Of a stretch of 64,000 bases of DNA, positions 1-64,000 are shown one piece after another; the first letter of the stretch is position 1, and every line of letters starts with the position of its first letter. The notes beneath the pieces are model-generated. The model was not told the origin of the DNA, searched no databases, and was given only the letters and a program-made list of their open reading frames with translations. The translations under genes were made by a program, and so were the position numbers. The DNA lies in assembly GCF_014861485.1 (NCBI RefSeq), contig NZ_JACZHT010000008.1:1-64000 (forward strand), written 5' to 3'. Origin of the DNA: Phaeovibrio sulfidiphilus (GTDB lineage Bacteria; Pseudomonadota; Alphaproteobacteria; Rhodospirillales; Rhodospirillaceae).

Positions 1-502
1 GAAGGACAGCTGAGGCTGAGCCCCGGCTGACGACCCGGTAACGGGAACTCCGACGCCCTTCCGGCGCTCGCATCCCTTCCGGGGAGAGACGGTCCCGAGC
101 GACCGCTCTCTCCGGGAGGCCGCTCCGGAGGGGCGTGCCGTCCGGTTAGCCCCTGCCCTGCCCGGATCGGGTGTCACAGGCCCCCACTCCCCCCTCTTTC
201 GACACGACGCCCTGCACCGGACAGTCCCCCGAAGGGACCGCCCGCACACACAAGCGCGTGCCGCGCGCCATGACCGACCCGCGCCGTCAGCGGGCCAGCT
301 GCAAGCCGGGCAGCCGCGCCCGGTCCGGGACTGTGTTCAGGAAAATGGGGAAGGGTCATGCCGCACGGCCTGCGGCACGAAGCCGCCACACCGCGCGTCC
401 TGCACCAGACCGCTCACGCCCCGCGCAAGACCGCCCGTCCGGCCGGCCCAAAGGCTCAGACCGGGACAGCCGGGCCAAAGGCTCAGAGGGGAGCAGCCGC
501 TC
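1..502. other. Non-coding stretch at left edge
   Basis: No reading frame here has recognisable protein character. Frames are open only because the GC content is high and stops are rare. The frame that ends at the TAG at 147-149 is closed again upstream at 39-41, so no gene tail enters from the left in it. No RNA gene or clear terminator was recognised downstream of corA. Confidence 0.5.
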
Positions 503-1507
503 CTAGAGCCATTTCTTGTAGCGGAAATAGGAAAAGGGCAGGATCGCCGACACCAGCATGAGGGCAAGGGCGCCGTAATAGCCGTACTCCCAGTGCAGCT
601 CGGGCATGTTGTCGTAGTTCATGCCGTAGATGCTAGCAATCAGGGTCGGCGGCAGGAAGGCCACCGCGGCCACCGAGAAGATCTTGATGATGCTGTTCTG
701 CTCGATGTTGATCAGCCCCAGGGTCGCGTCCAGAAGGAACTGTATTTTCGAGGACACAAACGTGGCGTGCTCGGTGATGGAGGCCACGTCCCGCAGGAGC
801 GTCTTGGTGCGGTCCCGGTCCTCGCCCTTCATGGCGGGCTGGCTCGACAGGAACAGGACAAGGCGGTTCAGGCCCAGAAGGCTGTCCTTGATCTTGGAGC
901 CCAGATCCCCCGTGCGCCCGATGCGCCGCAGAATGTCGGTAAAATCGCAGCCCGCCCCCGACTTGCCGGTGGCCCGGAAGATCTCCTTGGACAGACCCTC
1001 GAGGTCCGCAATAGAGGTCTCCAGGATATCGGCAAGGCGGTCCGTGACCTGCTCCAGAAGCCCCAGGAGAGCCTGCTCTCCGGTGGCGATCAGGGCGTGC
1101 TCGCGGTTGATGCGCCGGGTGAAGATCTTGAAGGACAGGGGATCCGTGTAGCGGATCGTCAGAAGCTGGTGGCGCACGAGAATGAACGTGATCGGAGCGG
1201 ACTCCGGCTCGTCCGCCGCCGAGTTGTTCAGAACCGGCATGGTCATCACCAGAGCCGGGCCGTCCACGTACAACCGCGACGACAGCTCAATCTCTGCCAT
1301 TTCCTCCCGGGAGGGAAGCTCGATATCCAGAAGGGCCTCCACCGCGGAAATCTCGTCGGTGGTCGGCATGAGCATGTCCAGCCAGACGGTCTGGCCGGGA
1401 AGACGCGGAAGCGTGCCCCCGGGGCGCTTTGCATTCAGTTCCTGCGCGTCCATGACGGCCCGCGACAGCACGCCGGTGCCGGGATCGTAGCCAAGGAGTG
1501 TCAGCAT
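503..1507 (-). CDS. corA: CorA-family divalent metal ion transporter
   Basis: Predicted inner-membrane magnesium/cobalt channel of the CorA family, 334 residues. The N-terminal two thirds is the soluble cytoplasmic funnel. Two membrane segments follow at the C-terminus, and the signature GMN sits after the first of them (residues 295-297, in IYGMNYDNMPE). The protein ends in a short basic tail (KKWL), as expected for the family. The ATG at 1507 was chosen because GGAGG lies about 8 nt upstream and the protein then begins at the normal CorA N-terminus; a longer open frame upstream has no such support. It is transcribed in the same direction as mlaA but 396 bp away, so it probably has its own promoter. 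Whether it carries Mg2+, Co2+ or another ion cannot be read from sequence. Confidence 0.93.
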   Translation of the reverse strand: MLTLLGYDPGTGVLSRAVMDAQELNAKRPGGTLPRLPGQTVWLDMLMPTTDEISAVEALLDIELPSREEMAEIELSSRLYVDGPALVMTMPVLNNSAADEPESAPITFILVRHQLLTIRYTDPLSFKIFTRRINREHALIATGEQALLGLLEQVTDRLADILETSIADLEGLSKEIFRATGKSGAGCDFTDILRRIGRTGDLGSKIKDSLLGLNRLVLFLSSQPAMKGEDRDRTKTLLRDVASITEHATFVSSKIQFLLDATLGLINIEQNSIIKIFSVAAVAFLPPTLIASIYGMNYDNMPELHWEYGYYGALALMLVSAILPFSYFRYKKWL

Positions 1508-1903
1508 GGGGCGCCTCCAGTTCTTTTGGAAAAGGGTCTTGTGGCGATACGCTCGCCCGCCTTTTTTGTCAATCCCGAAGCGGCCTTGCAGCCCGCTCCC
1601 GCCTGGCCGCGCCTCCGCGAACGCTGCCCCCGAACCCGGCTTCTCGGTGCGCTCCGAGCCCGCAGAAACGGGCCCGCCGTCACCGCACCACGCCCCCCGG
1701 GGTGGGCCGGACAGAGCCCCGCCCTGCCCGTGGCCCCGGGGAACCGCGCACCGGGGGACGGATCCCCCGAGCGGGCGCCGGGCCCCAAAAAGAAAACGGG
1801 AAAGACGCCGTTCAGGCACCGTTCCCGCTTATCCTGAACCGGAGCCGGGACCGAACCGCACGCTGGCGCGGGTCCGGTCTGGCTCCCAACCCCGAGGCGG
1901 ACC
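1508..1903. other. Spacer between corA and mlaA
   Basis: 396 bp of very GC-rich sequence with no convincing gene or RNA. It should contain the corA promoter, but no clear -35/-10 pair was identified. Confidence 0.4.
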
Positions 1904-2701
1904 CTAGCGGTCCGGCCCCTCGTCTTCCATGTCCGGGAAGTAGTCCACGAACGGACCCGTCGCCGAATCCAGGTTCTGGACCTTCGCCCGCCGGTTCTGG
2001 GTGTAAAGGCTGCGAATGGTGGCGTAGAAGTCCAGCGAGGTCGCCCGCAGGGCGTCCAGCTGCGGCGTGGCCTGCCCGAGATCGTTGGACAGGCTGGCGT
2101 AGGCCCGCGCCGCCTGAAGGGAGTTCCCCCAGGTCTTGTCCGGCAGCCAGAAGAACGGGTCCGAGACGATGTCCACACCCGTACCCACCGCATCACGCGG
2201 GCTGGAGGGCCCGAGCAGCGGCAGGACAAGGTAGGGGCCGTCGCCGACGCCCCAGACGCCGAGGGTCTGGCCGAAGTCCTCGGAGTGGCGCGGCATGTCA
2301 TGATCCGCCGCCACATCCGCGATGCCCAGCACACCCACGGTGGTGTTCACCGCAAAGCGCTTGGTCGTGGTCCAGGCCCGGCTGAACTCGCCTTGCAGCA
2401 GGTCGTTCAGAAGAATGACCGGAGTGCTGAGGTTGTGAAGAAAGTTGTCAATCGCCCGCTGGCCGCCCTCGGGGAGCACCATGTACGGAGCGATGAACGG
2501 CTGCGCCATCATGTAGACAAAGTCGTTGACGGCAAACACGTAGCGGTTCCAGGGCTCCAGCGGGTCATCCACCTGGTCCGAACCGGCAACCTGCGTGCCC
2601 GTCGATGCGCAGCCCGCGAAAAACGAAAGCGCAACAGCGACCGCCGTCACCCGCGCCAGCGAACCGAACGGTCTGCTCCTATCGATATGAGAACGGCCCA
2701 T
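1904..2701 (-). CDS. mlaA: MlaA (VacJ) outer-membrane lipoprotein
   Basis: Predicted outer-membrane lipoprotein of the Mla system, which removes misplaced phospholipids from the outer leaflet and passes them to periplasmic MlaC. The 265-residue protein has a signal peptide ending in a lipobox, FAGC, with the lipidated Cys at residue 31. The MlaA core follows, starting at DDPLEPWNRYVFAVND, with the conserved NDLLQGEF and GVWGVGDGPYLVLPLLGPSS segments. The ATG at 2701 is preceded by GAGGA at a suitable distance. No mlaBCDEF genes lie nearby; in many alphaproteobacteria the mla genes are dispersed. Family assignment is firm. Confidence 0.95.
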   Translation of the reverse strand: MGRSHIDRSRPFGSLARVTAVAVALSFFAGCASTGTQVAGSDQVDDPLEPWNRYVFAVNDFVYMMAQPFIAPYMVLPEGGQRAIDNFLHNLSTPVILLNDLLQGEFSRAWTTTKRFAVNTTVGVLGIADVAADHDMPRHSEDFGQTLGVWGVGDGPYLVLPLLGPSSPRDAVGTGVDIVSDPFFWLPDKTWGNSLQAARAYASLSNDLGQATPQLDALRATSLDFYATIRSLYTQNRRAKVQNLDSATGPFVDYFPDMEDEGPDR

Positions 2702-3303
2702 GCCCTGTGTTCCTCAGTAAAAAGGCTAAAACGAATGACGAGAGGCGCCGATTTGGACACAAAACAACTGTTAAGGGCCTGAATAGGCTCTAACAAAGGC
2801 AAGATTGGGTCCAAAATGCGACGCCTTTTGCGGTATTTTCGACTTTACGTGGTTTACAGCCGGCTCTCAAGGAAAAAAGGCCAAAAACTGCGGCTTTCCG
2901 GACGCGAGGACCAAAAAATCGTCTCCGGCCCCGAAAGCTGCGACGGAAAGGTGCGCCACACCCCCGATACCCCTGCAAACGGGCCCGGGCGAGGTCCGCA
3001 GCAGCGACGGAACCGGCGCCGCTCTACGCACGCCTAACGGGAATCGGGTACGAGCCCCGGCCCGGACGCATGCAGCCCGGGAGACCCGGGCACACCCCGG
3101 CGCTCCGTGACCGGAAACGGGGCCGGGGATCCCCTCCGGCCGGACAGGCCAAAGACAGGATCCGGTCCGGCGCCCTGTGGGTGCCCGCCCCCACCGGATG
3201 TTTTTTTCACGTCCCAGATTGACTTTAACCAGGGCACGGCCTACCAATCGGCAGGGTTCCCTCGCGGAACCTGCAGGGGAACGACCCCGCCTGCAACGGC
3301 CCC
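2702..3303. other. Spacer between mlaA and tRNA-Ser
   Basis: 602 bp without a supportable gene. The part next to mlaA (about 2700-2830) is noticeably richer in A and T and probably carries the mlaA promoter on the minus strand. The rest is GC-rich with no recognisable RNA. The tRNA-Ser promoter must lie at its right end. Confidence 0.4.
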
Positions 3304-3391
3304 GGAGAGGTGGCAGAGTGGTCGATTGCGCCGGTCTTGAAAACCGGAGAGGGGCAACCCTCCGTGGGTTCGAATCCCACCCTCTCCGCCA
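3304..3391 (+). tRNA. tRNA-Ser (anticodon TGA)
   Basis: An 88-nt class II tRNA with CCA encoded. The acceptor arms ggagagg (3304-3310) and cctctcc (3381-3387) pair perfectly. The anticodon loop cttgaaa reads TGA, a long variable arm follows, and the T-loop is ggttcgaatcc. It reads UCA serine codons. Confidence 0.97.
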
Positions 3392-3821
3392 CAGGCCAGC
3401 GCGAGGGCCTGGCACCGCCGAAACCCCACACACCACACGCACACGTCAGACCGCACTCCCCGCCTGCAGGCAGGAGCCGGGTGTCCCGCTCCATCTCCTG
3501 TTCGGTTGTCGGGGGAAGGGCCCAGCCGGGCCAGCGGCGAAGAGCGGCCAACCCGCCGTACAGCAGGCGAACACCGCCGGGGAACGTGGCGGCACGCCCG
3601 TCAGACCGGGCACACCCCACGCCCGCAGGCCGGTGGCAAACCCCATCGATGCCGCCCGCCCGCAGACAAGGGGGGCGCGCACCACCGGGATCCCATCACG
3701 GACACCGCAGACGGCAGCCCCCTGAAGCCACGGGCGCACGCAAAACGGCGGCCCGCTCGGGACACCGGAGACGGCGCGGAACAGAGCCCAAGGGGCGTAC
3801 TGATGGTTCGGGGAGGGAAGC
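3392..3821. other. Spacer between tRNA-Ser and tRNA-Arg
   Basis: 430 bp between two convergent tRNA genes. No credible coding frame, repeat or terminator with a T-run was found. Confidence 0.4.
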
Positions 3822-3898
3822 TGGTGCGTCCGGCGGGATTCGAACCCACGACCTTTGGCTTCGGAGGCCAACACTCTATCCAGCTGAGCTACGGACGC
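3822..3898 (-). tRNA. tRNA-Arg (anticodon CCG)
   Basis: A 77-nt tRNA on the minus strand with CCA encoded (tgg at 3822-3824 on the plus strand). The acceptor arm gcgtccg pairs with cggacgc, and the anticodon loop ctccgaa reads CCG, decoding CGG arginine codons, a common codon in this GC-rich genome. D- and T-arms are canonical. Confidence 0.97.
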
Positions 3899-4258
3899 CC
3901 TCTTCGTGAGGCTCCTGCGACCCTGTTCCAACGACAGGCCCGGAGCGCTCTTCAGTCCGGCATCCCCACCGGGAACGCCAGAGCGCGGAACTTAACCTGG
4001 AAGAGCCCGTCCGCCAAGGAAAAAAGTGCGCCCGCGGCCCGTAAAGACCAAACCGCCGGAACCGGGCCCGCGAAGAGCCGAAACAGCACGCCCTCCGGTG
4101 GCAAGTCGACCGCCACAAACGCAGAGGCAGGCCGGATCCGGCACAGAGCGACGCCCCCCGGGGCGCCCCCCGCTCCAGCCGGGCACACCCGAGTGCGCTT
4201 GTCCCTTCCGCTCCGCGTCCTGCCGGCCCTGCCCCGCCCGGGCCCGCGCCGGAGGCAC
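3899..4258. other. Spacer downstream of the CoA-transferase gene
   Basis: About 360 bp without a recognisable gene. It lies between the tRNA-Arg promoter side and the terminator of the leftward CoA-transferase gene. Confidence 0.4.
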
Positions 4259-4291
4259 AAAAAAACCCGGAGGCGGAACACCGCCTCCGGG
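4259..4291 (-). terminator. Intrinsic terminator after the CoA-transferase gene
   Basis: A perfect 11-bp stem, cccggaggcgg (4266-4276) with ccgcctccggg (4281-4291), closes over a 4-nt loop. Seven A residues precede it at 4259-4265, which is a U-tract on the minus strand. It sits 28 bp past the stop codon of the leftward gene. Confidence 0.9.
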
Positions 4292-4319
4292 CAGACGCAA
4301 GAAACCGGACAGGCCGGGA

Positions 4320-5834
4320 TCAGGCTCTCATGGACCCGGCTTTGACAAACCGGGAGTGCCACGACAGGGCCTCGTCCAGGATGACCGGCGTGTGCTGGCC
4401 AACCGACACATCGCGGGCGCGCTTGTAGTAGTCCAGAAGCGCCGGGCGGTAATCCGGGTGCGCACAGTTGCGGATGATGGTCTCCGCGCGCTGCTTCGGG
4501 GACAGGCCGCGCAGGTCCGCAAGGCCCTGCTCGGTGACGATGACGCGCACGTCCTGGGAGCCGTGGTCCACGTGGCAGGCCTGGGGCACGATGGCCGAGA
4601 TGGCGCCTCCCTTGGCCGTGGAGGGGGTCATGAAGACGGAGATCGACGCCGAGCGGGCAAAGTCACCCGAGCCGCCGATTCCGTTCATCACCCGCGAGCC
4701 CATGACATGGGTGGAGTTCACGTTGCCGTAGATGTCCGTCTCGATCAGCGAGTTCATGGCAATACAGCCCAGGCGGCGGATGACCTCCGGGTTGTTCGAG
4801 ACGTCCTGGGGACGCAGGATCATCTTGTCCTGGAACTCGTGCATGTGGTCGTTGATGTACTTGGCCATGTCCGGCGACAGGGAGAACGCGGTGGCCGAGG
4901 CCATGCGCAGCTTCCCGGCCTTCAGCAGGTTGATCATGCCGTCCTGGATCACCTCGGTGTAGGAGGTCATGTTCTCGAACGGCGAGTCCATCAGGCCGCA
5001 CAGCACCGCGTTGGCGATGTTGCCCACGCCGGACTGGAGCGGGAACAGGTTCTCCGGCATCCGGCCCATCTTCACCTCGTGGGACAGGAAGTCCAGGAGG
5101 TTGGCGGCAATCTTCATCTCCACCTCTCCGGGATCGGAGAAGGGCGCGTTGCGGTCCGGGATGTGGGTCTCGACCACGGCCACGACCTTGGACGGATCCA
5201 CGGTCATGTAGGGCGAGCCGATCCGGTCGTCGGCCTTCATGATGGGGATGGGCTGGGTGTTCGGCGGGGGCGCGATGGTGTAGAAGTCGTGCATGCCCTC
5301 CAGGTCCGCATTCTGCCAGGAGTTGACCTCCAGGATGACCTGCTCGGCCGCATCAAGCCACGCCTGGTTGTTCCCGGCGGACGACGAGGGGACAAGACGC
5401 CCGTCGCTCTTGATGGCGGTGACCTCGATGACCGCGGTGTGAAGGGGCCCCATGGCGCCGCTCTTCACCAGGGGAGTGGAGTGGCTGAGGTGATAGTCGA
5501 AGTAATGCGCCTCTCCGCGATTGATCCGGTCGCGCATGTGGGTGTCAGACTGGTAGGGCATGCGGAACTCGATGCCGTTCACTTCGGCAAGGGCTCCGTC
5601 CAGCTCGGGGCCGGTGGACGCGCCCGTCCACAGGTTCACGCGGAAGGTCCGCCCGGAGTCGGCTTCCTCCTTGATTTTGGCGGCAAGGGCCAGGGGAACG
5701 GCCTTGGGGTAGCCCGACCCGGTAAATCCGCTGGCACCAATGGTCGTGCCGGGCTTGATGAATGCGATGGCTTCCTCGGCGGTCATCACCTTGGAGCGCA
5801 TCGTCTCGCACGCAACGCGGCTGTCTTTAAGCAA
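4320..5834 (-). CDS. Acetyl-CoA hydrolase / succinyl-CoA:acetate CoA-transferase family
   Basis: Class I CoA-transferase family enzyme, 504 residues. Relatives transfer CoA from succinyl-CoA to acetate (AarC/ScaC type) or are annotated as acetyl-CoA hydrolases. The glutamate expected to carry the covalent acyl/CoA intermediate is the E in SLIETDIYGNVNSTH, followed by the conserved GSRVMNGIGGSGDF loop. The C-terminal QGLADLRGLSPKQRA is also typical. The first in-frame start is TTG at 5834, with AAGGAG upstream; this gives the N-terminus usual for the family before the RSKV segment. An ATG 11 codons in (about 5801) lacks a good ribosome site. The gene stands alone with its own terminator. Transferase and hydrolase activity cannot be separated from sequence; CoA-transferase is more likely. 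Confidence 0.9.
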   Translation of the reverse strand: MLKDSRVACETMRSKVMTAEEAIAFIKPGTTIGASGFTGSGYPKAVPLALAAKIKEEADSGRTFRVNLWTGASTGPELDGALAEVNGIEFRMPYQSDTHMRDRINRGEAHYFDYHLSHSTPLVKSGAMGPLHTAVIEVTAIKSDGRLVPSSSAGNNQAWLDAAEQVILEVNSWQNADLEGMHDFYTIAPPPNTQPIPIMKADDRIGSPYMTVDPSKVVAVVETHIPDRNAPFSDPGEVEMKIAANLLDFLSHEVKMGRMPENLFPLQSGVGNIANAVLCGLMDSPFENMTSYTEVIQDGMINLLKAGKLRMASATAFSLSPDMAKYINDHMHEFQDKMILRPQDVSNNPEVIRRLGCIAMNSLIETDIYGNVNSTHVMGSRVMNGIGGSGDFARSASISVFMTPSTAKGGAISAIVPQACHVDHGSQDVRVIVTEQGLADLRGLSPKQRAETIIRNCAHPDYRPALLDYYKRARDVSVGQHTPVILDEALSWHSRFVKAGSMRA

Positions 5835-6024
5835 AGCTTAGTCTCCTTCTTCCAACATCCAGCTTCATGCCTGTGGGAGGCCCGAGGGAACGGGCCGGCT
5901 ATCGTGAAGTGACACTGCGGATCCCTGGGGCAGGTCCGCGCGTTTCCCGAAGGTGGGGCCGCACCCGACGGAAAGGAACGGGGGCGGCCGGGAATATTTC
6001 AGCTGCGAGGCTCTTCAGCGCACC

Positions 6025-7536
6025 TCACATCTTTTCGGGTGTGCAGTACTGCCCGCGGCTTTTCAGCGCCAGGCAGAGATTCGTCGCCACGCCGGACTCC
6101 AGCGGTCCGGCCAGCAGGCGGATGAAACGCCCCTCCCCTGTCAGGGTCACGGCGCGCAGCACGGACTGGCTGCTCCCGAGAAGGGCGGGGTATCGGGCCT
6201 GGAGTTCCTTCCATCCCTGCCGGGCCGCATCATCGGAGCGGTACGAGGCAAGGTGGACCAGGGTCGTGCGGGGCGGGGTGCCATCCGGCGCCCCCGCGGT
6301 CCCGGCGACCGGTCCGGCGGACGCTCCCGACGTTGCCACGCCCGATGCCGGGCCGCCGGACGCTGCCGGGCCGGACGGACCCGTGGGGCGGGTCGCGGCC
6401 GGTTCGGCCGAGGCTGGCCGGGCTCGCGGTCCGGACAGGGCCGCAAGCTCCCGTTTGGCCTCCGGCTCGGTCACCAGTCCGGTGGCGAGCAGGGTGTTCA
6501 GGCGCCTTGCGTATGTGGCCCGGGCGGCTTCCGACGTCCCGGGCTGGGCCACGGGCTGCCAAGCCGTGGGGCGGTCCGGCAGCAGGGCGTCCAGGATGGC
6601 GGTCCGCTCGGCGTCAAAGCGGCTCTGGGTGATCCCCCCTTTCTGGAGGGTCAGGCGAAGGTCGTTCAGGCGCCCGGACACCTCGGACGGACCGGGTGCT
6701 GGCATCAGGGCCCGGGTCGAGGGCGGCGGAAAGGTCAGGGGCAGCACCGCGCCCAGATTGGCAAGGCGGCGGGCGTCAAACTCGCCGCGGGAGATCAGCT
6801 TCTCGTCATAGAGGCGATGCAAGATGCGCAGCCGCTCCATGGCCGCCTGGGACAGGCCCTGGGGCCCTGGGGCCTGTGCCGGGGACGTCCTGGCCGCTGT
6901 CCGGTCCGGCTCCGCCACGGGGCCGACCACATCGGACCAGCCCGCGGCCGGGGTCATGGCGGCTCCCGCCCTGGCCCTCGGCTGCCCGGCCCTGGAGGCC
7001 GAAGCCTGAGCCGGATCCGGCTTCGCCAGTCCGCCGGAGAGAATCCGGTCCGCAACGGCCCGGGATCCGGTCACCGTCGGCTGGAGGGCAATGGCCGTAC
7101 CCCCCTGCCCCTCGGTCAGGGCACGGGTCTCGGGAAGCATCTTCAGCACATCCAGATTCTTGCGGGCAATCTCGGTGATGGGAACGGCCTCCAGCGTGAA
7201 CCACTGCCCGAGGACCGCCTCGGCGCCCGGTTTCAGGGCCAGAAGCGTCTGATAGGTCTGGATGGCCTCGGCCGGGCGGTCCGTGTTCTGATAGACAAGG
7301 GCCTGGGCCAGAAGCGCATAGGGGTTCCGGTCATCCGCGACCAGGGCGCGGCTGGAATAGCTCTCGGCGTTCAGGAAATCGCCCTTGGCCAGGGCCGCCA
7401 GGGCCACGTCCGAGGCCCGGATCGATGTGGTGATATAGGTTCCGTCCCGGGAGACTCCGGGACCGCAGGCGCCCACAAGAAGGGCGACCGAGAACATCAG
7501 ACCCGCAGGGAATGCACTCTTTCGAAGCATGGCCAT
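6025..7536 (-). CDS. Lipoprotein with TPR-like region and C-terminal SPOR domain
   Basis: Predicted envelope lipoprotein of 503 residues. The N-terminus is a signal peptide with lipobox VGAC. A TPR-like helical region follows (about residues 40-130, with AESYSSRALVADDRNPYALLAQALVY). Then come long Ala/Pro-rich linkers with two short helical segments that both carry an LY/LRxTLxxGxI pattern (around EKLISRGEFDARR and KGGITQSRFDAER). A C-terminal SPOR domain starts near TLVHLASYRSDDAARQGW and ends GQYCTPEKM. SPOR domains bind denuded peptidoglycan glycans at division sites, so a role at the septum or cell wall is likely but not shown. Linkers of this kind evolve fast, and exact function is unknown. 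Confidence 0.75.
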   Translation of the reverse strand: MAMLRKSAFPAGLMFSVALLVGACGPGVSRDGTYITTSIRASDVALAALAKGDFLNAESYSSRALVADDRNPYALLAQALVYQNTDRPAEAIQTYQTLLALKPGAEAVLGQWFTLEAVPITEIARKNLDVLKMLPETRALTEGQGGTAIALQPTVTGSRAVADRILSGGLAKPDPAQASASRAGQPRARAGAAMTPAAGWSDVVGPVAEPDRTAARTSPAQAPGPQGLSQAAMERLRILHRLYDEKLISRGEFDARRLANLGAVLPLTFPPPSTRALMPAPGPSEVSGRLNDLRLTLQKGGITQSRFDAERTAILDALLPDRPTAWQPVAQPGTSEAARATYARRLNTLLATGLVTEPEAKRELAALSGPRARPASAEPAATRPTGPSGPAASGGPASGVATSGASAGPVAGTAGAPDGTPPRTTLVHLASYRSDDAARQGWKELQARYPALLGSSQSVLRAVTLTGEGRFIRLLAGPLESGVATNLCLALKSRGQYCTPEKM

Positions 7537-7636
7537 GTCTCTGTTCCAGAGTCCGTTCAGTTCCGTTCAGTAATGACACCCCATCGGGCACCATTGCGCA
7601 AGGCAAGGTAACCACGGAAGGTGAACAGAAGACAAG

Positions 7637-7663
7637 CCGGGAACTGTGCTCCCGGTCTTTTTT
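7637..7663 (+). terminator. Terminator-like hairpin with T-run on the plus strand
   Basis: The stem ccggga/tcccgg (7637-7642 with 7650-7655) has a 7-nt loop and is followed by tcTTTTTT. No plus-strand gene ends here; both neighbours are leftward. On the minus strand it is followed only by a weak T-rich stretch, so it may serve the RluC gene poorly or end an unseen plus-strand RNA. Confidence 0.55.
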
Positions 7664-7729
7664 CGCGTTTCCGCCTGCCGGACCGGGACAGTTCCCGGGG
7701 AAAAACGCCCTGCAAGGCCCTCAAACCGC

Positions 7730-8785
7730 TTACAGATCCGTATCAAGCCAGCCTGAGAACGGATCGGGCGCATCAGAGAGGTGAAAGCCCAGCGCGGCCA
7801 TGGAGGCCCGGAAGTGGGCCGGGACCGGGGCGGTGACCTCGAGGCGCCCGCCGTCCGGATGGGGGATCGACAGGGCGCGGGCGTGAAGGTGGAGCTGGCG
7901 GGCAAAGCCGTCCCCGGACAGGAACGCCCCGACCCCGGCGTACTTGCCGTCGCCCAGGATCGGCGTCCCGAGCGCGGTGGCGTGGACCCGCAGCTGGTGG
8001 GTCCGGCCGGTGCGCGGGCGCATCTCCAGCCAGGCGGCCGCCTTGCCCGCATGATCCACCATGCGGTAGTCCGTGACCGCCGCCCGTCCGTCGTCGCTGA
8101 TGGTCATGCGCTCGCCCCGGGCCGCGGCCTCCTTGGCAAGGGGGGCGTTGATCGTGCCCTGCTCGAGCTCGGGCACCCCCACCACCAGAGCCCAGTAGAT
8201 CTTCTGGGTGTCCCGGTTCCGGAAGGCGCGGGTCAGGAACTGGGCCGCCCGCAGGGTCCGGGCCAGCACAAGAACGCCGCTGGTGTCCTTGTCCAGCCGG
8301 TGCACCAGGCGGGGGCGCTCGCTGCCGTCGCGAGTGAACAGGTCCAGCAGGGCGTCAAGGTGCCGGGTTGTGCCCGTGCCGCCCTGAACCGCCAGCCCGG
8401 CCGCCTTGTCCAGCACCAGGACCGAGGCATCCCGGTGCAGCACCGAGGCCTCGAGGGCGCGCTCCTCCTCCGGTGTGGGCGGGCGCGGAGCCCGGGGCGC
8501 CCGCGGAACCCGGGGCTCTGTCCCGTCCCCGGACGCGGTGTCCGCGGAGACCTCACCGATATCGTGGGGCACCTGCACCCGGTCGCCTCCGGCCAGACGG
8601 TCACTGCTTTTTTTGGCCCGGCTTCCGTTGACCCGGACCGCCCCCTTGCGCAGGAGCTTCTCGATGCGCCCCTGGGTCAGCCCGGGGAACTGCCGGCGGA
8701 GCCAGCGGTCAAGGCGGACGTCGCCCCCGTCCTCGGGAACATCAAGGGTCAGGGGAGACTGGCGGGGCATTTCGGCGTGGATCAT
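7730..8785 (-). CDS. rluC: RluC/RluD-family 23S rRNA pseudouridine synthase
   Basis: Predicted pseudouridine synthase of 351 residues that isomerises uridines in large-subunit rRNA. An N-terminal S4 RNA-binding domain (about residues 20-75, LDRWLRRQFPGLTQGRIEKLL) is followed by a disordered Pro/Arg linker and then the catalytic domain. The catalytic motif HRLDKDTSG is at residues 162-170, with Asp165 as nucleophile. The later conserved segments GRTHQLRVHA and GDGKYAG are also present. RluC is the closest assignment because of the S4 domain and length, but RluD-type specificity cannot be excluded. It is divergent from the gene at 9091, with about 305 bp between them. Confidence 0.9.
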   Translation of the reverse strand: MIHAEMPRQSPLTLDVPEDGGDVRLDRWLRRQFPGLTQGRIEKLLRKGAVRVNGSRAKKSSDRLAGGDRVQVPHDIGEVSADTASGDGTEPRVPRAPRAPRPPTPEEERALEASVLHRDASVLVLDKAAGLAVQGGTGTTRHLDALLDLFTRDGSERPRLVHRLDKDTSGVLVLARTLRAAQFLTRAFRNRDTQKIYWALVVGVPELEQGTINAPLAKEAAARGERMTISDDGRAAVTDYRMVDHAGKAAAWLEMRPRTGRTHQLRVHATALGTPILGDGKYAGVGAFLSGDGFARQLHLHARALSIPHPDGGRLEVTAPVPAHFRASMAALGFHLSDAPDPFSGWLDTDL

Positions 8786-9090
8786 GGAAACCTGTCTGTA
8801 CGGAAAAAAGGAAACGCGCGCAAAAAAAAAGCGCCCGCCCTGTTTAGCACCGGACGGGGGCCGGGGAAATGATTTCAGGGCCCGAAAAAGCTTTCCGCGC
8901 CGTGAATTTACTTAAATCTCTGTTTTTTTTGTCGAACAATTCGCCGAAGCTGATATCCTCAAAAGGTTGGCGAAGGAACGAGACGGCACGCCGGGCGACC
9001 CGGATCCTGCCGGGCGTTCACAGCCCGGAGCAAAACGGGCGGCAGCCGGACACGGCTCGGGCCGTCGTCGCTGGAGTGTACGCAGGTTCC
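8786..9090. other. Divergent promoter region
   Basis: About 305 bp between two divergent genes, containing an AT-richer patch at 8880-8960 (including a run of eight T at 8924). It should hold promoters for both the RluC gene and the gene at 9091. No specific boxes could be assigned. Confidence 0.4.
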
Positions 9091-9897
9091 ATGTCGACCA
9101 TTTCCCTGTATCGAGAAAAAACAACGTTCTACAAGATCTCGACCGCGTCCCTGCGACGGCTGGAGGACAAGACCTCCTACCTGCGCTCGAACCGGATCAT
9201 TCTCGACATGAAGCCGTTCCGGGACCGGGTGGTGATCCGGGCCAACTCGGTCCACAACACGCTGCGCTGCGCTCACATGATCCTGGAACAGTTCTCCGAG
9301 AACTCCGCCGCCCTGAGCGAAAGCGCCGAAATCGACTGGAGCAGCCTGTGGCAGACGCGGCTCAGCAGCTATGACCGGGAGTGGAACCCCAGCGCCTGGT
9401 GCTCGGTTCACGTCAACGGCCGCCACCTGTTTGCCAGCCGCAAGTCCGAGCTGATCGACCAGATCGAGAAAGTCGCCCGCGGCGCCGACCTCTCGGAGGA
9501 AATCATCCGCGAGGCCGTGAAGCCCTACTCCCGGCCCGGGGAAGACCTGTTTGTCGAGCACGAGAGCCAGACTGCGGTGCTGTTCTCGATGTTCCCCACC
9601 TCGGTGCGAGCGACCGTTCTGGAGCGGGAGCGGGGCCGGACCCGGTCCTTCTCGGTCACCATGCCGTACAAGGAGGATCTCCTCCCCCTGTTCGGAACCC
9701 GCATGAGATTCGTCGCCGACGTGGTCGAGGCCATCGCCCTGCGGGAAATGCTGGAGGGCGCGGGAATCGCCTATGTGGGCTCGGTCCCGGCGGAACAGCT
9801 GCACTGCGCCCGGGAGCGACGCATCGAGTGCCTCCAGGATATTATCGAATTTGAACAGGCATCCAGTGTCGTTTACCGGCCCGAACGGCCCATCTGA
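9091..9897 (+). CDS. Conserved-looking hypothetical protein
   Basis: A 268-residue soluble protein that I do not recognise. It starts MSTISLYREKTTFYKIST and is rich in charged residues, with no signal peptide or membrane segment. Codon use matches the neighbouring core genes, and it is followed directly by a strong terminator, so it is a real gene. The ATG at 9091 is the best start because protein-like composition begins there; the ribosome site is weak (caggttcc). It stands alone between the RluC gene and tRNA-Thr. No function is proposed. Confidence 0.7.
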   Translation: MSTISLYREKTTFYKISTASLRRLEDKTSYLRSNRIILDMKPFRDRVVIRANSVHNTLRCAHMILEQFSENSAALSESAEIDWSSLWQTRLSSYDREWNPSAWCSVHVNGRHLFASRKSELIDQIEKVARGADLSEEIIREAVKPYSRPGEDLFVEHESQTAVLFSMFPTSVRATVLERERGRTRSFSVTMPYKEDLLPLFGTRMRFVADVVEAIALREMLEGAGIAYVGSVPAEQLHCARERRIECLQDIIEFEQASSVVYRPERPI

Positions 9898-9902
9898 GGC
9901 GG

Positions 9903-9926
9903 CGCGCCCGCACCGGGCGTTTTTTG
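9903..9926 (+). terminator. Intrinsic terminator
   Basis: The stem cgcccg/cgggcg with a 3-nt loop is followed by TTTTTTgcTTTT. It lies immediately after the stop codon of the hypothetical gene at 9897 and before tRNA-Thr. Confidence 0.88.
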
Positions 9927-9968
9927 CTTTTGCATCCCCCGTTGCATGATGCTAGGTTCGCGCCCGGA

Positions 9969-10044
9969 GCCGCTTTAGCTCAGTTGGTAGAGCAACCGCC
10001 TTGTAAGCGGTAGGTCGTCTGTTCAAGTCAGACAAGCGGCACCA
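9969..10044 (+). tRNA. tRNA-Thr (anticodon TGT)
   Basis: A 76-nt tRNA with CCA encoded. The acceptor gccgctt pairs with aagcggc, and the anticodon loop cttgtaa reads TGT (ACA codons). It forms the left boundary of the accessory island that ends at another tRNA-Thr at 18347. Confidence 0.97.
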
Positions 10045-10373
10045 TTCTTCTCAAAGGGTTGGGGGCTGTTGCCCACAAAACCGCATGCCGGTTAGACACC
10101 CTTTTCGGAAAACTTAGACACCCTCCCCCCCTGAAACCGGCGCCTTTCAGCAGGCGGATCGCCTGTTTTTCCCGTGCCCTGCAGACCGCCACCGGCCACT
10201 CCGGGCTCTCGGGCAAACGCCCCCTGTGGTCGGGATCGGCCCGCAGGGACTGTGCGGACCTGCGGACCGCCCCGCCTTGACCGCCAAAGGTTGCCAGCAC
10301 AAATTGACTCGCCTTAAAGTACATTCCATACTTCCCCGCTGGAACGTCCTGTCCGCACGCCAAGGGGGTAGAT
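10045..10373. other. Spacer between tRNA-Thr and the HsdR-N gene
   Basis: 329 bp with no gene. It contains a direct repeat TTAGACACCCT at 10092-10102 and 10114-10124, and a hairpin-forming repeat at 10222-10269 that recurs after the next gene. The 3' half is AT-richer and probably holds the promoter of the nuclease gene. Confidence 0.5.
10222..10269. repeat. REP-like repeat, copy 1
   Basis: A 48-bp element matching 11527-11574 at about 42 of 48 positions. It contains the inverted repeat CCGCAGG...CCTGCGG with an 11-nt loop. The two copies flank the HsdR-N gene in direct orientation. Confidence 0.6.
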
Positions 10374-11483
10374 ATGATGGAACTGACTGCCAGACTGAAA
10401 GATCTGGCTGAGAAAAGTCGCGCAATCGGCCCGACCCTGAAAACTGAAGAGGCCACAAAAATGGCCCTCGTGATGCCTCTTCTGTCCCATCTGGGTTACG
10501 ACGTCCACGACCCCAGGGAAATCTGCCCCGAGTTCATCTGTGATGTCGGCGAGAAGAAAAAGGAGCGTGTCGACTACGCGATCATGCAGGACGGAAAGCC
10601 GATCATCCTGATCGAGTGCAAGCAGTACGGAGGATGCCTGGACCTTGCGCCCGGAACCCAGCTTGAACGCTATTTCAACACCACCTTCTCCCACGTCGCA
10701 GTCCTGACCGACGGGAACCGCTACCGGTTCTTTACGGACCTTGAGGCCCGCAACCGCATGGACAAGGTTCCCTACATGGAGTTCACCCTTGAATCCATGG
10801 ACGAGGGCCTGATCCCGGAAGTCTTCAAACTTGCGAAAGGACGCTTTGATCCGGCAACCGCCATGAGCGCGGCAACCGACCTCAAGTACACACGCGAGTT
10901 CCGAAAAATTCTGGAAGAGCTGTTCCAGGAGCCGGACGAGGAGTTTGTCCGGTTCCTCGTCGGCAAGGCGGACGAGCGGGAAAAGGACGCACCCCGGCGC
11001 CGGTTCACCCCGGGGGTCATTGCCTCCTTCAGCCCGCTTGTCAAACGGGCCATGCAGCGCTGGATCAACTCCAAAATCAACGAGCGGCTGAAAAGCGCAA
11101 TCCAGCCGGACGAGGAGCACCCGGCCAACGCGGCACGCGCGCAGGAGATTGCCCCCGCCGAGGAACTCGGGGACAAGATCGTCACAACGGACGAGGAATG
11201 GCAGGCGTTCTTCCTCGTCAAGTCCATCCTGCTGGGAACCGTCGCTCCGGAACGGATCTTTATCCGTGACGCCCAGACCTACTGCAGCGTCTTTTTCGAC
11301 GACAACAACCGGCAGCCCATCTGCCGCTTCTGGTTCAACGCGCGTCAGAAATACATCGGACTGTTCGACAAGGGTGACCCGAATGAGCGACCCCGCCAGG
11401 AGGACCGCATCCCCATCGACACCCTGGACGAGATCCTGCCCCTGGCCGACCGACTCCGCGAAACCGCCAAACGGTATCTCTAG
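10374..11483 (+). CDS. Orphan HsdR N-terminal-domain nuclease-like protein
   Basis: A 369-residue soluble protein whose first half resembles the type I restriction R-subunit N-terminal nuclease domain. The PD-(D/E)xK core is visible: Asp67 in ERVDYAIM and ExK at 81-83 in LIECKQYG, with an upstream helix containing TEEATKMALV. The second half (about 160-369) is a separate domain with LGTVAPERIFIRDAQTYC and many charged residues, seen in other stand-alone proteins of this group. There is no helicase, methyltransferase or specificity subunit next to it, so it is not a complete type I system. Either ATG (10374 or 10377) could be the start, after AAGGGGG. It lies in the tRNA-bounded island and is flanked by repeats. 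A defence role is plausible but inferred only. Confidence 0.8.
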   Translation: MMELTARLKDLAEKSRAIGPTLKTEEATKMALVMPLLSHLGYDVHDPREICPEFICDVGEKKKERVDYAIMQDGKPIILIECKQYGGCLDLAPGTQLERYFNTTFSHVAVLTDGNRYRFFTDLEARNRMDKVPYMEFTLESMDEGLIPEVFKLAKGRFDPATAMSAATDLKYTREFRKILEELFQEPDEEFVRFLVGKADEREKDAPRRRFTPGVIASFSPLVKRAMQRWINSKINERLKSAIQPDEEHPANAARAQEIAPAEELGDKIVTTDEEWQAFFLVKSILLGTVAPERIFIRDAQTYCSVFFDDNNRQPICRFWFNARQKYIGLFDKGDPNERPRQEDRIPIDTLDEILPLADRLRETAKRYL

Positions 11484-11526
11484 GGGCAGGGCCGCCACCG
11501 CCCCCCGGAGCCGTCGGGCCGGCGTT

Positions 11527-11574
11527 CCCTGTTGTCCGGATCTGCCCGCAGGGACCGTGCGGAACTGCGGGCCG
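11527..11574. repeat. REP-like repeat, copy 2
   Basis: Second copy of the 48-bp element at 10222-10269, in the same orientation. The stem is CCGCAG...CTGCGG (6 bp). The mate lies on the other side of the nuclease gene. Confidence 0.6.
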
Positions 11575-11726
11575 GCTTCCGACCGGCTCCCAACGCTGTG
11601 GCCACAGCCGTAACGGACACCGGCCCTCACCCGCGCCGGCCCGATTGCCCCGACCGCTGCCCAACACCCCACATTCCATGAAAAGGCGCCATACTGTCAG
11701 GGCCACCCGCGCACGGAGTGGCCGCA

Positions 11727-12203
11727 CTAGTAAAACAGGCGGCCGGACACAACCCAAAGCCTCAGCAAGCTTCCCACGAAGACGAGAAAGGCAAGCATGA
11801 GAAAGACCGTCGCATAATTCAGAGCCCGCTCCCGTTGACGTGAACGCTTCTGAACCGCCTCAAGCTGCCGTTTCCGTAACGCCGCCTCGGTGTCGACGTC
11901 CGTATCCGGAGCGCCGAACACCGACGAGACAGGCGCCACGAAGAAGCGCAGCGCCAAAACTCCAACAGCCACCAGAGACAGCATGAATATAGAAAAACTC
12001 GTAACAAACAATGCGCTCGATGGATAAAAAACGGACTCTTCTCCATAGAAAGAAATTGTTACACGCGTGGAACTGAGCACAATTGCTGAGACCACCATCA
12101 CCAGCAAAGCCAAAGCCAGGGTGCCTCGAAATGATTTTGAAAGCTCCGTGTTCCAGTACTCGGCGATTCGGAGCCTTTCTCTTTCAACCGCGTCCTCGCT
12201 CAT
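11727..12203 (-). CDS. Small membrane protein with three predicted helices
   Basis: A 158-residue protein of no family I recognise. A charged N-terminus (MSEDAVERERLRIAEYW) is followed by three likely membrane helices: TLALALLVMVVSAIVLSS, a long one through FVTSFSIFMLSLVAVGVLAL, and a C-terminal one through ATVFLMLAFLVFVGSLL. Between helices 2 and 3 lies a charged, probably cytoplasmic stretch rich in Arg, Lys and Gln. The ATG at 12203 has GGGAGGG at ideal spacing and is preferred to an upstream start. The gene is more AT-rich than the core genes, consistent with foreign origin. It faces away from the TPR gene at 12561. Confidence 0.72.
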   Translation of the reverse strand: MSEDAVERERLRIAEYWNTELSKSFRGTLALALLVMVVSAIVLSSTRVTISFYGEESVFYPSSALFVTSFSIFMLSLVAVGVLALRFFVAPVSSVFGAPDTDVDTEAALRKRQLEAVQKRSRQRERALNYATVFLMLAFLVFVGSLLRLWVVSGRLFY

Positions 12204-12560
12204 ATGTCCCTCCCATAAGAATGGAGAGGGAATCATACGAGCAAAGCAGTCGCTTATCACTCAAAACGATCGGGCGCGGTGATAATTCTCCGTGCGCCCC
12301 CTTTTTCATCCCACGACGAACGCCGGATGCCCGGAGCGCGGGAGGGAATGCAATGTTCAGGGGCGACCACCCCCGGACCCGCGGAAAGGAGCAGACGCAC
12401 CTGTGACGCTCCCACAGGGAAAAAAGGGCCGCCCCCGGGCAAGATAGCGGGGGCGCCGCTGGCATGGCTGTACCCAGTCCCGGCGCGAGATTGGGGGCTG
12501 GGCGAGGCACGGGCTGAGTGATACCCTTTCCACCCCTGATCACTTTATGGATGAATTGCC
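12204..12560. other. Divergent spacer inside the island
   Basis: 357 bp between two divergent membrane-protein genes. No gene or repeat was recognised; promoters for both sides are expected here. Confidence 0.4.
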
Positions 12561-14051
12561 ATGCCCAGAGGTATTGCCCTGTTTCTCGCAGCCGTGCTGT
12601 GCGTAATCCTTGCGGCAACGTCCGAAGGGCTGGCGGGCGACAATCAGCCGGGGCAAGAGCGGAGCGGAAACGACAGTCTCGCTACTCGCGTCGAAACGCT
12701 GGAACAGAGACTGCAACTCAAGGATATGGAGGTGCGGCTCCACCAGTTGGAAACCGAGAATCTCGACCGCCATCTTGAGGCCGACCGTTTCTGGAGCAGC
12801 TCAGCAATAAGCGCTGCCGCCTTAATTGTCGGTCTTTCCGCAATTGTAGTCACGGGAGCGGGAATTTTTTCGTCCGTGCTTGCCTGGCTGACTTTTCGCC
12901 GAAGCGACGAAGCCAAAAAGCATGAAGAGGAAGCAAAAAGGTGTGCGGAAGAAAGCAGGAAGCACCTGAAAGACGCACAGGAAAGCGCCCAATCTGTCTC
13001 AGAGCTAGTAGGCGACATCCCTATCCAAACCGGGGAGGTTATCGAGCCGGAAGCCGGACGTAAAACCGAGAGCATCATCGAAATGCCTGATGCAATTGCG
13101 TCTTTGCGTGCCTTTGCAATCGATGCAAGCAACAAAGAGAACTGGCCAGCGTCAATTGAGCTTTGGAAACAGGTTCTAGGCATGCTCCTAAGCAAGACCG
13201 GGGATGTAAATCGAGCACAGATTAATGAGGCCCGCTCCCGCCTGGGCGTGGCCCTCGGCATTTTTGGATCCCAGGAACGCAGCAAACCACACCTGCTTGA
13301 ATCCGTCGCACTTTTTTTAACCGTTTCAAACGACCTGCAACGTCAACGCGAGCCTTTAGAGAACGCCTCAACTCAGAACAACCTTGGCAATGCGCTTTCT
13401 GCCTTGGGCGAACTGGAAAACACTGCAGAGTTCTTTGAGGAAGCAGAGGAGGCCTACCGAGCAGCAATCATAGAATACGAACGCATGGGTCTCCACTTTG
13501 ACGTGGCTGCAACCCAAAACAATCTCGGCAATGCACTTTACAGACTGGGTAAGCAGCAAGGAGACCCGGAACGCCTGAACGAGGCGTTGAAAATCTACAA
13601 CGCCGCCCTTCAAGTGCTAAGTCCTGAGCAGACCCCCGTCCCGTGGGGTAACGCCATGAACGGCATGGGCAACGCACTGCACGAACTCGGTGTTCTGACG
13701 GAAAATACAGGGTACCTAGGGGAAGCAGAGGAGGCCTTGCGCAGCGCAATGAAAGTGCGGGCACGCGCCCAATCACCTAGAGATTGGGCCATGACACAGA
13801 ACAACCTGGGCAACGTCCTCCGGACCTTGGGCGAACGGGAAGCCGGCACAGAGCGCCTGGAGGAAGCGGCAACATGTTACCGCAACGCGCTCCAGGTATT
13901 CCACGGGAACAGTGCCCCTTATTACCTGGAGCACACAAGCGAGAGCCTGGAGAAAGTCGAGGCTTTGATCCGCTCGCGGAACAACGGTGGCGGAGACGAC
14001 AACAGGGACAACGGCGGGAACGGGAACACACCGCCCCCGACGGATCAATAA
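12561..14051 (+). CDS. Membrane-anchored coiled-coil TPR protein
   Basis: A 496-residue protein with four visible parts: an N-terminal signal-like helix (about residues 5-25), a coiled coil (about 38-75, VETLEQRLQLKDMEVRLHQ), a membrane helix (about 80-107, AALIVGLSAIVVTGAGIF), and a charged segment leading into TPR repeats (about 190-460). The TPRs carry the marker TQNNLGNALSALGE, repeated with variations at TQNNLGNALYRLGK, AMNGMGNALHELG and TQNNLGNVLRTLGE. The tail is low-complexity Asn/Gly (NNGGGDDNRDNGGNGN). The positive residues after the membrane helix suggest that the TPR part is cytoplasmic. Relatives of this TPR type occur in signalling and defence contexts, but this one has no visible effector domain. 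Base composition is lower in GC than the core. Confidence 0.8.
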   Translation: MPRGIALFLAAVLCVILAATSEGLAGDNQPGQERSGNDSLATRVETLEQRLQLKDMEVRLHQLETENLDRHLEADRFWSSSAISAAALIVGLSAIVVTGAGIFSSVLAWLTFRRSDEAKKHEEEAKRCAEESRKHLKDAQESAQSVSELVGDIPIQTGEVIEPEAGRKTESIIEMPDAIASLRAFAIDASNKENWPASIELWKQVLGMLLSKTGDVNRAQINEARSRLGVALGIFGSQERSKPHLLESVALFLTVSNDLQRQREPLENASTQNNLGNALSALGELENTAEFFEEAEEAYRAAIIEYERMGLHFDVAATQNNLGNALYRLGKQQGDPERLNEALKIYNAALQVLSPEQTPVPWGNAMNGMGNALHELGVLTENTGYLGEAEEALRSAMKVRARAQSPRDWAMTQNNLGNVLRTLGEREAGTERLEEAATCYRNALQVFHGNSAPYYLEHTSESLEKVEALIRSRNNGGGDDNRDNGGNGNTPPPTDQ

Positions 14052-14079
14052 AAAAAACCCGGCACCGGGGAGTGTCGGG
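14050..14079 (-). terminator. Possible minus-strand terminator
   Basis: An 8-bp stem (14058-14065 with 14072-14079, one weak pair) lies next to eight A residues at 14050-14057, a U-tract on the minus strand. It touches the stop codon of the rightward TPR gene, and no leftward gene ends here, so its purpose is unclear. Confidence 0.4.
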
Positions 14080-14195
14080 GTTGAGGATGCCAGAGGAGCC
14101 GAAAAAGGCGGACAGCCCAGCACTATGGGCGAAAAACCGATTCGACAGTAGTTTATGATCCCCAATCTGGTTTCAGAATTCACAGGGAAAAGAAG

Positions 14196-14801
14196 ATGGA
14201 GAAGCTTCTCAGCCCTCTGGTTTCCATCGCCACCATTGCCGGAGCCGCAGTGGCCGTTTATTCCGCATGGGATTCACGCCAATCGACCCGAAAGCAGGAA
14301 CGCGAGGGCGAAAAACAGAGACTGGAGACGAAACGCCAGGCCGCCATCGCAGCCGAACTCCTCCACACCCGGCATGTTGAAGCCCGACGGGCATGGGTCA
14401 ACGATGTCATTGACATGATGGGCCGCGCCATTTCGCTGTGCCGAAGCGACGACACCCTCTTCCCCGGCAACGACCTTTTGCGGGAACGGGAGCACATTGC
14501 CATGCACTTGTCTTCCTTGCTGGACAAGGGGCGCCTTCTCTTCCCCAATTACGCTCATGAGACTTATGGAGCCAAAAAACCGCCGGCAAACAGGGGATTC
14601 AGGGAACCGATACTGGAATTCATTTTTGAAGGCTACGCGGAAGTGGCTGCCCTGGAACGCCTGCCCGACCCAAGGCGTGCCGACGCGATTTTTGAGATCC
14701 GGCGCAATTTTGTCGGCCACGCGCAGGAGGAACTCGACCCGAGGCAACAGCAGGCCCGGCTTAAAGCCGTCCTTGGCGACGCCCTGACTCAAACCGACTG
14801 A
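14196..14801 (+). CDS. Single-pass membrane protein with coiled coil, unknown
   Basis: A 201-residue protein. One N-terminal membrane helix (about 7-24, LVSIATIAGAAVAVYSAW) is followed by a strongly charged coiled coil (about 28-55, RQSTRKQEREGEKQRLETKR) and a helical domain of about 140 residues. That domain contains LLDKGRLLFPN, a motif found in many unclassified membrane-tethered bacterial proteins. AAGAAG precedes the ATG. It follows the TPR gene in the same direction 144 bp later and could share its function. No family name is offered. Confidence 0.7.
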   Translation: MEKLLSPLVSIATIAGAAVAVYSAWDSRQSTRKQEREGEKQRLETKRQAAIAAELLHTRHVEARRAWVNDVIDMMGRAISLCRSDDTLFPGNDLLREREHIAMHLSSLLDKGRLLFPNYAHETYGAKKPPANRGFREPILEFIFEGYAEVAALERLPDPRRADAIFEIRRNFVGHAQEELDPRQQQARLKAVLGDALTQTD

Positions 14802-14814
14802 TGTTCTTCCGCCC

Positions 14815-15315
14815 CTACGCGGCCGGCGGTTCGAGGGCAGTGCCCCGGAAGCGGATCACGTCCTCGCCCAGCCAGAGGTTCAGGTCCAGGAACACGGCCT
14901 AGAGCGGCGCAATCTCGTTGATGGCGAACACCCGGGCGGCCTTCTCGACATCGCCAGAGCCCCCCGTATTGTTGGGGATGATACCCAAAAGTTGGGGCGG
15001 TACCCGGTGGGCGGCCAGGGACTCGGGCAGGCCATAAATTTCCCGCGAGACATCGGGCTGCATCACGTGGAAGACCGGGTTCCCAATCCGGGTTTCCCGG
15101 CCCCAGTCCGGCACGAAATAGTAGCGCGCGAGATCCTCGCCGCGGCGGGCGTCTTTGGCCAGCGGCACCTCCAGCCGCAGGGGCTGGTCCAGCCGGTTGT
15201 CGATCCGCTCCCGGTAGGCGTTTCCGAAAATCAGGACGTCCTGGGCCAAACGCCGGAACAGGGCGCGGGCCCGGGTGCGGGGATCCCGGGAAAAAGAGAG
15301 CACGTCGTTCATCAC
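14815..15315 (-). pseudogene. Remnant of P2-type phage portal gene (gpQ-like)
   Basis: A decayed leftward gene. Residues read from 15315 include LAQDVLIFGNAYRERIDNRL, HVMQPDVSREIYGLPESLAA and then VPPQLLGIIPNNTGG plus FAINEIAPL. These are recognisable as separated parts of P2-family portal proteins. The middle-to-late segment between the YGLPE region and the PPQLLGIIPNNTGG region is missing, and the N-terminal third is absent. An in-frame TAG at 14899-14901 follows APL, where relatives have Gln (CAG). The frame continues after it with LNLWLGEDVIRFRG to a second stop at 14815-14817. So it carries an internal deletion, a 5' truncation and one nonsense change. In P2 the portal gene also diverges from the scaffold gene, as here. 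Confidence 0.8.
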
Positions 15316-15355
15316 CGCACGGAGCCACGGAGCCCGGCGCGACGAACCTCGGTGG

Positions 15356-15380
15356 TGTTGTAAACTGCGAGTTTACAACA
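15356..15380. promoter_or_regulatory. Dyad TGTTGT-N13-ACAACA, possible Ogr/Delta-type late activator site
   Basis: A perfect inverted repeat with 11-bp arms around GCG. TTGT/ACAA half-sites are what the P2-family Ogr/Delta late activators recognise (known spacer about 12 nt, from memory; here 13). It lies in the divergent portal/scaffold region, where P2 has its late promoters. Confidence 0.45.
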
Positions 15381-15484
15381 GGGCCCGTTTGCTCCCGGGC
15401 CCGGTTGGGGGGATCCTGAGGAAAAGAGATCACGTCGTTCGTCGCCCCACGGTGGCAGATCGGGAACGCGCTTTCCCGGGCCTT

Positions 15485-15511
15485 AACTTGTCGGCCGCCT
15501 GTCTACAAGTT
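15485..15511. promoter_or_regulatory. Second dyad AACTTGT-N13-ACAAGTT, possible late activator site for the scaffold operon
   Basis: The half-sites keep the TTGT/ACAA core with the same 13-nt spacer as the dyad 130 bp to the left. The centre at 15498 is 87 nt before the scaffold ATG. If it sat near -55, as in P2 late promoters, transcription would start near 15553. Confidence 0.4.
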
Positions 15512-15584
15512 CCGGTGTTTGCTCCCGGGCCCGTTTTCTGACCTTACTTGCCCCACACCATCCCAAGTTGCATGGAGCTCACTG

Positions 15585-16307
15585 ATGACCTTTTCTTCCG
15601 ACCCCAGGCCCGCCTCCCGGCCCCGGACCTTCCGCGTGGCCACCGAGGGCGCGACCTGTGACGGGCTTGCCCTGTCCCGCGCCCGGATCGAGCAGATGGC
15701 GAAAAACTACGACCCGAGGCTCTACGGCGCCCGGGTCAATCTTGAGCATTACCGGGGCATCCTGCCCGACGGGCCCTTCCGGGCCTATGGCGATGTGATT
15801 GCTCTGAGCACCCGGGAGGTGCAGGACGGCAGGCTGGCCCTGTACACCACCATCGACCTGCCCCCGGATCTGGTGGCTTTATGGAGGGCCCGCCAGAAAA
15901 TCTACATGTCCATCGAGATTGAACCGAAATTCGCAGATACGGGCGAGGCCGATCTGATGGGCCTGGCTGTGACCGATTCCCCGGCGCCCCTGGGCTGCGA
16001 GATGCTGAAGTTTGCGGCCGGAGCCCAAGTGAACCCGCTGGCGCCCCCCAAGACCGCGCCCGGCACCCTGTTCGCCAAGGCCGAGCCGGTGGAGATGGCC
16101 TTTGATGCGGATGCCCCGGCGGACGCCACTGCCCCGGACACCCCGAGCCTGCTCGAGCGGGTCCGCGGTCTGTTGTCCCGAAAGGAACGCACAGACGCGG
16201 CCGCCCTGGCCGATGTACACACCGCGGTCCGCCTGGTGGCCGAGCAGACGGACCAGACCGTGGCGGACGTGGAGCGCGCCGCTCGGGCGAGCGTATTGAC
16301 GCCCTGA
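15585..16307 (+). pseudogene. P2-type capsid scaffold/protease (gpO-like), frameshifted at 3' end
   Basis: The first 200 residues match the phage GPO family: FRVATEGATCDGLALSRARIE, then YGARVNLEHYRGILPDGPF, and AVTDSPAPLGCEMLKFA. GGAG precedes the ATG at 15585. The frame ends early at 16305-16307 after VERAARASVLTP. The expected C-terminal coiled coil is present but in another frame: from 16295 that frame reads IDALSRRLDDLTTALSRE. It then runs on without a stop into the capsid frame. A small indel near 16270-16294 explains this. The scaffold tail needed for capsid assembly is therefore lost, and the product is probably non-functional. Confidence 0.82.
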
Positions 16308-16441
16308 GCCGCCGCCTGGACGACCTGACCACCGCCCTGTCCCGAGAGCCCGCCCGCCCGGAAACCACGACCCGGGCCCTGGCCACGGGCGCCCCGCCCC
16401 CGCCCAAACCGACTTCTGATCCAGACCGGAGACCCGAAACC

Positions 16442-17479
16442 ATGCATCCAGAGCTTCGTCACGCCCTGCGGACGTATTACAACCGCTTGGCAGAAATCAA
16501 CGGCGTCGATGACGCCTCCAAACTTTTCACCGTTGATCCCTCAGTCCAGCAGCGGCTGGAAACGAGAATACAGGAACACGCCGAGTTCCTGAGCCGCATC
16601 AACATGGTCGGTGTGCGCGAGATGGAGGGCGATAAGGTGGGCGACCCCACGCCCTCACCCACCCGCTATGACGGCGGTGCGGCACTCCAGCCCCATGCGG
16701 CCCACTCCCTGGACGCCCGGCGTTACCGGTGCAGAAGGATCAACTACGACACGTTCATTTCGTTTTCCACCCTGGACGCCTGGGCGAACTTCCCGGACTT
16801 CCAGCATAAGGTGGCGGACCTGTTCCTCCTCCGGCAGGCCCGGGACCGAATTATGATCGGGTGGAACGGTGCCCGACACGCGGCCCAGCCCAACCCGGTC
16901 GCCAACCCGCTGCTGCAGGACGTGCAGGTGGGCTGGCTGCAGCACTATCGAAACGAGGCCCCGAAGCGGGTTCTCAAAGGCGTGAAGGTGGGCCCGGACG
17001 CCAACACGGACTACAAAACCTTGGACGCGGCGGTCTGCGACGCTGCGAGCACCCTTCTGGACCCCAAGCACAGGAGACGCACGGACCTGGTGGCTGTTTG
17101 CGGGGAAACGCTGCTGCACGACAAGTACTTCCCTCTGGTGAACGGCGCCGAGAAACCCACCAAGCCCCTTACGGGGCAGGTGTTCATGTCTCAAGAACGC
17201 CTCGGCAGACTGCCAGCCGTGAGCGTCCCCTTCTTCCCGGAAGACGCGGTTTTCGTGACGCCCCTGTCCAACCTCTCGATTTACTGGCAGACCGGCGCCC
17301 GGCGCCGGTACCTGAGGGAGGAACCAGAGCGCAACCGGCTGGTGAACTTTGAGAGCTCCAACGACGCCTTTGTGGTGGAGGACTACGGCGCGGGCTGCCT
17401 GATCGAGGGCATCCGCCTCCCGGGCTCCGATACCGATCCGGGCGAAACCGCCCCCGCTGCGGCGGAGGCCAAGCCGTGA
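16442..17479 (+). CDS. P2-type major capsid protein (gpN-like)
   Basis: A 345-residue protein that aligns by eye along its length with P2-family major capsid proteins: KLFTVDPSVQQRLETRIQE, the FLSRINMVGVREMEGDKVG stretch, NPLLQDVQVGWLQHYRNEAP, HDKYFPLVN, RLGRLPAVSVPFFPEDA, and VVEDYGAGCLIEGIRLP near the end. Length is close to the usual value of about 350 residues. No stop or frameshift was seen, so this gene is intact although its neighbours are broken. It probably survives by chance rather than function, because portal and scaffold are dead and no tail or lysis genes are present. Confidence 0.92.
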   Translation: MHPELRHALRTYYNRLAEINGVDDASKLFTVDPSVQQRLETRIQEHAEFLSRINMVGVREMEGDKVGDPTPSPTRYDGGAALQPHAAHSLDARRYRCRRINYDTFISFSTLDAWANFPDFQHKVADLFLLRQARDRIMIGWNGARHAAQPNPVANPLLQDVQVGWLQHYRNEAPKRVLKGVKVGPDANTDYKTLDAAVCDAASTLLDPKHRRRTDLVAVCGETLLHDKYFPLVNGAEKPTKPLTGQVFMSQERLGRLPAVSVPFFPEDAVFVTPLSNLSIYWQTGARRRYLREEPERNRLVNFESSNDAFVVEDYGAGCLIEGIRLPGSDTDPGETAPAAAEAKP

Positions 17480-17481
17480 GG

Positions 17482-17658
17482 ATGACCCCCGCCCAACGCT
17501 CCCGGGACCGGATCCTCGCAGCCCGCCGCTGTTCCTCAGGCACGGGCCGCCTGGTTCACACCGAACGGCAGTTTTTCCTGCCTGATGACGGGCGCCTCTC
17601 TACCCGTTACCGTAACGCCTCCGGTCTGTCACCAATCCTGTCTCAGGAGGAATGCCCC
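17482..17658 (+). pseudogene. Stub of terminase small subunit (gpM-like)
   Basis: Immediately after the capsid stop the sequence encodes MTPAQRSRDRILAARR, the conserved start of P2-type gpM proteins (relatives begin with SPAQRHxxRVxAA). The similarity stops after about 16 residues and unrelated sequence follows, so this is the right breakpoint of the prophage remnant. The frame stays open into the next gene, but that gene has its own strong ribosome site. Confidence 0.6.
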
Positions 17659-18144
17659 ATGATTGAGGTCGAGACCCCGGTTCCAGGAACCATGTTGACG
17701 GCGCCGGTTTCGCTTCTGGCGTATCACGACACACAGAACGCCCCGGTTGCGTCCGGCATGACAGCCGTCGACGCCTATTGGACAATGACGAGCCGCTTGC
17801 CGGATCTCTATCGCCTTTTGTTTCGCGTGCGTGACGCGTTCGGATCGTCTGTTGGTATCCGGCCAGTCGGCGGTTTCGAGGGACCATGCAGCCGCGAGGT
17901 TGTCTCCGGTGGCCGGGTGGACTTTTTCGACGTTGTCCGGGTCTCCGATGAGCGCCTTGTACTGAGCGCAAATGATCATCACCTGGATGTCATGATTTCC
18001 ATCAACATTCACGGAGAGCCGGGAGCGCGCCGGTTGCATCTGACGGCTTCGGTCCGGACACACAACCGGGTTGGGAGGGTCTATATGCTTCCCGTGCGTC
18101 CGATTCACCGACTCCTGGTGGCCTCGATGCTGAGACGTCTCTGA
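17659..18144 (+). CDS. DUF2867 family protein
   Basis: A 161-residue protein resembling the DUF2867 family: a region of WTMTSRLPDLYRLLFRVRDAF, then GGRVDFFDVV, LSANDHHLDVMISINI, and a closing RTHNRVGRVYMLPVRPIHR. The biochemical function of the family is not established. The ATG at 17659 has AGGAGG 8 nt upstream, which decides the start over the longer frame that includes the phage stub. It lies between the prophage remnant and tRNA-Thr and ends before a bidirectional terminator. Confidence 0.75.
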   Translation: MIEVETPVPGTMLTAPVSLLAYHDTQNAPVASGMTAVDAYWTMTSRLPDLYRLLFRVRDAFGSSVGIRPVGGFEGPCSREVVSGGRVDFFDVVRVSDERLVLSANDHHLDVMISINIHGEPGARRLHLTASVRTHNRVGRVYMLPVRPIHRLLVASMLRRL

Positions 18145-18293
18145 GCGCCCGGACCCGTTGTGCGCCCTGGACGGCGGGCTCTGCCACAGGGTTGCCCGGG
18201 CAGCGAAAAGACGCGCGCGGGCCCACGCCGGGGGGCAAAACGGGAGAGCCGCCGGGCATTTTGGAAACCGCCGCTGACCGTTTTGGAAAACAC

Positions 18294-18333
18294 GAAAAAA
18301 GGGGCTGCCCGACGCCGGACAACCCCTTGTTTT
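18294..18333. terminator. Bidirectional terminator
   Basis: The stem aagggg/cccctt (18299-18304 with 18323-18328), with further inner pairing, has an A-run on its left and tgTTTT on its right. It can end the DUF2867 gene and the leftward tRNA-Thr. Confidence 0.7.
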
Positions 18334-18346
18334 CAAATCAAAAAAC

Positions 18347-18421
<75 letters not shown>

Positions 18422-19013
18422 AACGTTTGGCAATCCCGCTCCGGCTGTGGCCCGAAAAAAACCGGAGCCGCTGGAGGAACGAGGCCGGACCATAAAAGGC
18501 ATGCGGCTGGAATGCAAGCCTCTTTTTCCGGAACCCGCACCAGAAATCCGGAAAATGCCCCGGCGGCCACGCGCCCCATAAAACGCCCCGCGATTCCCGC
18601 CAAACCCTCTGGCAGAGCCTCCGGAACAACGCCCTGCCCATCAGGACAGACCGTCGGAACGACGTCCGGCCACCCGGCAGCAACGGCGCACCATCCGGCG
18701 GCCACGGAGGGGCGCTCTCGCACGACCGAAAAGGCCGTCGGCATCGGGCTCCCCGACAACGCACCCCGCCTCGCCGCCCCACCGCCGGTCGGGCGTGACG
18801 GCCGAAAATGGACGCCCCCACGCGTCAGCCGGCATGGAGCGGGGCACCGGACACCGGAGCTGCGCCGATCCCGCCGCCAGCCCCACGCCCCCAAAAACGG
18901 CCACCGAAGCAGGCCCCGGGCCCAGGCAGGGTCCGCAACGCAAACAGGGCCCCGGCCCCACACATCGACCCGACACACCTGGCCCCAAGCCCGCAGGGCC
19001 CGCAGCGCACAGA
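18422..19013. other. Spacer between tRNA-Thr and the gdh terminator
   Basis: About 590 bp of GC-rich sequence, no gene recognised. The tRNA-Thr promoter lies at its left end on the minus strand. Confidence 0.4.
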
Positions 19014-19048
19014 AAAAGCCCCGGAGCACAGGCCCCGGAGCTTTTTTC
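19014..19048. terminator. Bidirectional terminator after glutamate dehydrogenase
   Basis: aaaaagccccgg pairs with ccggagcttttt (one mismatch) around a GC-rich loop. A-run and T-run flank both sides. It lies 70 bp past the stop codon of the leftward gene. Confidence 0.75.
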
Positions 19049-19117
19049 AGTCAGGAGGACCGGAGCCGCGGGCGGACACAGGCCCGCACCGCCACTCGTT
19101 CCGGTTTGTCTGCCCGA

Positions 19118-20431
19118 TCAGCGGGAGTCGTCGTGACCCTGGGTACCGCCCGCCTCGATGGCGTCATTCAGGCGACGCAGCGCGTGAATGTAGGCCGAGG
19201 TCCGCATGGAGGTCTTGGTCGCCTTTGCAAGCTCCCAGATCGCCCGGCTTTCGCGGTCCATGATGGCCTTCAGGCGGGTGTGGATTTCATCCAGCTCCCA
19301 GTAGAACATCTGGAGGTTCTGGACCCACTCGAAGTACGACACGGTCACGCCACCGGCGTTGGCCAGAATGTCGGGGACCACGATCACGCCGTTGTCCTCG
19401 AGGATCTTGTCAGCCTTCGGAGTCACGGGGCCGTTGGCCAGCTCGAGAATGACCTTGGCCTTCACGCGGTGCGCGTTGTCCTTGTTGATCATCTCCTCGA
19501 GCGCTGCCGGAACCAGGAGGCAGCAATCGGCGGCGATCAGGTCATCCGGATCCATGGTCTGGATGCCGTTCATGCCCGCAAGGGCGCTGACCATGCCGGT
19601 CTCGTGCTTGACGCGGACGGCCTCGTAGGCGTCGATACCGTCGGCGCAGTAGACCGCACCGCGGGAGTCGGACAGGCCAACGATCTTGTAGCCGTCGTTG
19701 TGCAGGAACGTGGCCATGTGCTGGCCGGCGTTACCGAAGCCCTGGATGCAGACCGTCTTGTCGCAGTCCGCCAGGTTCAGTTCCTTCTCCAGGTTCTTGA
19801 CGACGTGGAAACCGCCGCGCGCCGTGGCGTCGGAACGGCCCAGCGAGCCTCCCAGCGCAATGGGCTTGCCGGTGATGAAGGCCGGCTGCGGCTTGCCCGC
19901 AAGGGCACTGTACTCGTCAACCATCCAGCCCATGACCGACGCGTTGGTGTTCACGTCCGGCGCGGGAATGTCACGGTCCGGACCCATGAGCGGGTAGAAC
20001 GCCCGGACATAGGCACGCGACAGGCGCTCCAGCTCGGCCCGGGACAGGGTCCGGGGATCGACCCGCACCGCGCCCTTGCCGCCCCCGAAGGGAAGGTTCA
20101 TGACGGCGCACTTGCACATCATGCGGAAGGCGAGCGTCTCGACCTCGTCCAGGCTGGCATCGGGGTGGAAGCGGATACCGCCCTTCGTGGGGCCCTTGGT
20201 ATCATCGTAACGACAGCGCCAGGCGGTAAAAGAGCGTTCGGTGTTATCATCCATCCGCACCATCAGGCGCGCCGTCATGCTTTCTTTCGGCGAGCCCAGC
20301 TGCTCGATAATCGAGGGGTGGACGTCAAGGTGCCTTGCGGCCTCGAGAAGGAGGCCCCGGGCGTTGTCCAGCTGGGGATGGAATTCTTCAACAGGAGTAA
20401 CCATCGTAGCGGTTTCCTTTTTTGTAATCAT
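19118..20431 (-). CDS. gdhA: Glutamate dehydrogenase (Glu/Leu/Phe/Val dehydrogenase family)
   Basis: Predicted NAD(P)-dependent glutamate dehydrogenase, 437 residues, interconverting glutamate with 2-oxoglutarate and ammonia. The substrate domain has TKGGIRFHPDASLDEVETLA and the catalytic-lysine segment LPFGGGKGAVRVDP. The later PAPDVNTNASVMGWMVDEY is characteristic of the family. The nucleotide-binding domain starts near VCIQGFGNAGQHMA (GxGxxG), followed by an acidic residue after the next strand (LSDSRG). Whether it uses NAD or NADP is not certain from the sequence. The length suits the hexameric small type. It is monocistronic, with a strong terminator. Confidence 0.93.
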   Translation of the reverse strand: MITKKETATMVTPVEEFHPQLDNARGLLLEAARHLDVHPSIIEQLGSPKESMTARLMVRMDDNTERSFTAWRCRYDDTKGPTKGGIRFHPDASLDEVETLAFRMMCKCAVMNLPFGGGKGAVRVDPRTLSRAELERLSRAYVRAFYPLMGPDRDIPAPDVNTNASVMGWMVDEYSALAGKPQPAFITGKPIALGGSLGRSDATARGGFHVVKNLEKELNLADCDKTVCIQGFGNAGQHMATFLHNDGYKIVGLSDSRGAVYCADGIDAYEAVRVKHETGMVSALAGMNGIQTMDPDDLIAADCCLLVPAALEEMINKDNAHRVKAKVILELANGPVTPKADKILEDNGVIVVPDILANAGGVTVSYFEWVQNLQMFYWELDEIHTRLKAIMDRESRAIWELAKATKTSMRTSAYIHALRRLNDAIEAGGTQGHDDSR

Positions 20432-20544
20432 ATCAGGGACTAGCGTGCGAACGTCATCCGCGGCACGGCGCGGGAGTATGGTGGATTTCCTCCTGGGAAA
20501 CCACCACTTTGCAAAAAAAACATGGGGAGCAAGAAGGAAAACGT

Positions 20545-21288
20545 CTATGCCAGTTTTTCGATTAAAGTGACCAGAGCGCGTACATCCTTCATCCGAAACC
20601 GTAAAAAAGGCTTGCGGTTTACAATTTTCAGGATGCGATAGCGCGCCAGAATGCTCCCGAGGCGCTCTGCAGACCGCCCGCTTGCATCGTAAATCGAGCA
20701 GACGGCAACCGGGTCGAGTTGCGAATCGCGCTTGGACAGTGAAATCAGGAACTGAAGAAGATCGCGGAGCTTCATGTGCTCGAGCGGAGCGCTCCCGGTG
20801 TTTTCCTCAAAGTCGATCAGCACGATACGTCCGTCCTGGCGCACCAGAAAGTTCCGTATCTGCGCTCCGCCATGGGCGTGGCCCTTCTCGTGAAGGGCCC
20901 GCAGTGCGGCCAGAGCTTCTGCAATCAGATCCTGGCTTCGGGCGGACCGCGGGTTGTCCCTCAGGAAGGATTCAAGCGGCTCGCCCTCGTGGGACAATAC
21001 CAGATAGGAGGGGTCCTCGTACAGCACTTTGGGCACCGGAAGCCCCAGCGCCCCATACCGCCGCAGAACCCCGGCCTCGAACGTGGCCCGGGAGACGTCC
21101 GGCGCCAGAACCGTGGGCGCCAGAAGGGGAGCCCCGGTGAGCCGGTAGGCTACCCGCTGCAAAAGATGCAGGATTCGGCCCCGAGGCTCGTTGTCCTGTT
21201 TCACCACGACCCGCTCGCCCGAGTCGAGGACATGGACAAAGACCCGGGAACGGCCGGCACGCACAGTTTCGGGAATTTGGTACGTCAT
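20545..21288 (-). CDS. Kinase-fold phosphotransferase (LPS-kinase/BUD32-like)
   Basis: A 247-residue soluble protein with the layout of small bacterial kinases. A Lys in RVVVKQDNE could be the ATP lysine. The catalytic loop HGGAQIRNFLV has the Asn of the HxxxxxN motif but Gly/Ala in place of the usual Asp. LIDFEENTG is the metal-binding DFE motif. This resembles Kdo/LPS kinases and the BUD32-like group, which often vary in the catalytic loop. The ATG at 21288 (MTYQIPETV) is preferred; the frame upstream lacks coding character. It lies in the same direction as the phosphofructokinase gene, 69 bp after it, and may be cotranscribed. Substrate unknown. Confidence 0.7.
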   Translation of the reverse strand: MTYQIPETVRAGRSRVFVHVLDSGERVVVKQDNEPRGRILHLLQRVAYRLTGAPLLAPTVLAPDVSRATFEAGVLRRYGALGLPVPKVLYEDPSYLVLSHEGEPLESFLRDNPRSARSQDLIAEALAALRALHEKGHAHGGAQIRNFLVRQDGRIVLIDFEENTGSAPLEHMKLRDLLQFLISLSKRDSQLDPVAVCSIYDASGRSAERLGSILARYRILKIVNRKPFLRFRMKDVRALVTLIEKLA

Positions 21289-21356
21289 GAGCTTTCCAAA
21301 GAACGGGGCGGGACAGCCCTCCGGCTCCCCCGCCCGCATCGAATCCAGTGTGAACC

Positions 21357-22580
21357 CTAGCCGCGATTCAGGACTTTGGGAACGAAATTCCTGCGCAGCC
21401 GGTACGCGTCGGGCATGCCGCGGCCCAGAAGCGGGCGCAGGTACATGAGAAACGCGTCGGTCACGTCGTGGCCGTTGGCGGCAATGAACTCGTCGGGCAT
21501 GGTGCGGGTCTTGCCGGCCACCTCGGTCAGCTCGGTGAACTGGTAGTCAACCGAGTAGAAGCCGGTACGGTGGATGGTGACCGAGCCGTCCCGGTCCTCC
21601 CACATGGCGAACTGCACCGCCTTCTCGCCCACCTCGCGGGCCTCGCGCTGGTCCACGTCCGAGACGCAGCCCACAAACGAGCGCTGGAGGTAGCCCAGGG
21701 TGTCGCCCCGCACGCGCTTGATGCCCGTGCGCTTCTTGACCAGGTCCACCAGCAGGTCCGCCAGCGCCCCGGTTCCGGAAAGCTGGACGTTGCCGTGGTC
21801 GTCCCGCTCCACCTGCTCGGCGAGCTGGGTGATGATGGGCTGGCCGGTGCTGTCGTGGATCCCCTCGGAGACCGCCACAACACAGCGGCCGTGCTTGGTG
21901 TAGTACTCGCGCACCTGCTCGACGAACTTGTCCACGTCGAACACCCGCTCCGGCAGGTAGATCAGGTGGGGGCCGTCGTCCGGGAACTTCTTGCCAAGGG
22001 CCGAGGCGGCCGTCAGGAAGCCTGCGTGGCGCCCCATGACCACCGCGATGTACACTCCCGGGAGGGCGCGGTTGTCCAGATTCGCCCCCATGAAGGACTG
22101 GGCCACAAACCGGGCCGCCGAGGGATAGCCCGGGGTGTGGTCGTTCACCATCAGGTCGTTGTCGATGGTCTTGGGGATGTGGACGCAGCGCAGGCCGTAC
22201 TCGGCCCGGCGGGCCTCCTCGGAGACAATGCGCACCGTGTCCGAGGAGTCGTTCCCCCCGATGTAGAAGAAGTAGCCGACCTTGTGGGCCTTCAGAACCT
22301 TGAAGATCTCCTGGCAGTACTTCAGGTCCGGCTTGTCGCGGGTGGAGCCCAGGGCCGACGAGGGCGTTTCCGCAACCATTTCAAGGTTGTGCGTGGTCTC
22401 CTGGGTCAGGTCGAGGAAGTCCTCGTCCACGATGCCCCGCAGACCGTGGGACGCGCCGTAAACCAGCTCCACGTTCCGGAACTTCCGGGATTCCAGGACG
22501 GCCCCGACCATGGACTGATTGATAACCGCCGTCGGTCCGCCGCCCTGCGCCACGACCACCTTGCCACTAAACATGCTCAC
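21357..22580 (-). CDS. pfp: Pyrophosphate-dependent 6-phosphofructokinase
   Basis: Predicted glycolytic enzyme that phosphorylates fructose 6-phosphate, 407 residues. The donor site reads YIGGNDSSDT (residues 106-115), not GGDGS as in ATP enzymes. The catalytic segment is PKTIDND (136-142), with Lys where ATP-type enzymes have Gly. Both point to pyrophosphate as donor, making the step reversible. GRHAGFLTAASAL and the C-terminal fructose-6-phosphate residues are also present. PPi-type enzymes are common in alphaproteobacteria. It is upstream of the kinase-fold gene. Confidence 0.92.
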   Translation of the reverse strand: MSMFSGKVVVAQGGGPTAVINQSMVGAVLESRKFRNVELVYGASHGLRGIVDEDFLDLTQETTHNLEMVAETPSSALGSTRDKPDLKYCQEIFKVLKAHKVGYFFYIGGNDSSDTVRIVSEEARRAEYGLRCVHIPKTIDNDLMVNDHTPGYPSAARFVAQSFMGANLDNRALPGVYIAVVMGRHAGFLTAASALGKKFPDDGPHLIYLPERVFDVDKFVEQVREYYTKHGRCVVAVSEGIHDSTGQPIITQLAEQVERDDHGNVQLSGTGALADLLVDLVKKRTGIKRVRGDTLGYLQRSFVGCVSDVDQREAREVGEKAVQFAMWEDRDGSVTIHRTGFYSVDYQFTELTEVAGKTRTMPDEFIAANGHDVTDAFLMYLRPLLGRGMPDAYRLRRNFVPKVLNRG

Positions 22581-23170
22581 CGGTTGGTTCCTTATCCTGC
22601 TGTTCCGTCAACCCGAGGGATCCGGCCCGCCGCGCATGCATCCTGGCCGCGCGGCACGGCCTGCCCCGTATCCGGAGCGGGGCTTCCCCCCGGAATCCGG
22701 ACCGGATGAACTGTAGCGCATCTTCGAAAGGCTCGAAACCGCTTTATTTTTGCCATGATCGGAACGCGGGAACGGGAGGCACCCGGCACCACCTCGCGTC
22801 ACCGTCTGCGGGCCACTCCGTATCCACCCGGGGCCCCCTCTCCGTGCCCACCTCCCGGCACACCCTTCCGGCGCCACCGTCCCCGTGCCCACGCGTGCAG
22901 GGGGGTGCCGCTCCCGGTCCTGTGCCCACCGACAGAACACCGCTCCCGGACCCGGCCGGCAACACGGGAGCCTGCGGGGCCTGGCGTGCCCTGCCCCGGC
23001 GTGTCGCACCATCGCTGCACCCCGAGGCCGCCCCGGTCCGGAGCCGGGACAGCGCCAGCCATCCGCACCCTTTTTTTTCCCCGGAAAATTTGCAAGACTC
23101 CTCCGGTCAACGGGCGCCGGGGTGAGAAAATTCTGGACCCCGCCCCCTTAATTCTTTCAAGAGGCTCTTG
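22581..23170. other. Divergent spacer between pfp and a membrane-protein gene
   Basis: 590 bp, very GC-rich, with no gene seen. The last 80 bp before 23171 is AT-richer and probably holds the promoter for the rightward gene. Confidence 0.4.
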
Positions 23171-24175
23171 ATGCGGAAAGTATTTACCGGTCTTTTTTCG
23201 CTCGTCATGATTGGTTCCGTCATATCGGCGGGAGCCCTTCAGCTCTCCTTCTGGACGATACCGGCATTCCTCGGCGCTTTTGTGCTGATGTATGCCCTTC
23301 AGAAATGGTCATCGTGGCGGATGGCCGCTGCGACCGGGATGATGTCTCTTGTTCTTCTGGGTTTTGTGGCCAACGTGATTGCCCAGACCCTGATTGTCGC
23401 CCTTCTTTATTTCGTTCCCTTCGGGATCGCGGCTGCCGTGACCGGAAGCGCGGCCACGCCCCCGGGCTTCGGCGAGCACGAGGGGATTGCCCTTGCCGCC
23501 TGTCTGATCGGCGGGCTTGGGGCCTTCCTGCTCTACCGGCCGGAGCCGGGACTGGGCGACTCCTACGCATCGCTCCTGCGCCAGGCAGAGGAACAGGGCC
23601 GCGCGTCGATGGCTCCGGCGGAGGCCGTGCCTGCGGCTGCGACGGCGCTGCCGCCCGCCTCCGCACCGGCAACGCCCGCCCCGCCCCCCGCCCCGACGGT
23701 TCCCGAGCGTCCGGACAGCTATGAGCAGCTGATGGAGGATCTGCTGGACGTGGCGGAGAGCGAGATTGTCATGCCCGCCAAGCTCTACGAGATGGGGCGG
23801 CGCTTCGCGGTCCTGTCCCCGATGGAGCGCACCGTCGAGGTGCTGCGCGAGCAGCTCTCCTTCTCCGAGAACATGAACCTGCGGCGGATTGTCCAGATTG
23901 CCCTGCGCTTTTTCGACCGCCCGGACTTCGATCCGGCCAGCGTGCACGACCTGGTCCTTGCGGGGCTCGAGGACGGCGAGGACTGGGTCCGCTTCGACGC
24001 CCTGCGGGCCGGTGATGTCCTGGGCTACCGGGATGACGCGTTCCTGGCCCACGTGACGGCCATCGCCGACGGGATGGAGGCCCCGCCGCTGGACGAGCAG
24101 ATTCCCGCCTCGGATGCGGCGCTCCAGGCCCGGGTGCGGGCCGCACGGCTGCTGGAAAAGCTGGCGGCCGCCTGA
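23171..24175 (+). CDS. Membrane protein with cytoplasmic C-terminal domain, unknown
   Basis: A 334-residue protein. About four hydrophobic helices occupy residues 5-125 (for example LFSLVMIGSVISAGALQL and GIALAACLIGGLGAFLL). An Ala/Pro-rich linker (about 145-185) leads into an acidic helical domain of about 150 residues with PERPDSYEQLMEDLLDVAES and repeated HEAT-like pieces (DLVLAGLEDGEDWVRFDALR). AAGAGG precedes the ATG at 23171 at good spacing. I do not recognise the family. The helical C-terminal part could be a protein-interaction scaffold. It converges on the heptose operon. Confidence 0.7.
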   Translation: MRKVFTGLFSLVMIGSVISAGALQLSFWTIPAFLGAFVLMYALQKWSSWRMAAATGMMSLVLLGFVANVIAQTLIVALLYFVPFGIAAAVTGSAATPPGFGEHEGIALAACLIGGLGAFLLYRPEPGLGDSYASLLRQAEEQGRASMAPAEAVPAAATALPPASAPATPAPPPAPTVPERPDSYEQLMEDLLDVAESEIVMPAKLYEMGRRFAVLSPMERTVEVLREQLSFSENMNLRRIVQIALRFFDRPDFDPASVHDLVLAGLEDGEDWVRFDALRAGDVLGYRDDAFLAHVTAIADGMEAPPLDEQIPASDAALQARVRAARLLEKLAAA

Positions 24176-24235
24176 GCCTGCCCGCAGACCCCGGCCCCAT
24201 GCGGGCCGGGCGCTCCCCCGGGCTCCTGCAACGGC

Positions 24236-24324
24236 GGGGCCCGAGCGGACAGCCGGACCGGCAACACAGCCGGAAAGACGGGGCCCCGAGCGGACAGCCG
24301 GACGGGCGGCTCAGCCGGAAAGAC
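24236..24324. repeat. Two-copy tandem repeat, about 44 bp
   Basis: Units 24236-24279 and 24280-24324, both starting GGGGCCC and ending AGCCGGAAAGAC, lie in the spacer between the membrane-protein gene and hddC. Confidence 0.75.
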
Positions 24325-24350
24325 AGCCACCCCCCGGTGGTTCGGGGCAT

Positions 24351-25058
24351 TCAGCCCCGGTGCCAGGCCGGGATCAGGGTCTGGGCCCTCTCGAAATCCG
24401 CGGGGGTTCCGATGTCCAGGAAGGCGCCATCCGTCAGGTGGGCGTAAATCTCGTAGTTCCGGGCGTGACCGAAGATTTCCCGCTCCAGGCTGAACTTCTC
24501 CGGCATGGGAAACCGCTCCGGCAGGTCGGCCCGCAGGACATAGACCCCGGCGTTGATCACGGCAGGGCCGGGAGCGTGGTCCGCATCATCGTCGGTGCAG
24601 AGCCCCAGAACCCGGTTGCCCTCCAGGATCAGGCCGCCGAAGCGCGAGCGGTTTTCGATCTCCCGGGCGGCAATCACGATATCCGCCTGCGGGTGGGCTG
24701 CGGACAGGGCCGCCAGGTCCAGGCTGGCCCAGGTATCGCCGTTCAGGGCGAGAACCCGCTCCTCCCGGCTGTGACGCAGAGCCGCCCACAGGGCGCCCCC
24801 GGTCCCGCGGGGATTTTCCTCGCGAACGTGGTCAAGGCGCAGGGTGCCGTGGGTGTCCCCAAGGGTCCGGTAGAGCACGTCGGCCATGTAGCCGCTGGCC
24901 AGGATCACCCGCTCGACCCCCTGACGGGCCAGGGTGTCCAGAAGCCAGCACAGGAACGGGCGCCCCGCCACCGGCGCCAGAGGCTTGGGCACATCGCTGA
25001 CCACCGGCTTCAGGCGAACCCCGAACCCGCCGACCAGAATGATGGCCTCCCGGAGCAT
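24351..25058 (-). CDS. hddC: D-glycero-alpha-D-manno-heptose 1-phosphate guanylyltransferase-like
   Basis: A 235-residue sugar-phosphate nucleotidyltransferase. The N-terminus reads [16 protein letters not shown] and then DVPKPLAPVAGRPF. This is the NTP-binding signature, with GVRL instead of the more usual GTRL. LALNGDTWASLD is the metal-binding segment. Its place directly after gmhA and hddA identifies it as the enzyme that makes GDP-heptose. The ATG at 25058 overlaps the gmhA stop as TGATG, so the longer upstream frame is rejected. It is the last gene of the operon. Confidence 0.88.
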   Translation of the reverse strand: MLREAIILVGGFGVRLKPVVSDVPKPLAPVAGRPFLCWLLDTLARQGVERVILASGYMADVLYRTLGDTHGTLRLDHVREENPRGTGGALWAALRHSREERVLALNGDTWASLDLAALSAAHPQADIVIAAREIENRSRFGGLILEGNRVLGLCTDDDADHAPGPAVINAGVYVLRADLPERFPMPEKFSLEREIFGHARNYEIYAHLTDGAFLDIGTPADFERAQTLIPAWHRG

Positions 25059-25651
25059 CAGGCCGGCTCCCGCGGGAACATGCCCGCCTCGATCATCTGG
25101 CACAGGGTGTGGCCCAGAAGCTCGTGGCCCTCCTGGATGCGCGGCGTGCAGGTGCTGGGCACCCGAAAGCAGATGTCGCACAGGTCCAGCATCTTCCCGC
25201 CCGCCTGTCCGGTGAAGCCCACGGTGAGCATCCCCCTTGCCCGGGCGACCTCAAGGGCCCGCACCACGTTCGGCGAGTTCCCCGAGGTGGACAGGGCGAA
25301 CAGCACGTCTCCGGGGACGCCCAGGGCCTCGACCTGCCGCGAGAACACGTGGTCATAGCCGTAGTCGTTGCCCACCGCCGTGAGAATGGAGGTGTCGGTG
25401 GTCAGGGCCACCGCCGCCAGGCCCGGGCGGTCGTAGTAGAACCGGGCGACCAGCTCGCCGGCCCAGTGCTGGGCGTCGGCCGCGCTGCCGCCGTTTCCGC
25501 AGAACAGGAGCTTGCCCCCGTTGCGGAGCGACGCCAGACTGGCATCGACGGCCCGGAGCAGGTCCTGGCACAGACCCCGGTCCTCCATCATGGCTCCGAT
25601 CAGATCCCGGGTTTCCGAGAAGGCCTTGATAACGTCGTCTACACGCGCCAT
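25058..25651 (-). CDS. gmhA: Phosphoheptose isomerase
   Basis: Predicted sedoheptulose-7-phosphate isomerase, 197 residues, the first step of heptose synthesis for surface polysaccharides. It is a single SIS domain with [17 protein letters not shown], the usual [16 protein letters not shown], and [32 protein letters not shown] contains conserved metal and active-site residues near the C-terminus. It overlaps hddA upstream by 13 nt and hddC downstream by 1 nt, so translation of the three genes is probably coupled. Confidence 0.94.
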
Positions 25652-26709
25652 GAGGTGACGCCCTCCTTCGTATACTGGATTGTTTCCGTGCGGAACCCCC
25701 GCGCACCCAGGGCCGCAAGGACACTGCGCCGGTGCTCGAAGGGAACAAAAAACATGATGAAGCCGCCGCCTCCGGCTCCCGACACTTTCCCGGCGGACGC
25801 CCCGGCGGAGAGGCCCGTGTGCATGGCCTCCTCAATGTGGGCGTTGCTGATGGACGATGCCATGTCCTTCTTGCTTTCCCAGCCCGCCTGAAGCGTGGCG
25901 CACACCCGGGCGATGTCACCCTTGAGCAGGGCGTTTTTCATCTCCACGGCGGTCTGCTTCAGGGCGTGCATGGCCTCGACGGACTTTTCGGCGCCCTTTT
26001 TCACGTTCGCGGTCTGCTCGTTGATGATCTCGGCGCTCTGGCGGCTGACCCCGGTGAAGCACAGGATCGTCTGGAGCGTCATCTCGGCGATCACCTCGGG
26101 TCGGATGCGCAGAGGGTTCACAATCACCGCGTCGTTGGCCGAGAACTCCATGTAGTTGAAGCCCCCGAAGGACGCGGCGTACTGGTCCTGGCGCCCCCCC
26201 GCAAGACCAAGATCCTTGCGCTCGATGGTGTAGGCCAGGCTGGCGACGTCGTACTCGCCAAGCGGCAGGGCGAGCAGGTCGGCCAGCGCCTGCACCACCG
26301 AGACCACCAGCGTGGACGACGAGCCCAGGCCCGATCCGGCCGGAGCCTCCGAGTAGGTGGCGATCTCCAGGGGGAGAGGCTCCCCGTCGCAGTAGTCGCG
26401 AACGATGCGGTTGTAGATGGCCTTGAGCAGGGCAAGGGGGCCCACGGCCGGAACGGGGTGCGCGGCCTCCAGGGTCTCGGAAACCCCCAGGTCCTGGCTC
26501 ACGAAACGCACCTGGCCGGGCTCGATCAGGCGGACGCTGGAATAGATGAAGCGATCAATGGTGGCGTTCATCACCGCGCCCCCGTACAGATCGCAATAGG
26601 GCGAGACGTCCGTGCCCCCGCCCGCGAGCCCCAGCCGCAGCGGCGCCCGTGCGCGGACACACGTGCTGCGGATACCCGGGCGGCCCAGGCTTTCGCGTCC
26701 TTGGATCAT
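25639..26709 (-). CDS. hddA: D-glycero-alpha-D-manno-heptose 7-phosphate kinase
   Basis: A GHMP-family sugar kinase of 356 residues. [18 protein letters not shown] is the N-terminal motif, [20 protein letters not shown] is the ATP-binding motif 2, and [15 protein letters not shown] is motif 3. It phosphorylates heptose 7-phosphate at C1. Start ATG at 26709 follows GGAGGG at good spacing; the open frame reaches far upstream without coding character. It is the first gene of the hddA-gmhA-hddC operon. The phosphatase gmhB needed for the third step is not in this operon. Confidence 0.92.
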
Positions 26710-27400
26710 GCGGCCCTCCGCCGTTTCTGCCCCCATCACTCCCCTGCCCGTCATCCGGGACGACCGGTCCCCGGCCGGCTCATGCCGGGCCCACGGCGGG
26801 GTGCCGGACCCGCACGCAAGAACCGCTCCCCGTCCGGGAGAGCCAGAGCCCCCGCGCAGGCGAAAGCCGGTCTGCCAACGTGTCCAGAAGAGGTTATAAC
26901 ACCCGGAGAACCAAAGGCATAGGGAAAGCGCCGGAGCCCCCGGGGCCTTCGGCGGCGCACCGGGGCCCCACCGGAGCGCGCGTCCGGCAGGCCACTCCAC
27001 ACAGACCCGGACCCGCGCCCGGCCCTGCGTCCGGCGGGCCGCTCCACACATACCCGGCCCTGTGTAGCCGGGGCCCCATGCCGCCCCCGTACCCGTCCCT
27101 CCTACCCGGACCCGGACGGCACGGTCCGGGGCCATCCCCCGGCTATTTCCCCTTTTCGCGGCGCAAAAGCGCATCGGTGTTTGACCGCACGCAAAAGGCG
27201 GCGTATACCTTTGCGAAAGCGCCCAGCCCTCGGGAGCTGCCGGGCCGGATACCGAGTCCCGACTGCCGCTTTTCCCTTCACAACTGAGTTCGAAGGGCTC
27301 CGCAGGCCCCGTCCCGGGCAGGCGGAAGGGGGGCTCTGTCGCGTTCACGCCCTGCCGGCCAACCTTCACACGGTCGCACAACACACGAAGAGGTAAGACG
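26710..27400. other. Divergent spacer between hddA and trcR
   Basis: 691 bp without a gene. It contains a 31-bp imperfect repeat (26980-27010 and 27027-27057). The promoters of the heptose operon and trcR must both lie here. Confidence 0.45.
26980..27057. repeat. 31-bp imperfect repeat, two copies 47 bp apart
   Basis: 26980-27010 and 27027-27057 share GCGTCCGGC.GGCC.CTCCACACA.ACCCGG, with three differences. Confidence 0.7.
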
Positions 27401-28117
27401 ATGTCGCTTCCGCTGATGCCCAAAGCCACCGCCGTGTGGCTCGTGGAGAACACGTCCCTGACGTTCGAGCAGATTGCCGACTTTTGCGGAATGCACGCGC
27501 TCGAAATTCAAGCCATTGCGGATGGCGAGGTCGCGATCGGCATTACCGGCCTGAACCCCATCGCCAAGAGCCAGCTGACCCCCGAGGAGATCCAGCGCTG
27601 CGAGGCCGATCCGGACACCCGCCTGAAGCTGCGGCCCGCCGAGAGCCACCTGACCCGTGCGCGCAAGGGCGCCCGCTACACGCCCGTGTCCAAGCGCAAC
27701 GACCGTCCGGACGGAATCGCCTGGCTTCTGAAAAACCACCCGGAAATCAGCGATGCCCAGATCTGCAAGCTGATGGGCACCACCCGCCCGACCATCCAGG
27801 CCATCCGGGACAAGAGCCACTGGAACTCGGCCAACATCAAGCCGCGCAACCCGGTCACCCTGGGCCTGTGCTCGGAAGCGGACCTGGAGAAGGCCCTTGC
27901 GGTCTCCCAGCCCCGCAGCTCCTCGATCTTCCTGGTGCGCGCCTCCGAGGCCAGCGCCCTGTCCCAGCCGGCGGCCCCCGCGGACACCGGCCACTACGGC
28001 CGGACCGAGCCCCAGGACGCCCACTCCGAGGCGGAATCCCTGTTCCGCCGCCCCGCCAGCCCGGCTCCGGCCGAGAGCGGGACCGAGACGGATCCGGACG
28101 ACAGCGCGGACTTCTGA
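27401..28117 (+). CDS. trcR: Cell-cycle transcriptional regulator TrcR (DUF1013)
   Basis: A 238-residue protein of an alphaproteobacterial family. It opens MSLPLMPKATAVWLVENT and continues LTFEQIADFCGMHALEIQAI, both highly typical. Two helix-turn-helix-like segments are visible: one in this N-terminal region and one at DAQICKLMGTTRPTIQAIRD (about residues 120-140). The C-terminal 60 residues are low-complexity Ser/Ala/Glu. The family is named from Caulobacter cell-cycle work; DNA targets here are unknown. AAGAGGT precedes the ATG. Confidence 0.9.
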   Translation: MSLPLMPKATAVWLVENTSLTFEQIADFCGMHALEIQAIADGEVAIGITGLNPIAKSQLTPEEIQRCEADPDTRLKLRPAESHLTRARKGARYTPVSKRNDRPDGIAWLLKNHPEISDAQICKLMGTTRPTIQAIRDKSHWNSANIKPRNPVTLGLCSEADLEKALAVSQPRSSSIFLVRASEASALSQPAAPADTGHYGRTEPQDAHSEAESLFRRPASPAPAESGTETDPDDSADF

Positions 28118-28391
28118 GCCCGCTTCAGACTGCACCGCGGACGTCAAAGGCCGCGTGACACGACACAGCACCGGGGCACCGGGGGCAACACCCCCGCCCC
28201 GGACGCTGGCACCCCGGGCCACCCGTGAGGCGTCCCAAAAGGCCCCCGGCGCGCATACCCGCCCGCCCCGGCCTCTCCCCCGTCCGGACCCGGTTTGACC
28301 GGACCGGCAAGCCGCTCCCGACACAGTCCGCTCCCATGGCATGCGGCCCTGCCTGGCTCGCGCCGCCGGCTGCCATGGCCCCTGCCCTCTC
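28118..28391. other. Spacer between convergent trcR and ompA-like genes
   Basis: About 275 bp up to the terminator hairpin, GC-rich, no gene recognised. Confidence 0.4.
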
Positions 28392-28425
28392 CCAAAACGC
28401 AAACGGCGCCCGAAAACCGGACGCC
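28392..28425 (-). terminator. Probable terminator of the small OmpA-like gene
   Basis: The stem ggcgcccg/cggacgcc (28405-28412 with 28418-28425, one mismatch) is followed on the minus strand by GTTTGCGTTTT. Confidence 0.55.
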
Positions 28426-28484
28426 GCGTGCACGGGGGACAGGCACCCGGCCTGCACCCCACATCCCGATCCCGATACCCCGGG

Positions 28485-28988
28485 CTACTTCACCACAATC
28501 GTCGCCCGGCGGTTCTGGGGCTCGCGAACCCGGTCGGCCGTGTCCACCAGAAGGTCGGTCTTGCCCTTGGCCTCCAGGGTGATGGCCTCCGGGGGCACCC
28601 CCTTCTTCACCAGCTCGTCACGCACGGCCTCGGCCCTGGCCTCGGACAGCGTGGCACAGCGGTCCTCGTCGTGCCAGGTGTCCGTGTGCCCGGCGACATG
28701 GACCTGAACGGAGCCGTTCTCCTTGCTGGCGTTGCGGGCCTTGTCCGCGGCTGCGTCCACAATGAGAAGGCCGCCCGGGGTCAGGTCACTGGAATTGAAG
28801 TCAAAGAACACGTTGTAGGGCCCCTGAACCACGGGGCCGCCCGGAACCCCGCCCAGGGTCCGGACCGACGGAGCGGGCGCCTGGGCAGCCGCTGACCCGG
28901 AGGGATCTGCAGCCGTCTGGGCCGACACGCCCGTGGCAGCACACACGAGAAACGCAACACCAAGAACAGGACGGAGGATAGTTTTCAT
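28485..28988 (-). CDS. OmpA-domain periplasmic protein
   Basis: A 167-residue exported protein: signal peptide (MKTILRPVLGVAFLVCAATG, cleavage likely after VSAQ), a short linker, then one OmpA C-terminal domain. The domain has VFFDFNSSDLTPGGLLIVD, HVAGHTDTWHDEDRC and EARAEAVRDELVKKGV, with the peptidoglycan-binding Asp/Arg positions (TD and R). It carries no lipobox, so it is not an evident Pal lipoprotein. AAGGAG precedes the ATG at 28988. It is next to a second OmpA-type gene, with a strong terminator between them. Confidence 0.85.
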   Translation of the reverse strand: MKTILRPVLGVAFLVCAATGVSAQTAADPSGSAAAQAPAPSVRTLGGVPGGPVVQGPYNVFFDFNSSDLTPGGLLIVDAAADKARNASKENGSVQVHVAGHTDTWHDEDRCATLSEARAEAVRDELVKKGVPPEAITLEAKGKTDLLVDTADRVREPQNRRATIVVK

Positions 28989-29028
28989 CAGACGCTCCTT
29001 GTTTTCTGGGTCTTCCTGGTTTTCTGGC

Positions 29029-29065
29029 AAAAAGAAAGCGCTCCCCGGCTCTCCCGGGAAGCGCT
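29029..29065 (-). terminator. Intrinsic terminator after the outer-membrane OmpA gene
   Basis: The stem agcgctccccgg/ccgggaagcgct (29037-29048 with 29054-29065) is followed on the minus strand by TTTCTTTTT. It lies 24 bp after the stop codon of the leftward gene. Confidence 0.85.
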
Positions 29066-29089
29066 CTCGAAGTCCTGATGCGAACGGCC

Positions 29090-30103
29090 TCAGTTCAGGA
29101 CGATCACAACACGACGGTTCTGCGGCTCGCGCACGCCGTCGCCGGTGGCCACCAGAGGCTCGGACTTGCCCTTGGCGTACACAGCAATGGCGGAGCGCGG
29201 GATCCCGTTGCGCTCCAGCTCGGCCATGACGGACTCGGCACGGCGCTGGGACAGACGGAGGTTGTAGGCCTGCGAGCCAACCGTGTCGGTGTGGCCGGTC
29301 ACGTTGATGACCGAGCTGCCCTTGGACTGGGCGTTGGACGCCGCCTGGGCGATGATGCCCGCCGCTTCCGGCGTCACGTTGGAGCGGTCGAAGTCAAAGA
29401 AGACCATGTAGCTGTCGGGAACCGCATAGACTTCCTGCTGGGCAACCGGGGCCGGAGCCGCAGCCGGGGCGCCGAACGCATAGCGCAGGCCCACCATGAC
29501 CGTGTGGTTTCCAAGACCCTCGTACTTCACGCCGCCGTCCTTGAAGGACGTGGTGCCGAGGTAGCGGTAGTCAACCGTCATGCCGAAGTTGTCGGTGATG
29601 TTGTACCCGACACCGGCAATTCCCTGGTAGCCGAACGCCGTGTCGCTGCCATCCTTCACGCCGCGGGGCATGTCGATCCAGCCCAGCACCGCACCGACAC
29701 CACCACCGATGTACGGGTAGAGAGCCGTGCCCGTGTCGAAATCAAAGAGGGCGTTGACCATGAGGGCCGCGGTGTTGATATCGATATTCTTCTTCTCGAG
29801 GTAGTTCACACCACCCCACTTGAGCGAGTCGATCCCGTTGGAGCGCCAGGTTCCCTCGAACTCGACGCGCGGGCTGCCGAAGCCCACGTTTCCGAAGGCA
29901 TAGCCGATCGCGCCACCCACGGCGTAGCCGGTGTCCTTCTTGGACTTCAGGGTGATGCCCTCTGATGTGACGTCAGCGTCCTGCATCCAGTTCACACCAC
30001 CATGAATAGCAACATAAGGCCCCTCCGGCGTCTGGGCGCCCGCAATGGCCGGGGCAACTGCCACAACTCCAGCCAGTGCAAGGGAGGAAAAAATCTTTCT
30101 CAT
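29090..30103 (-). CDS. ompA: OmpA-family outer-membrane porin-like protein
   Basis: A 337-residue outer-membrane protein. A signal peptide (MRKIFSSLALAGVVAVAPAIAG) precedes an eight-stranded beta-barrel domain (about 28-215, with alternating patterns such as YVAIHGGVNW and ending MVGLRYAFG), an Ala/Pro hinge and a C-terminal peptidoglycan-binding domain. That domain has VFFDFDRSNVTPEAAGIIAQ, NVTGHTDTVGSQAYNLRLSQ and GVREPQNRRVVIVL. It probably anchors the outer membrane to the cell wall and may act as a surface antigen. The ATG at 30103 has GGGGAC upstream and starts the signal peptide. Confidence 0.9.
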   Translation of the reverse strand: MRKIFSSLALAGVVAVAPAIAGAQTPEGPYVAIHGGVNWMQDADVTSEGITLKSKKDTGYAVGGAIGYAFGNVGFGSPRVEFEGTWRSNGIDSLKWGGVNYLEKKNIDINTAALMVNALFDFDTGTALYPYIGGGVGAVLGWIDMPRGVKDGSDTAFGYQGIAGVGYNITDNFGMTVDYRYLGTTSFKDGGVKYEGLGNHTVMVGLRYAFGAPAAAPAPVAQQEVYAVPDSYMVFFDFDRSNVTPEAAGIIAQAASNAQSKGSSVINVTGHTDTVGSQAYNLRLSQRRAESVMAELERNGIPRSAIAVYAKGKSEPLVATGDGVREPQNRRVVIVLN

Positions 30104-30352
30104 TGGTTGTCCCCTCGTTTGATACAACTGGAAAGACGAGAACAACGGCGTTGGCCCATTGCCCAGTTTCCATAATCGGATTCCCAAAAAGCTTTCTATA
30201 AAACCCTCTGGAAAGCAAGCCGGTCCGGGGGTTCCGAATCGTTTTGCATCCGCCTGTGCCTTTTTTGCAACAGAGAACCCGGGGGAATTTCGGGGCCTGA
30301 AGTATAGTTTGAATAATTCCCAAGAACAGCGCCGCCCGATACCGGAAGACGG

Positions 30353-31762
30353 TCAGGGACGGGGAACGCGCTTTCGGGCGCCGCGGCCCGGAGGAGGTGT
30401 GGAACGACCCGCCAAAGTTGTTCGCGCGTCCCGATTCGGGACACCCCTCAGGTCGTAGGCATCCGATCCGGTGATCCGAACCGGCACCAGGTCTCCGGGG
30501 CGAAGATGGAACGCCGTCTCCACCACCACGGTGCCGTCCACCTCGGGCGCGTCCCCCACAGAGCGGCCCACCGCCACACCGCCGGGGCGCACCGTATCGA
30601 TCAGAACCGGCATCTCGCTGCCCACCCGGGCCCGCAGCTTCCGGGCGCTGATCTCCTTCTGAAGCGCCATGACCCGATCGCGGCGGGCCTCGCGCTCGGA
30701 AGCATCCACCGCGTCCGGCCAGGTGGCGGCCTCCACGCCACGGACGGCCTCGAAGGCGAACACACCCACCCGGTCAAGCCGGGCTTCCTCCAGAAACTCC
30801 ATCAGAAGACGGACGTCCTCCTCCGTCTCGCCGGGGAAACCGGTGATGAACGTGGAGCGCAGGACAAGGTCGGGGCACTGCTCCCGCCAGCGCCCGATGC
30901 GCTCCAGGGTCCGGTCCAGCGCGGCCGGGCGGCGCATGCGCTTGAGGACCGCGGGGCTCGCATGCTGGAGGGGCATGTCCAGGTAGGGGAGGATTTTCCC
31001 CTCGGCCATCAGGGGGATGACCGCATCCAGGTCCGCGCCCGGGTAGGCATACATCAGGCGCACCCACACCCCCAGATCCCCCAGCGCCCGGGCCAGGTCC
31101 GGCAGGCGGCTCGCCAGGGTCTGGCCCTTCCAGGGGCGCTGCTCGTGGCCCAGGTCGCGGCCGTAGGCGGTGGTGTCCTGCGAGACCACCACAAGCTCGC
31201 GGACACCGGCTTGGGCCAGGGTCTCGGCCTCGGCCATGACCTCATCCAGGGGGCGGCTGACAAGGCCGCCGCGCAGGGCCGGGATCAGGCAGAACGAGCA
31301 CCGGTTGTCGCATCCCTCGGAGATCTTCAGGTACGCATAGTGGGGCGGCGTCAGGCGCAGCCCCTGGGGCGGGAGAAACGAGCACGACGGATCCCGGGGC
31401 GGCGCCACCACACGGTGGACCGCATCCACAACGGCCGCGTACTGGTGGGGGCCCGTGACCGCCAGAACCCGGGGATGGGCGGCCCGGACCGCCTCGGGAT
31501 CCGCGCCCAGACAGCCGGTGACGATCACCTTCCCGTTCTCGGCCAGAGCCTCGCCGATGGCGTCCAGGCTCTCGCACCGGGCGGAGTCCAGAAACCCGCA
31601 GGTGTTGACGATCACCACATCGGCGCCGTCGTAGGACGGGGACAGCCGGTAGCCCTCGGAGGCCAGGTGGGTGACGATCCGCTCCGAGTCCACAAGGGCT
31701 TTGGGGCAGCCGAGGGAAACAAGGCCGATGGACGGGGCGGCTGAGGCGGTGCTGGTGTTCAT
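30353..31762 (-). CDS. rimO: Ribosomal protein S12 methylthiotransferase RimO
   Basis: Radical-SAM methylthiotransferase of 469 residues that modifies an aspartate of ribosomal protein S12. The N-terminal MTTase domain ligates one Fe-S cluster by Cys19, Cys55 and Cys84. The radical-SAM cluster motif is CDNRCSFC (Cys151, 155, 158). The RimO-type stretch [18 protein letters not shown] and the C-terminal TRAM-like domain ending in [10 protein letters not shown] separate it from MiaB. The ATG at 31762 is preceded by GGAAGA. The C-terminus has an extra basic tail ([14 protein letters not shown]). Confidence 0.94.
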
Positions 31763-32389
31763 GGGATCTTCCACAGGCCGCGCCCGGACAGCCCGGGGGG
31801 CGGCAGATTGTATCGGACAGGGGCACCCGGGCCGGGAAGCCGGACGCCGGGAAACGGCGCGGGGGTCCTGGGCCCGGGAGCGGTGGGCGGAGCCGGAAGC
31901 GGATGCCGGAGGGTCACCGGATGCGGGAAGGCGGGATGCGAGAGACGCGTGAACCCCGGCGACCGCAAACCGGAGCCCCAGGACACCGCCAAAAGCGGCC
32001 GGGCACCCGGGACGGGGAAACCGGAGGCCGCGCATCGGGAGGCCGGACCGGACAGGCCGTATGCGGATGTGTGCTTACGCCAGTGCGGCGCCCCGCGCAA
32101 GTGAAGCCTGCGCCGCCCGGGTCCGGGCGCCCCCGGAGCGCACGGCATGGGAACCGCGCGGGACAGGCCCGGGATGATGATGCTGACAGCAGGGCCACGG
32201 GCAGCACGCCGCACGGAAGGGGCGTGGGGCAGAGCCCGGGCTGTCGGGCGGAGGGCAGACTCAGAACACGGGCCCCACGAGAAGGCCGGAGGCCAGAGTC
32301 CGGAAGCCAGAGGCAAAACTGCCCCGCCGCACAGCCCCGTGTGTGAAATGCGCTTGAACCGGCGCACGCGGACAGTGCATGCTCCCCCC
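31763..32389. other. Divergent spacer between rimO and cobD
   Basis: 627 bp, GC-rich, no gene. I looked for a cobalamin riboswitch upstream of cobD and did not find the B12-box pattern. Confidence 0.4.
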
Positions 32390-33412
32390 ATGACCGACAC
32401 CTCTGTTTTTCTGCACCTTTTCCTGTTCGCGCCCCCGGCGCCCCTGGTCCTGGCGGCAGCGCTGGCCCTGGACGCCCGGTTTGGCGAGATGGGCCCCCTG
32501 TTCCGGATCGTACCGCACCCGGTGGTGATGCTGGGCACGGTGATCGGGCGCGCGGACGACCTTCTGAACCGCCCGTCCCTGAGCCCGGCGGTGCGCCGCC
32601 TTCTGGGGGTGCTGGTCCTGGTCAAGCTGGTGGGGCTGTTCGGGCTTGCGGGCCTCGCGATCCACCACCTGTGCGCGGCCCTGCCCCTGGGCTGGGTGTT
32701 CGAGGCCTTCTGCGCCGCGGTGCTGCTGGCGGGACGGAGCCTCCTTGACCACGTGCAGGCGGTCCGGACCGCCCTGGACACCGGGGGCCTGAACGCCGGG
32801 CGGCTGGCCGTGCAGGCCCTGGTCAGCCGGGACACGGCCTCCATGGACGAGGCAGCCATCTCCCGCGCGGCCATCGAGAGCCTGTCCGAGAACTTCTGTG
32901 ACGCCCTGGTATCCCCGGCCCTGTGGCTCCTGGTCGGGGGCCTGCCGGGACTGTTTGCCTTCAAGGCGGTCTCGACGCTGGACAGCATGATCGGCTACCG
33001 CACCGAGCGCCACGGCGCCTTCGGCTGGGCCTCGGCCCGGCTGGACGATGTGGCCAACTGGCCGGGCGCCCGCCTGAGCGCGCTTCTGCTGGCGGGGGGC
33101 GCCCTGCTCCCTCCCTGGGGCCCGCGCCACGCCGCCGACGCCCTGCGGGTGGCCCTGAGGGACCACGCCCTGCACCGCTCCCCCAACGGAGGCTGGCCGG
33201 AGTCGGCCATGGCCGGGGTCCTGGGCATCTGCCTCGGAGGACCGCGGGTCTACCCCGGCGAGCCGGTTCAGGATCTGCCCTGGCTCGGCAGCGGACGCAC
33301 GGACACCGACCGCAACGACATCGGCCGGGCGCTGGACATCTATCGCAGGGGCTGGTGGCTTGTGGGCGCGGGGGCACTGGCCGTCCTGGCCGCCCGGATC
33401 GCCCTGATCTAG
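32390..33412 (+). CDS. cobD: Adenosylcobinamide-phosphate synthase CobD/CbiB
   Basis: Predicted membrane enzyme of 340 residues that attaches aminopropanol phosphate to adenosylcobyric acid in B12 synthesis. It has several hydrophobic helices and the family segments HPVVMLGTVIGRADDLLN, RDTASMDEAAISRAAIESL, and AVSTLDSMIGYRTERH followed by FGWASARLDDVANWPGARL, and the late HRSPNGGWPESAMAG. The ATG at 32390 (MTDTSVFLH) is the start with matching family length; a longer upstream frame is rejected. The only other corrinoid/sirohaem gene in the window is cobA at 38473. Confidence 0.92.
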   Translation: MTDTSVFLHLFLFAPPAPLVLAAALALDARFGEMGPLFRIVPHPVVMLGTVIGRADDLLNRPSLSPAVRRLLGVLVLVKLVGLFGLAGLAIHHLCAALPLGWVFEAFCAAVLLAGRSLLDHVQAVRTALDTGGLNAGRLAVQALVSRDTASMDEAAISRAAIESLSENFCDALVSPALWLLVGGLPGLFAFKAVSTLDSMIGYRTERHGAFGWASARLDDVANWPGARLSALLLAGGALLPPWGPRHAADALRVALRDHALHRSPNGGWPESAMAGVLGICLGGPRVYPGEPVQDLPWLGSGRTDTDRNDIGRALDIYRRGWWLVGAGALAVLAARIALI

Positions 33413-33738
33413 AGGCCGGAAGGCGCCGGCGGACGCCGCAACGCCCCCGAGGACAGGGGAACGAGGACAGGGGAAAACGCGGGAAAAGCCGGAAGGAACG
33501 GGCAGCCCGGGAAGAAACCGGGCGGAACCCGAAGAAACCTGACGGAACCGCCTGGTGCCGAATACTGGCGCCGCGAAGCCCCTAAGGACACGGTAGAAGC
33601 CGGGAGAAATCAGGCGCCCCGAAAGAAAGCCGGCGACCCGAAACGACCCCGGAGAAACCGGCCGGTGCCGACGGACGAGCGGCCCCACCGGACCACCCGG
33701 GCTCAAAACCGGGCCGGGCAAACGGGCGCAAGCCCCCG
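33413..33738. other. Spacer between cobD and the bactofilin terminator
   Basis: About 325 bp rich in GAAA and CCGG words (loosely repetitive, for example gggaaaa, ggaagaaacc, ggagaaacc). No gene was recognised. Confidence 0.4.
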
Positions 33739-33783
33739 CAAAACGCAAAACGCGGGAGACCGGACAACCGGATCCCGCGTTTC
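33739..33783 (-). terminator. Terminator of the bactofilin gene
   Basis: The stem aacgcggga/tcccgcgtt (33749-33757 with 33773-33781) has an inner ccgg/ccgg pairing. The minus-strand downstream side is T-rich (TTTTGCGTTTT). Confidence 0.65.
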
Positions 33784-33864
33784 CTGGCCGGGCGGATCAC
33801 ACCGACCGGCAGCATACCAGGCGATCACAGCGCCGGGCCTGTGCCCCGCGCCTGTCCCCCCGAA

Positions 33865-34542
33865 TCAGGGCAGGACCGAGGAGGACGGCCGGGGCGACTC
33901 CATCGGATCCAGGGTGCCCTTGATGACGGCCCCCTCCTCGACGGTGATGGCCGCGGTCTTGAGCGTGCCCTCGAACCGGGCCGTCGAGTAGATGACCGCG
34001 CGCTGGTGCGCCACCAGGTCACCCTCGAAGTGGCCGTGGATGTGGGCCTCCTTCACGTCGACCCGGCCCTTGAACTCGCCGCCCTCATAGACGCTGAGGG
34101 ACGTGGCATCCTCGAGGTTTGCCTGGATCCGGCCCTCGACGACCAGGTGATCACACTTGGAGATCTCGCCCGAAAGGCTGATATCGCGCCCCACGGTCAG
34201 GGTCTTTTCCGATACGGACCCCGCCTCGTGCGGACGCAGCGCGCCGGGCAGGTCCATCATGCGACGCGAGAAATCGGGGGTCTTCAAGGAGGCAACGTTG
34301 GGGCGGGATGCCATGGGGGTTCCTCGTGTGGCAGCAGGTTTGAAAGCCGTCGGCTCCAGGTCGTCCGAAGACAGGACCGGATCGTCGTCCGACGGAAGCG
34401 GCGGGATATCGTCGTCCAGAAGGGCGTCGGCCCCGTCCGTAGAGGACTTATGCACCCCGAAAACGTCCTTTTCAAGGGGGCCGGTCTTTTTTGCAGCGCC
34501 TTTCGTCGGGTCGGACGACAACTTTTTTCTGGCTCCGAACAT
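33865..34542 (-). CDS. Bactofilin
   Basis: Polymer-forming cytoskeletal protein of the bactofilin family, 225 residues. A disordered charged N-terminus (about 1-105) precedes the beta-helical core (about 110-210), with repeats around LTVGRDISLSGEISKCDHLV, EGRIQANLEDATSLSVYEGG, FKGRVDVKEAHIHGHFEGDL, and FEGTLKTAAITVEEGAVIKG. A short disordered tail follows. Such proteins form nucleotide-free filaments that position cell-wall or polarity factors. The N-terminal extension is longer than in many bactofilins. GGAAGG precedes the ATG at 34542. It is 104 bp downstream of the EI24-like gene and transcribed the same way. Confidence 0.9.
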   Translation of the reverse strand: MFGARKKLSSDPTKGAAKKTGPLEKDVFGVHKSSTDGADALLDDDIPPLPSDDDPVLSSDDLEPTAFKPAATRGTPMASRPNVASLKTPDFSRRMMDLPGALRPHEAGSVSEKTLTVGRDISLSGEISKCDHLVVEGRIQANLEDATSLSVYEGGEFKGRVDVKEAHIHGHFEGDLVAHQRAVIYSTARFEGTLKTAAITVEEGAVIKGTLDPMESPRPSSSVLP

Positions 34543-34646
34543 GGCAAACCTTCCTGTTCCATCTCGAGGGCTGTTGAGGGAAAAAGGGATCCCCTGAGAA
34601 CAGTATCGCGGTCCATTCCTTACTTTTCCCTAAAAAACTCCCGTAT

Positions 34647-35363
34647 TCAGGATTTAAACAGCCCTTTTCTTTGTACAAAGTGCGTGAAGACCGCTGTACC
34701 GATCACGGGAGTCACAAGGTTGACAACAGGAATACTGGCGAGAAAGGCAAGGCCGAGCCCCTCGACCCAGAGAGCCCGGGCGTTCTGCTCGCGCACCCGA
34801 TCCGCAACCCCGGGCGAAACCCGCCGGAACGCGGCCTGCTCGAAGTACTCCCGGGAGAGAAGCCAGGCGTTGACCGCCCAGAACACCAGCACCCCGATCC
34901 CCGCAAGACCCAGAAGCAGGTAGACCGGCAGAAGAAGCAGGTTCAGTCCCAGGCTCACCAGACCGAACCGGACCGAGCGCACCAGGGGCTCGACCACCCC
35001 GGCGTCCCGGGGCGCGGGCAGGTCCGGATACCAGCGCGCCTCCACAGCCCGGGAGACGGGATCCAGAAAGAAGCCCGCGACCGACACACACAGGGTCGGA
35101 AAGAACAGGACCGACAGGATCACCGCGGTTCCCGTCCCCACGACCCCGTTCACCACGCCGTCCCAGCGCTGGTAGCCCTCCTGGAGGCTCTCCAGGCCGA
35201 ACAGGGCGCTGGCCCCGGACACCAGCCAGGGCAGAAGCGCGGCCAGCCCCACGGACAGAAGCACGATGCCCACCACCGACAGCAGGGCGGAGCGCACCAG
35301 GGGACGACGCAGCTCCCGGTCCGACAGAAGCTGGGAGAACGCCCGGATAAAATCTCTGAACAT
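34647..35363 (-). CDS. EI24-domain / CysZ-like membrane protein
   Basis: A 238-residue integral membrane protein with about four to six hydrophobic helices (for example LLSVVGIVLLSVGLAALLPW and LNLLLLPVYLLLGLAGIGVL). The motif FFLDPVSRAVEARWYPDLP and the late NAWLLSREYFEQAAFRR are typical of the EI24 family, which includes the sulfate transporter CysZ. No cys genes are nearby and transport activity is not shown. AAGGAG precedes the ATG at 35363; the longer upstream frame is non-coding. Confidence 0.8.
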   Translation of the reverse strand: MFRDFIRAFSQLLSDRELRRPLVRSALLSVVGIVLLSVGLAALLPWLVSGASALFGLESLQEGYQRWDGVVNGVVGTGTAVILSVLFFPTLCVSVAGFFLDPVSRAVEARWYPDLPAPRDAGVVEPLVRSVRFGLVSLGLNLLLLPVYLLLGLAGIGVLVFWAVNAWLLSREYFEQAAFRRVSPGVADRVREQNARALWVEGLGLAFLASIPVVNLVTPVIGTAVFTHFVQRKGLFKS

Positions 35364-35609
35364 GCTGGAAGGGCTCCTTTTTTCCGGATGTGCGATCCTG
35401 GCGGGCCTCCGGCCTCCCGGAGCCCCGGCGCGACAGGATACCCGAGCGCGCAACCGCCACACAATATAAGGGAGTCTTTTTTCTGTTCATCCGGGAAAGG
35501 AATGTGTATGGTGCGCTCCATTATTTTTGCGCCCCCTCCACCGGAAGGGGCCCGCCGGGCGCGTCTTCTGCCCCGGGTACCATTTCCTGATCCAATCGCG
35601 AGAGGTTAA

Positions 35610-36619
35610 ATGACGGACCCCCGTTTCGACGTTGTCGGGATCGGCAGCGCTATCGTGGATATTCTTGCCCACGCCGACGACTCTTTCCTGGCCGCCCAGG
35701 ACCTTCCGAAGTCCGGCATGGTCCTGATCGACGAGGCCCGGGCCGAGGCCCTCTACACGGCCATGGGCCCGGCGGTGGAAATCTCCGGCGGCTCGGCAAG
35801 CAACACGATGGCGGGCATCGCCTCCCTCGGGGGCCGGGGCGCCTACATCGGCAAGGTTCGCAACGACACGCTGGGCGGCATCTTCACCCACGACATCCGG
35901 GCCATGGGGGTCCACTTTGACACCGCCCCCCTGAGCGAGGGACCGGCCACCGCGCGCTGCATGGTGCTGGTGACCCCGGACGCCGAGCGCACCATGGCCA
36001 CCTACCTCGGGGCCTGCACGCGACTTGGCCCGGACGATATTAACCGCGAGGTTGTGGCGGACGCCGCCATTACCTATGTTGAGGGCTACCAGTGGGACAT
36101 GGCCGCGGCCAAGGACGCCATCCTGGTTGCAGCGGACACGGCCCGCGCCCATAACCGGCGGTTTGCCTTCTCGCTTTCCGACTCCTTTTGTGTGGACCGG
36201 CACCGGGCCGAATTCCTGGACCTGATCCGCAACCGCGTGGACATCCTGTTTGCCAACACGGCGGAAGTGCTCGCCCTGACGGAAACAGAGGACTTTGACG
36301 CGGCCTCCCGGGCCATGCAGCAGCTCTGCCCCCTTTCGGTGCTCACGCGCTCCGGGGACGGCTGCCGGATTGTCACGTCGGAGGGGATGGTCGATGTCCC
36401 GGCCCACCGGGTTGACACCATCGTCGATATGACCGGCGCCGGCGACCAGTTCGCCGCCGGCTTTCTCTGGGGACTGTGCCGGGGTCACGATTACGGGACC
36501 TGCGGCCGCATCGCCGCCGTCTGCGCGGCAGAGGCCATCTCGCATCTGGGTGCCCGACCCAACGTCCCCTCTCTTGCTGCCCTCGTTCACGAGACGCTGG
36601 GCCTGAACGGAACCCCTCA

Positions 36620-36623
<4 letters not shown>
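35610..36623 (+). CDS. PfkB-family carbohydrate/adenosine kinase
   Basis: A 337-residue ribokinase-family kinase, close to bacterial adenosine kinases. The N-terminal glycine-rich motif is [20 protein letters not shown]. The C-terminal catalytic motif is [17 protein letters not shown], with Asp of GAGD as base. [15 protein letters not shown] and [16 protein letters not shown] are segments usual in the adenosine-kinase-like group. Its TGA overlaps the start of typA (ATGA), so the two are translationally coupled. Substrate is likely a nucleoside or sugar; adenosine is the best guess. Confidence 0.85.
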
Positions 36624-38458
<1,835 letters not shown>

Positions 38459-38472
38459 TCGGAGGGCGTTTG

Positions 38473-39345
38473 ATGGTCCACAGCCTGGCCCTGTCCCGCC
38501 TGTCTCCTCTCCTGCCTCCCTTCGAGGCCGGAACTGTCTGGCTGGCGGGCGCAGGCCCCGGAGACCCGGGGCTTCTGACCCTGCTGGCGGTTCACGCCCT
38601 GTCCGAGGCGGATGCCGTGGTTCACGATGCCCTCATCGACGGGCGCGTGCTGTCCCTGGCCCGTCCGGGAGCCGAGATCATCCACGCGGGCAAGCGGGGC
38701 GGCCTTGCCTCCCCCACCCAGCCGGACATCTCGGCACGCCTGGTCACGCTGGCCCGGGAAGGCAAGCGGGTTCTGCGCCTGAAGGGCGGCGACCCGTTTG
38801 TGTTCGGGCGGGGCGCGGAAGAGGCCCACACCCTGGCGAAGGCGGGAATTCCGTTCCGGGTGGTCCCGGGTGTCACCGCGGGAATCGGGGGGCTGGCCTA
38901 CGCCGGCATCCCGGTCACCACCCGCGACACCAATGCGGCGGTCACCTTTGTCACGGGGCACGCCGCCAGCGGCCTGCTGCCGGAAAACCTGGACTGGGGC
39001 GCCCTTGCGCGGCTTCCGGTCCTGGTGTTCTACATGGCGCACAAGCATCTGGGTGTGATCGCCGGGCGCCTTCTGGCCGAGGGCAAGCCGGGGAACACCC
39101 CCGCGGGCTTCCTGACGGACGCCACCACCGCGCGCCAGTGCTTCCACGCCACGACGCTGGAAACCGCCGTGATCGACCGGGACCGCCTGGGCGTCCGCCC
39201 TCCGGCCCTGTTCATCGTGGGGGACGTGGTGGCCATGGAGAAAACCCTCGGCTGGTGGAGCCCGCCCACGCTCGGGGACGATCCCGCCTCGGCGTTCTTC
39301 TCCCAGGGCGGATCGACGGAACCCGCGCACAGCGCCGCAAGCTGA
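38473..39345 (+). CDS. cobA: Uroporphyrinogen-III C-methyltransferase
   Basis: SAM-dependent methyltransferase of 290 residues converting uroporphyrinogen III to precorrin-2, for sirohaem and B12. The signature sequences are present: WLAGAGPGDPGLLTLLAVHA, DALIDGRVL, RLKGGDPFVFGRGAEEA, VVPGVTAGIGGLAYAGIPVT, and VFYMAHKHLG. An N-terminal stretch of about 20 residues and a C-terminal tail of about 25 are additional. GGAGGG precedes the ATG at 38473, 15 nt after the typA stop, so it may be cotranscribed with typA. A terminator follows. Confidence 0.93.
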   Translation: MVHSLALSRLSPLLPPFEAGTVWLAGAGPGDPGLLTLLAVHALSEADAVVHDALIDGRVLSLARPGAEIIHAGKRGGLASPTQPDISARLVTLAREGKRVLRLKGGDPFVFGRGAEEAHTLAKAGIPFRVVPGVTAGIGGLAYAGIPVTTRDTNAAVTFVTGHAASGLLPENLDWGALARLPVLVFYMAHKHLGVIAGRLLAEGKPGNTPAGFLTDATTARQCFHATTLETAVIDRDRLGVRPPALFIVGDVVAMEKTLGWWSPPTLGDDPASAFFSQGGSTEPAHSAAS

Positions 39346-39398
39346 CCCGCACACAGACCCGACGGACGGGGCCCCACGGCCCCGGACGCACCCGACAG

Positions 39399-39444
39399 GC
39401 ACCGCACGCCGGACCCGGTCCGACCCGCGCGGTGCTTTTCTTTT
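39399..39444 (+). terminator. Terminator after cobA
   Basis: The stem gcaccgc/gcggtgc (39399-39405 with 39429-39435) encloses a GC-rich self-pairing loop and is followed by TTTTCTTTT. Confidence 0.85.
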
Positions 39445-39632
39445 GGGGGGACAGGAGCCCGGGGAGAGTGTGGGCAGGCGCAGGGGACAGCGCCGCAGGT
39501 CAGGGGCGGGGACGCATCCGGGCCTGCAGACGGCCGCGCGCCCGCATCCCGACAATGCGGACGGCCACACAAGCCGGTCCCGAAACAGTGCGGGGCAGGA
39601 AGCGCCCGGCTCCGGTAGGGACAGGGGGCGCG

Positions 39633-40472
39633 CTAGCGGGCTTCCAGAGCCCGGGCCAGGGCGGCAAAGCCCTCCACCGGAATGGTCTCGGCCCGGTCGG
39701 TCGGAGCAAGGCCCGCGGCCTCGCACAGGGCCTCCGGATCCCCGAGGGGCGCCAGGCTGGAGCGGAGCATCTTGCGCCGCTGGCCGAAGGCCGCCGCCGT
39801 CACCCGTTCCAGCAGGTCGATCCGGGCCGGTGCCAGGGGCTCGGGCAGCGGATCCAGGCGCACCACGGTGGAGACCACCTTGGGCGGCGGCACAAAGGCC
39901 CTGGGGTTCAGGTCAAACTGGGGCGAGACCCGGCAGAGCCACTGGGTCAGCACGGACAGTCGCCCATAGGCCTTGGTTGCGGGGCGGGCTGCCAGCCGGT
40001 CCACAACCTCTTTCTGGAACATGAGCACCAGACACTGGAACTCGGTGATCTGCTTCAGCCAGCCGATCAGCAGTTCGGTGGCGATATTGTAGGGCAGGTT
40101 GGCCACGATCACGCGCGGAGCCTCGCCCAGGGCGGCCACGTTCACCTGCAGGGCGTCCCCCTCGATAATCTCGAGCCGCCCGCCGGACACGGCCGCAATC
40201 TGGTCCAGAGCCGCCCTCGGACGGGGATCGCGCTCGATGGCGTACACCCGGCACGCACCGGTGCCCAGCAGGGCCCGGGTCAGACCGCCCGGACCGGGGC
40301 CGACCTCGATCACGGTGGCCCCGTCCAGATCCCCGGCACACCGGGCAATCTTGGCCGTTAAATTCAGATCCAGAAGAAAGTTCTGGCCCAGGGACTTCCG
40401 GGCCGCAAGGCCGTGGGTCTCGATCACCTCCCGCAGGGGAGGCAGCCGGGACAGGTCATCCCCGGCGCTCAT
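39633..40472 (-). CDS. rsmA: 16S rRNA dimethyladenosine transferase RsmA (KsgA)
   Basis: Predicted methyltransferase of 279 residues dimethylating two adenosines at the 3' end of 16S rRNA. It has the N-terminal [19 protein letters not shown], the SAM motif [16 protein letters not shown], and the catalytic NLPYN in [14 protein letters not shown]. The C-terminal [15 protein letters not shown] is also typical. The ATG at 40472 overlaps the pdxA stop by 4 nt (ATGA). It is the last gene of the lptD-surA-pdxA-rsmA series. Confidence 0.95.
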
Positions 40473-41548
40473 GAGGCACCGGCTGCGAAAGCGCGGCGGG
40501 CACGGACCATGCTGCACGCAAGGTCCAGCGCGCTCACGAGGCTGTCCGCACGGGCGGTTCCGGCGCCGGCCAGGGCATAGGCCGTGCCGTGATCCGGAGA
40601 GGTGCGCACAAAGGGCAGCCCCAGGGTTACGTTCACCGCCCGGTGGAAATCCAGCGTCTTGATGGGGATCAGGGCCTGGTCGTGGGTCATGCACAGGGCC
40701 GCATCATAGGTGGCGCGCGCCTCCTCGTGGAACAGGGTGTCGCAGGGAAAGGGACCGTCGGCCTGGATGCCGGCAGCCTGGAGGTGCTCGACGGCGGGAC
40801 GGATCACGGTGTCCTCCTCGGTTCCCATCAGGCCGCCCTCCCCCGCGTGCGGGTTCAGGGCCGAAATCGCCAGACGGGGATGCTCGAGCCCGAAGTCCCG
40901 TTTCAGGGCCGCGCTCACCGTGCGGGCAGTCTGGACGATCCGGTCTGTGGTCAGGCTTGCGATGGCCTCGCGCAGGGACACGTGCACCGTCACCGGAACC
41001 ACCCGAAGGCCGGGCGCTGCCAGCATCATCACGGGCACACCGTCACAGGGCCACAGGCGCCGGGCCAGCACCCCCAGGAAATCCGTGTGCCCGGGATGGG
41101 GAAAACCGGCCGCCTGGAGCACGGCCTTGTTGACGGGCAGCGTCACCAGCGCCGACGCCTCGTCCCCGGCCACCAGGCCAACCGCGTCCTCGATGGCCGC
41201 AAGAGTGTGGGCAGCGCTGGCGGGGTCGGGCACGCCGAACCGGACAGACGCGGCCAGGGGCACCGAGGGCTCGAGCACCGGAAGCGCATGGGAGAACACC
41301 TCCCGGGCCTCCGCCGCCGACGAAATGCGCCGAACCGGGCCAGCGCCGGTGTGCCGGGAGACGGACTCCAGCCAGTCGGCCGAGCCCATAACGAAGAACG
41401 GAACGGTGTCGGGAGTGCCGCGCCGGACGCAGACCTCCCAGGCCTTCAGGGCCAGCTCGGGGCCGACCCCGGCCGGGTCTCCCAGGGACACCGCAAGGGG
41501 CGCCGGAAACGCGGGAGACCTGTCAGGGCAAAAACAATCAGAGGACAC
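40469..41548 (-). CDS. pdxA: 4-hydroxythreonine-4-phosphate dehydrogenase
   Basis: Enzyme of pyridoxal phosphate synthesis, 359 residues. The start region has [19 protein letters not shown]; the metal-binding and active-site segments are [36 protein letters not shown], and [36 protein letters not shown] closes the conserved part. The start is GTG at 41548 with AAGG upstream; no ATG fits. It overlaps rsmA by 4 nt and follows surA by 19 nt. Confidence 0.94.
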
Positions 41549-41567
41549 GGGCGGAAGACGCCTTACA

Positions 41568-42875
41568 TTAGATACGGATATCGATAATGGCCTGCTGTCT
41601 CAGGTCACGAAGGCGACGCTGGGAGAGGCCCTCCAGCTTCCGCTGGACGAGACGGTCGCGCAGTTCGTCGCGCGGCGGGATCCCCTCGGGCGGGCGCTCG
41701 CACACCATGAAATAGGCCTCGCCGTCATCAAATTTGAGAGCCGGCGAGACCTGCCCAACGCCAAGCCCCTGGATGCGGCTGCGGATCTCGGGCGCAAGGG
41801 ACTCGGGCCCGACCATGGCCACCGGAGCGGACGGCGCGCCCAGCTCCTCGGCCAGGCGGTTGAAGGCCTCGCAGCCCCGCAGAGTGGACACCTGGGAGCG
41901 CAGGGCCTGGAAACGGTCCGGCGGCAGGGCCTGGGGACCGGCGGAGGGCAGAACAATGCGGGCCAGCGGAGTGCCGTTCCCAGCCGAGCCCGCCGTGCGC
42001 TTGGAGCGCAGAAGGACGATCTCGTACCCGCCGTAGGTCCGAATGGGGCGGGACACGTTGCCCGCCTGCATGGTGGAGAGGGCCTCCAGCACCTCGGGAT
42101 CGAAGTCACCGGGGGCGACCCAGCCCATGTCACCGCTGCGCTCGGCGCTGGCCGAGCGGGAGAACTGGCGGGCCAGGGCCCCGAAGCTGGCCCCTTTCCT
42201 GAGCTGCTCCAAAAGGCGGTCCGCCAGGGCCCGGACCTCGGCCTCCTGGCCGGGCGAGTCGACCGCAAGGAAGATGTTGGCAATCAGGTACTCGGGCTGG
42301 CCCAGGTTGCGCTTGAGCTGGTTTTCATAGATGGCCAGCTCCTCCGGCGAGACGCTGGCCCGACCGAGAAGGGTCCGGCGCACATAGTTGACCCAGCTGA
42401 TCTCGGCCTTGACCTGCCGCAGCACCGCATCCCACTCGAGACCGGCGGCCCTCAGGTTCCGCTCCAGGGCGCCCGGAGGCATTCCGTTCTGCTGCTCCAG
42501 ACGGCGGACACCGCCCTGGATTTCCTCGGGGCTGGCAATCGTGCCGGCCCGGGTGGCCTCCTGAAGCTTGAGGGTCTCCTCGATCAGGGCCCGCAGGATC
42601 TGGGGCGCAACGCGCTGGGCCACCTCCGGCGTGTTGGGCATTCCCGAGGTCGCCATCACCAGGGCCATGCGGGTGTTCAGATCCCGCACGGAGATCACGT
42701 CGTTGTTGACGACGGCAGCGATACGCTGGGCCGAGCCGCTCTGGGCACGGGGGTCGGGGGCCCGGGCAGACACCGGGGCGGGAGCCGCAACAGCGACAAG
42801 AAGACTGCACAGGCAGGCGAGCACAGGCACACCCGAAAGGATTCGCACCGAGATCAGTTTTGAAAACACGGCCAT
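41568..42875 (-). CDS. surA: Periplasmic peptidyl-prolyl isomerase/chaperone SurA
   Basis: Chaperone for outer-membrane proteins, 435 residues. An N-terminal signal peptide (about 1-38) is followed by the SurA N-terminal helical domain starting RIAAVVNNDVISVRDLNTRM. Two parvulin-type regions follow: one with FSRSASAERSGDMGWVAPGDF and GGYEIVLLRSKR, and a second, degenerate one with FDDGEAYFMVCERP. The order is as in other SurA proteins. It sits between lptD, whose assembly in the outer membrane SurA is known to assist, and pdxA. Confidence 0.9.
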   Translation of the reverse strand: MAVFSKLISVRILSGVPVLACLCSLLVAVAAPAPVSARAPDPRAQSGSAQRIAAVVNNDVISVRDLNTRMALVMATSGMPNTPEVAQRVAPQILRALIEETLKLQEATRAGTIASPEEIQGGVRRLEQQNGMPPGALERNLRAAGLEWDAVLRQVKAEISWVNYVRRTLLGRASVSPEELAIYENQLKRNLGQPEYLIANIFLAVDSPGQEAEVRALADRLLEQLRKGASFGALARQFSRSASAERSGDMGWVAPGDFDPEVLEALSTMQAGNVSRPIRTYGGYEIVLLRSKRTAGSAGNGTPLARIVLPSAGPQALPPDRFQALRSQVSTLRGCEAFNRLAEELGAPSAPVAMVGPESLAPEIRSRIQGLGVGQVSPALKFDDGEAYFMVCERPPEGIPPRDELRDRLVQRKLEGLSQRRLRDLRQQAIIDIRI

Positions 42876-42893
42876 AGTCCTCAGTAAACGCGC

Positions 42894-45800
42894 TCAGTCC
42901 AGTCCGGGCGCCGGCGAGAAGGAATAGCTTCCCAGGGTCTTGAGGGTCACGGTCATCATCAGGGAGGTTCCCCCCTTGATCCCGTACTCCCGGGTGAAGT
43001 CCTTGGAGAACTTGGTAGCAACAATGAGACACTCATCCTCGTAGTTCAAGCCGAAGGCCGTCCGGACGGTCTCTTTTTTATCCAGGTTGTAGATATAGCC
43101 ACCCCGCAGCGACCAGTTCTCGCCAAGCTGGAAGCGCAGCGTTCCGGAGACCTCCTCCAGGCTGGTGTGGGTGTGGCCGTCAATGGCGGTGATATCCTCG
43201 GCGTAGACGTAGCCGATGTCCCCGGAGATCGGGCCGTAGTCCCCGTAGACCTTCAGGTCATGACGCCGCGGGGCCAGGTTTTCCTGGGACAGCTGGGCAT
43301 CGTACTGCAGCGTGACATGGTCCGCCGGGTAGACCCGCATCCGGGTGAGCAGGTTCGAGAGGTTCTTCTCCTGCCCCGAGCCGGGACGAAACAGGGCCCG
43401 GTCCTTCTGGAAGCGGTAGGACTGGCCCACATCCAGATCGAAGCTGGGGCCGCTGTCCCCGATGTAGCCGTAGTGAAGCGCGTAGGACACCCACTGTCCG
43501 CCCTCCACCCGGTCGTAGCCGGGCACCCGCGAGGGCCGGAACAGGTTGTTCATGTCGAGGGCAAAGTAGCGGCTGTCCTCGTTGGCGATTTCCTTGGGGT
43601 TGTTCGAGGGCAGAGCGGCGAACACCCCCACCTTGGGCTCCAGAATGTGGGTCGAGGTGGCCGAGGCCCGCACCAGCGGGTGGCGCCAGACCAGGCTTCC
43701 CTGGGGCACAAACCGGCCCCTGGACCCCGAGAAGGTCTCGCCATTGCGCATGACAAGATCCCGGGCGTGGTAGATGTCGCCACGCAGACCGGCGGAAAGG
43801 GTGTAGGCACCGCCCAGGCCGTCGTAGAACGGCAGCTCGTAGGCCACCCGCCCGATCAGGCGCGAGGAGTCCGTGCCGGTGCGCCGCTGAAGCACCATGG
43901 AGTTGAGGCTGGCCTCAACGTGTCCGTTGCTCCACAGGGGATCCGAGCGCAGCAGCACATCCGTGTAGAACGGAATGGCCGGGAGGGTCTTCTGGTGGAA
44001 CTCCTCGGTCACGGTCTGGAAATAGAAGCCCTCGACGCTGGCCCGGGAGCGGTTGCCGTAGCCCTCGATTGCCAGGCGGTTCACAAGGAAGTCCGCGTCG
44101 TTGACCGGGTTGATATCCATGCGGCGCAGATACTTGGCCTCCCGGGTCAGGCCGCTCTCGAAGCGCGCGGACCAGACCGGGTTCAGGTTGAAGGCACCCT
44201 TGGTCTCGTAATAGCCCTGGAAGCGCTCGTTGCGGTCCAGCGGCGTGAACACGGTCCGCAGCCACAGCTCCCCGTCATCGAAATTGCGGGCCACGGTGCC
44301 GTCAAAGCTGAAGTGGTCCCGGCTGCCGAAGCGGGGCACAAGAATGGCGTCGCCGTAGTCGTCCATCACCGCGTAGTACGGCAGCAGAAGCTCGATCCCG
44401 CGGCGGCTGCCCGTGCCCACGGACGGCGCCATGATCCCGGAGCGCCGGTACACCGTCGGATCCGGCTGGGTCAGGAACGGCACATACAGCGTGGGAATGC
44501 CCAGGAGCTCCAGCCAGGCGTCCCGGAAGATGATTTCCTTTTTTTCCTCGTCGTGGATGACCTTGGCCGCCTTGATCTGCCAGATGGGCGGACGGGTCGG
44601 GCCGCTCTCGGGCAGGGTCGAGCACGGACGGCACATGGTGTACACGCCCCGGGACAGCTCCTTGCGCCGGGCCCCGGAGTCCTGCTCGGCGTAGGCGCCG
44701 GCCATTCGGCCTCCCTCGCCGGTCAGAACCTGGACGTTGCGCACAAAGCCGTCCTTCAGGTCGTCGGAGAGCTCCATGTACTCGGCGAACGAGGCGCCGC
44801 CCTTCGGATCGTCCAGCTTCACCAGCGAGACGTTGCCCGAGGCGCTCAGGCGGTTCTGGGCCCGGTTGAAGCTGACCACATCGGCGCGAAGGGCGTTCTC
44901 GCCGGACACCACAAGCACGTTGCCCCGGGCGGTGACCAGATCCAGGTCGTCATCGCGGACCATCTCGTCCGCCGAGATGAACACCTGTCCCGGAGCCAGA
45001 ATATCCGAGGCCCGGTCCTCGTGCTCCTCGTGGGGGTCCAGCCCCATGGACGACGGGTTCGGAGCCAGGCCCGCCGGAAGACGCAGGCCCCCGGTCTCGC
45101 CGTACCCGTAAATGCCGACAATCGACGGCGCCCCGAAACTGCGAGCGGACCGACCGGACCGGGAGGACGCGCCGGAAGAGGCCATCGCCGCCGATCCGGG
45201 ATACGGGGATCCGAAAGTGTTAAAGGAGGTCGCGGGACTGGACGATGTGCCCATATCCAGGGCGCCCACCATAGGCAGGGCCGGAGCACTGGCCCCATAG
45301 CCGCCGGAGCTACCACGAGCACCGGTGGACGCCGGGCGCCCTCCACGCGTCGGGGCCTGATAGCCGCCGCTCGTGCCCATGTCCAGGGCGCCCACCATAG
45401 GCAGGGCCGGAGCACTGGCCCCATAGCCCCCGGAGCCACCACGAGCACCGGTGGACGCCGGGCGCCCGCCACGCGTCGGAGCCTGATAGCCGCCGCTCGT
45501 ACCCATATCCAGGGCGCCCACCATAGGCAGGGCCGGAGCGTTCGCCCCGTAACCCCCGGAACCACCGCGGGAACCGGAGGACGCCGGGCGCCCGCCACGC
45601 GTCGGAGCCTGATAGCCGCCGCTCGTACCCATGTCCAGGGCCCCCACCATGGGCAGGGCCGGAGCGTTCGCCCCGTAACCCCCGGAACCACCGCGGGAAC
45701 CGGAGGACGCCGGGCGCCCGCCACGGGGCGGGGCCTGATAGCCGCCGCTCGTACCCATGTCCAGGGCCCCCACCATGGGCAGGGCCGGAGCACTGGCCCC

Positions 45801-46094
45801 ATAGCCCCCGGAGCTACCACGAGCCCCGGAGGACGCGGACCGCCCGCCACGCGTCTGAGCCTGATAGCCGCCGCTCATGCCCGGATCCAGAGCCCCCACC
45901 ATGGGCAGACCCACGGCGCCTTGCTGGGCCCAGGCCGGATTACTCCCCAGCCACCCCCCCGCCGCAACCACTCCGGCGCAGCAGCATGCAAGGGCTCCCG
46001 GCCGGAGCCACCCCTTCTGGGGGAGGGCCCGGTCATGGGAGCGCTGGCCCGGGCTACCCGGTGCCGGTCGTCGCTTTCGTTCAAACCGTGTCAT
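42894..46094 (-). CDS. lptD: LPS-assembly protein LptD with N-terminal repeat extension
   Basis: Outer-membrane protein that inserts lipopolysaccharide into the outer leaflet, 1066 residues against about 750-850 usual. After a basic N-terminus and a signal sequence (cleavage near NPAWAQQ), residues about 60-270 are five 42-residue repeats with the marker LPMVGALDMGTSGGYQAP, plus the start of a sixth. The LptA-like periplasmic domain follows (QVFISADEMVRDDDLDLVTA, ENALRADVVSFNRAQNRLSA). Then comes the beta-barrel, starting with the Cys-containing GVYTMCRPCSTLPES and including the lumenal WQIKAAKVIHDEEKKEIIF. It ends LGSYSFSPAPGLD. The ATG at 46094 was chosen because it begins the signal-bearing N-terminus. 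surA follows 18 bp later. Confidence 0.93.
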   Translation of the reverse strand: MTRFERKRRPAPGSPGQRSHDRALPQKGWLRPGALACCCAGVVAAGGWLGSNPAWAQQGAVGLPMVGALDPGMSGGYQAQTRGGRSASSGARGSSGGYGASAPALPMVGALDMGTSGGYQAPPRGGRPASSGSRGGSGGYGANAPALPMVGALDMGTSGGYQAPTRGGRPASSGSRGGSGGYGANAPALPMVGALDMGTSGGYQAPTRGGRPASTGARGGSGGYGASAPALPMVGALDMGTSGGYQAPTRGGRPASTGARGSSGGYGASAPALPMVGALDMGTSSSPATSFNTFGSPYPGSAAMASSGASSRSGRSARSFGAPSIVGIYGYGETGGLRLPAGLAPNPSSMGLDPHEEHEDRASDILAPGQVFISADEMVRDDDLDLVTARGNVLVVSGENALRADVVSFNRAQNRLSASGNVSLVKLDDPKGGASFAEYMELSDDLKDGFVRNVQVLTGEGGRMAGAYAEQDSGARRKELSRGVYTMCRPCSTLPESGPTRPPIWQIKAAKVIHDEEKKEIIFRDAWLELLGIPTLYVPFLTQPDPTVYRRSGIMAPSVGTGSRRGIELLLPYYAVMDDYGDAILVPRFGSRDHFSFDGTVARNFDDGELWLRTVFTPLDRNERFQGYYETKGAFNLNPVWSARFESGLTREAKYLRRMDINPVNDADFLVNRLAIEGYGNRSRASVEGFYFQTVTEEFHQKTLPAIPFYTDVLLRSDPLWSNGHVEASLNSMVLQRRTGTDSSRLIGRVAYELPFYDGLGGAYTLSAGLRGDIYHARDLVMRNGETFSGSRGRFVPQGSLVWRHPLVRASATSTHILEPKVGVFAALPSNNPKEIANEDSRYFALDMNNLFRPSRVPGYDRVEGGQWVSYALHYGYIGDSGPSFDLDVGQSYRFQKDRALFRPGSGQEKNLSNLLTRMRVYPADHVTLQYDAQLSQENLAPRRHDLKVYGDYGPISGDIGYVYAEDITAIDGHTHTSLEEVSGTLRFQLGENWSLRGGYIYNLDKKETVRTAFGLNYEDECLIVATKFSKDFTREYGIKGGTSLMMTVTLKTLGSYSFSPAPGLD
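45240..45920 (-). repeat. 126-bp coding minisatellite in lptD
   Basis: Five tandem 126-bp units and the start of a sixth. The plus-strand words ataggcaggg / atgggcaggg recur every 126 bp from 45271 to about 45900. Each unit encodes 42 residues rich in Gly, Ser, Ala and Arg. Units differ at a few positions (ASSG/ASTG, GSRG/GARG, ANA/ASA). Confidence 0.95.
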
Positions 46095-46344
46095 AAAGGG
46101 CTTTCGCGGCTTTTTCGGGAACCGGGAGGAGGGCGGCAGAAACACACTGAATACTGTTTTGTTTAATCGAAGCGCAGGGGCTTTTGAAGCCCTTTGAGCA
46201 GGAAAGGATACCCGGGACCGGGTTTCCATAACCTTTACGGCGCACGACCCTTCTCGCCAGGGAGGCTTGCGGGGTATAAGAGCACACACCCCCGTGTCCG
46301 GACCGGGCCCGCCCGCTTCGGACCAAGGCAAGGATCTGCGCCCC

Positions 46345-47022
46345 ATGACCCCTCCCCCTCCCCTTCAAAACCCGGACTGGATCCGCTGTCTGGATCCGGT
46401 TTTGCAGGCGCCCTGGTTTCGCGACCTTGTCGCCTTCGTGGACGCGGAGCGCCGCCAGGGGAAACAGATTTTCCCGCCCCCGGACCGGGTGTTCCATGCC
46501 CTGGAAGCGACCCCTCCGGACGCGGTGCGGGTCGTCATTCTGGGCCAGGACCCCTACCACGGCGCCGGACAGGCGCACGGGCTGGCCTTTTCCGTGCCTG
46601 ACGGGGTGCGCGTTCCGCCGTCCTTGCGCAACATCTTCAAGGAGCGCGAGCGGGATCTGGGCCTGCCCCCTCCCAAAAGCGGAAACCTGGAGCACTGGGC
46701 CGCACAGGGCGTGCTGCTGCTGAACACCTCCCTGACCGTGGAGGAAAGCTCCCCCGGCTCCCACGCGAAACGGGGCTGGGAGCGCTTCACGGATGCGGTG
46801 GTGGAGACCGTCGCCCGCTCGGGTCGCCCGGTGGTGTTCCTGCTGTGGGGCAATCACGCCCGCTCAAAGCGCCCCCTGATCGGGAACGCCGACGGCATCC
46901 TGGTGCTGGAGGCCGCCCACCCCTCCCCCCTGTCCGCCAGCCGGGGCTTCCTGGGCTGCGGGCACCTCTCGCAGGCGAACGCGTTTCTTGCGGACCGGGG
47001 CCTTCCCCCGGTGCAGTGGTAG
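46345..47022 (+). CDS. ung: Uracil-DNA glycosylase
   Basis: Base-excision repair enzyme of 225 residues that removes uracil from DNA. GQDPYHG (residues 67-73) carries the catalytic Asp69. The uracil-recognition sequence LLLNTSLTVEESSPGSHA and the minor-groove loop HPSPLSASRGF (His192) are present. The ATG at 46345 follows a modest AAGG. It diverges from lptD with 250 bp between them, which must hold both promoters. Confidence 0.96.
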   Translation: MTPPPPLQNPDWIRCLDPVLQAPWFRDLVAFVDAERRQGKQIFPPPDRVFHALEATPPDAVRVVILGQDPYHGAGQAHGLAFSVPDGVRVPPSLRNIFKERERDLGLPPPKSGNLEHWAAQGVLLLNTSLTVEESSPGSHAKRGWERFTDAVVETVARSGRPVVFLLWGNHARSKRPLIGNADGILVLEAAHPSPLSASRGFLGCGHLSQANAFLADRGLPPVQW

Positions 47023-47248
47023 GGCGCCGCAGAACCGCCGCCGCCCCACCGCCACCCGAGGCCGCTCCCGCTCCCTGCCCCGCAGTGCGTCCGCCCGCAA
47101 GGCCGCCGGACCGGACCGGACAGGAGCGCCACCCCAAGGCCCCGGCCGCCAGTTTCTGCACCGCAAACCCAGACGGTTCTTGCGTGCAGCCCCGTCCCGG
47201 GGCAGTGTGCGCACGGGCCGTTCCCACAGACTGCAAGGACCGACGTTC

Positions 47249-47965
47249 ATGAAGAAGCCTTTGATCGGCATCACCGCCGACAGCGAGGAAAACGGAGGGG
47301 GCTACTCCGCCCTTCCCTGGTACGCGCTGCGACACAACTACGCGGGCGTGATCGTCCGGGCCGGAGGCGTGCCGGTGATCCTGCCCCACGAGCCCGAGAC
47401 CGTGCCCGATCTTCTGGACCGGATCGACGGCCTGATGATCACGGGCGGCGCCTTTGACGTGGACCCGGCCCTGTTTGGTGCCTCCAGCCGTCACGAGACC
47501 GTGACCCTCAAGGCGCGACGCACGGCCTTCGAGCTGGCCATCACCCGGGGTGCTCTGGAGCGGGACATGCCGGTTCTGGGCATCTGCGGTGGCGAGCAGC
47601 TTCTGGCGGTGGCCCTTGGGGGCACCCTGATCCAGCATATCCCCGACTCGGTGCCGGACGCCCTTGCCCACGAGCAGCCCAACCCCCGCACCGAGGCGGG
47701 CCACACGGTCGCCCTGACACCGGGGAGCCTTCTGGCCCGGATCGCGGGACAGGACACGATCCCGGTCAACAGCGCCCACCACCAGGCCGTCGAGGCGGTG
47801 CCCTGGACGCTGGTCGTGAACGCCGTCGCTCCGGACGGGGTGATCGAGGGGATCGAAGACCCGTCCCGCCGTTTTTGCATCGGGGTCCAGTGGCACCCCG
47901 AGTACAGCATCTCTCCCGCGGACGACGCCCTCTTCCGCGCCTTTGTCGAGGCGGCACGCTCATGA
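47249..47965 (+). CDS. C26-family gamma-glutamyl hydrolase-like amidotransferase
   Basis: Class I glutamine amidotransferase-fold protein of 238 residues, PuuD-like. It opens MKKPLIGITADSEENGG. The nucleophile Cys is in PVLGICGGEQLLAVALGG, and the His/Glu pair is in GVQWHPEYS. VNSAHHQAVEAVP is the family segment preceding it. PuuD acts on gamma-glutamyl-GABA; substrate here is uncertain. Its stop overlaps the next start as ATGA, so it is coupled to the pseudouridine synthase. Confidence 0.87.
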   Translation: MKKPLIGITADSEENGGGYSALPWYALRHNYAGVIVRAGGVPVILPHEPETVPDLLDRIDGLMITGGAFDVDPALFGASSRHETVTLKARRTAFELAITRGALERDMPVLGICGGEQLLAVALGGTLIQHIPDSVPDALAHEQPNPRTEAGHTVALTPGSLLARIAGQDTIPVNSAHHQAVEAVPWTLVVNAVAPDGVIEGIEDPSRRFCIGVQWHPEYSISPADDALFRAFVEAARS

Positions 47966-48747
47966 GCACACCGGAAAAAGAACGCATAGCCAAGGTCATC
48001 GCCCGGGCGGGGGTCTGTTCCCGTCGCGAGGCCGAGACCCTGATTTCCGAGGGCCGCGTTGTCCTCAACGGAAAACCCCTCTCGACCCCGGCGACGCTGG
48101 TGGGACCGAAGGACCAGATCCTGGTCAACGGCAAGCCCCTGCCGGACAAGGCCCCCACCCGGCTGTGGCGCTACCACAAGCCCGCCGGCGTCCTGACCAG
48201 CAACAAGGATCCGGAGGGCCGCCCGACCCTGTTCGAGCGCCTCCCCGCGGACATGCCCCGGGTGGTGAAGGTGGGGCGTCTGGACCTGGACAGCGAGGGC
48301 CTTCTGCTTCTGACCAACGACGGCGCCCTTGCCCACGACCTGGAGCGCCCGTCCCAGGGCTGGCTCCGCCGCTACCGGGTGCGGGTGTTCGGCACGCCGG
48401 ACCCGGTGCGCCTTGCCGCCCTCGAGGACGGCATCACCATCGAGGGCGAGCGCTTCGGCCCCATCCGCGCAGTCCTGGAGCGCCAGCAGGCCTCGAACGC
48501 CTGGCTCTCGGTCTCCCTTCGCGAGGGCAAGAACCGCGAGATCCGCCGGGTCATGGAGCACCTGGGGCTTCCCGTCAGCCGCCTGATCCGGGTGGCCTAC
48601 GGACCGTTCCAGCTGGGGCACCTGGCCCCGGGTCAGGTCGAGGAGGTTCCGGGCAAGATCCTGCGCGAGCAGCTGGGCAAGAGCGCCCCGCCCCGCCCCG
48701 AGCGCCCCCGCACCCGGCACCCGGCGAAACGGGCGCCCTCCGCATGA
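47962..48747 (+). CDS. rluB: RluB/RsuA-family pseudouridine synthase
   Basis: rRNA pseudouridine synthase of 261 residues. An S4 domain (IAKVIARAGVCSRREAETLI) is followed by the catalytic domain with WRYHKPAGVLTSNKDPEGRP, VKVGRLDLDSEGLLLLTNDG (catalytic Asp in GRLD) and LREGKNREIRRVMEHLGL. The strong S4 domain and RRVMEHLG favour RluB over RsuA. A basic tail ends the protein. It overlaps both neighbours by ATGA. Confidence 0.9.
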   Translation: MSTPEKERIAKVIARAGVCSRREAETLISEGRVVLNGKPLSTPATLVGPKDQILVNGKPLPDKAPTRLWRYHKPAGVLTSNKDPEGRPTLFERLPADMPRVVKVGRLDLDSEGLLLLTNDGALAHDLERPSQGWLRRYRVRVFGTPDPVRLAALEDGITIEGERFGPIRAVLERQQASNAWLSVSLREGKNREIRRVMEHLGLPVSRLIRVAYGPFQLGHLAPGQVEEVPGKILREQLGKSAPPRPERPRTRHPAKRAPSA

Positions 48748-49340
48748 GGATCGTGGCCGGACGCCTGAGGGGCAAGGCCGTGGCCGTTCCGGACGGAGTC
48801 GCGGTACGGCCCACCAGCGACCGGTCCCGGGGCGCCCTTTTCAACATTCTGGAGCACCGCTTTCAGGGGCGGGATGGCTTCAGCCTTCACGGCGCCCGGG
48901 TACTGGACGCGTTCGCCGGGTCCGGCGCCCTTGGCCTGGAAGCCCTGTCCCGGGGCGCTGCCTTCGTGACCTTTATCGAGCAGGCCGCTCCCGCCCGCGC
49001 GGTCCTGGGCCAGAACATCCGCGCGTGCGACGCCGGGGCCAACACACGCCTGGTGGCGGGGGATGCCCTGCGCCCGCCCAGGGCCGACTCCGCCGCCGAC
49101 CTGATCTTTCTGGATCCGCCCTATGGGCTCGAGCTTGTGGTCCCGGCGCTTCGGGCCCTGGAAAAGGCGGGGTGGCTGACGCCCCGAACGCTGGTCTTTG
49201 CCGAGACCGATGCCCGCAGCCCGGCGCCCTCCTGGCCCGGGGGAACCGTCCTCCTTGACGAGCGTGTCCACTCCCGCGCCCGCCTCACATTCCTGCGCGT
49301 GGGCCCCGCGCCGGACGACCGCGCCACAAATCCAGGCTGA
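48744..49340 (+). CDS. rsmD: 16S rRNA (guanine(966)-N(2))-methyltransferase RsmD
   Basis: SAM-dependent methyltransferase of 198 residues. It has MRIVAGRLRGKAVAVPDG, RPTSDRSRGALFNILEHR, the SAM site VLDAFAGSGALGLEALSRGA, and the catalytic LDPPYG (IFLDPPYGLELV). The ATG overlaps the previous stop by 4 nt, which fixes the start. Third gene of a tightly packed three-gene unit with the amidotransferase and RluB. Confidence 0.95.
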   Translation: MRIVAGRLRGKAVAVPDGVAVRPTSDRSRGALFNILEHRFQGRDGFSLHGARVLDAFAGSGALGLEALSRGAAFVTFIEQAAPARAVLGQNIRACDAGANTRLVAGDALRPPRADSAADLIFLDPPYGLELVVPALRALEKAGWLTPRTLVFAETDARSPAPSWPGGTVLLDERVHSRARLTFLRVGPAPDDRATNPG

Positions 49341-49345
49341 GCACC

Positions 49346-49381
49346 TTGAACTTTACCTCCGGTCCAGTCTATTTTAGAGCC
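49346..49381 (+). promoter_or_regulatory. Candidate sigma-70 promoter of phaR
   Basis: TTGAAC (49346-49351) and TATTTT (49370-49375) are separated by 18 bp. The start point would fall at or next to the ATG at 49382. Pattern-based only. Confidence 0.35.
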
Positions 49382-50074
49382 ATGGAACACTCTCTCGAAA
49401 ACTCGCGGGCTCCGTCTGCGGACTCCGACGCGGTCGTCATCAAGAAATATCCGAACCGCCGCCTGTACGACACGGGAACCAGCCGCTACGTCACCCTCGA
49501 GGACGTGGGGCGCATGGTGCGCGAGGGCACCGAGTTCATCGTGACGGACGCGCGCAGCGGCGAGGATCTGACCCGCTCGGTCCTGACCCAGATCATCCTG
49601 GAGCAGGAAGGCCGCGGCGAGTCCCTGTTCTCGGTGGGTTTCCTGCGCCAGATCATCGGCCTCTATGACGAGAGCGTTGGCCGGGTCGTGCCCCAGTATC
49701 TGGAGCACACCATGCAGTCCTTTGCCCATAACAAGGAACGCCTGTCCGCGGCCATGAAATCCGCATGGGATGGCATGACCTCCTGGTCCTCCTTCGAGGA
49801 CATCAACCGGCGCAACCACTCGTTTCTGGAAAGCGCCCTGTCCCTTCTGCGCTCCTTTCCCAGCCAGGACCGGGCGGGTGGCCTCTCTTCCGAGGCAGCC
49901 CGTGACCCGAAGGCCCAGGCGGCCCAACGTGAGATCGACGCCCTGAGGGCCCGGATCGCCGCACTCCAGGCGGAACTGGACCGGCGCCTTGCCCAGCAGG
50001 AACAGGCCCTGTCCGCGCCCCCGGCCGAGCCCGGCCCCGTTGTCAGCCCCCCGCCGCTCAAGGGCGCCCTCTGA
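49382..50074 (+). CDS. phaR: PhaR-type polyhydroxyalkanoate synthesis repressor
   Basis: Regulator of 230 residues that represses phasin and other polyhydroxyalkanoate genes in relatives and binds the polymer. The family N-terminus is clear: VIKKYPNRRLYDTGTSRYVT and the following LEDVGRMVREGTEFIVTDAR, with GEDLTRSVLTQIILEQE. The middle QYLEHTMQSF and NRRNHSFLESAL are also typical. A C-terminal coiled coil (ALRARIAALQAELDRRLAQQ) and Pro tail end it. The ATG at 49382 has no Shine-Dalgarno sequence, and a promoter-like pair ends just before it, so the message may be leaderless. No pha biosynthesis genes lie in the window. Confidence 0.92.
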   Translation: MEHSLENSRAPSADSDAVVIKKYPNRRLYDTGTSRYVTLEDVGRMVREGTEFIVTDARSGEDLTRSVLTQIILEQEGRGESLFSVGFLRQIIGLYDESVGRVVPQYLEHTMQSFAHNKERLSAAMKSAWDGMTSWSSFEDINRRNHSFLESALSLLRSFPSQDRAGGLSSEAARDPKAQAAQREIDALRARIAALQAELDRRLAQQEQALSAPPAEPGPVVSPPPLKGAL

Positions 50075-50080
50075 GCCCCG

Positions 50081-50142
50081 CCCGACACACGCTGGCCCCA
50101 TAGCAGACCAGCCCGACAAGCGCTGACCCCATAGCCGGCCAG
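50081..50142. repeat. 31-bp tandem repeat, two copies
   Basis: 50081-50111 and 50112-50142 share CCCGACA..CGCTG.CCCCATAGC, and a third partial copy begins at 50143. They lie in the spacer between convergent phaR and a TPR gene. Confidence 0.8.
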
Positions 50143-50185
50143 CCCGAAGGCCCGGGGCGTGCCTCCCTTTACGCCCGCACCCGGC

Positions 50186-51745
50186 CTAGAAGAGATCCCG
50201 GGACATGTCCCAGGCGTTCCCCGCCTCCAGAAGGAGCCGCTCGCGCGCGGGGCCCGAGGGCTCCAGCTCGGCGCGCCGGGACAGGGCCGCCCCCAGGGAC
50301 GACCACAGGGACGCATCCAGCGGCTGAAGCCCCACGGCCTTGCGGTAGTACGCCTCCGCCTCCCGGGCGCTGGTCTTGCGGGCCTCCCCGTCGGCAAAGC
50401 GGGCGCGCACGTCATAGGTGAAGCCCACATCGGCCCAGGGGTGCCCGTTCTCCGGCTCGAGCTGGGCCAGCATCCGGGCGGCCATTTCCATGTCCTCGAG
50501 GATCCGGTCCAGGTCAGCGGTGCGCACCGTCCAGCCCCGGGTGAGGGTCTCCCCGTGGGCCCGGAGCGCCCCGACCATGCGCCTCCAGCCCTCGGCGCTG
50601 GCGGGCTCGATCTTCAGGACGTTGGCGTAGGCTTTCATGGCGCGCTCGCGCAGGGCCGCCGCCCCGGTGTCCTCCGCCGCGCCCAGGCCGTCGGTGCCCC
50701 GGCGCATCAGAAGATCCCCCACGTCCATCCAGACCCGGACGTTGCTGAAATCCGTATCGATGGCGGTGTCGATGGCGGTCTCCACGTCCTCGAGCCGGTC
50801 CGGGTCAATCCGCCCGCGCACCGCCTGGGCGACAGCGGCCTCGTAGCGGAACTGGGCCAGCAGAGCCCAGCTTTCGCCCCGCACCTGCGGATCGACCTGA
50901 CGGCTTCGGGCAAAGGTGTCCTCCAGGTCGCGCCAGACCAGGGGCCGGGTGGCGGCCGGCTCGGTGTCCCAGCGCAGCTTGTGGAGATAGGCCAGGCGGA
51001 ACTGGTTTTCCGCGTTGTCCGGCTCCAGGCGGGCGGCTTTCCCAAAGGCGTCGACGCCCTCGGCAAACAGGGCCTCGCGCTCCTCCCCGGTTTTCCGGGA
51101 GCCCCGGGCCGCGAGGGTGTCCCCCAGAAGGCGCCACAGCTCGGCGCGCTTGGGCATGACCCTGAGGGCAGCCTTCAGCCGACGCTCCACCAGGATCCAG
51201 CCCGTATCGAAGGCAGCGTCATCGGGGGTGCTGAACAGGCGGGGGTAGACCTCGGAAATCCAGCCGACCCAGGCCTCGTCCAGGCGGGGATTGAGGGAAA
51301 TGGCGCGGGAGAAGGCGGCCTCCGCCTCCCGGCGCTGGCGCGCCCAGTCCTTGCGGGGCCCCTCGCAGCAGCGCTTCTGAATGGCCTGGGCCCGGGTCAG
51401 GAGATCGCGGGTCGCCCGGCTGAGGGGACTGTCCGCGCGGCCCTGAACGGTCCCGACCGCAGGCGCGGATGCGGGAGCCGGACCGGACACAGGTGCAGGC
51501 GCAGGCACGGGAACCGGGCCGGATACAGGCGCGGGCACGGAACCCGGGGCCTCACGGGCCGGCGCCTCCGGCGCCCCATCCCGGCCCCCATCCCGACCCC
51601 GATCCCGGGCCGCCGCCGGATCCGTATCGGCCCCCACGGCCCGCGGAGGGAGCGCCTCCGGGTCCACGGTCTGCGCCGCCACCGGATCCGGGGCCCAGAG
51701 CAACAGACACGATGCCGTCGTGGCGGCCACAAAGAATGAGCGCAT
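50186..51745 (-). CDS. Exported TPR-like protein 1
   Basis: A 519-residue protein with a signal peptide (MRSFFVAATTASCLLLWAPD, cleavage near VAAQ), a low-complexity Pro/Ala/Val linker (about 28-110, PAPVSGPVPVPAPAPVSGPA-like), then helical TPR-type repeats to the C-terminus. AEAAFSRAISLNPRLDEAWV, AFGKAARLEPDNAENQFRLA and AEAYYRKAVGLQPLDASLW show the TPR spacing. No catalytic domain is visible, and partners are unknown. It is the last gene of a five-gene leftward operon, 11 bp after a second TPR gene, and probably acts with it in the periplasm. Confidence 0.78.
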   Translation of the reverse strand: MRSFFVAATTASCLLLWAPDPVAAQTVDPEALPPRAVGADTDPAAARDRGRDGGRDGAPEAPAREAPGSVPAPVSGPVPVPAPAPVSGPAPASAPAVGTVQGRADSPLSRATRDLLTRAQAIQKRCCEGPRKDWARQRREAEAAFSRAISLNPRLDEAWVGWISEVYPRLFSTPDDAAFDTGWILVERRLKAALRVMPKRAELWRLLGDTLAARGSRKTGEEREALFAEGVDAFGKAARLEPDNAENQFRLAYLHKLRWDTEPAATRPLVWRDLEDTFARSRQVDPQVRGESWALLAQFRYEAAVAQAVRGRIDPDRLEDVETAIDTAIDTDFSNVRVWMDVGDLLMRRGTDGLGAAEDTGAAALRERAMKAYANVLKIEPASAEGWRRMVGALRAHGETLTRGWTVRTADLDRILEDMEMAARMLAQLEPENGHPWADVGFTYDVRARFADGEARKTSAREAEAYYRKAVGLQPLDASLWSSLGAALSRRAELEPSGPARERLLLEAGNAWDMSRDLF

Positions 51746-51756
51746 TTTCCAAGCCC

Positions 51757-53277
51757 CTACTGCAAAGACCGAGCCCTGAGGAGCACCTGTGCTGCCTGGC
51801 TCTCTTTCTGTTGCCGTGCCTCGCCCTCCAGCGTTTCCGCCTGGGCGCCGTAAACCCCGCCAAGTGCCGCCCAGACCCGCCAGTCCTTCGGGTCCAGATC
51901 CCGGGCGGCCCGCAGGGCGTTCTCCGCCCCGTCCAGAAGCGCAACCCGGCGGGCGCCGCTGGCGGCCTCGGCCCGGTCACGCAGCAGGAGGCCCAGCCCC
52001 ATCCAAGCCTTCGTATACCCCGGATCGAGGGCTGTGGCCTTGCGAAAAAATCCGGCCGCATCGTCAAGAAGGCCGGGCACCCGCTCGTCCTCCAGGTACG
52101 CGGCCGCCTCCATGTGCAGGAACGCAAGCTCGGACCATTGGGAGGCCGTGTGGGACGAGCCGTGCTCCAGCGCCGTGCGGTACACCCGCAGCGCCTCGTC
52201 CCACCGGGACGCGGCCTCATCCCCCGAGGCCAGACGCGCAAGGCCCCACAGGGACATGGCCAGGCGCTCGTGCCAGAGGTCGTTGCCGCTGTCCACCGCC
52301 AGCGCCTTGCGCCAGGCCTCGGCCGAGGAGGCCAGGAACACACGGCGCTCGTCACCGCGGGCCAGTTCCGCCTGCCGGTAATTCAGATCGCCCAGGCTGG
52401 ACCAGGCAACCGCGTTGGACGCATCCAGGGACACGGCCCGGCTCAGGGCGGCCTCGGCGTCGGCAAAGCGCCGGTCGCGCTCCGTGGATTCGGGACCGGA
52501 CCGGGCCTGGAGCAGCCGCAGCGCGCCCAGATTGCTCCAGCCGGTGCTGCTTCCGGGATCCAGGGCCGTGGCCTTCTCAAGAGCCTGCTCCGCCTCCCTG
52601 ACAAGGGTGTGGGCCTCGCCCCCCTCCCCCGCATCCAGGGCCAGCGTGCTCAGGATGCCTCCCAGCGTGCGCCAGCCCCAGGCGTTGTGCGGCTCCTTCT
52701 GCACCACGGTGCGCAGAACCCCGGCGGCCCGGGAATGGAACTGCCGGGCCTCGAGGCTGCTTTGGGCCTCGGTGCCCTGCACATGCAAAAGCGAGGCAAG
52801 GGAGGCATGGACCCCCACGTCCGCCCCCGGATCCAGGTCGAGCACTTTCCCGTAGGCGGCCGTCGCCTCGCGCCAGAGCCGGGCCCGGTCCGGACCGCTG
52901 GACGCGTGGGCACGGCGGGCCAGATCATACCCCCGGGCGAGCCAGTCCCGGGCCCGGGTGTCCTGAAAATCCGGCGACAAAGGCGGAATGGCGTTTGCTC
53001 CGGAGGACAAGGCGGGGGGCGCGGTTCCGGACTCGGCCTCGCGGAACTCCGCCCCGGCAGTTGTCTCGCGGGGCTCCGCCACGACACCCGTCTCGCGGGG
53101 CTCCGCCCCGGTGGCTGTTTCGCGGGGCTCCGCCCCGGTGGCTGTCCCGGGGGACTGCGTCCCAGTCGGGGCCACCCCGTCCGTCCGGGCCAGGGCCCCG
53201 CTGCTCCCCCACGGGGAGGCTGGCAGCAGCAGGGCCAGCGCCAGGGCAAGGACAGCCGATGGGTTCGGGGCCGACAT
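51757..53277 (-). CDS. Exported TPR protein 2
   Basis: A 506-residue protein. The signal peptide (MSAPNPSAVLALALALLLPA) is followed by a linker holding four 9-residue repeats like GAEPRETAT (about residues 43-78). TPR units follow, such as ATAAYGKVLDLDPGADVGVH, AEQALEKATALDPGSSTGWS, AEAALSRAVSLDASNAVAWS and AAGFFRKATALDPGYTKAWM. The two adjacent exported TPR proteins are similar in layout, though not close copies. It begins 6 bp after the thiE stop, so it is surely in the same operon. No function can be assigned. Confidence 0.8.
   Translation of the reverse strand: MSAPNPSAVLALALALLLPASPWGSSGALARTDGVAPTGTQSPGTATGAEPRETATGAEPRETGVVAEPRETTAGAEFREAESGTAPPALSSGANAIPPLSPDFQDTRARDWLARGYDLARRAHASSGPDRARLWREATAAYGKVLDLDPGADVGVHASLASLLHVQGTEAQSSLEARQFHSRAAGVLRTVVQKEPHNAWGWRTLGGILSTLALDAGEGGEAHTLVREAEQALEKATALDPGSSTGWSNLGALRLLQARSGPESTERDRRFADAEAALSRAVSLDASNAVAWSSLGDLNYRQAELARGDERRVFLASSAEAWRKALAVDSGNDLWHERLAMSLWGLARLASGDEAASRWDEALRVYRTALEHGSSHTASQWSELAFLHMEAAAYLEDERVPGLLDDAAGFFRKATALDPGYTKAWMGLGLLLRDRAEAASGARRVALLDGAENALRAARDLDPKDWRVWAALGGVYGAQAETLEGEARQQKESQAAQVLLRARSLQ
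53041..53148 (-). repeat. 27-bp coding repeat, four copies
   Basis: Units at 53041, 53068, 53095 and 53122 share GCGGGGCTCCGCC and encode the 9-residue GAEPRET-type repeats of the TPR protein linker. The last two units are almost identical. Confidence 0.85.
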
Positions 53278-53283
53278 CCGGTG

Positions 53284-53946
53284 CTACTCTTCCGGGGACA
53301 GGGCTTCTGCGGCGGCTTCCAGACGGTCAAACAGGGCGTCGAAGGCCCGCACGGCGGCCTCGGGGCCCTCGGGATGCTCCCAGACCCCGGCCGAAACCGC
53401 CAGGAAGTCCGCTCCGGCCTCCACAAGCGGGGCCGCGTTGTCCGGAGTAATACCCCCGATCGCCACACAGGGGACGACCATCATGCTGCCCCACCACCGC
53501 AGGACGTCGAGCCCGGCGACGTGCCTCACCTCCTTGGTTCCGGTGGGGTAGAAGGCCCCGAAGGCCACGTAGTCGGCACCGGCCTCGGCGGCCTCCATGC
53601 CCAGGTGGCGCGAGTCGTGGCAGGTCACGCCGATAATCGCATCGTCCCCCAGAAGGCGGCGGGCCTCCCGGCACGAGCCGTCCTCCTGGCCCAGGTGCAC
53701 CCCGTCACAGCCGCTGCGGGCCGCCAGGTCCGCCCGGTCGTTCAGCACCAGCGCCACATCGGCCGCGTGACACACGGGGCGCACGGCCTCGACGGCCCGG
53801 AGGATGGCCGCATCCTCGACCCCCTTCAGGCGCAACTGGAAACTGGCCACATCCCCGGCCCGGAACACGGAGTCCAGGCGCGCGGCAAAGGCATCGGGGT
53901 CATCAATCTGCGAGGGGGAAATCAGGTAAAGGCGCGTTCGGGCCAT
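53284..53946 (-). CDS. thiE: Thiamine-phosphate synthase
   Basis: TIM-barrel enzyme of 220 residues joining the thiazole and pyrimidine phosphates in vitamin B1 synthesis. It has RLYLISPSQIDDPDAFAARL, QLRLKGVEDA (the usual QxRxK), LNDRADLAARSGCDGVHLGQ with catalytic Asp/His, and AFGAFYPTGTK. AIGGITPDNAAPLVEAGADF is the phosphate-binding end. Some thiE-like proteins of alphaproteobacteria are of the divergent TenI type; this one keeps the main residues. The ATG at 53946 is the first that fits. No TPP riboswitch was seen, and it lies inside an operon of unrelated genes. Confidence 0.88.
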   Translation of the reverse strand: MARTRLYLISPSQIDDPDAFAARLDSVFRAGDVASFQLRLKGVEDAAILRAVEAVRPVCHAADVALVLNDRADLAARSGCDGVHLGQEDGSCREARRLLGDDAIIGVTCHDSRHLGMEAAEAGADYVAFGAFYPTGTKEVRHVAGLDVLRWWGSMMVVPCVAIGGITPDNAAPLVEAGADFLAVSAGVWEHPEGPEAAVRAFDALFDRLEAAAEALSPEE

Positions 53947-53960
53947 GGACAGGTTCTCAT

Positions 53961-54341
53961 TCAGGGGTGGTCCGGGGAGCACGGCAGGCCGGAGGCCCCG
54001 GGGCGACAGAAGACAGGAAGGCCACGCGCCGCCCCGATCTCCCACAGGGAAAGGGTGCGCCGCAGGGCCGGATCGGGATCGGACACAACCACGCCGAATC
54101 CCGCATTCAGGGACGCCAGAGCATACCCGAAAGCATCCGCACAGTCATTAACCGCGCACACCGGCTCGGGGAGCGGGCACTGCCGCACAAGGGCCGCAAG
54201 CCAGGCCGGCCCCATGGAGCCCACCACGTCGGAGGGCACCACCAGGCGGGTGTGCCCCTGCCCCAGGGCCTCCTGAAGGTCCGGCAGCGTGCGCACCGGG
54301 TGCCACAGGGAGGCCTCGAACACCGGGGGGACCGATGTCAT
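53961..54341 (-). CDS. Small hypothetical protein
   Basis: A 126-residue protein that I do not recognise. It has no signal peptide or clear membrane segment and looks like a single small alpha/beta domain (FEASLWHPVRTLPDLQEALG, TRLVVPSDVVGSMGPAWLAA, AVNDCADAFGYALASLNAGF). The start overlaps the GATase stop (TGATG), and thiE follows 14 bp later, so it is translated as part of the operon. The NDCADAFGYALASL segment might form a ligand loop; function unknown. Confidence 0.65.
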   Translation of the reverse strand: MTSVPPVFEASLWHPVRTLPDLQEALGQGHTRLVVPSDVVGSMGPAWLAALVRQCPLPEPVCAVNDCADAFGYALASLNAGFGVVVSDPDPALRRTLSLWEIGAARGLPVFCRPGASGLPCSPDHP

Positions 54342-55207
54342 CACCGCCCCCGGGCGGCCCGGGCGGGACGCACGAGCCGGTCCAGCCAGTTGCGGATCTC
54401 CAGGCGGCGGCGCTGCGCATCCAGGATCTCGGGGCTCAGGCCCAGGGCCCAGGCCAGCGCCCGGTTGTCCGGGTTTCGGGCAAGGCTGCGGTAGCGGGCG
54501 GCCAGGGTGTGCAGATCTTGTTCGCTTTCAAAGAAGCCCTCCCGGATCAGGTCCGGGGCCGCCCGCTCGAAGGTGGCGGCCATTTCGTCGAGGTCAAACT
54601 CCGGGTGCACCTGGATGCCCCAGAACACGCCACGGCCATAGCGGATCTCGGCCGCCTGGACCGCCGAGTGGGCGTTGAACGCCAGCACCGTGCCCCCCTC
54701 GGGAAGCCGCTCCACCTCGTCCTGGTGGACGGCGAGTGCGTCCCAGCTCTCGGGGCGCCCCTCAAGAAACGGATGGCCCTGCCCGGCTGCGGTGCGCACC
54801 AGATTGCGCGCCACACCCAGCTCGCGGCCCTTCACGGCCCGGCGCACCGTGCCCCCCGTCGCCGCCGTCACAAGCTGGAGCCCCCAGCAGCTGCCCAGAA
54901 AGGGAACCCCGGCCTCCAGCAGGGAGCGGGCCAGCCCGATCTGGCTTTCGATCCCGGGGCCTCCGGTGGTGATCCCCAGAAACGAGCCCGTCAGGACCGC
55001 GCCGTCCAGGTCGGCAAGCTGCACACCGGGAGGCAGCGCGCTGTCCCCGTCCGCCGGGCGGACGATCTCACAGCGTGATCCGGGCCAAAGCTCCCCCAGA
55101 ACCCGGGCGTACTGCTCGGCAAACGGCTCGGAGCCGTAGCGCTGCATCAGGCGCGAGGCCGCTTTGGTGTTGCCCTCGATGACAAGAAAAACGGCCGGCT
55201 GGCTCAT
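54341..55207 (-). CDS. Type 1 glutamine amidotransferase (GMP-synthase-like)
   Basis: A 288-residue class I amidotransferase-like protein. The nucleophile elbow is FLGSCWGLQLVTAATGG, and the catalytic His/Glu occur in IQVHPEFDLDE. AVHQDEVERLPEG is the segment before. A helical C-terminal extension of about 75 residues follows, ending in an Arg/Ala-rich tail. It carries no synthetase domain, so it resembles stand-alone proteins labelled GMP-synthase-like. GGAG precedes the ATG at 55207. It heads an operon with the hypothetical gene, thiE and two TPR genes. Confidence 0.87.
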   Translation of the reverse strand: MSQPAVFLVIEGNTKAASRLMQRYGSEPFAEQYARVLGELWPGSRCEIVRPADGDSALPPGVQLADLDGAVLTGSFLGITTGGPGIESQIGLARSLLEAGVPFLGSCWGLQLVTAATGGTVRRAVKGRELGVARNLVRTAAGQGHPFLEGRPESWDALAVHQDEVERLPEGGTVLAFNAHSAVQAAEIRYGRGVFWGIQVHPEFDLDEMAATFERAAPDLIREGFFESEQDLHTLAARYRSLARNPDNRALAWALGLSPEILDAQRRRLEIRNWLDRLVRPARAARGR

Positions 55208-55453
55208 CTCGGTGGTCTCCTGCTGTGGGGGGCTGTCTGCCGGATCGCCCGAAGGCGGGGGCGGACCGGTGCCCTTCGGTGCCGCCCGGACCCAGGGCCC
55301 GAGCCGCCCTCATACCACGGGGCAGCGGGGGCGGAAAGCGCCCGCGCGCTCGCCGGGACAGGGGCAGGCCGGCGGCCTTCGGTGCCGCCCGGAACGGGGC
55401 TTGACAGGAAGCCGGGCACAGGGGCCGGGCAGCGCGCCGCCCGCTCGCCAGGC

Positions 55454-55792
55454 TCAGAGGATCGGATCCTCCAGGGGCGCGGACAGGTCAGGGGTCTCGA
55501 TCTCCAGGATCCAGAGATCCCGGTCCATGCGCTTCTGGGACTCGAGGCAGGCGTCAGCGGCGGGCTCCTCCACCGGATCCGGGCCCGTGACCCGCATCCA
55601 GGCGGCCGCGCCGGTGGCATCGCGCACCGGGGTCAGCACCATGAACCCCCGCCCCAGGCCATTGAGCTTGAGGCAGACCGTCCCGGAATCCGCGTCGCCG
55701 CGCTTCAGAAGGAAGGCGCTCTTCTGCTCCGCCTCGCAGCGGCGGATCAGCGCCTGCACAAACAGGCGGGTTTTCAGACGGCCCGTATCCAT
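55454..55792 (-). CDS. DUF1491 family protein
   Basis: A 112-residue protein of a family restricted largely to alphaproteobacteria. It opens MDTGRLKTRLFVQALIRRC, then FLLKRGDADSGTVCLKLN, and closes with RMDRDLWILEIETPDL. Function of the family is unknown. The start at 55792 (ATG) is preferred over the GTG just before. About 246 bp separate it from the GATase gene, in the same direction. Confidence 0.85.
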   Translation of the reverse strand: MDTGRLKTRLFVQALIRRCEAEQKSAFLLKRGDADSGTVCLKLNGLGRGFMVLTPVRDATGAAAWMRVTGPDPVEEPAADACLESQKRMDRDLWILEIETPDLSAPLEDPIL

Positions 55793-55965
55793 CACGTGTC
55801 CCGAACTTGCAGAAGTACCGCCCGGGGCTCGCCGGGCACAGGGGCGTCCGGGCCGTGCCCGACGCTTTCCCGGACCGGGATACCGAAAAAATTTCGCCCG
55901 CGCGACAATATTTCGATCGCTGAAACGTCTTCCCTTACAGGATCACCTCTCACATGGAGACGAAA

Positions 55966-56265
55966 ATGAGTGTAACACTGTCAAACGGACCGGTCGATGA
56001 GGCCCCTGTGTCCCGCCCCGGGCGGGGCCGCGGCCCGGGTCGCGGACGGGGAAAGGGCCGCGCTGCCGCAAGTCCGGTGCGCCGCATCCCCATGGACGCC
56101 CTCGCGCCGAGGGAAGACCGCTGGAAGGGCTCGTGCGTTCTGGTGCCGGGCCCGGGGGAGACCGCCGGCGTCTGTCACAAGGGCCGGGTCGAGCCCTGCC
56201 CGCCCGAAGTCTGGCCCCGCTGCGAGGCCCAGCGCAACCGCCTGGACATGAAGGGAGACCTCTGA
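55966..56265 (+). CDS. Small Cys-containing protein, first gene of ECF operon
   Basis: A 99-residue protein I do not recognise. The first 40 residues are low-complexity Gly/Arg (RGRGPGRGRGKGRAAA). The second half is a compact domain with four Cys (SCVLVPGPGETAGVCHKGRV, then PCPPEVWPRCEAQRNRLDM), a pattern that could bind a metal. GGAGA precedes the ATG at 55966; an ATG 12 nt earlier has no such site. The stop overlaps the next gene (TGATG). It is in one transcription unit with a membrane protein and an ECF sigma factor. Confidence 0.72.
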   Translation: MSVTLSNGPVDEAPVSRPGRGRGPGRGRGKGRAAASPVRRIPMDALAPREDRWKGSCVLVPGPGETAGVCHKGRVEPCPPEVWPRCEAQRNRLDMKGDL

Positions 56266-56801
56266 TGGCCGAACAGCCTTTTGATCCCGGCCCCCAAGCC
56301 CCCCACGGTCCCGGATACCCGGGAGCCGGACGTGGACGACGCGCCGGCGACGGCCCCCGCCCCCCCGAGGCCGAACCGGCCAAATCCTGGCTGCTGAGCC
56401 CGGGCCTCTACCAGCGCATCCTTGTGTGGGCGGGCATCCTGGCCCTGACGGCCCTGGCGGTGATGCTCCTTTGGAACGCGCTGATGCCGGGCATTGCCGG
56501 AGTGCCCCGCCTGGACTACCTCCAGGCTGCCGGGCTTCTGGTGCTGTGCCGCCTGCTGTTTGGCGGGCTCTCGGGCGGGCTCTCGGCCGCGCGCCCCGTA
56601 TCCCGGGCCGGAGACCGGCTCCAGGAACGCTGGGGCGCCATGAGCCCGGGCGAGCGCCGGGAGTTCCAGCGCCGCCGCCGCCAGCGGTGCGGCTGTGACG
56701 GAGATGGACACGGTGAGGGGCACGGGGACGGCCCCGGCCCGGGCCATGGTCACGGGCGCGGCGGACCCCTGCCGGGAGCGACCGCGGACAGCGCGGAATG
56801 A
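56265..56801 (+). CDS. Membrane protein with metal-binding-like tail, ECF operon
   Basis: A 178-residue protein. A disordered N-terminus precedes a membrane helix (about 52-72, ILVWAGILALTALAVMLLW) and a second hydrophobic segment (GVPRLDYLQAAGLLVLCRLL, near 90). A basic region with MSPGERREFQRRRRQRCGC follows, and the tail is rich in His, Asp, Gly and Cys (GHGEGHGDGPGPGHGHG). Small membrane proteins with an LxWNxLMPxxxG core and an MSPxERxxF segment often accompany ECF sigma factors. The tail suggests metal binding. GGGAG precedes the ATG. Possibly senses metal or modulates the sigma factor; inferred. Confidence 0.78.
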   Translation: MAEQPFDPGPQAPHGPGYPGAGRGRRAGDGPRPPEAEPAKSWLLSPGLYQRILVWAGILALTALAVMLLWNALMPGIAGVPRLDYLQAAGLLVLCRLLFGGLSGGLSAARPVSRAGDRLQERWGAMSPGERREFQRRRRQRCGCDGDGHGEGHGDGPGPGHGHGRGGPLPGATADSAE

Positions 56802-57370
56802 CGAACCCCGGCGACACCGGCAAAAAAGGGCTTGAGGCGACTTTGGGCGCGGTCCAGAGCCGCCTGCGGGCCTTTATCGGCAGCCGGGTCCGGATCCGCG
56901 AGGACGCAGAGGACATCTTCCAGACCGTGATCTGCCAGTTCCTGCGGGTCAGCACGGCCCTGGATCCGGTGGAGAACGTCACGGCCTGGCTGTTCCGCTC
57001 GGCGCGCAACGCCATTACGGACCAGGCCCGGAAGAAGCGGGAAATCCTGTTCAGCGCCCTGTTCGACGATGACGGGGACTCCCCCGAGTACGACGCCCTG
57101 TGCGATGCTTTGCTGGCGGATCCGGTCACCCCGGAGGACGAGCACCTGCGCCTGATCATCCAGCAGGAAATCGAGGCCGCGCTCCAGGACCTGCCCGACG
57201 ACCAGCGCGACATCTACCTGAAGACCGAGCTGGAGGGCCTGTCCTACCGGGACATTGCCCACGACACGGGCGAGAACATCAACACCCTTCTGGCCCGGAA
57301 GCACCGGGCGGTCCGGCACCTGCGCGAGCGCCTGCGGGATCTGTACGAGGACATCGTCTTCGGCGACTGA
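56798..57370 (+). CDS. ECF-type RNA polymerase sigma factor
   Basis: A 190-residue sigma-70 family factor. Region 2 includes VRIREDAEDIFQTVICQFLR and VTAWLFRSARNAITDQARKK. Region 4 includes LQDLPDDQRDIYLKTELEGL and SYRDIAHDTGENINTLLARK. The two are joined by an acidic linker. No classical anti-sigma factor (zinc-binding or RseA-like) lies next to it; the two upstream genes are the candidates for control. The ATG overlaps the membrane-protein stop (ATGA). A strong terminator ends the operon. Confidence 0.93.
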   Translation: MTNPGDTGKKGLEATLGAVQSRLRAFIGSRVRIREDAEDIFQTVICQFLRVSTALDPVENVTAWLFRSARNAITDQARKKREILFSALFDDDGDSPEYDALCDALLADPVTPEDEHLRLIIQQEIEAALQDLPDDQRDIYLKTELEGLSYRDIAHDTGENINTLLARKHRAVRHLRERLRDLYEDIVFGD

Positions 57371-57441
57371 CCCGACCGGCGCCCGTCCCTCTCCCGTTCC
57401 CGCTACCCCCGCACCCCTATAAGGCCCCGGATTGCGGACAC

Positions 57442-57474
57442 AAAAAAACCGGAGGCGTGGCCATCCGGTTTTTT
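57442..57474. terminator. Bidirectional terminator between ECF operon and tRNA-Phe
   Basis: The perfect stem aaccgga/tccggtt (57447-57453 with 57464-57470) has an A-run on its left and TTTT on its right. It serves the rightward sigma gene and the leftward tRNA. Confidence 0.88.
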
Positions 57475-57480
57475 GGAAAA

Positions 57481-57556
57481 TGGTGCTCAGGGACGGAATC
57501 GAACCGCCGACACCAAGATTTTCAGTCTCGTGCTCTACCGACTGAGCTACCTGAGC
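57481..57556 (-). tRNA. tRNA-Phe (anticodon GAA)
   Basis: A 76-nt tRNA on the minus strand with CCA encoded. The acceptor gctcagg pairs with cctgagc, and the anticodon loop ctgaaaa reads GAA. It lies 91 bp downstream of yacG, with a terminator after it. Confidence 0.97.
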
Positions 57557-57647
57557 ATCGCGACCGGAGTGTTGGGCAGCGCCCCGCTCCGATGGGCGGA
57601 TTAATAGTCGATCGAACCGGCGGCGGCAAGCCCTTTTTCGCGAGCCC

Positions 57648-57842
57648 TCATTCTTTTTCATCCGGGTCGCCGGTTTCCTCGGTCTCGACCCGGTAGGTTC
57701 CGGTCATCCACCGCCCGAGATCCACGTCCGCACACCGGCGCGAGCAGAACGGTCGGTAACGGGGCTCCACCGGCTCCCCGCAAATCGGACATTTCGCAAG
57801 CGTGACCCGCACCGGGGTGGCCTCGGAATCGTTCTGTGTCAT
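57648..57842 (-). CDS. yacG: DNA gyrase inhibitor YacG
   Basis: A 64-residue zinc-binding protein. The four Cys are in KCPICGEPV and FCSRRCADVDLGRWM, the YacG signature. Relatives bind GyrB and block gyrase. The ATG at 57842 has GGAGA at correct distance; the earlier ATG at 57863 lies inside the end of the RNase gene and lacks one. The order infA-maf-rng-yacG is common in alphaproteobacteria. Confidence 0.92.
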   Translation of the reverse strand: MTQNDSEATPVRVTLAKCPICGEPVEPRYRPFCSRRCADVDLGRWMTGTYRVETEETGDPDEKE

Positions 57843-57859
57843 TGGTGTCTCTCCCCCGT

Positions 57860-59035
57860 TCAAACCGCGCCCGCCGCCCGAAGGGATGCGCCCTCGGGCA
57901 AGCCGCGCTCCACGCGCACCGTCATTCCGCTGCGCGAGACCGCCTCCCGGAACGCCGGACCGTAAACGGTCTCAAGCAGGCGGAAGGCCTCATCATCCAC
58001 ATCCAGAACCACGCCCGCCCCCGGAACGCCCCGGGCCAGGTCCCGAAGGCACCGCAGCAGGGCCGCCTCCGAGCTTTCCCGCTGGCGGGTGGAGCGCCGG
58101 CACATCAGATCCGAAAGCGGGGCCCGGGTGCGGGGCCGCACCAGCTCCAGAAGGCCGCCCCGGGTGATCCCGAGGAACCGCATCCCGGCCGGATCCCGGG
58201 CGGCCAGAGTCTTCACCACCGCCGGCAGGTCCGCCGGAAGGGGATGGGCACGGCTTCGGGGCAGGTCGATGACAATCTGCCCGCCCAGGGCCCGCAGCCG
58301 GATCTGATGAAAGATGGTCTCCAGCGCGGCCACAAGGGCGCCCCGGTCCCGGGGCCCTGCACCCGTGTCCACGTCGACCGCGTTCAGGGCCTCGGTCTCG
58401 GCAAAGATCAGCCCGCCGCCCGAGGGAAGGGAGACCCGCTCCTCCAGGGCCTGGCCGATGGCCTCCTCCACCCCGAACACCTCGAACAGGGACGTGGTCC
58501 CCGTGTGATGGGCCACCGAGGCAAACCGGGCCTTCCCGGGCTCCCGCGTCCAGCCGGCCAGATACACACCGGAATCACAGATCACCTCCGGGGGGGATCC
58601 GGCCGAGTCCCGCAGCCAGGCGGACAGGATGCTGTTTTCTCCGGGCAGGCGGCCAAGATCCGTCCCGGCCTCGAAGGCCCGCAGGGTGTCGGGCCCCGGC
58701 TCCCGGCACAGGGCCAGCTTGGGCCCCTTGGAGCCATAGCCCTCGCGAATCACCTGGAAAAGAAGGCGCTGACCCTCGGAATAGGCGCGGGCCTGGGCCC
58801 GGGGAACCTCGAAAAAGCCGGCAGGCCCCGAACCCGTATCGACAAAGCGCGCCAGAGAGCCGCCCAGCGCCTTCCCCAGGCGCCCTGCAACCCGGTCGCC
58901 CGACGCAAGGCGCCCCGCCCGCTCGAACGCCACATCAAGGATGGTGTCGTCCTCAAGGAGGGCGTAGCGCGTCTCACCCGGGGAGACGGAAATCAGGATG
59001 GTGCGCGGGCCCGGGCCGGCTTCGGACCGTGTCAT
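57860..59035 (-). CDS. rng: Ribonuclease E/G family endonuclease (short form)
   Basis: A 391-residue RNase G-like protein. It begins TILISVSPGETRYALLEDDT; the middle has the S1-like region with GKALGGSLARFV. The metal-binding acidic residues occur in NAVDVDTGAG and IVIDLPRSRAH. It lacks the usual Zn-link Cys pair and most of the C-terminal half, so it may be a shortened or divergent enzyme. The second ATG (59035) has GGAGGG about 8 nt upstream and is preferred to the one at 59041. Its start overlaps the end of maf by about 60 nt. Activity on RNA is likely but not certain. Confidence 0.82.
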   Translation of the reverse strand: MTRSEAGPGPRTILISVSPGETRYALLEDDTILDVAFERAGRLASGDRVAGRLGKALGGSLARFVDTGSGPAGFFEVPRAQARAYSEGQRLLFQVIREGYGSKGPKLALCREPGPDTLRAFEAGTDLGRLPGENSILSAWLRDSAGSPPEVICDSGVYLAGWTREPGKARFASVAHHTGTTSLFEVFGVEEAIGQALEERVSLPSGGGLIFAETEALNAVDVDTGAGPRDRGALVAALETIFHQIRLRALGGQIVIDLPRSRAHPLPADLPAVVKTLAARDPAGMRFLGITRGGLLELVRPRTRAPLSDLMCRRSTRQRESSEAALLRCLRDLARGVPGAGVVLDVDDEAFRLLETVYGPAFREAVSRSGMTVRVERGLPEGASLRAAGAV

Positions 59036-59651
59036 AGCCATTGCCCTCCAGCAACGCGGCAGTCTCGTAAAGGGGCAGGCCGACCACCGCCGACCAGGAC
59101 CCGGACAGGAACGACACAAACGCCGCCGCCCGTCCCTGGATGGCATAGCCTCCGGCCTTGCCCTCCCACTCCCCGCTGGCAATATAGTGCGCGATATCCC
59201 GGTGCGACAGGCGCTTGAACGCCACCTGCGACAGGACAACGCGGCTGACCAGCTTCTGCTCGGGCGTGATCAGGGCCACGGCGGTGTACACCCGGTGACG
59301 GGTACCGGACAGAAGCGCAAGGCACTCCCGGGCCGTTTTCTCGTCGAGAGCCTTGGGAAGATGGCGCCGACCGCGGGCCACAACCGTATCCCCCGCCAGC
59401 ACAAAGGCTCCGGGGTGCAGGCGGGCCACAGCACGGGCCTTGTCCACCGCAAGGCGCAGGGCACAGGGCCGGGGCAGCTCGTTTTTGAGGGGGGTCTCGT
59501 CCACATCCGCCGGGCAGACCGCATCCGGAACCAGGCCAATGGAGGCCAGAAGATCCAGACGGCGCGGCGAGGACGAGGCAAGCACAAGCCCGGGGCGTGG
59601 TCCGGCCGTGGCCGGAGCCCCCGAAGGCGCAGTGTTCAGCACAGGGTGCAT
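58974..59651 (-). CDS. maf: Maf-family nucleoside-triphosphate pyrophosphatase
   Basis: House-cleaning nucleotide pyrophosphatase of 225 residues. The family motifs are LVLASSSPRRLDLLASIGL, PADVDETPLKNELPRPCALR, KARAVAR, and VLAGDTVVARGRRHLPKALD. GYAIQGRAAAFVSFLSGSW carries the conserved GxAIQG. Maf enzymes hydrolyse modified or canonical NTPs; the subtype cannot be set here. It starts 19 bp after the infA stop. The 3' end overlaps rng. Confidence 0.92.
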   Translation of the reverse strand: MHPVLNTAPSGAPATAGPRPGLVLASSSPRRLDLLASIGLVPDAVCPADVDETPLKNELPRPCALRLAVDKARAVARLHPGAFVLAGDTVVARGRRHLPKALDEKTARECLALLSGTRHRVYTAVALITPEQKLVSRVVLSQVAFKRLSHRDIAHYIASGEWEGKAGGYAIQGRAAAFVSFLSGSWSAVVGLPLYETAALLEGNGYDTVRSRPGPAHHPDFRLPG

Positions 59652-59670
59652 CCGGAAAAAGCGGTGCGCG

Positions 59671-59889
59671 CTATTTGAAACGGAACGTGATCCGGCCCTT
59701 GGTCAGATCGTAGGGCGTCATTTCCACGGTGACCCGGTCACCCGCAAGCACGCGGATGCGGTTCTTGCGCATCTTGCCCGAGGTGTGAGCCAGAATCTGG
59801 TGATCGTTGTCCAGCTTGACGCGGAACATCGCGTTGGGCAGCAGTTCAACCACCACGCCCTGGAATTCGAGTACGTCTTCTTTCGCCAT
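59671..59889 (-). CDS. infA: Translation initiation factor IF-1
   Basis: A 72-residue S1-fold protein, [20 protein letters not shown] through GRITFRFK, full family length. It binds the A site of the 30S subunit during initiation. First gene of the infA-maf-rng-yacG cluster, with the promoter presumably in the 59890-60248 spacer. Confidence 0.97.
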
Positions 59890-60248
59890 AAGCCCCTGGT
59901 TCCCGTTCAGAAAGGTTGCCCTTTATCTGCCGGTTCCCCTGGAAAGGTCAAGGAGATTCGCGCCCCGGCCGGGTTTTTGACCGGTTCCGCGCCACGGCAG
60001 TGGTGTTTTGGAGCGCCTGCCCGTCCCCGGCGCCCCGCTCCCCGTGCCCCGGCCGCCGGAGGCTGTCCCGACCGGGACACCGGAAACGGATGCAACACAA
60101 TGGAGTTATTGATAAATATCTCCCGCAAAAGGCGTGGGGCGCAGGGATCTGGTCTGGAGCCGGGGACCGGTCGCAAAGGGCCGGAAGGCCGGCAGCCGGG
60201 ACCACAGGCCGCCACACGCGACCCGGCGGGCGCGGCCGGTCCCCCCGC
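59890..60248. other. Spacer between tsaC/sua5 and infA
   Basis: 359 bp, no gene. The AT-richer patch at 60100-60130 may be part of the infA promoter. Confidence 0.4.
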
Positions 60249-61208
60249 TCAGGGCGGGGTCGCCGCGCGCCTCAGGCGGTCGTTGATGGCAACCCCCAGG
60301 CCCTCGGCCGGAACCGGCGACACGGCAATGCCCGTCGCCCCCAGGGTGTCCAGCGCATGAAGGGCCGCAAACAGGTTGGCCGCCGCCTCCCGCAGATCCC
60401 CCCTGGGGCTGAGGTTCAGGGCCGCGCCCTTCACCGGACCGAAGCCCAGAAGAACCTCCCCCGCCGTCAGGGAGCCGGGGTCCGCATTCAGGCGCACCGG
60501 CGTGCGGGGCGCATAATGGCGCAGGAGACACCCGGGGGAGCGCAGCCCTGCCCCGCTGGCTTCTGCATCCCCGTCGGCGTGCCCGGCGGAGACCTCCACC
60601 GGGGTGCCCAGGACGGCCTCCAGATCCTCGGGGCCGAGAGCACCGGGGCGCAGGATCGTGGCCACCGGAGTGGACAGGTCCAGAACCGTGCTTTCCAGAC
60701 CGAAGGCACACGGGCCTCCGTCCAGAACCCGGTCGACCCGATCGCCAAGGGAGGCGTGCACATGTTCTGCCAGGGTGGGGCTGATGGTCCCCGAGCGGTT
60801 CGCGCTGGGCGCCGCCAGGGGGAGCCCGCTGGCCCTCAGAAGCTCCAGCGCCAGCGGATGGGCGGGCACCCGGATCGCGACCGTGTCCAGCCCGGCACTC
60901 ACCAGGTGGGACAGGCGGCAGCCCGCGCGCCGGGGCAGGACCAGGGTCAGGGGCCCCGGCCAGAATGCCGCCGCCAGACGGTGGGCCCGCTCGTCCAGAA
61001 GGACATGGGCGGCAGCGGCCTCCACATCCGGGACATGAACGATCAGCGGGTTGAAGCGGGGGCGCTCCTTGGCCTCGAAGATCCGGGCAATGGCCCGGTC
61101 ATCCAGCGCGCTGGCCCCCAGGCCGTACACGGTCTCCGTGGGGAAGGCCACAAGACCGCCCGAGCGCAAATGCTCCGCGGCCTCACGGATCCGGGCCTCC
61201 GGGCTCAC
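60249..61208 (-). CDS. L-threonylcarbamoyladenylate synthase (Sua5/TsaC)
   Basis: Enzyme of 319 residues making threonylcarbamoyl-AMP for the t6A base of tRNAs. The YrdC domain has GGLVAFPTETVYGLGASALD, KERPRFNPLIVHV, FWPGPLTLVLPR and AAPSANRSGTISPT. A Sua5-type C-terminal domain follows (about 205-319), with LLRHYAPRTPVRL at the junction. The long two-domain form is Sua5-like. The start is GTG at 61208, overlapping the cysQ stop (GTGA); it gives SPEARIREAAEHLRSGGLV. Confidence 0.93.
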   Translation of the reverse strand: MSPEARIREAAEHLRSGGLVAFPTETVYGLGASALDDRAIARIFEAKERPRFNPLIVHVPDVEAAAAHVLLDERAHRLAAAFWPGPLTLVLPRRAGCRLSHLVSAGLDTVAIRVPAHPLALELLRASGLPLAAPSANRSGTISPTLAEHVHASLGDRVDRVLDGGPCAFGLESTVLDLSTPVATILRPGALGPEDLEAVLGTPVEVSAGHADGDAEASGAGLRSPGCLLRHYAPRTPVRLNADPGSLTAGEVLLGFGPVKGAALNLSPRGDLREAAANLFAALHALDTLGATGIAVSPVPAEGLGVAINDRLRRAATPP

Positions 61209-62041
61209 CAGCCGCTCCCGAAGGCAACAAAGTAGGGATTGCGGTAGTAGGGCGCCTTTCCATACAGGAACGGCTCCCCCTCCAGGGTGGTCACATTGCC
61301 TCCGGCGGCGCGCACGATCGCGTGGGCGGCGGCCGTATCCCACTCGCTGGTCGGGCCCAGGCGGGGGTAGACGTCCGCAAGGCCCTCGGCGATGCGGCAG
61401 AACTTCAGGGAGCTGCCCGCCGAGATCTGCCGGGCCACCGGCCGGCCCTTCAGGAACGTGTCGAGAAACAGGGTCGTCTGGAACTCGTCCCCGTGGCGAC
61501 GGGAGGCCAGAATGGTCACGCCCGCCTCAGGGGGGACGCGGCACGAAATCTCGCGGGTGGACTGGCGCGACTGGAGGAACGCCCCGCCGCCCGGAGCCCC
61601 CCAGTACAGAAGATCCATCGCCGGACAGTAGACCATGCCAAAAACCGGGCGGCCCTGATGGATCAGGCCCACGTTCACCGTGAACTCCCCGTTGCGGCTG
61701 ACGAACTCGCGGGTTCCGTCCAGCGCGTCCACCAGCCAGAACAGCTCGGGCGCCTCGCTGGGAGGACGGGCCCCCGCCGCAAAGGACTCCTCGGCAATGA
61801 CCGGGATAGCGGGCGACAGCTCCGCCAGGCCCTCAAGAAGAATGGCCTCGGCCAGGGTGTCCGCCCCGGTGACCGGCGAGCGGTCCTCTTTCAGGGCCAC
61901 CTCGAAGTCCGTGCCGTAAATGCGCATGATGGCATCCCCGGCCTTCAGGACATGGTCCCGGAGCGCCGACAGGAACGCGCTGTCGATTGTCCCCGACTCC
62001 AGGAGAGGCGGGATAAAGGGCGGCTCCTCAGTCTTCGTCAT
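61205..62041 (-). CDS. cysQ: 3'(2'),5'-bisphosphate nucleotidase CysQ
   Basis: Inositol-monophosphatase-fold enzyme of 278 residues that hydrolyses PAP, a by-product of sulfate assimilation. Metal-binding sites are KEDRSPVTGADTLAEAIL, VIAEESFAAG, and LVDALDGTREFVSRNGEF, with the C-terminal SEWDTAAAHAIVRAAGG. GGAG stands 5 nt before the ATG at 62041. The tsaC/sua5 gene starts inside its stop codon. Confidence 0.93.
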   Translation of the reverse strand: MTKTEEPPFIPPLLESGTIDSAFLSALRDHVLKAGDAIMRIYGTDFEVALKEDRSPVTGADTLAEAILLEGLAELSPAIPVIAEESFAAGARPPSEAPELFWLVDALDGTREFVSRNGEFTVNVGLIHQGRPVFGMVYCPAMDLLYWGAPGGGAFLQSRQSTREISCRVPPEAGVTILASRRHGDEFQTTLFLDTFLKGRPVARQISAGSSLKFCRIAEGLADVYPRLGPTSEWDTAAAHAIVRAAGGNVTTLEGEPFLYGKAPYYRNPYFVAFGSGW

Positions 62042-62711
62042 GGCTCCAACCTGAACTACCGGAAAACGTTCGATTTTAGGGAGAGACGCGGCGTCTTTCA
62101 AGGTCCATGACAGACTCGTGGCGGGCGACACCACCGGACCGCCCGGACACACGAGCGGAGAGCCTCCGACAGCGGCAGCGAGGTGGGGGCGGACGGGCGG
62201 GATTGGCGGGAGTGGCAGGATGTGCGGGCACCGGGATCGAGGGGACAGAACCGAGGCCCCGAGGAAACAGGTGGCACGGGTGGCGGCAGGGAGAATAGGC
62301 CGGGACGCTCGGATGGGCGCCGGGACGGCCACGCCCGGACGCGCACACCGGCCAGCTCCCGGACCCGCACACCGGCCAGCGCCCGGACCCGAGGCGCCAA
62401 AGAAACAGGTGGCACGGGTGGCGGCAGGGCAATGAGCCGGAACGGCCACGCCAAGACGCGCGCCGGAACGGCCACGCCCGGACCCGCAGGGCGGCGCGGG
62501 GGTTCCCGCAAGGCACAGCCACGCCGGAGGCATCCGACCGAAGGCTGCCGGAGCCCCTCAGAGTGGGGGTGCGGGATGTCCATATCACGCGCGCCCGTGC
62601 GCCGGCGCGACCCGATTGGGGGCCACGGGGGCACCCCAGGGCCACAGCCCCACGATGGCACCCGCACGATAGCATCCCCACGGTCGCCCCCGGTGGCGCC
62701 AACCCGTGACC
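62042..62711. other. Long GC-rich repetitive spacer
   Basis: 670 bp without a gene. It contains a 28-bp exact direct repeat (62264 and 62402), a 24-bp tandem pair near 62344-62391 built on CACACCGGCCAGC.CCCGGACCCG, and three copies of ACGGCCACGCC. Promoter elements were not identified. Confidence 0.5.
62264..62429. repeat. 28-bp exact direct repeat, 138 bp apart
   Basis: 62264-62291 and 62402-62429 are identical; both begin GAAACAGGTGGCACGGG and end GGCGGCAGGG. Confidence 0.85.
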
Positions 62712-63071
62712 TCAGGCCCGGGGCAGGATCTCCAGCACCGTCTCGGGAGGCCGGCCCAGGCGCACGCCCAGCGGCGTCACCACAATGGGACGCTCGATAA
62801 GAACCGGATGCGCCACCATAAAATCGATCAGCTGATCGTCGCTCCACTTGGGGTCGTCAAGACCGAGCTCCTCGTAGACCTTGCTCCCACGGCGCAGCAC
62901 AGCGCGCACCGGAAGCCCCATCGCGGCGATCAGACCCTTCAGGGTGTCCCGGTCGGGGGGCGTCTTCAGGTACTCGATGACCTCGGGCTCCACGCCACTG
63001 TTGCGGATCAGCTCCAGCGTGGCGCGGGACTTGCTGCAGGCGGGGTTGTGATAAATGGTGATTGAGCTCAT
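62712..63071 (-). CDS. ArsC-family reductase-like protein
   Basis: A 119-residue thioredoxin-fold protein of the glutaredoxin-type arsenate reductase family. Cys12 in ITIYHNPACSKSRATLEL is the catalytic Cys; VIEYLKTPPDRDTLKGLI and HPVLIERPIVVTPLG are characteristic. Close relatives include true arsenate reductases (ArsC) and Spx/YffB-like proteins. The NPxCSKSR and ERPIV motifs favour the ArsC type, but no ars operon genes are near. The ATG at 63071 has only a weak ribosome site. Confidence 0.85.
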   Translation of the reverse strand: MSSITIYHNPACSKSRATLELIRNSGVEPEVIEYLKTPPDRDTLKGLIAAMGLPVRAVLRRGSKVYEELGLDDPKWSDDQLIDFMVAHPVLIERPIVVTPLGVRLGRPPETVLEILPRA

Positions 63072-63619
63072 GTCAGATCCCGAATGTCGTGAGGTTGACG
63101 AAAAACGCACCCGGCTCCACCAGCCCGTACACCGCGGGCCGGAAGGCAGAGGCCACGGCGCGGACAGGGCAGCCCCGGCCTCTCCCGAGCCGGCGCAGAC
63201 AGGACGATACCTGCAAAACCGCCCGCAGCAAACGGCCCCACCAACCGGGCCGCGCCGACGAAGCGAAGCGGCGAAGCCGACGAACCGGCGCGGCGGAGCC
63301 GACAAAACCAACGCGGCGGGCTGTTCACACCCCGGCGACCGTACACCCGGTGCACCCGGGGCCACGAACCGCGGCAGACAGCGCGCCGGGCCTGCGGCAG
63401 CCTCACCGACAGGGGCCACCCGGCAGACGCTCGCACCGGTGCAGTGGTGCAGTGAGATATAGGCTCCCCGGACGCCCCGATCCAGTGCCGCGCGCCCGGG
63501 CGCCATGCCCTCCGCACACACCCGCCCGGCCAAGGGGGCGGAATCCCGAACAGGCGCCCGGCCCCGTCAGCCTCCAGCGGGATCACCGCCCTGCCCGCGA
63601 AGAAAACCGCCTGCCGGCC
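63072..63619. other. Spacer before the right-edge gene
   Basis: 548 bp, GC-rich. It has a run of CGACGAAGCGAAGCGGCGAAGCC-like words (63254-63300) but no gene. After about 63620 the base composition drops in GC. Confidence 0.4.
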
Positions 63620-64000
63620 TCACCTGATAAATCTAGAGGGGTCTTTGCGCAGATCAGCAAACTTTCCGGACTCTGAATAAAAATCAAGACAATATTCAAT
63701 ATAATTCAGATTTCCCCTACCAAAACCAACAAATTCACTTAGGATCATTGAGCAGAAAAGCCTTGAGATCCCGCTGCCATCACCCAGTTTCATCCGGCGC
63801 TCACGGCCCACCCTCTCATCTTGCGTGCGCCATGCATCCGGGAAGCGGCTCAGTAACGCGGCGATTTGCGGTCGGAGCATGTCAAAGACCGCGTTACCAA
63901 AATCAACAGCCTCCTGGCGCGTGGGAATTTTTCCGCCGTGGGCGACCGTGTTTCTGAGGCTGACCCACTTATCCGAAAGAAGCTCCGGACACCCGCCAAA
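63620..64000 (-). CDS. C-terminal part of an HEPN-like protein (cut by window edge)
   Basis: The reading frame is open from the right edge to a TGA at 63620, giving at least 126 residues; the N-terminus is outside. Near its visible start is SLRNTVAHGGKIPTR (63938-63955 for RNTVAH), an R-x4-H motif of HEPN domains, followed by helices QEAVDFGNAVFDMLRPQIA. The tail is more AT-rich than the rest of the window, suggesting horizontal origin. HEPN proteins are often RNases in toxin and defence systems, but many are unclassified. An internal ATG at 63880 should not be taken as the start. Function is inferred only. Confidence 0.6.
   Translation of the reverse strand, partial: FGGCPELLSDKWVSLRNTVAHGGKIPTRQEAVDFGNAVFDMLRPQIAALLSRFPDAWRTQDERVGRERRMKLGDGSGISRLFCSMILSEFVGFGRGNLNYIEYCLDFYSESGKFADLRKDPSRFIR

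Follow-up and report, generated by a model that had tools for sequence, protein, structure and literature searches.

The window (the whole stretch of DNA analysed, 64,000 nucleotides) carries lptD, surA, pdxA and ksgA in that order on the minus strand (Table 1). LptD inserts lipopolysaccharide (LPS) into the outer membrane; it is usually essential and is treated as having little in front of its jellyroll domain.

Table 1. Features of the lptD locus of Phaeovibrio, with positions in the window.
Feature	Position	Strand	Description
lptD	42894..46094	minus	1066 aa (stop codon included in span); Pfam LptD, PF04453
signal peptide	45927..46094	minus	56 residues, long basic n-region, ends NPAWA before QQGAVG; cleavage site placed by eye
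tandem array	45249..45908	minus	five 126-bp units and first 30 bp of a sixth; TRF score 982
non-repeated low-complexity rest of extension	44994..45248	minus	TSSSPATSF to DRASDI, to about residue 367; pLDDT <50 to residue 361
LptD core	42897..44993	minus	probable LptA-like jellyroll (start near residue 371) followed by beta-barrel; confident AlphaFold2 model from about residue 368
surA	41568..42875	minus	next after lptD; from ORF and translation; the lptD neighbour in G057 is SurA by Pfam
pdxA	40469-41548	minus	named from translation and usual gene order
ksgA reading frame	39633-40694	minus	named from translation and usual gene order; true start probably inside frame

The original prediction that the gene encodes LptD was borne out by a PF04453 match of 152.8 bits (cut-off, 22.4) over residues 625 to 967 and by Foldseek, in which the modelled core best matched LptDE complexes (E values down to 1e-37, to 8h1s; also 9kn3). 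PF19838 matched residues 521 to 597 (23.3; cut-off, 22.5), and the LptA-like jellyroll family PF03968 scored 16.4 bits, below its cut-off of 20.4, over residues 373 to 420. In an AlphaFold2 model built from 37 sequences, confident beta strands begin at residue 371, and the core, mostly at pLDDT 80 to 97, has the normal LptD fold. In the LptD alignment, C488 and C491 are fully conserved and C1022 almost so, making them candidates for the cysteines of the jellyroll-barrel disulfides. A 999-aa ORF on the opposite strand was regarded as a shadow frame of this GC-rich gene.

The lptD frame is open across the array, without a stop. The ORF has a single signal-peptide-like stretch, ACCCAGVVAAGGWLGSNPAWA before QQG, with the hydrophobic segment ACCCAGVVAAGGWLG. 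As this stretch lies upstream of the array, the array must be part of the exported LptD. Translation from an upstream in-frame ATG (46346) is less likely, as it would put the beginning of the signal peptide about 84 residues into the protein.

The array starts six residues past a plausible signal-peptidase site and occupies the predicted place between the signal peptide and the LptA-like domain. The span first assigned to it, 45240 to 46094, does contain it, but the array proper is confined to 45249 to 45908 and the rest includes the signal sequence. Translation together with TRF (period, 126 bp; 5.2 copies; 91% matches; no indels; 45250 to 45908) confirmed the in-frame, Gly/Ser/Arg-rich 42-residue units marked by LPMVGALDMG: there are five full units, followed by these ten residues of a sixth. 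The array's TRF score is the highest of 16 rows in the window. LPMVGALD starts at 45908, 45782, 45656, 45530, 45404 and 45278, a spacing of exactly 42 residues; six occurrences compare with 0.18 expected by chance from the shuffled Phaeovibrio tail. The unit consensus, LPMVGALDxGxSGGYQAxxRGGRxASxGxRGxSGGYGAxAPA, is rich in Gly, Ala, Ser and Pro and carries a net positive charge (three Arg versus one Asp). The two Tyr and three Arg of each unit are invariant, and RGGR, SGGYG and SGGYQ are present in the units. A below-cut-off Pfam match of the array to Pelovaterin was taken as an effect of composition.

Between units, 3 to 24 of the 126 bases differ, units 2 and 3 and units 4 and 5 being the closest pairs, and the longest exact repeat in the array is 74 bp. 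The genome of P. sulfidiphilus DSM 23193, 2,585,463 bases in 31 contigs, was assembled from short reads stated to be 2x150 bp (PMC7714858), although the yield given there, shared out over the number of reads, comes to about 76 bp per read. Since 74 bp is shorter than the stated 150 bp, the order of the units should be resolved. Five units is nevertheless a minimum, because perfectly identical extra units would collapse in assembly. The array, known from one Phaeovibrio genome, is real and lies in an exported LptD.

We compared this protein with 36 other LptDs. The expectation that LptDs normally have no such extension held for 26 of the 37, which have just a short lead-in before the jellyroll. 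It failed for the nearest genera, in which nine relatives have an extension of about 120 to 190 residues at the same place: Rhodospirillum (G063, a 4,352,825-base chromosome that we take to be R. rubrum, and the MAG G006), Pararhodospirillum oryzae (G012), together with six species from a further genus. In a tree of LptD cores, rooted at midpoint only, the tail-bearing proteins and that of G057 (3,876,289 bases, presumably P. photometricum) form one clade of 11 with support 100/99, within which Phaeovibrio LptD groups with the two Pararhodospirillum proteins (100/98). G057 is the sole clade member without a tail, and its lptD has a disrupted start and no signal peptide. Parsimony counts two changes, one gain of the tail and the damaged G057 gene. 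On contig L123 of G057, lptD (3097-6003, minus) meets a polyketide-synthase frame (5412-8750, plus) head to head. Both 5′ ends look truncated, the synthase frame beginning at its acyltransferase domain, and the junction is possibly a rearrangement or a misassembly.

When a profile of the tail was run against 317 genomes of the order, every strong match was to an LptD of this clade; 385 genomes of the class yielded nothing convincing. The restriction to the clade is provisional, because 14 to 17 candidates were scored per genome and some true cases were missed, Phaeovibrio's own included. The DNA encoding the motif occurs nowhere else in the Phaeovibrio genome; with the provisional profile result, this speaks against reuse of the motif in other proteins. 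In 40 plasmid records with a distant LptD, the core alone matched among the matches listed. The titles and opening lines of abstracts among the literature matches listed for LptD with an N-terminal extension, a tandem repeat or Rhodospirillum describe no such tail.

All nine tail-bearing relatives share a motif, [VIL]G[AGS]L, with the array, in one or two copies near the mature N terminus. The tails of P. oryzae (LPMVGALG and LPLVGALN) and G063 (MTVLGGLD and IALVGALG) have two copies, the second 32 to 35 residues after the first; the Rhodospirillum MAG has LPMVGGLD, and the six species of the other genus have an [IV]LG[GS]L form, e.g., GGILGGLD. The first copy lies at tail residue 19 in three species and at 31 to 36 in the other six. 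When the relatives' tails are shuffled, 6 to 14% of them are expected to hold one copy of the loose form, x-x-x-[VIL]-G-[AGS]-L-x, a pattern chosen once the data had been seen. A second motif, [IVLF]-[RHT]-[LFM]-x-[PAT]-[IV]-[DPN], is present in 9/9 relatives and absent from Phaeovibrio, whose tail we therefore call a derived relative of the others rather than the same tail. In the tails of the other genus (L057, L058, L059, L060, L061 and L020), an LSARDLAGxGxGFRDF-like sequence is conserved at the start, and VRLRPV-like motifs occur as well. Because LptDs of the nearest genera are extended at this place and already hold the motif once or twice, the novelty in Phaeovibrio appears to be an expansion of an inherited tail and not a new or alien insertion. 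The first interpretation of the array is thus partly supported.

The units bear signs of constraint. Their pairwise dN/dS values are 0.07 to 0.37, and 19 of 29 changes are synonymous, versus an expectation of 10.4 +/- 2.3 when those base changes are placed at random (P about 5e-5; 19 was reached in 1 of 20,000 simulations, which used variable sites relative to the consensus and assumed no context effects). Four of the eight motif codons vary, all four silently, and all eight residues are invariant in the six copies; taken by itself, the motif is not significantly richer in silent changes than the remainder of the unit (Fisher P, 0.13). Homogenisation among units by itself would not favour silent change. 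The excess therefore argues against purely neutral slippage, and a dS of up to 0.60 argues that the copies are old, where the first reading envisaged slight differences and a copy number that may vary between strains. Constraint on old copies, with a motif common to several genera, suggests that the array is in use.

We propose, with our confidence evenly divided, a lineage-specific expansion inside an inherited disordered tail that displays a multivalent binding motif to a periplasmic partner. LptD of the Rhodospirillum-like clade would have gained, most simply once, a periplasmic tail of 120 to 190 residues with a short motif. In Phaeovibrio, the motif and its Gly/Ser/Arg/Tyr spacer would then have been duplicated to six motif copies, by slippage or unequal crossing-over as the form of the array suggests. 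Each copy may weakly dock a partner in the periplasm or outer membrane, be it an assembly chaperone, another Lpt protein, the Bam complex or peptidoglycan; a higher copy number would raise avidity and reach, helping to hold or assemble the translocon. We infer that the motif binds something and that its copy number matters. The tail is predicted to be disordered over its whole length, with pLDDT below 50 for nearly all of residues 1 to 361 and about 30 in the tail, in agreement with the flexible chain first envisaged; LptD topology would place this chain beside the Lpt bridge, as predicted. Against the proposal, the motif is undocked on LptD itself in the AlphaFold2 model, which is weak evidence on docking because the alignment has little depth there, and the second motif of the relatives is missing from Phaeovibrio.

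A neutral expansion, in which a minisatellite-prone genome duplicated a segment of a length-tolerant tail and the repeats merely lengthen a linker, is possible but rather unlikely. The mutation supply is indeed high, since tandem arrays are two to three times as frequent in Phaeovibrio as in two relatives: 30.0 per 100 kb in a 200-kb sample (L093-L102) and 23.4 in the window, versus 12.5 in G063 and 9.5 in G057 (L103-L122). Another exported-looking protein of the window (51757-53277, minus; TPR-like by eye) has a nine-residue array, about four copies of a TGAEPRETA-like unit at 53038-53153, directly after its signal peptide, and the relatives' tails vary in length and composition. The lptD array nevertheless scores far above the next Phaeovibrio array sampled (982 versus 339). 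Both the clear excess of silent changes and the fact that the expanded segment holds the one motif common to other genera weigh against neutrality.

It is improbable that the tail is a flexible linker in which selection acts on composition alone, its Gly/Ser/Arg content, disorder or peptidoglycan-spanning length being kept with no specific partner. The unit's composition and charge would suit such a linker, as would the predicted disorder. Composition would not explain the invariance of the motif in six copies, nor its being recognisable in genera whose spacers differ completely.

We hold it very unlikely that the tail is a sticker-and-spacer chain, its invariant Tyr and Arg and LPMVGALD making LptDE self-cluster under the outer membrane. 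If true, such clustering would concentrate LPS insertion sites and make the tail the periplasmic equivalent of RGG-type condensate domains. Despite the short-read assembly (PMC7714858), an assembly artefact or a wrong start codon that would leave the repeat absent or untranslated is barely credible, given the divergence of the units and their short exact repeats, the coding extension at the same place in relatives, and the lack of a signal-peptide-like stretch downstream of the array, so that translation beginning within or beyond the array would yield an LptD that is not exported.

A role of the tail as a replacement for LptE was ruled out, as an LptE-like gene is present: an ORF for a lipoprotein-like protein of 189 aa (L130:2860-3429, minus) lies between leuS and holA, the place that LptE occupies in G063. 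The Pfam model PF04390 (LptE) missed this ORF, which is too divergent for it, and a PF06144 search for holA in Phaeovibrio gave no match, the locus being reached via leuS.

Under the proposed multivalent display, the conservation of a motif within the disordered tail of one clade, and its six constrained copies in one species, would point to the LPS translocon making a periplasmic contact that has so far gone unrecognised. Rhodospirillum rubrum is a tractable organism for testing such a contact, and the natural copy-number series (1, 2, 6) lends itself to asking what multivalency does.

Several known systems invite comparison. Low-complexity RGG/Tyr domains (FUS-like) are sticker-and-spacer chains, which the Phaeovibrio units resemble in RGGR, SGGYG and SGGYQ and in their invariant Tyr and Arg; the tail is, however, bacterial and periplasmic, where RNA is absent, and the likeness is one of composition and residue conservation alone. 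Canonical LptDE (Escherichia coli, 9kn3 and 8h1s; Klebsiella, 5iv9) has the core fold (jellyroll, a probable one in Phaeovibrio, and barrel) and an LptE gene in common with Phaeovibrio but not the tail of about 310 residues that precedes the jellyroll there. The tails of Rhodospirillum (G063 and G006) and P. oryzae differ from that of Phaeovibrio in having no tandem array, in their Pro/Ala/Thr-rich spacers and in an IRLQPID-like motif that Phaeovibrio lacks, but these proteins share with it the same core (for P. oryzae, 48 to 53% identity according to the alignment used) and a disordered-looking extension at the same position.
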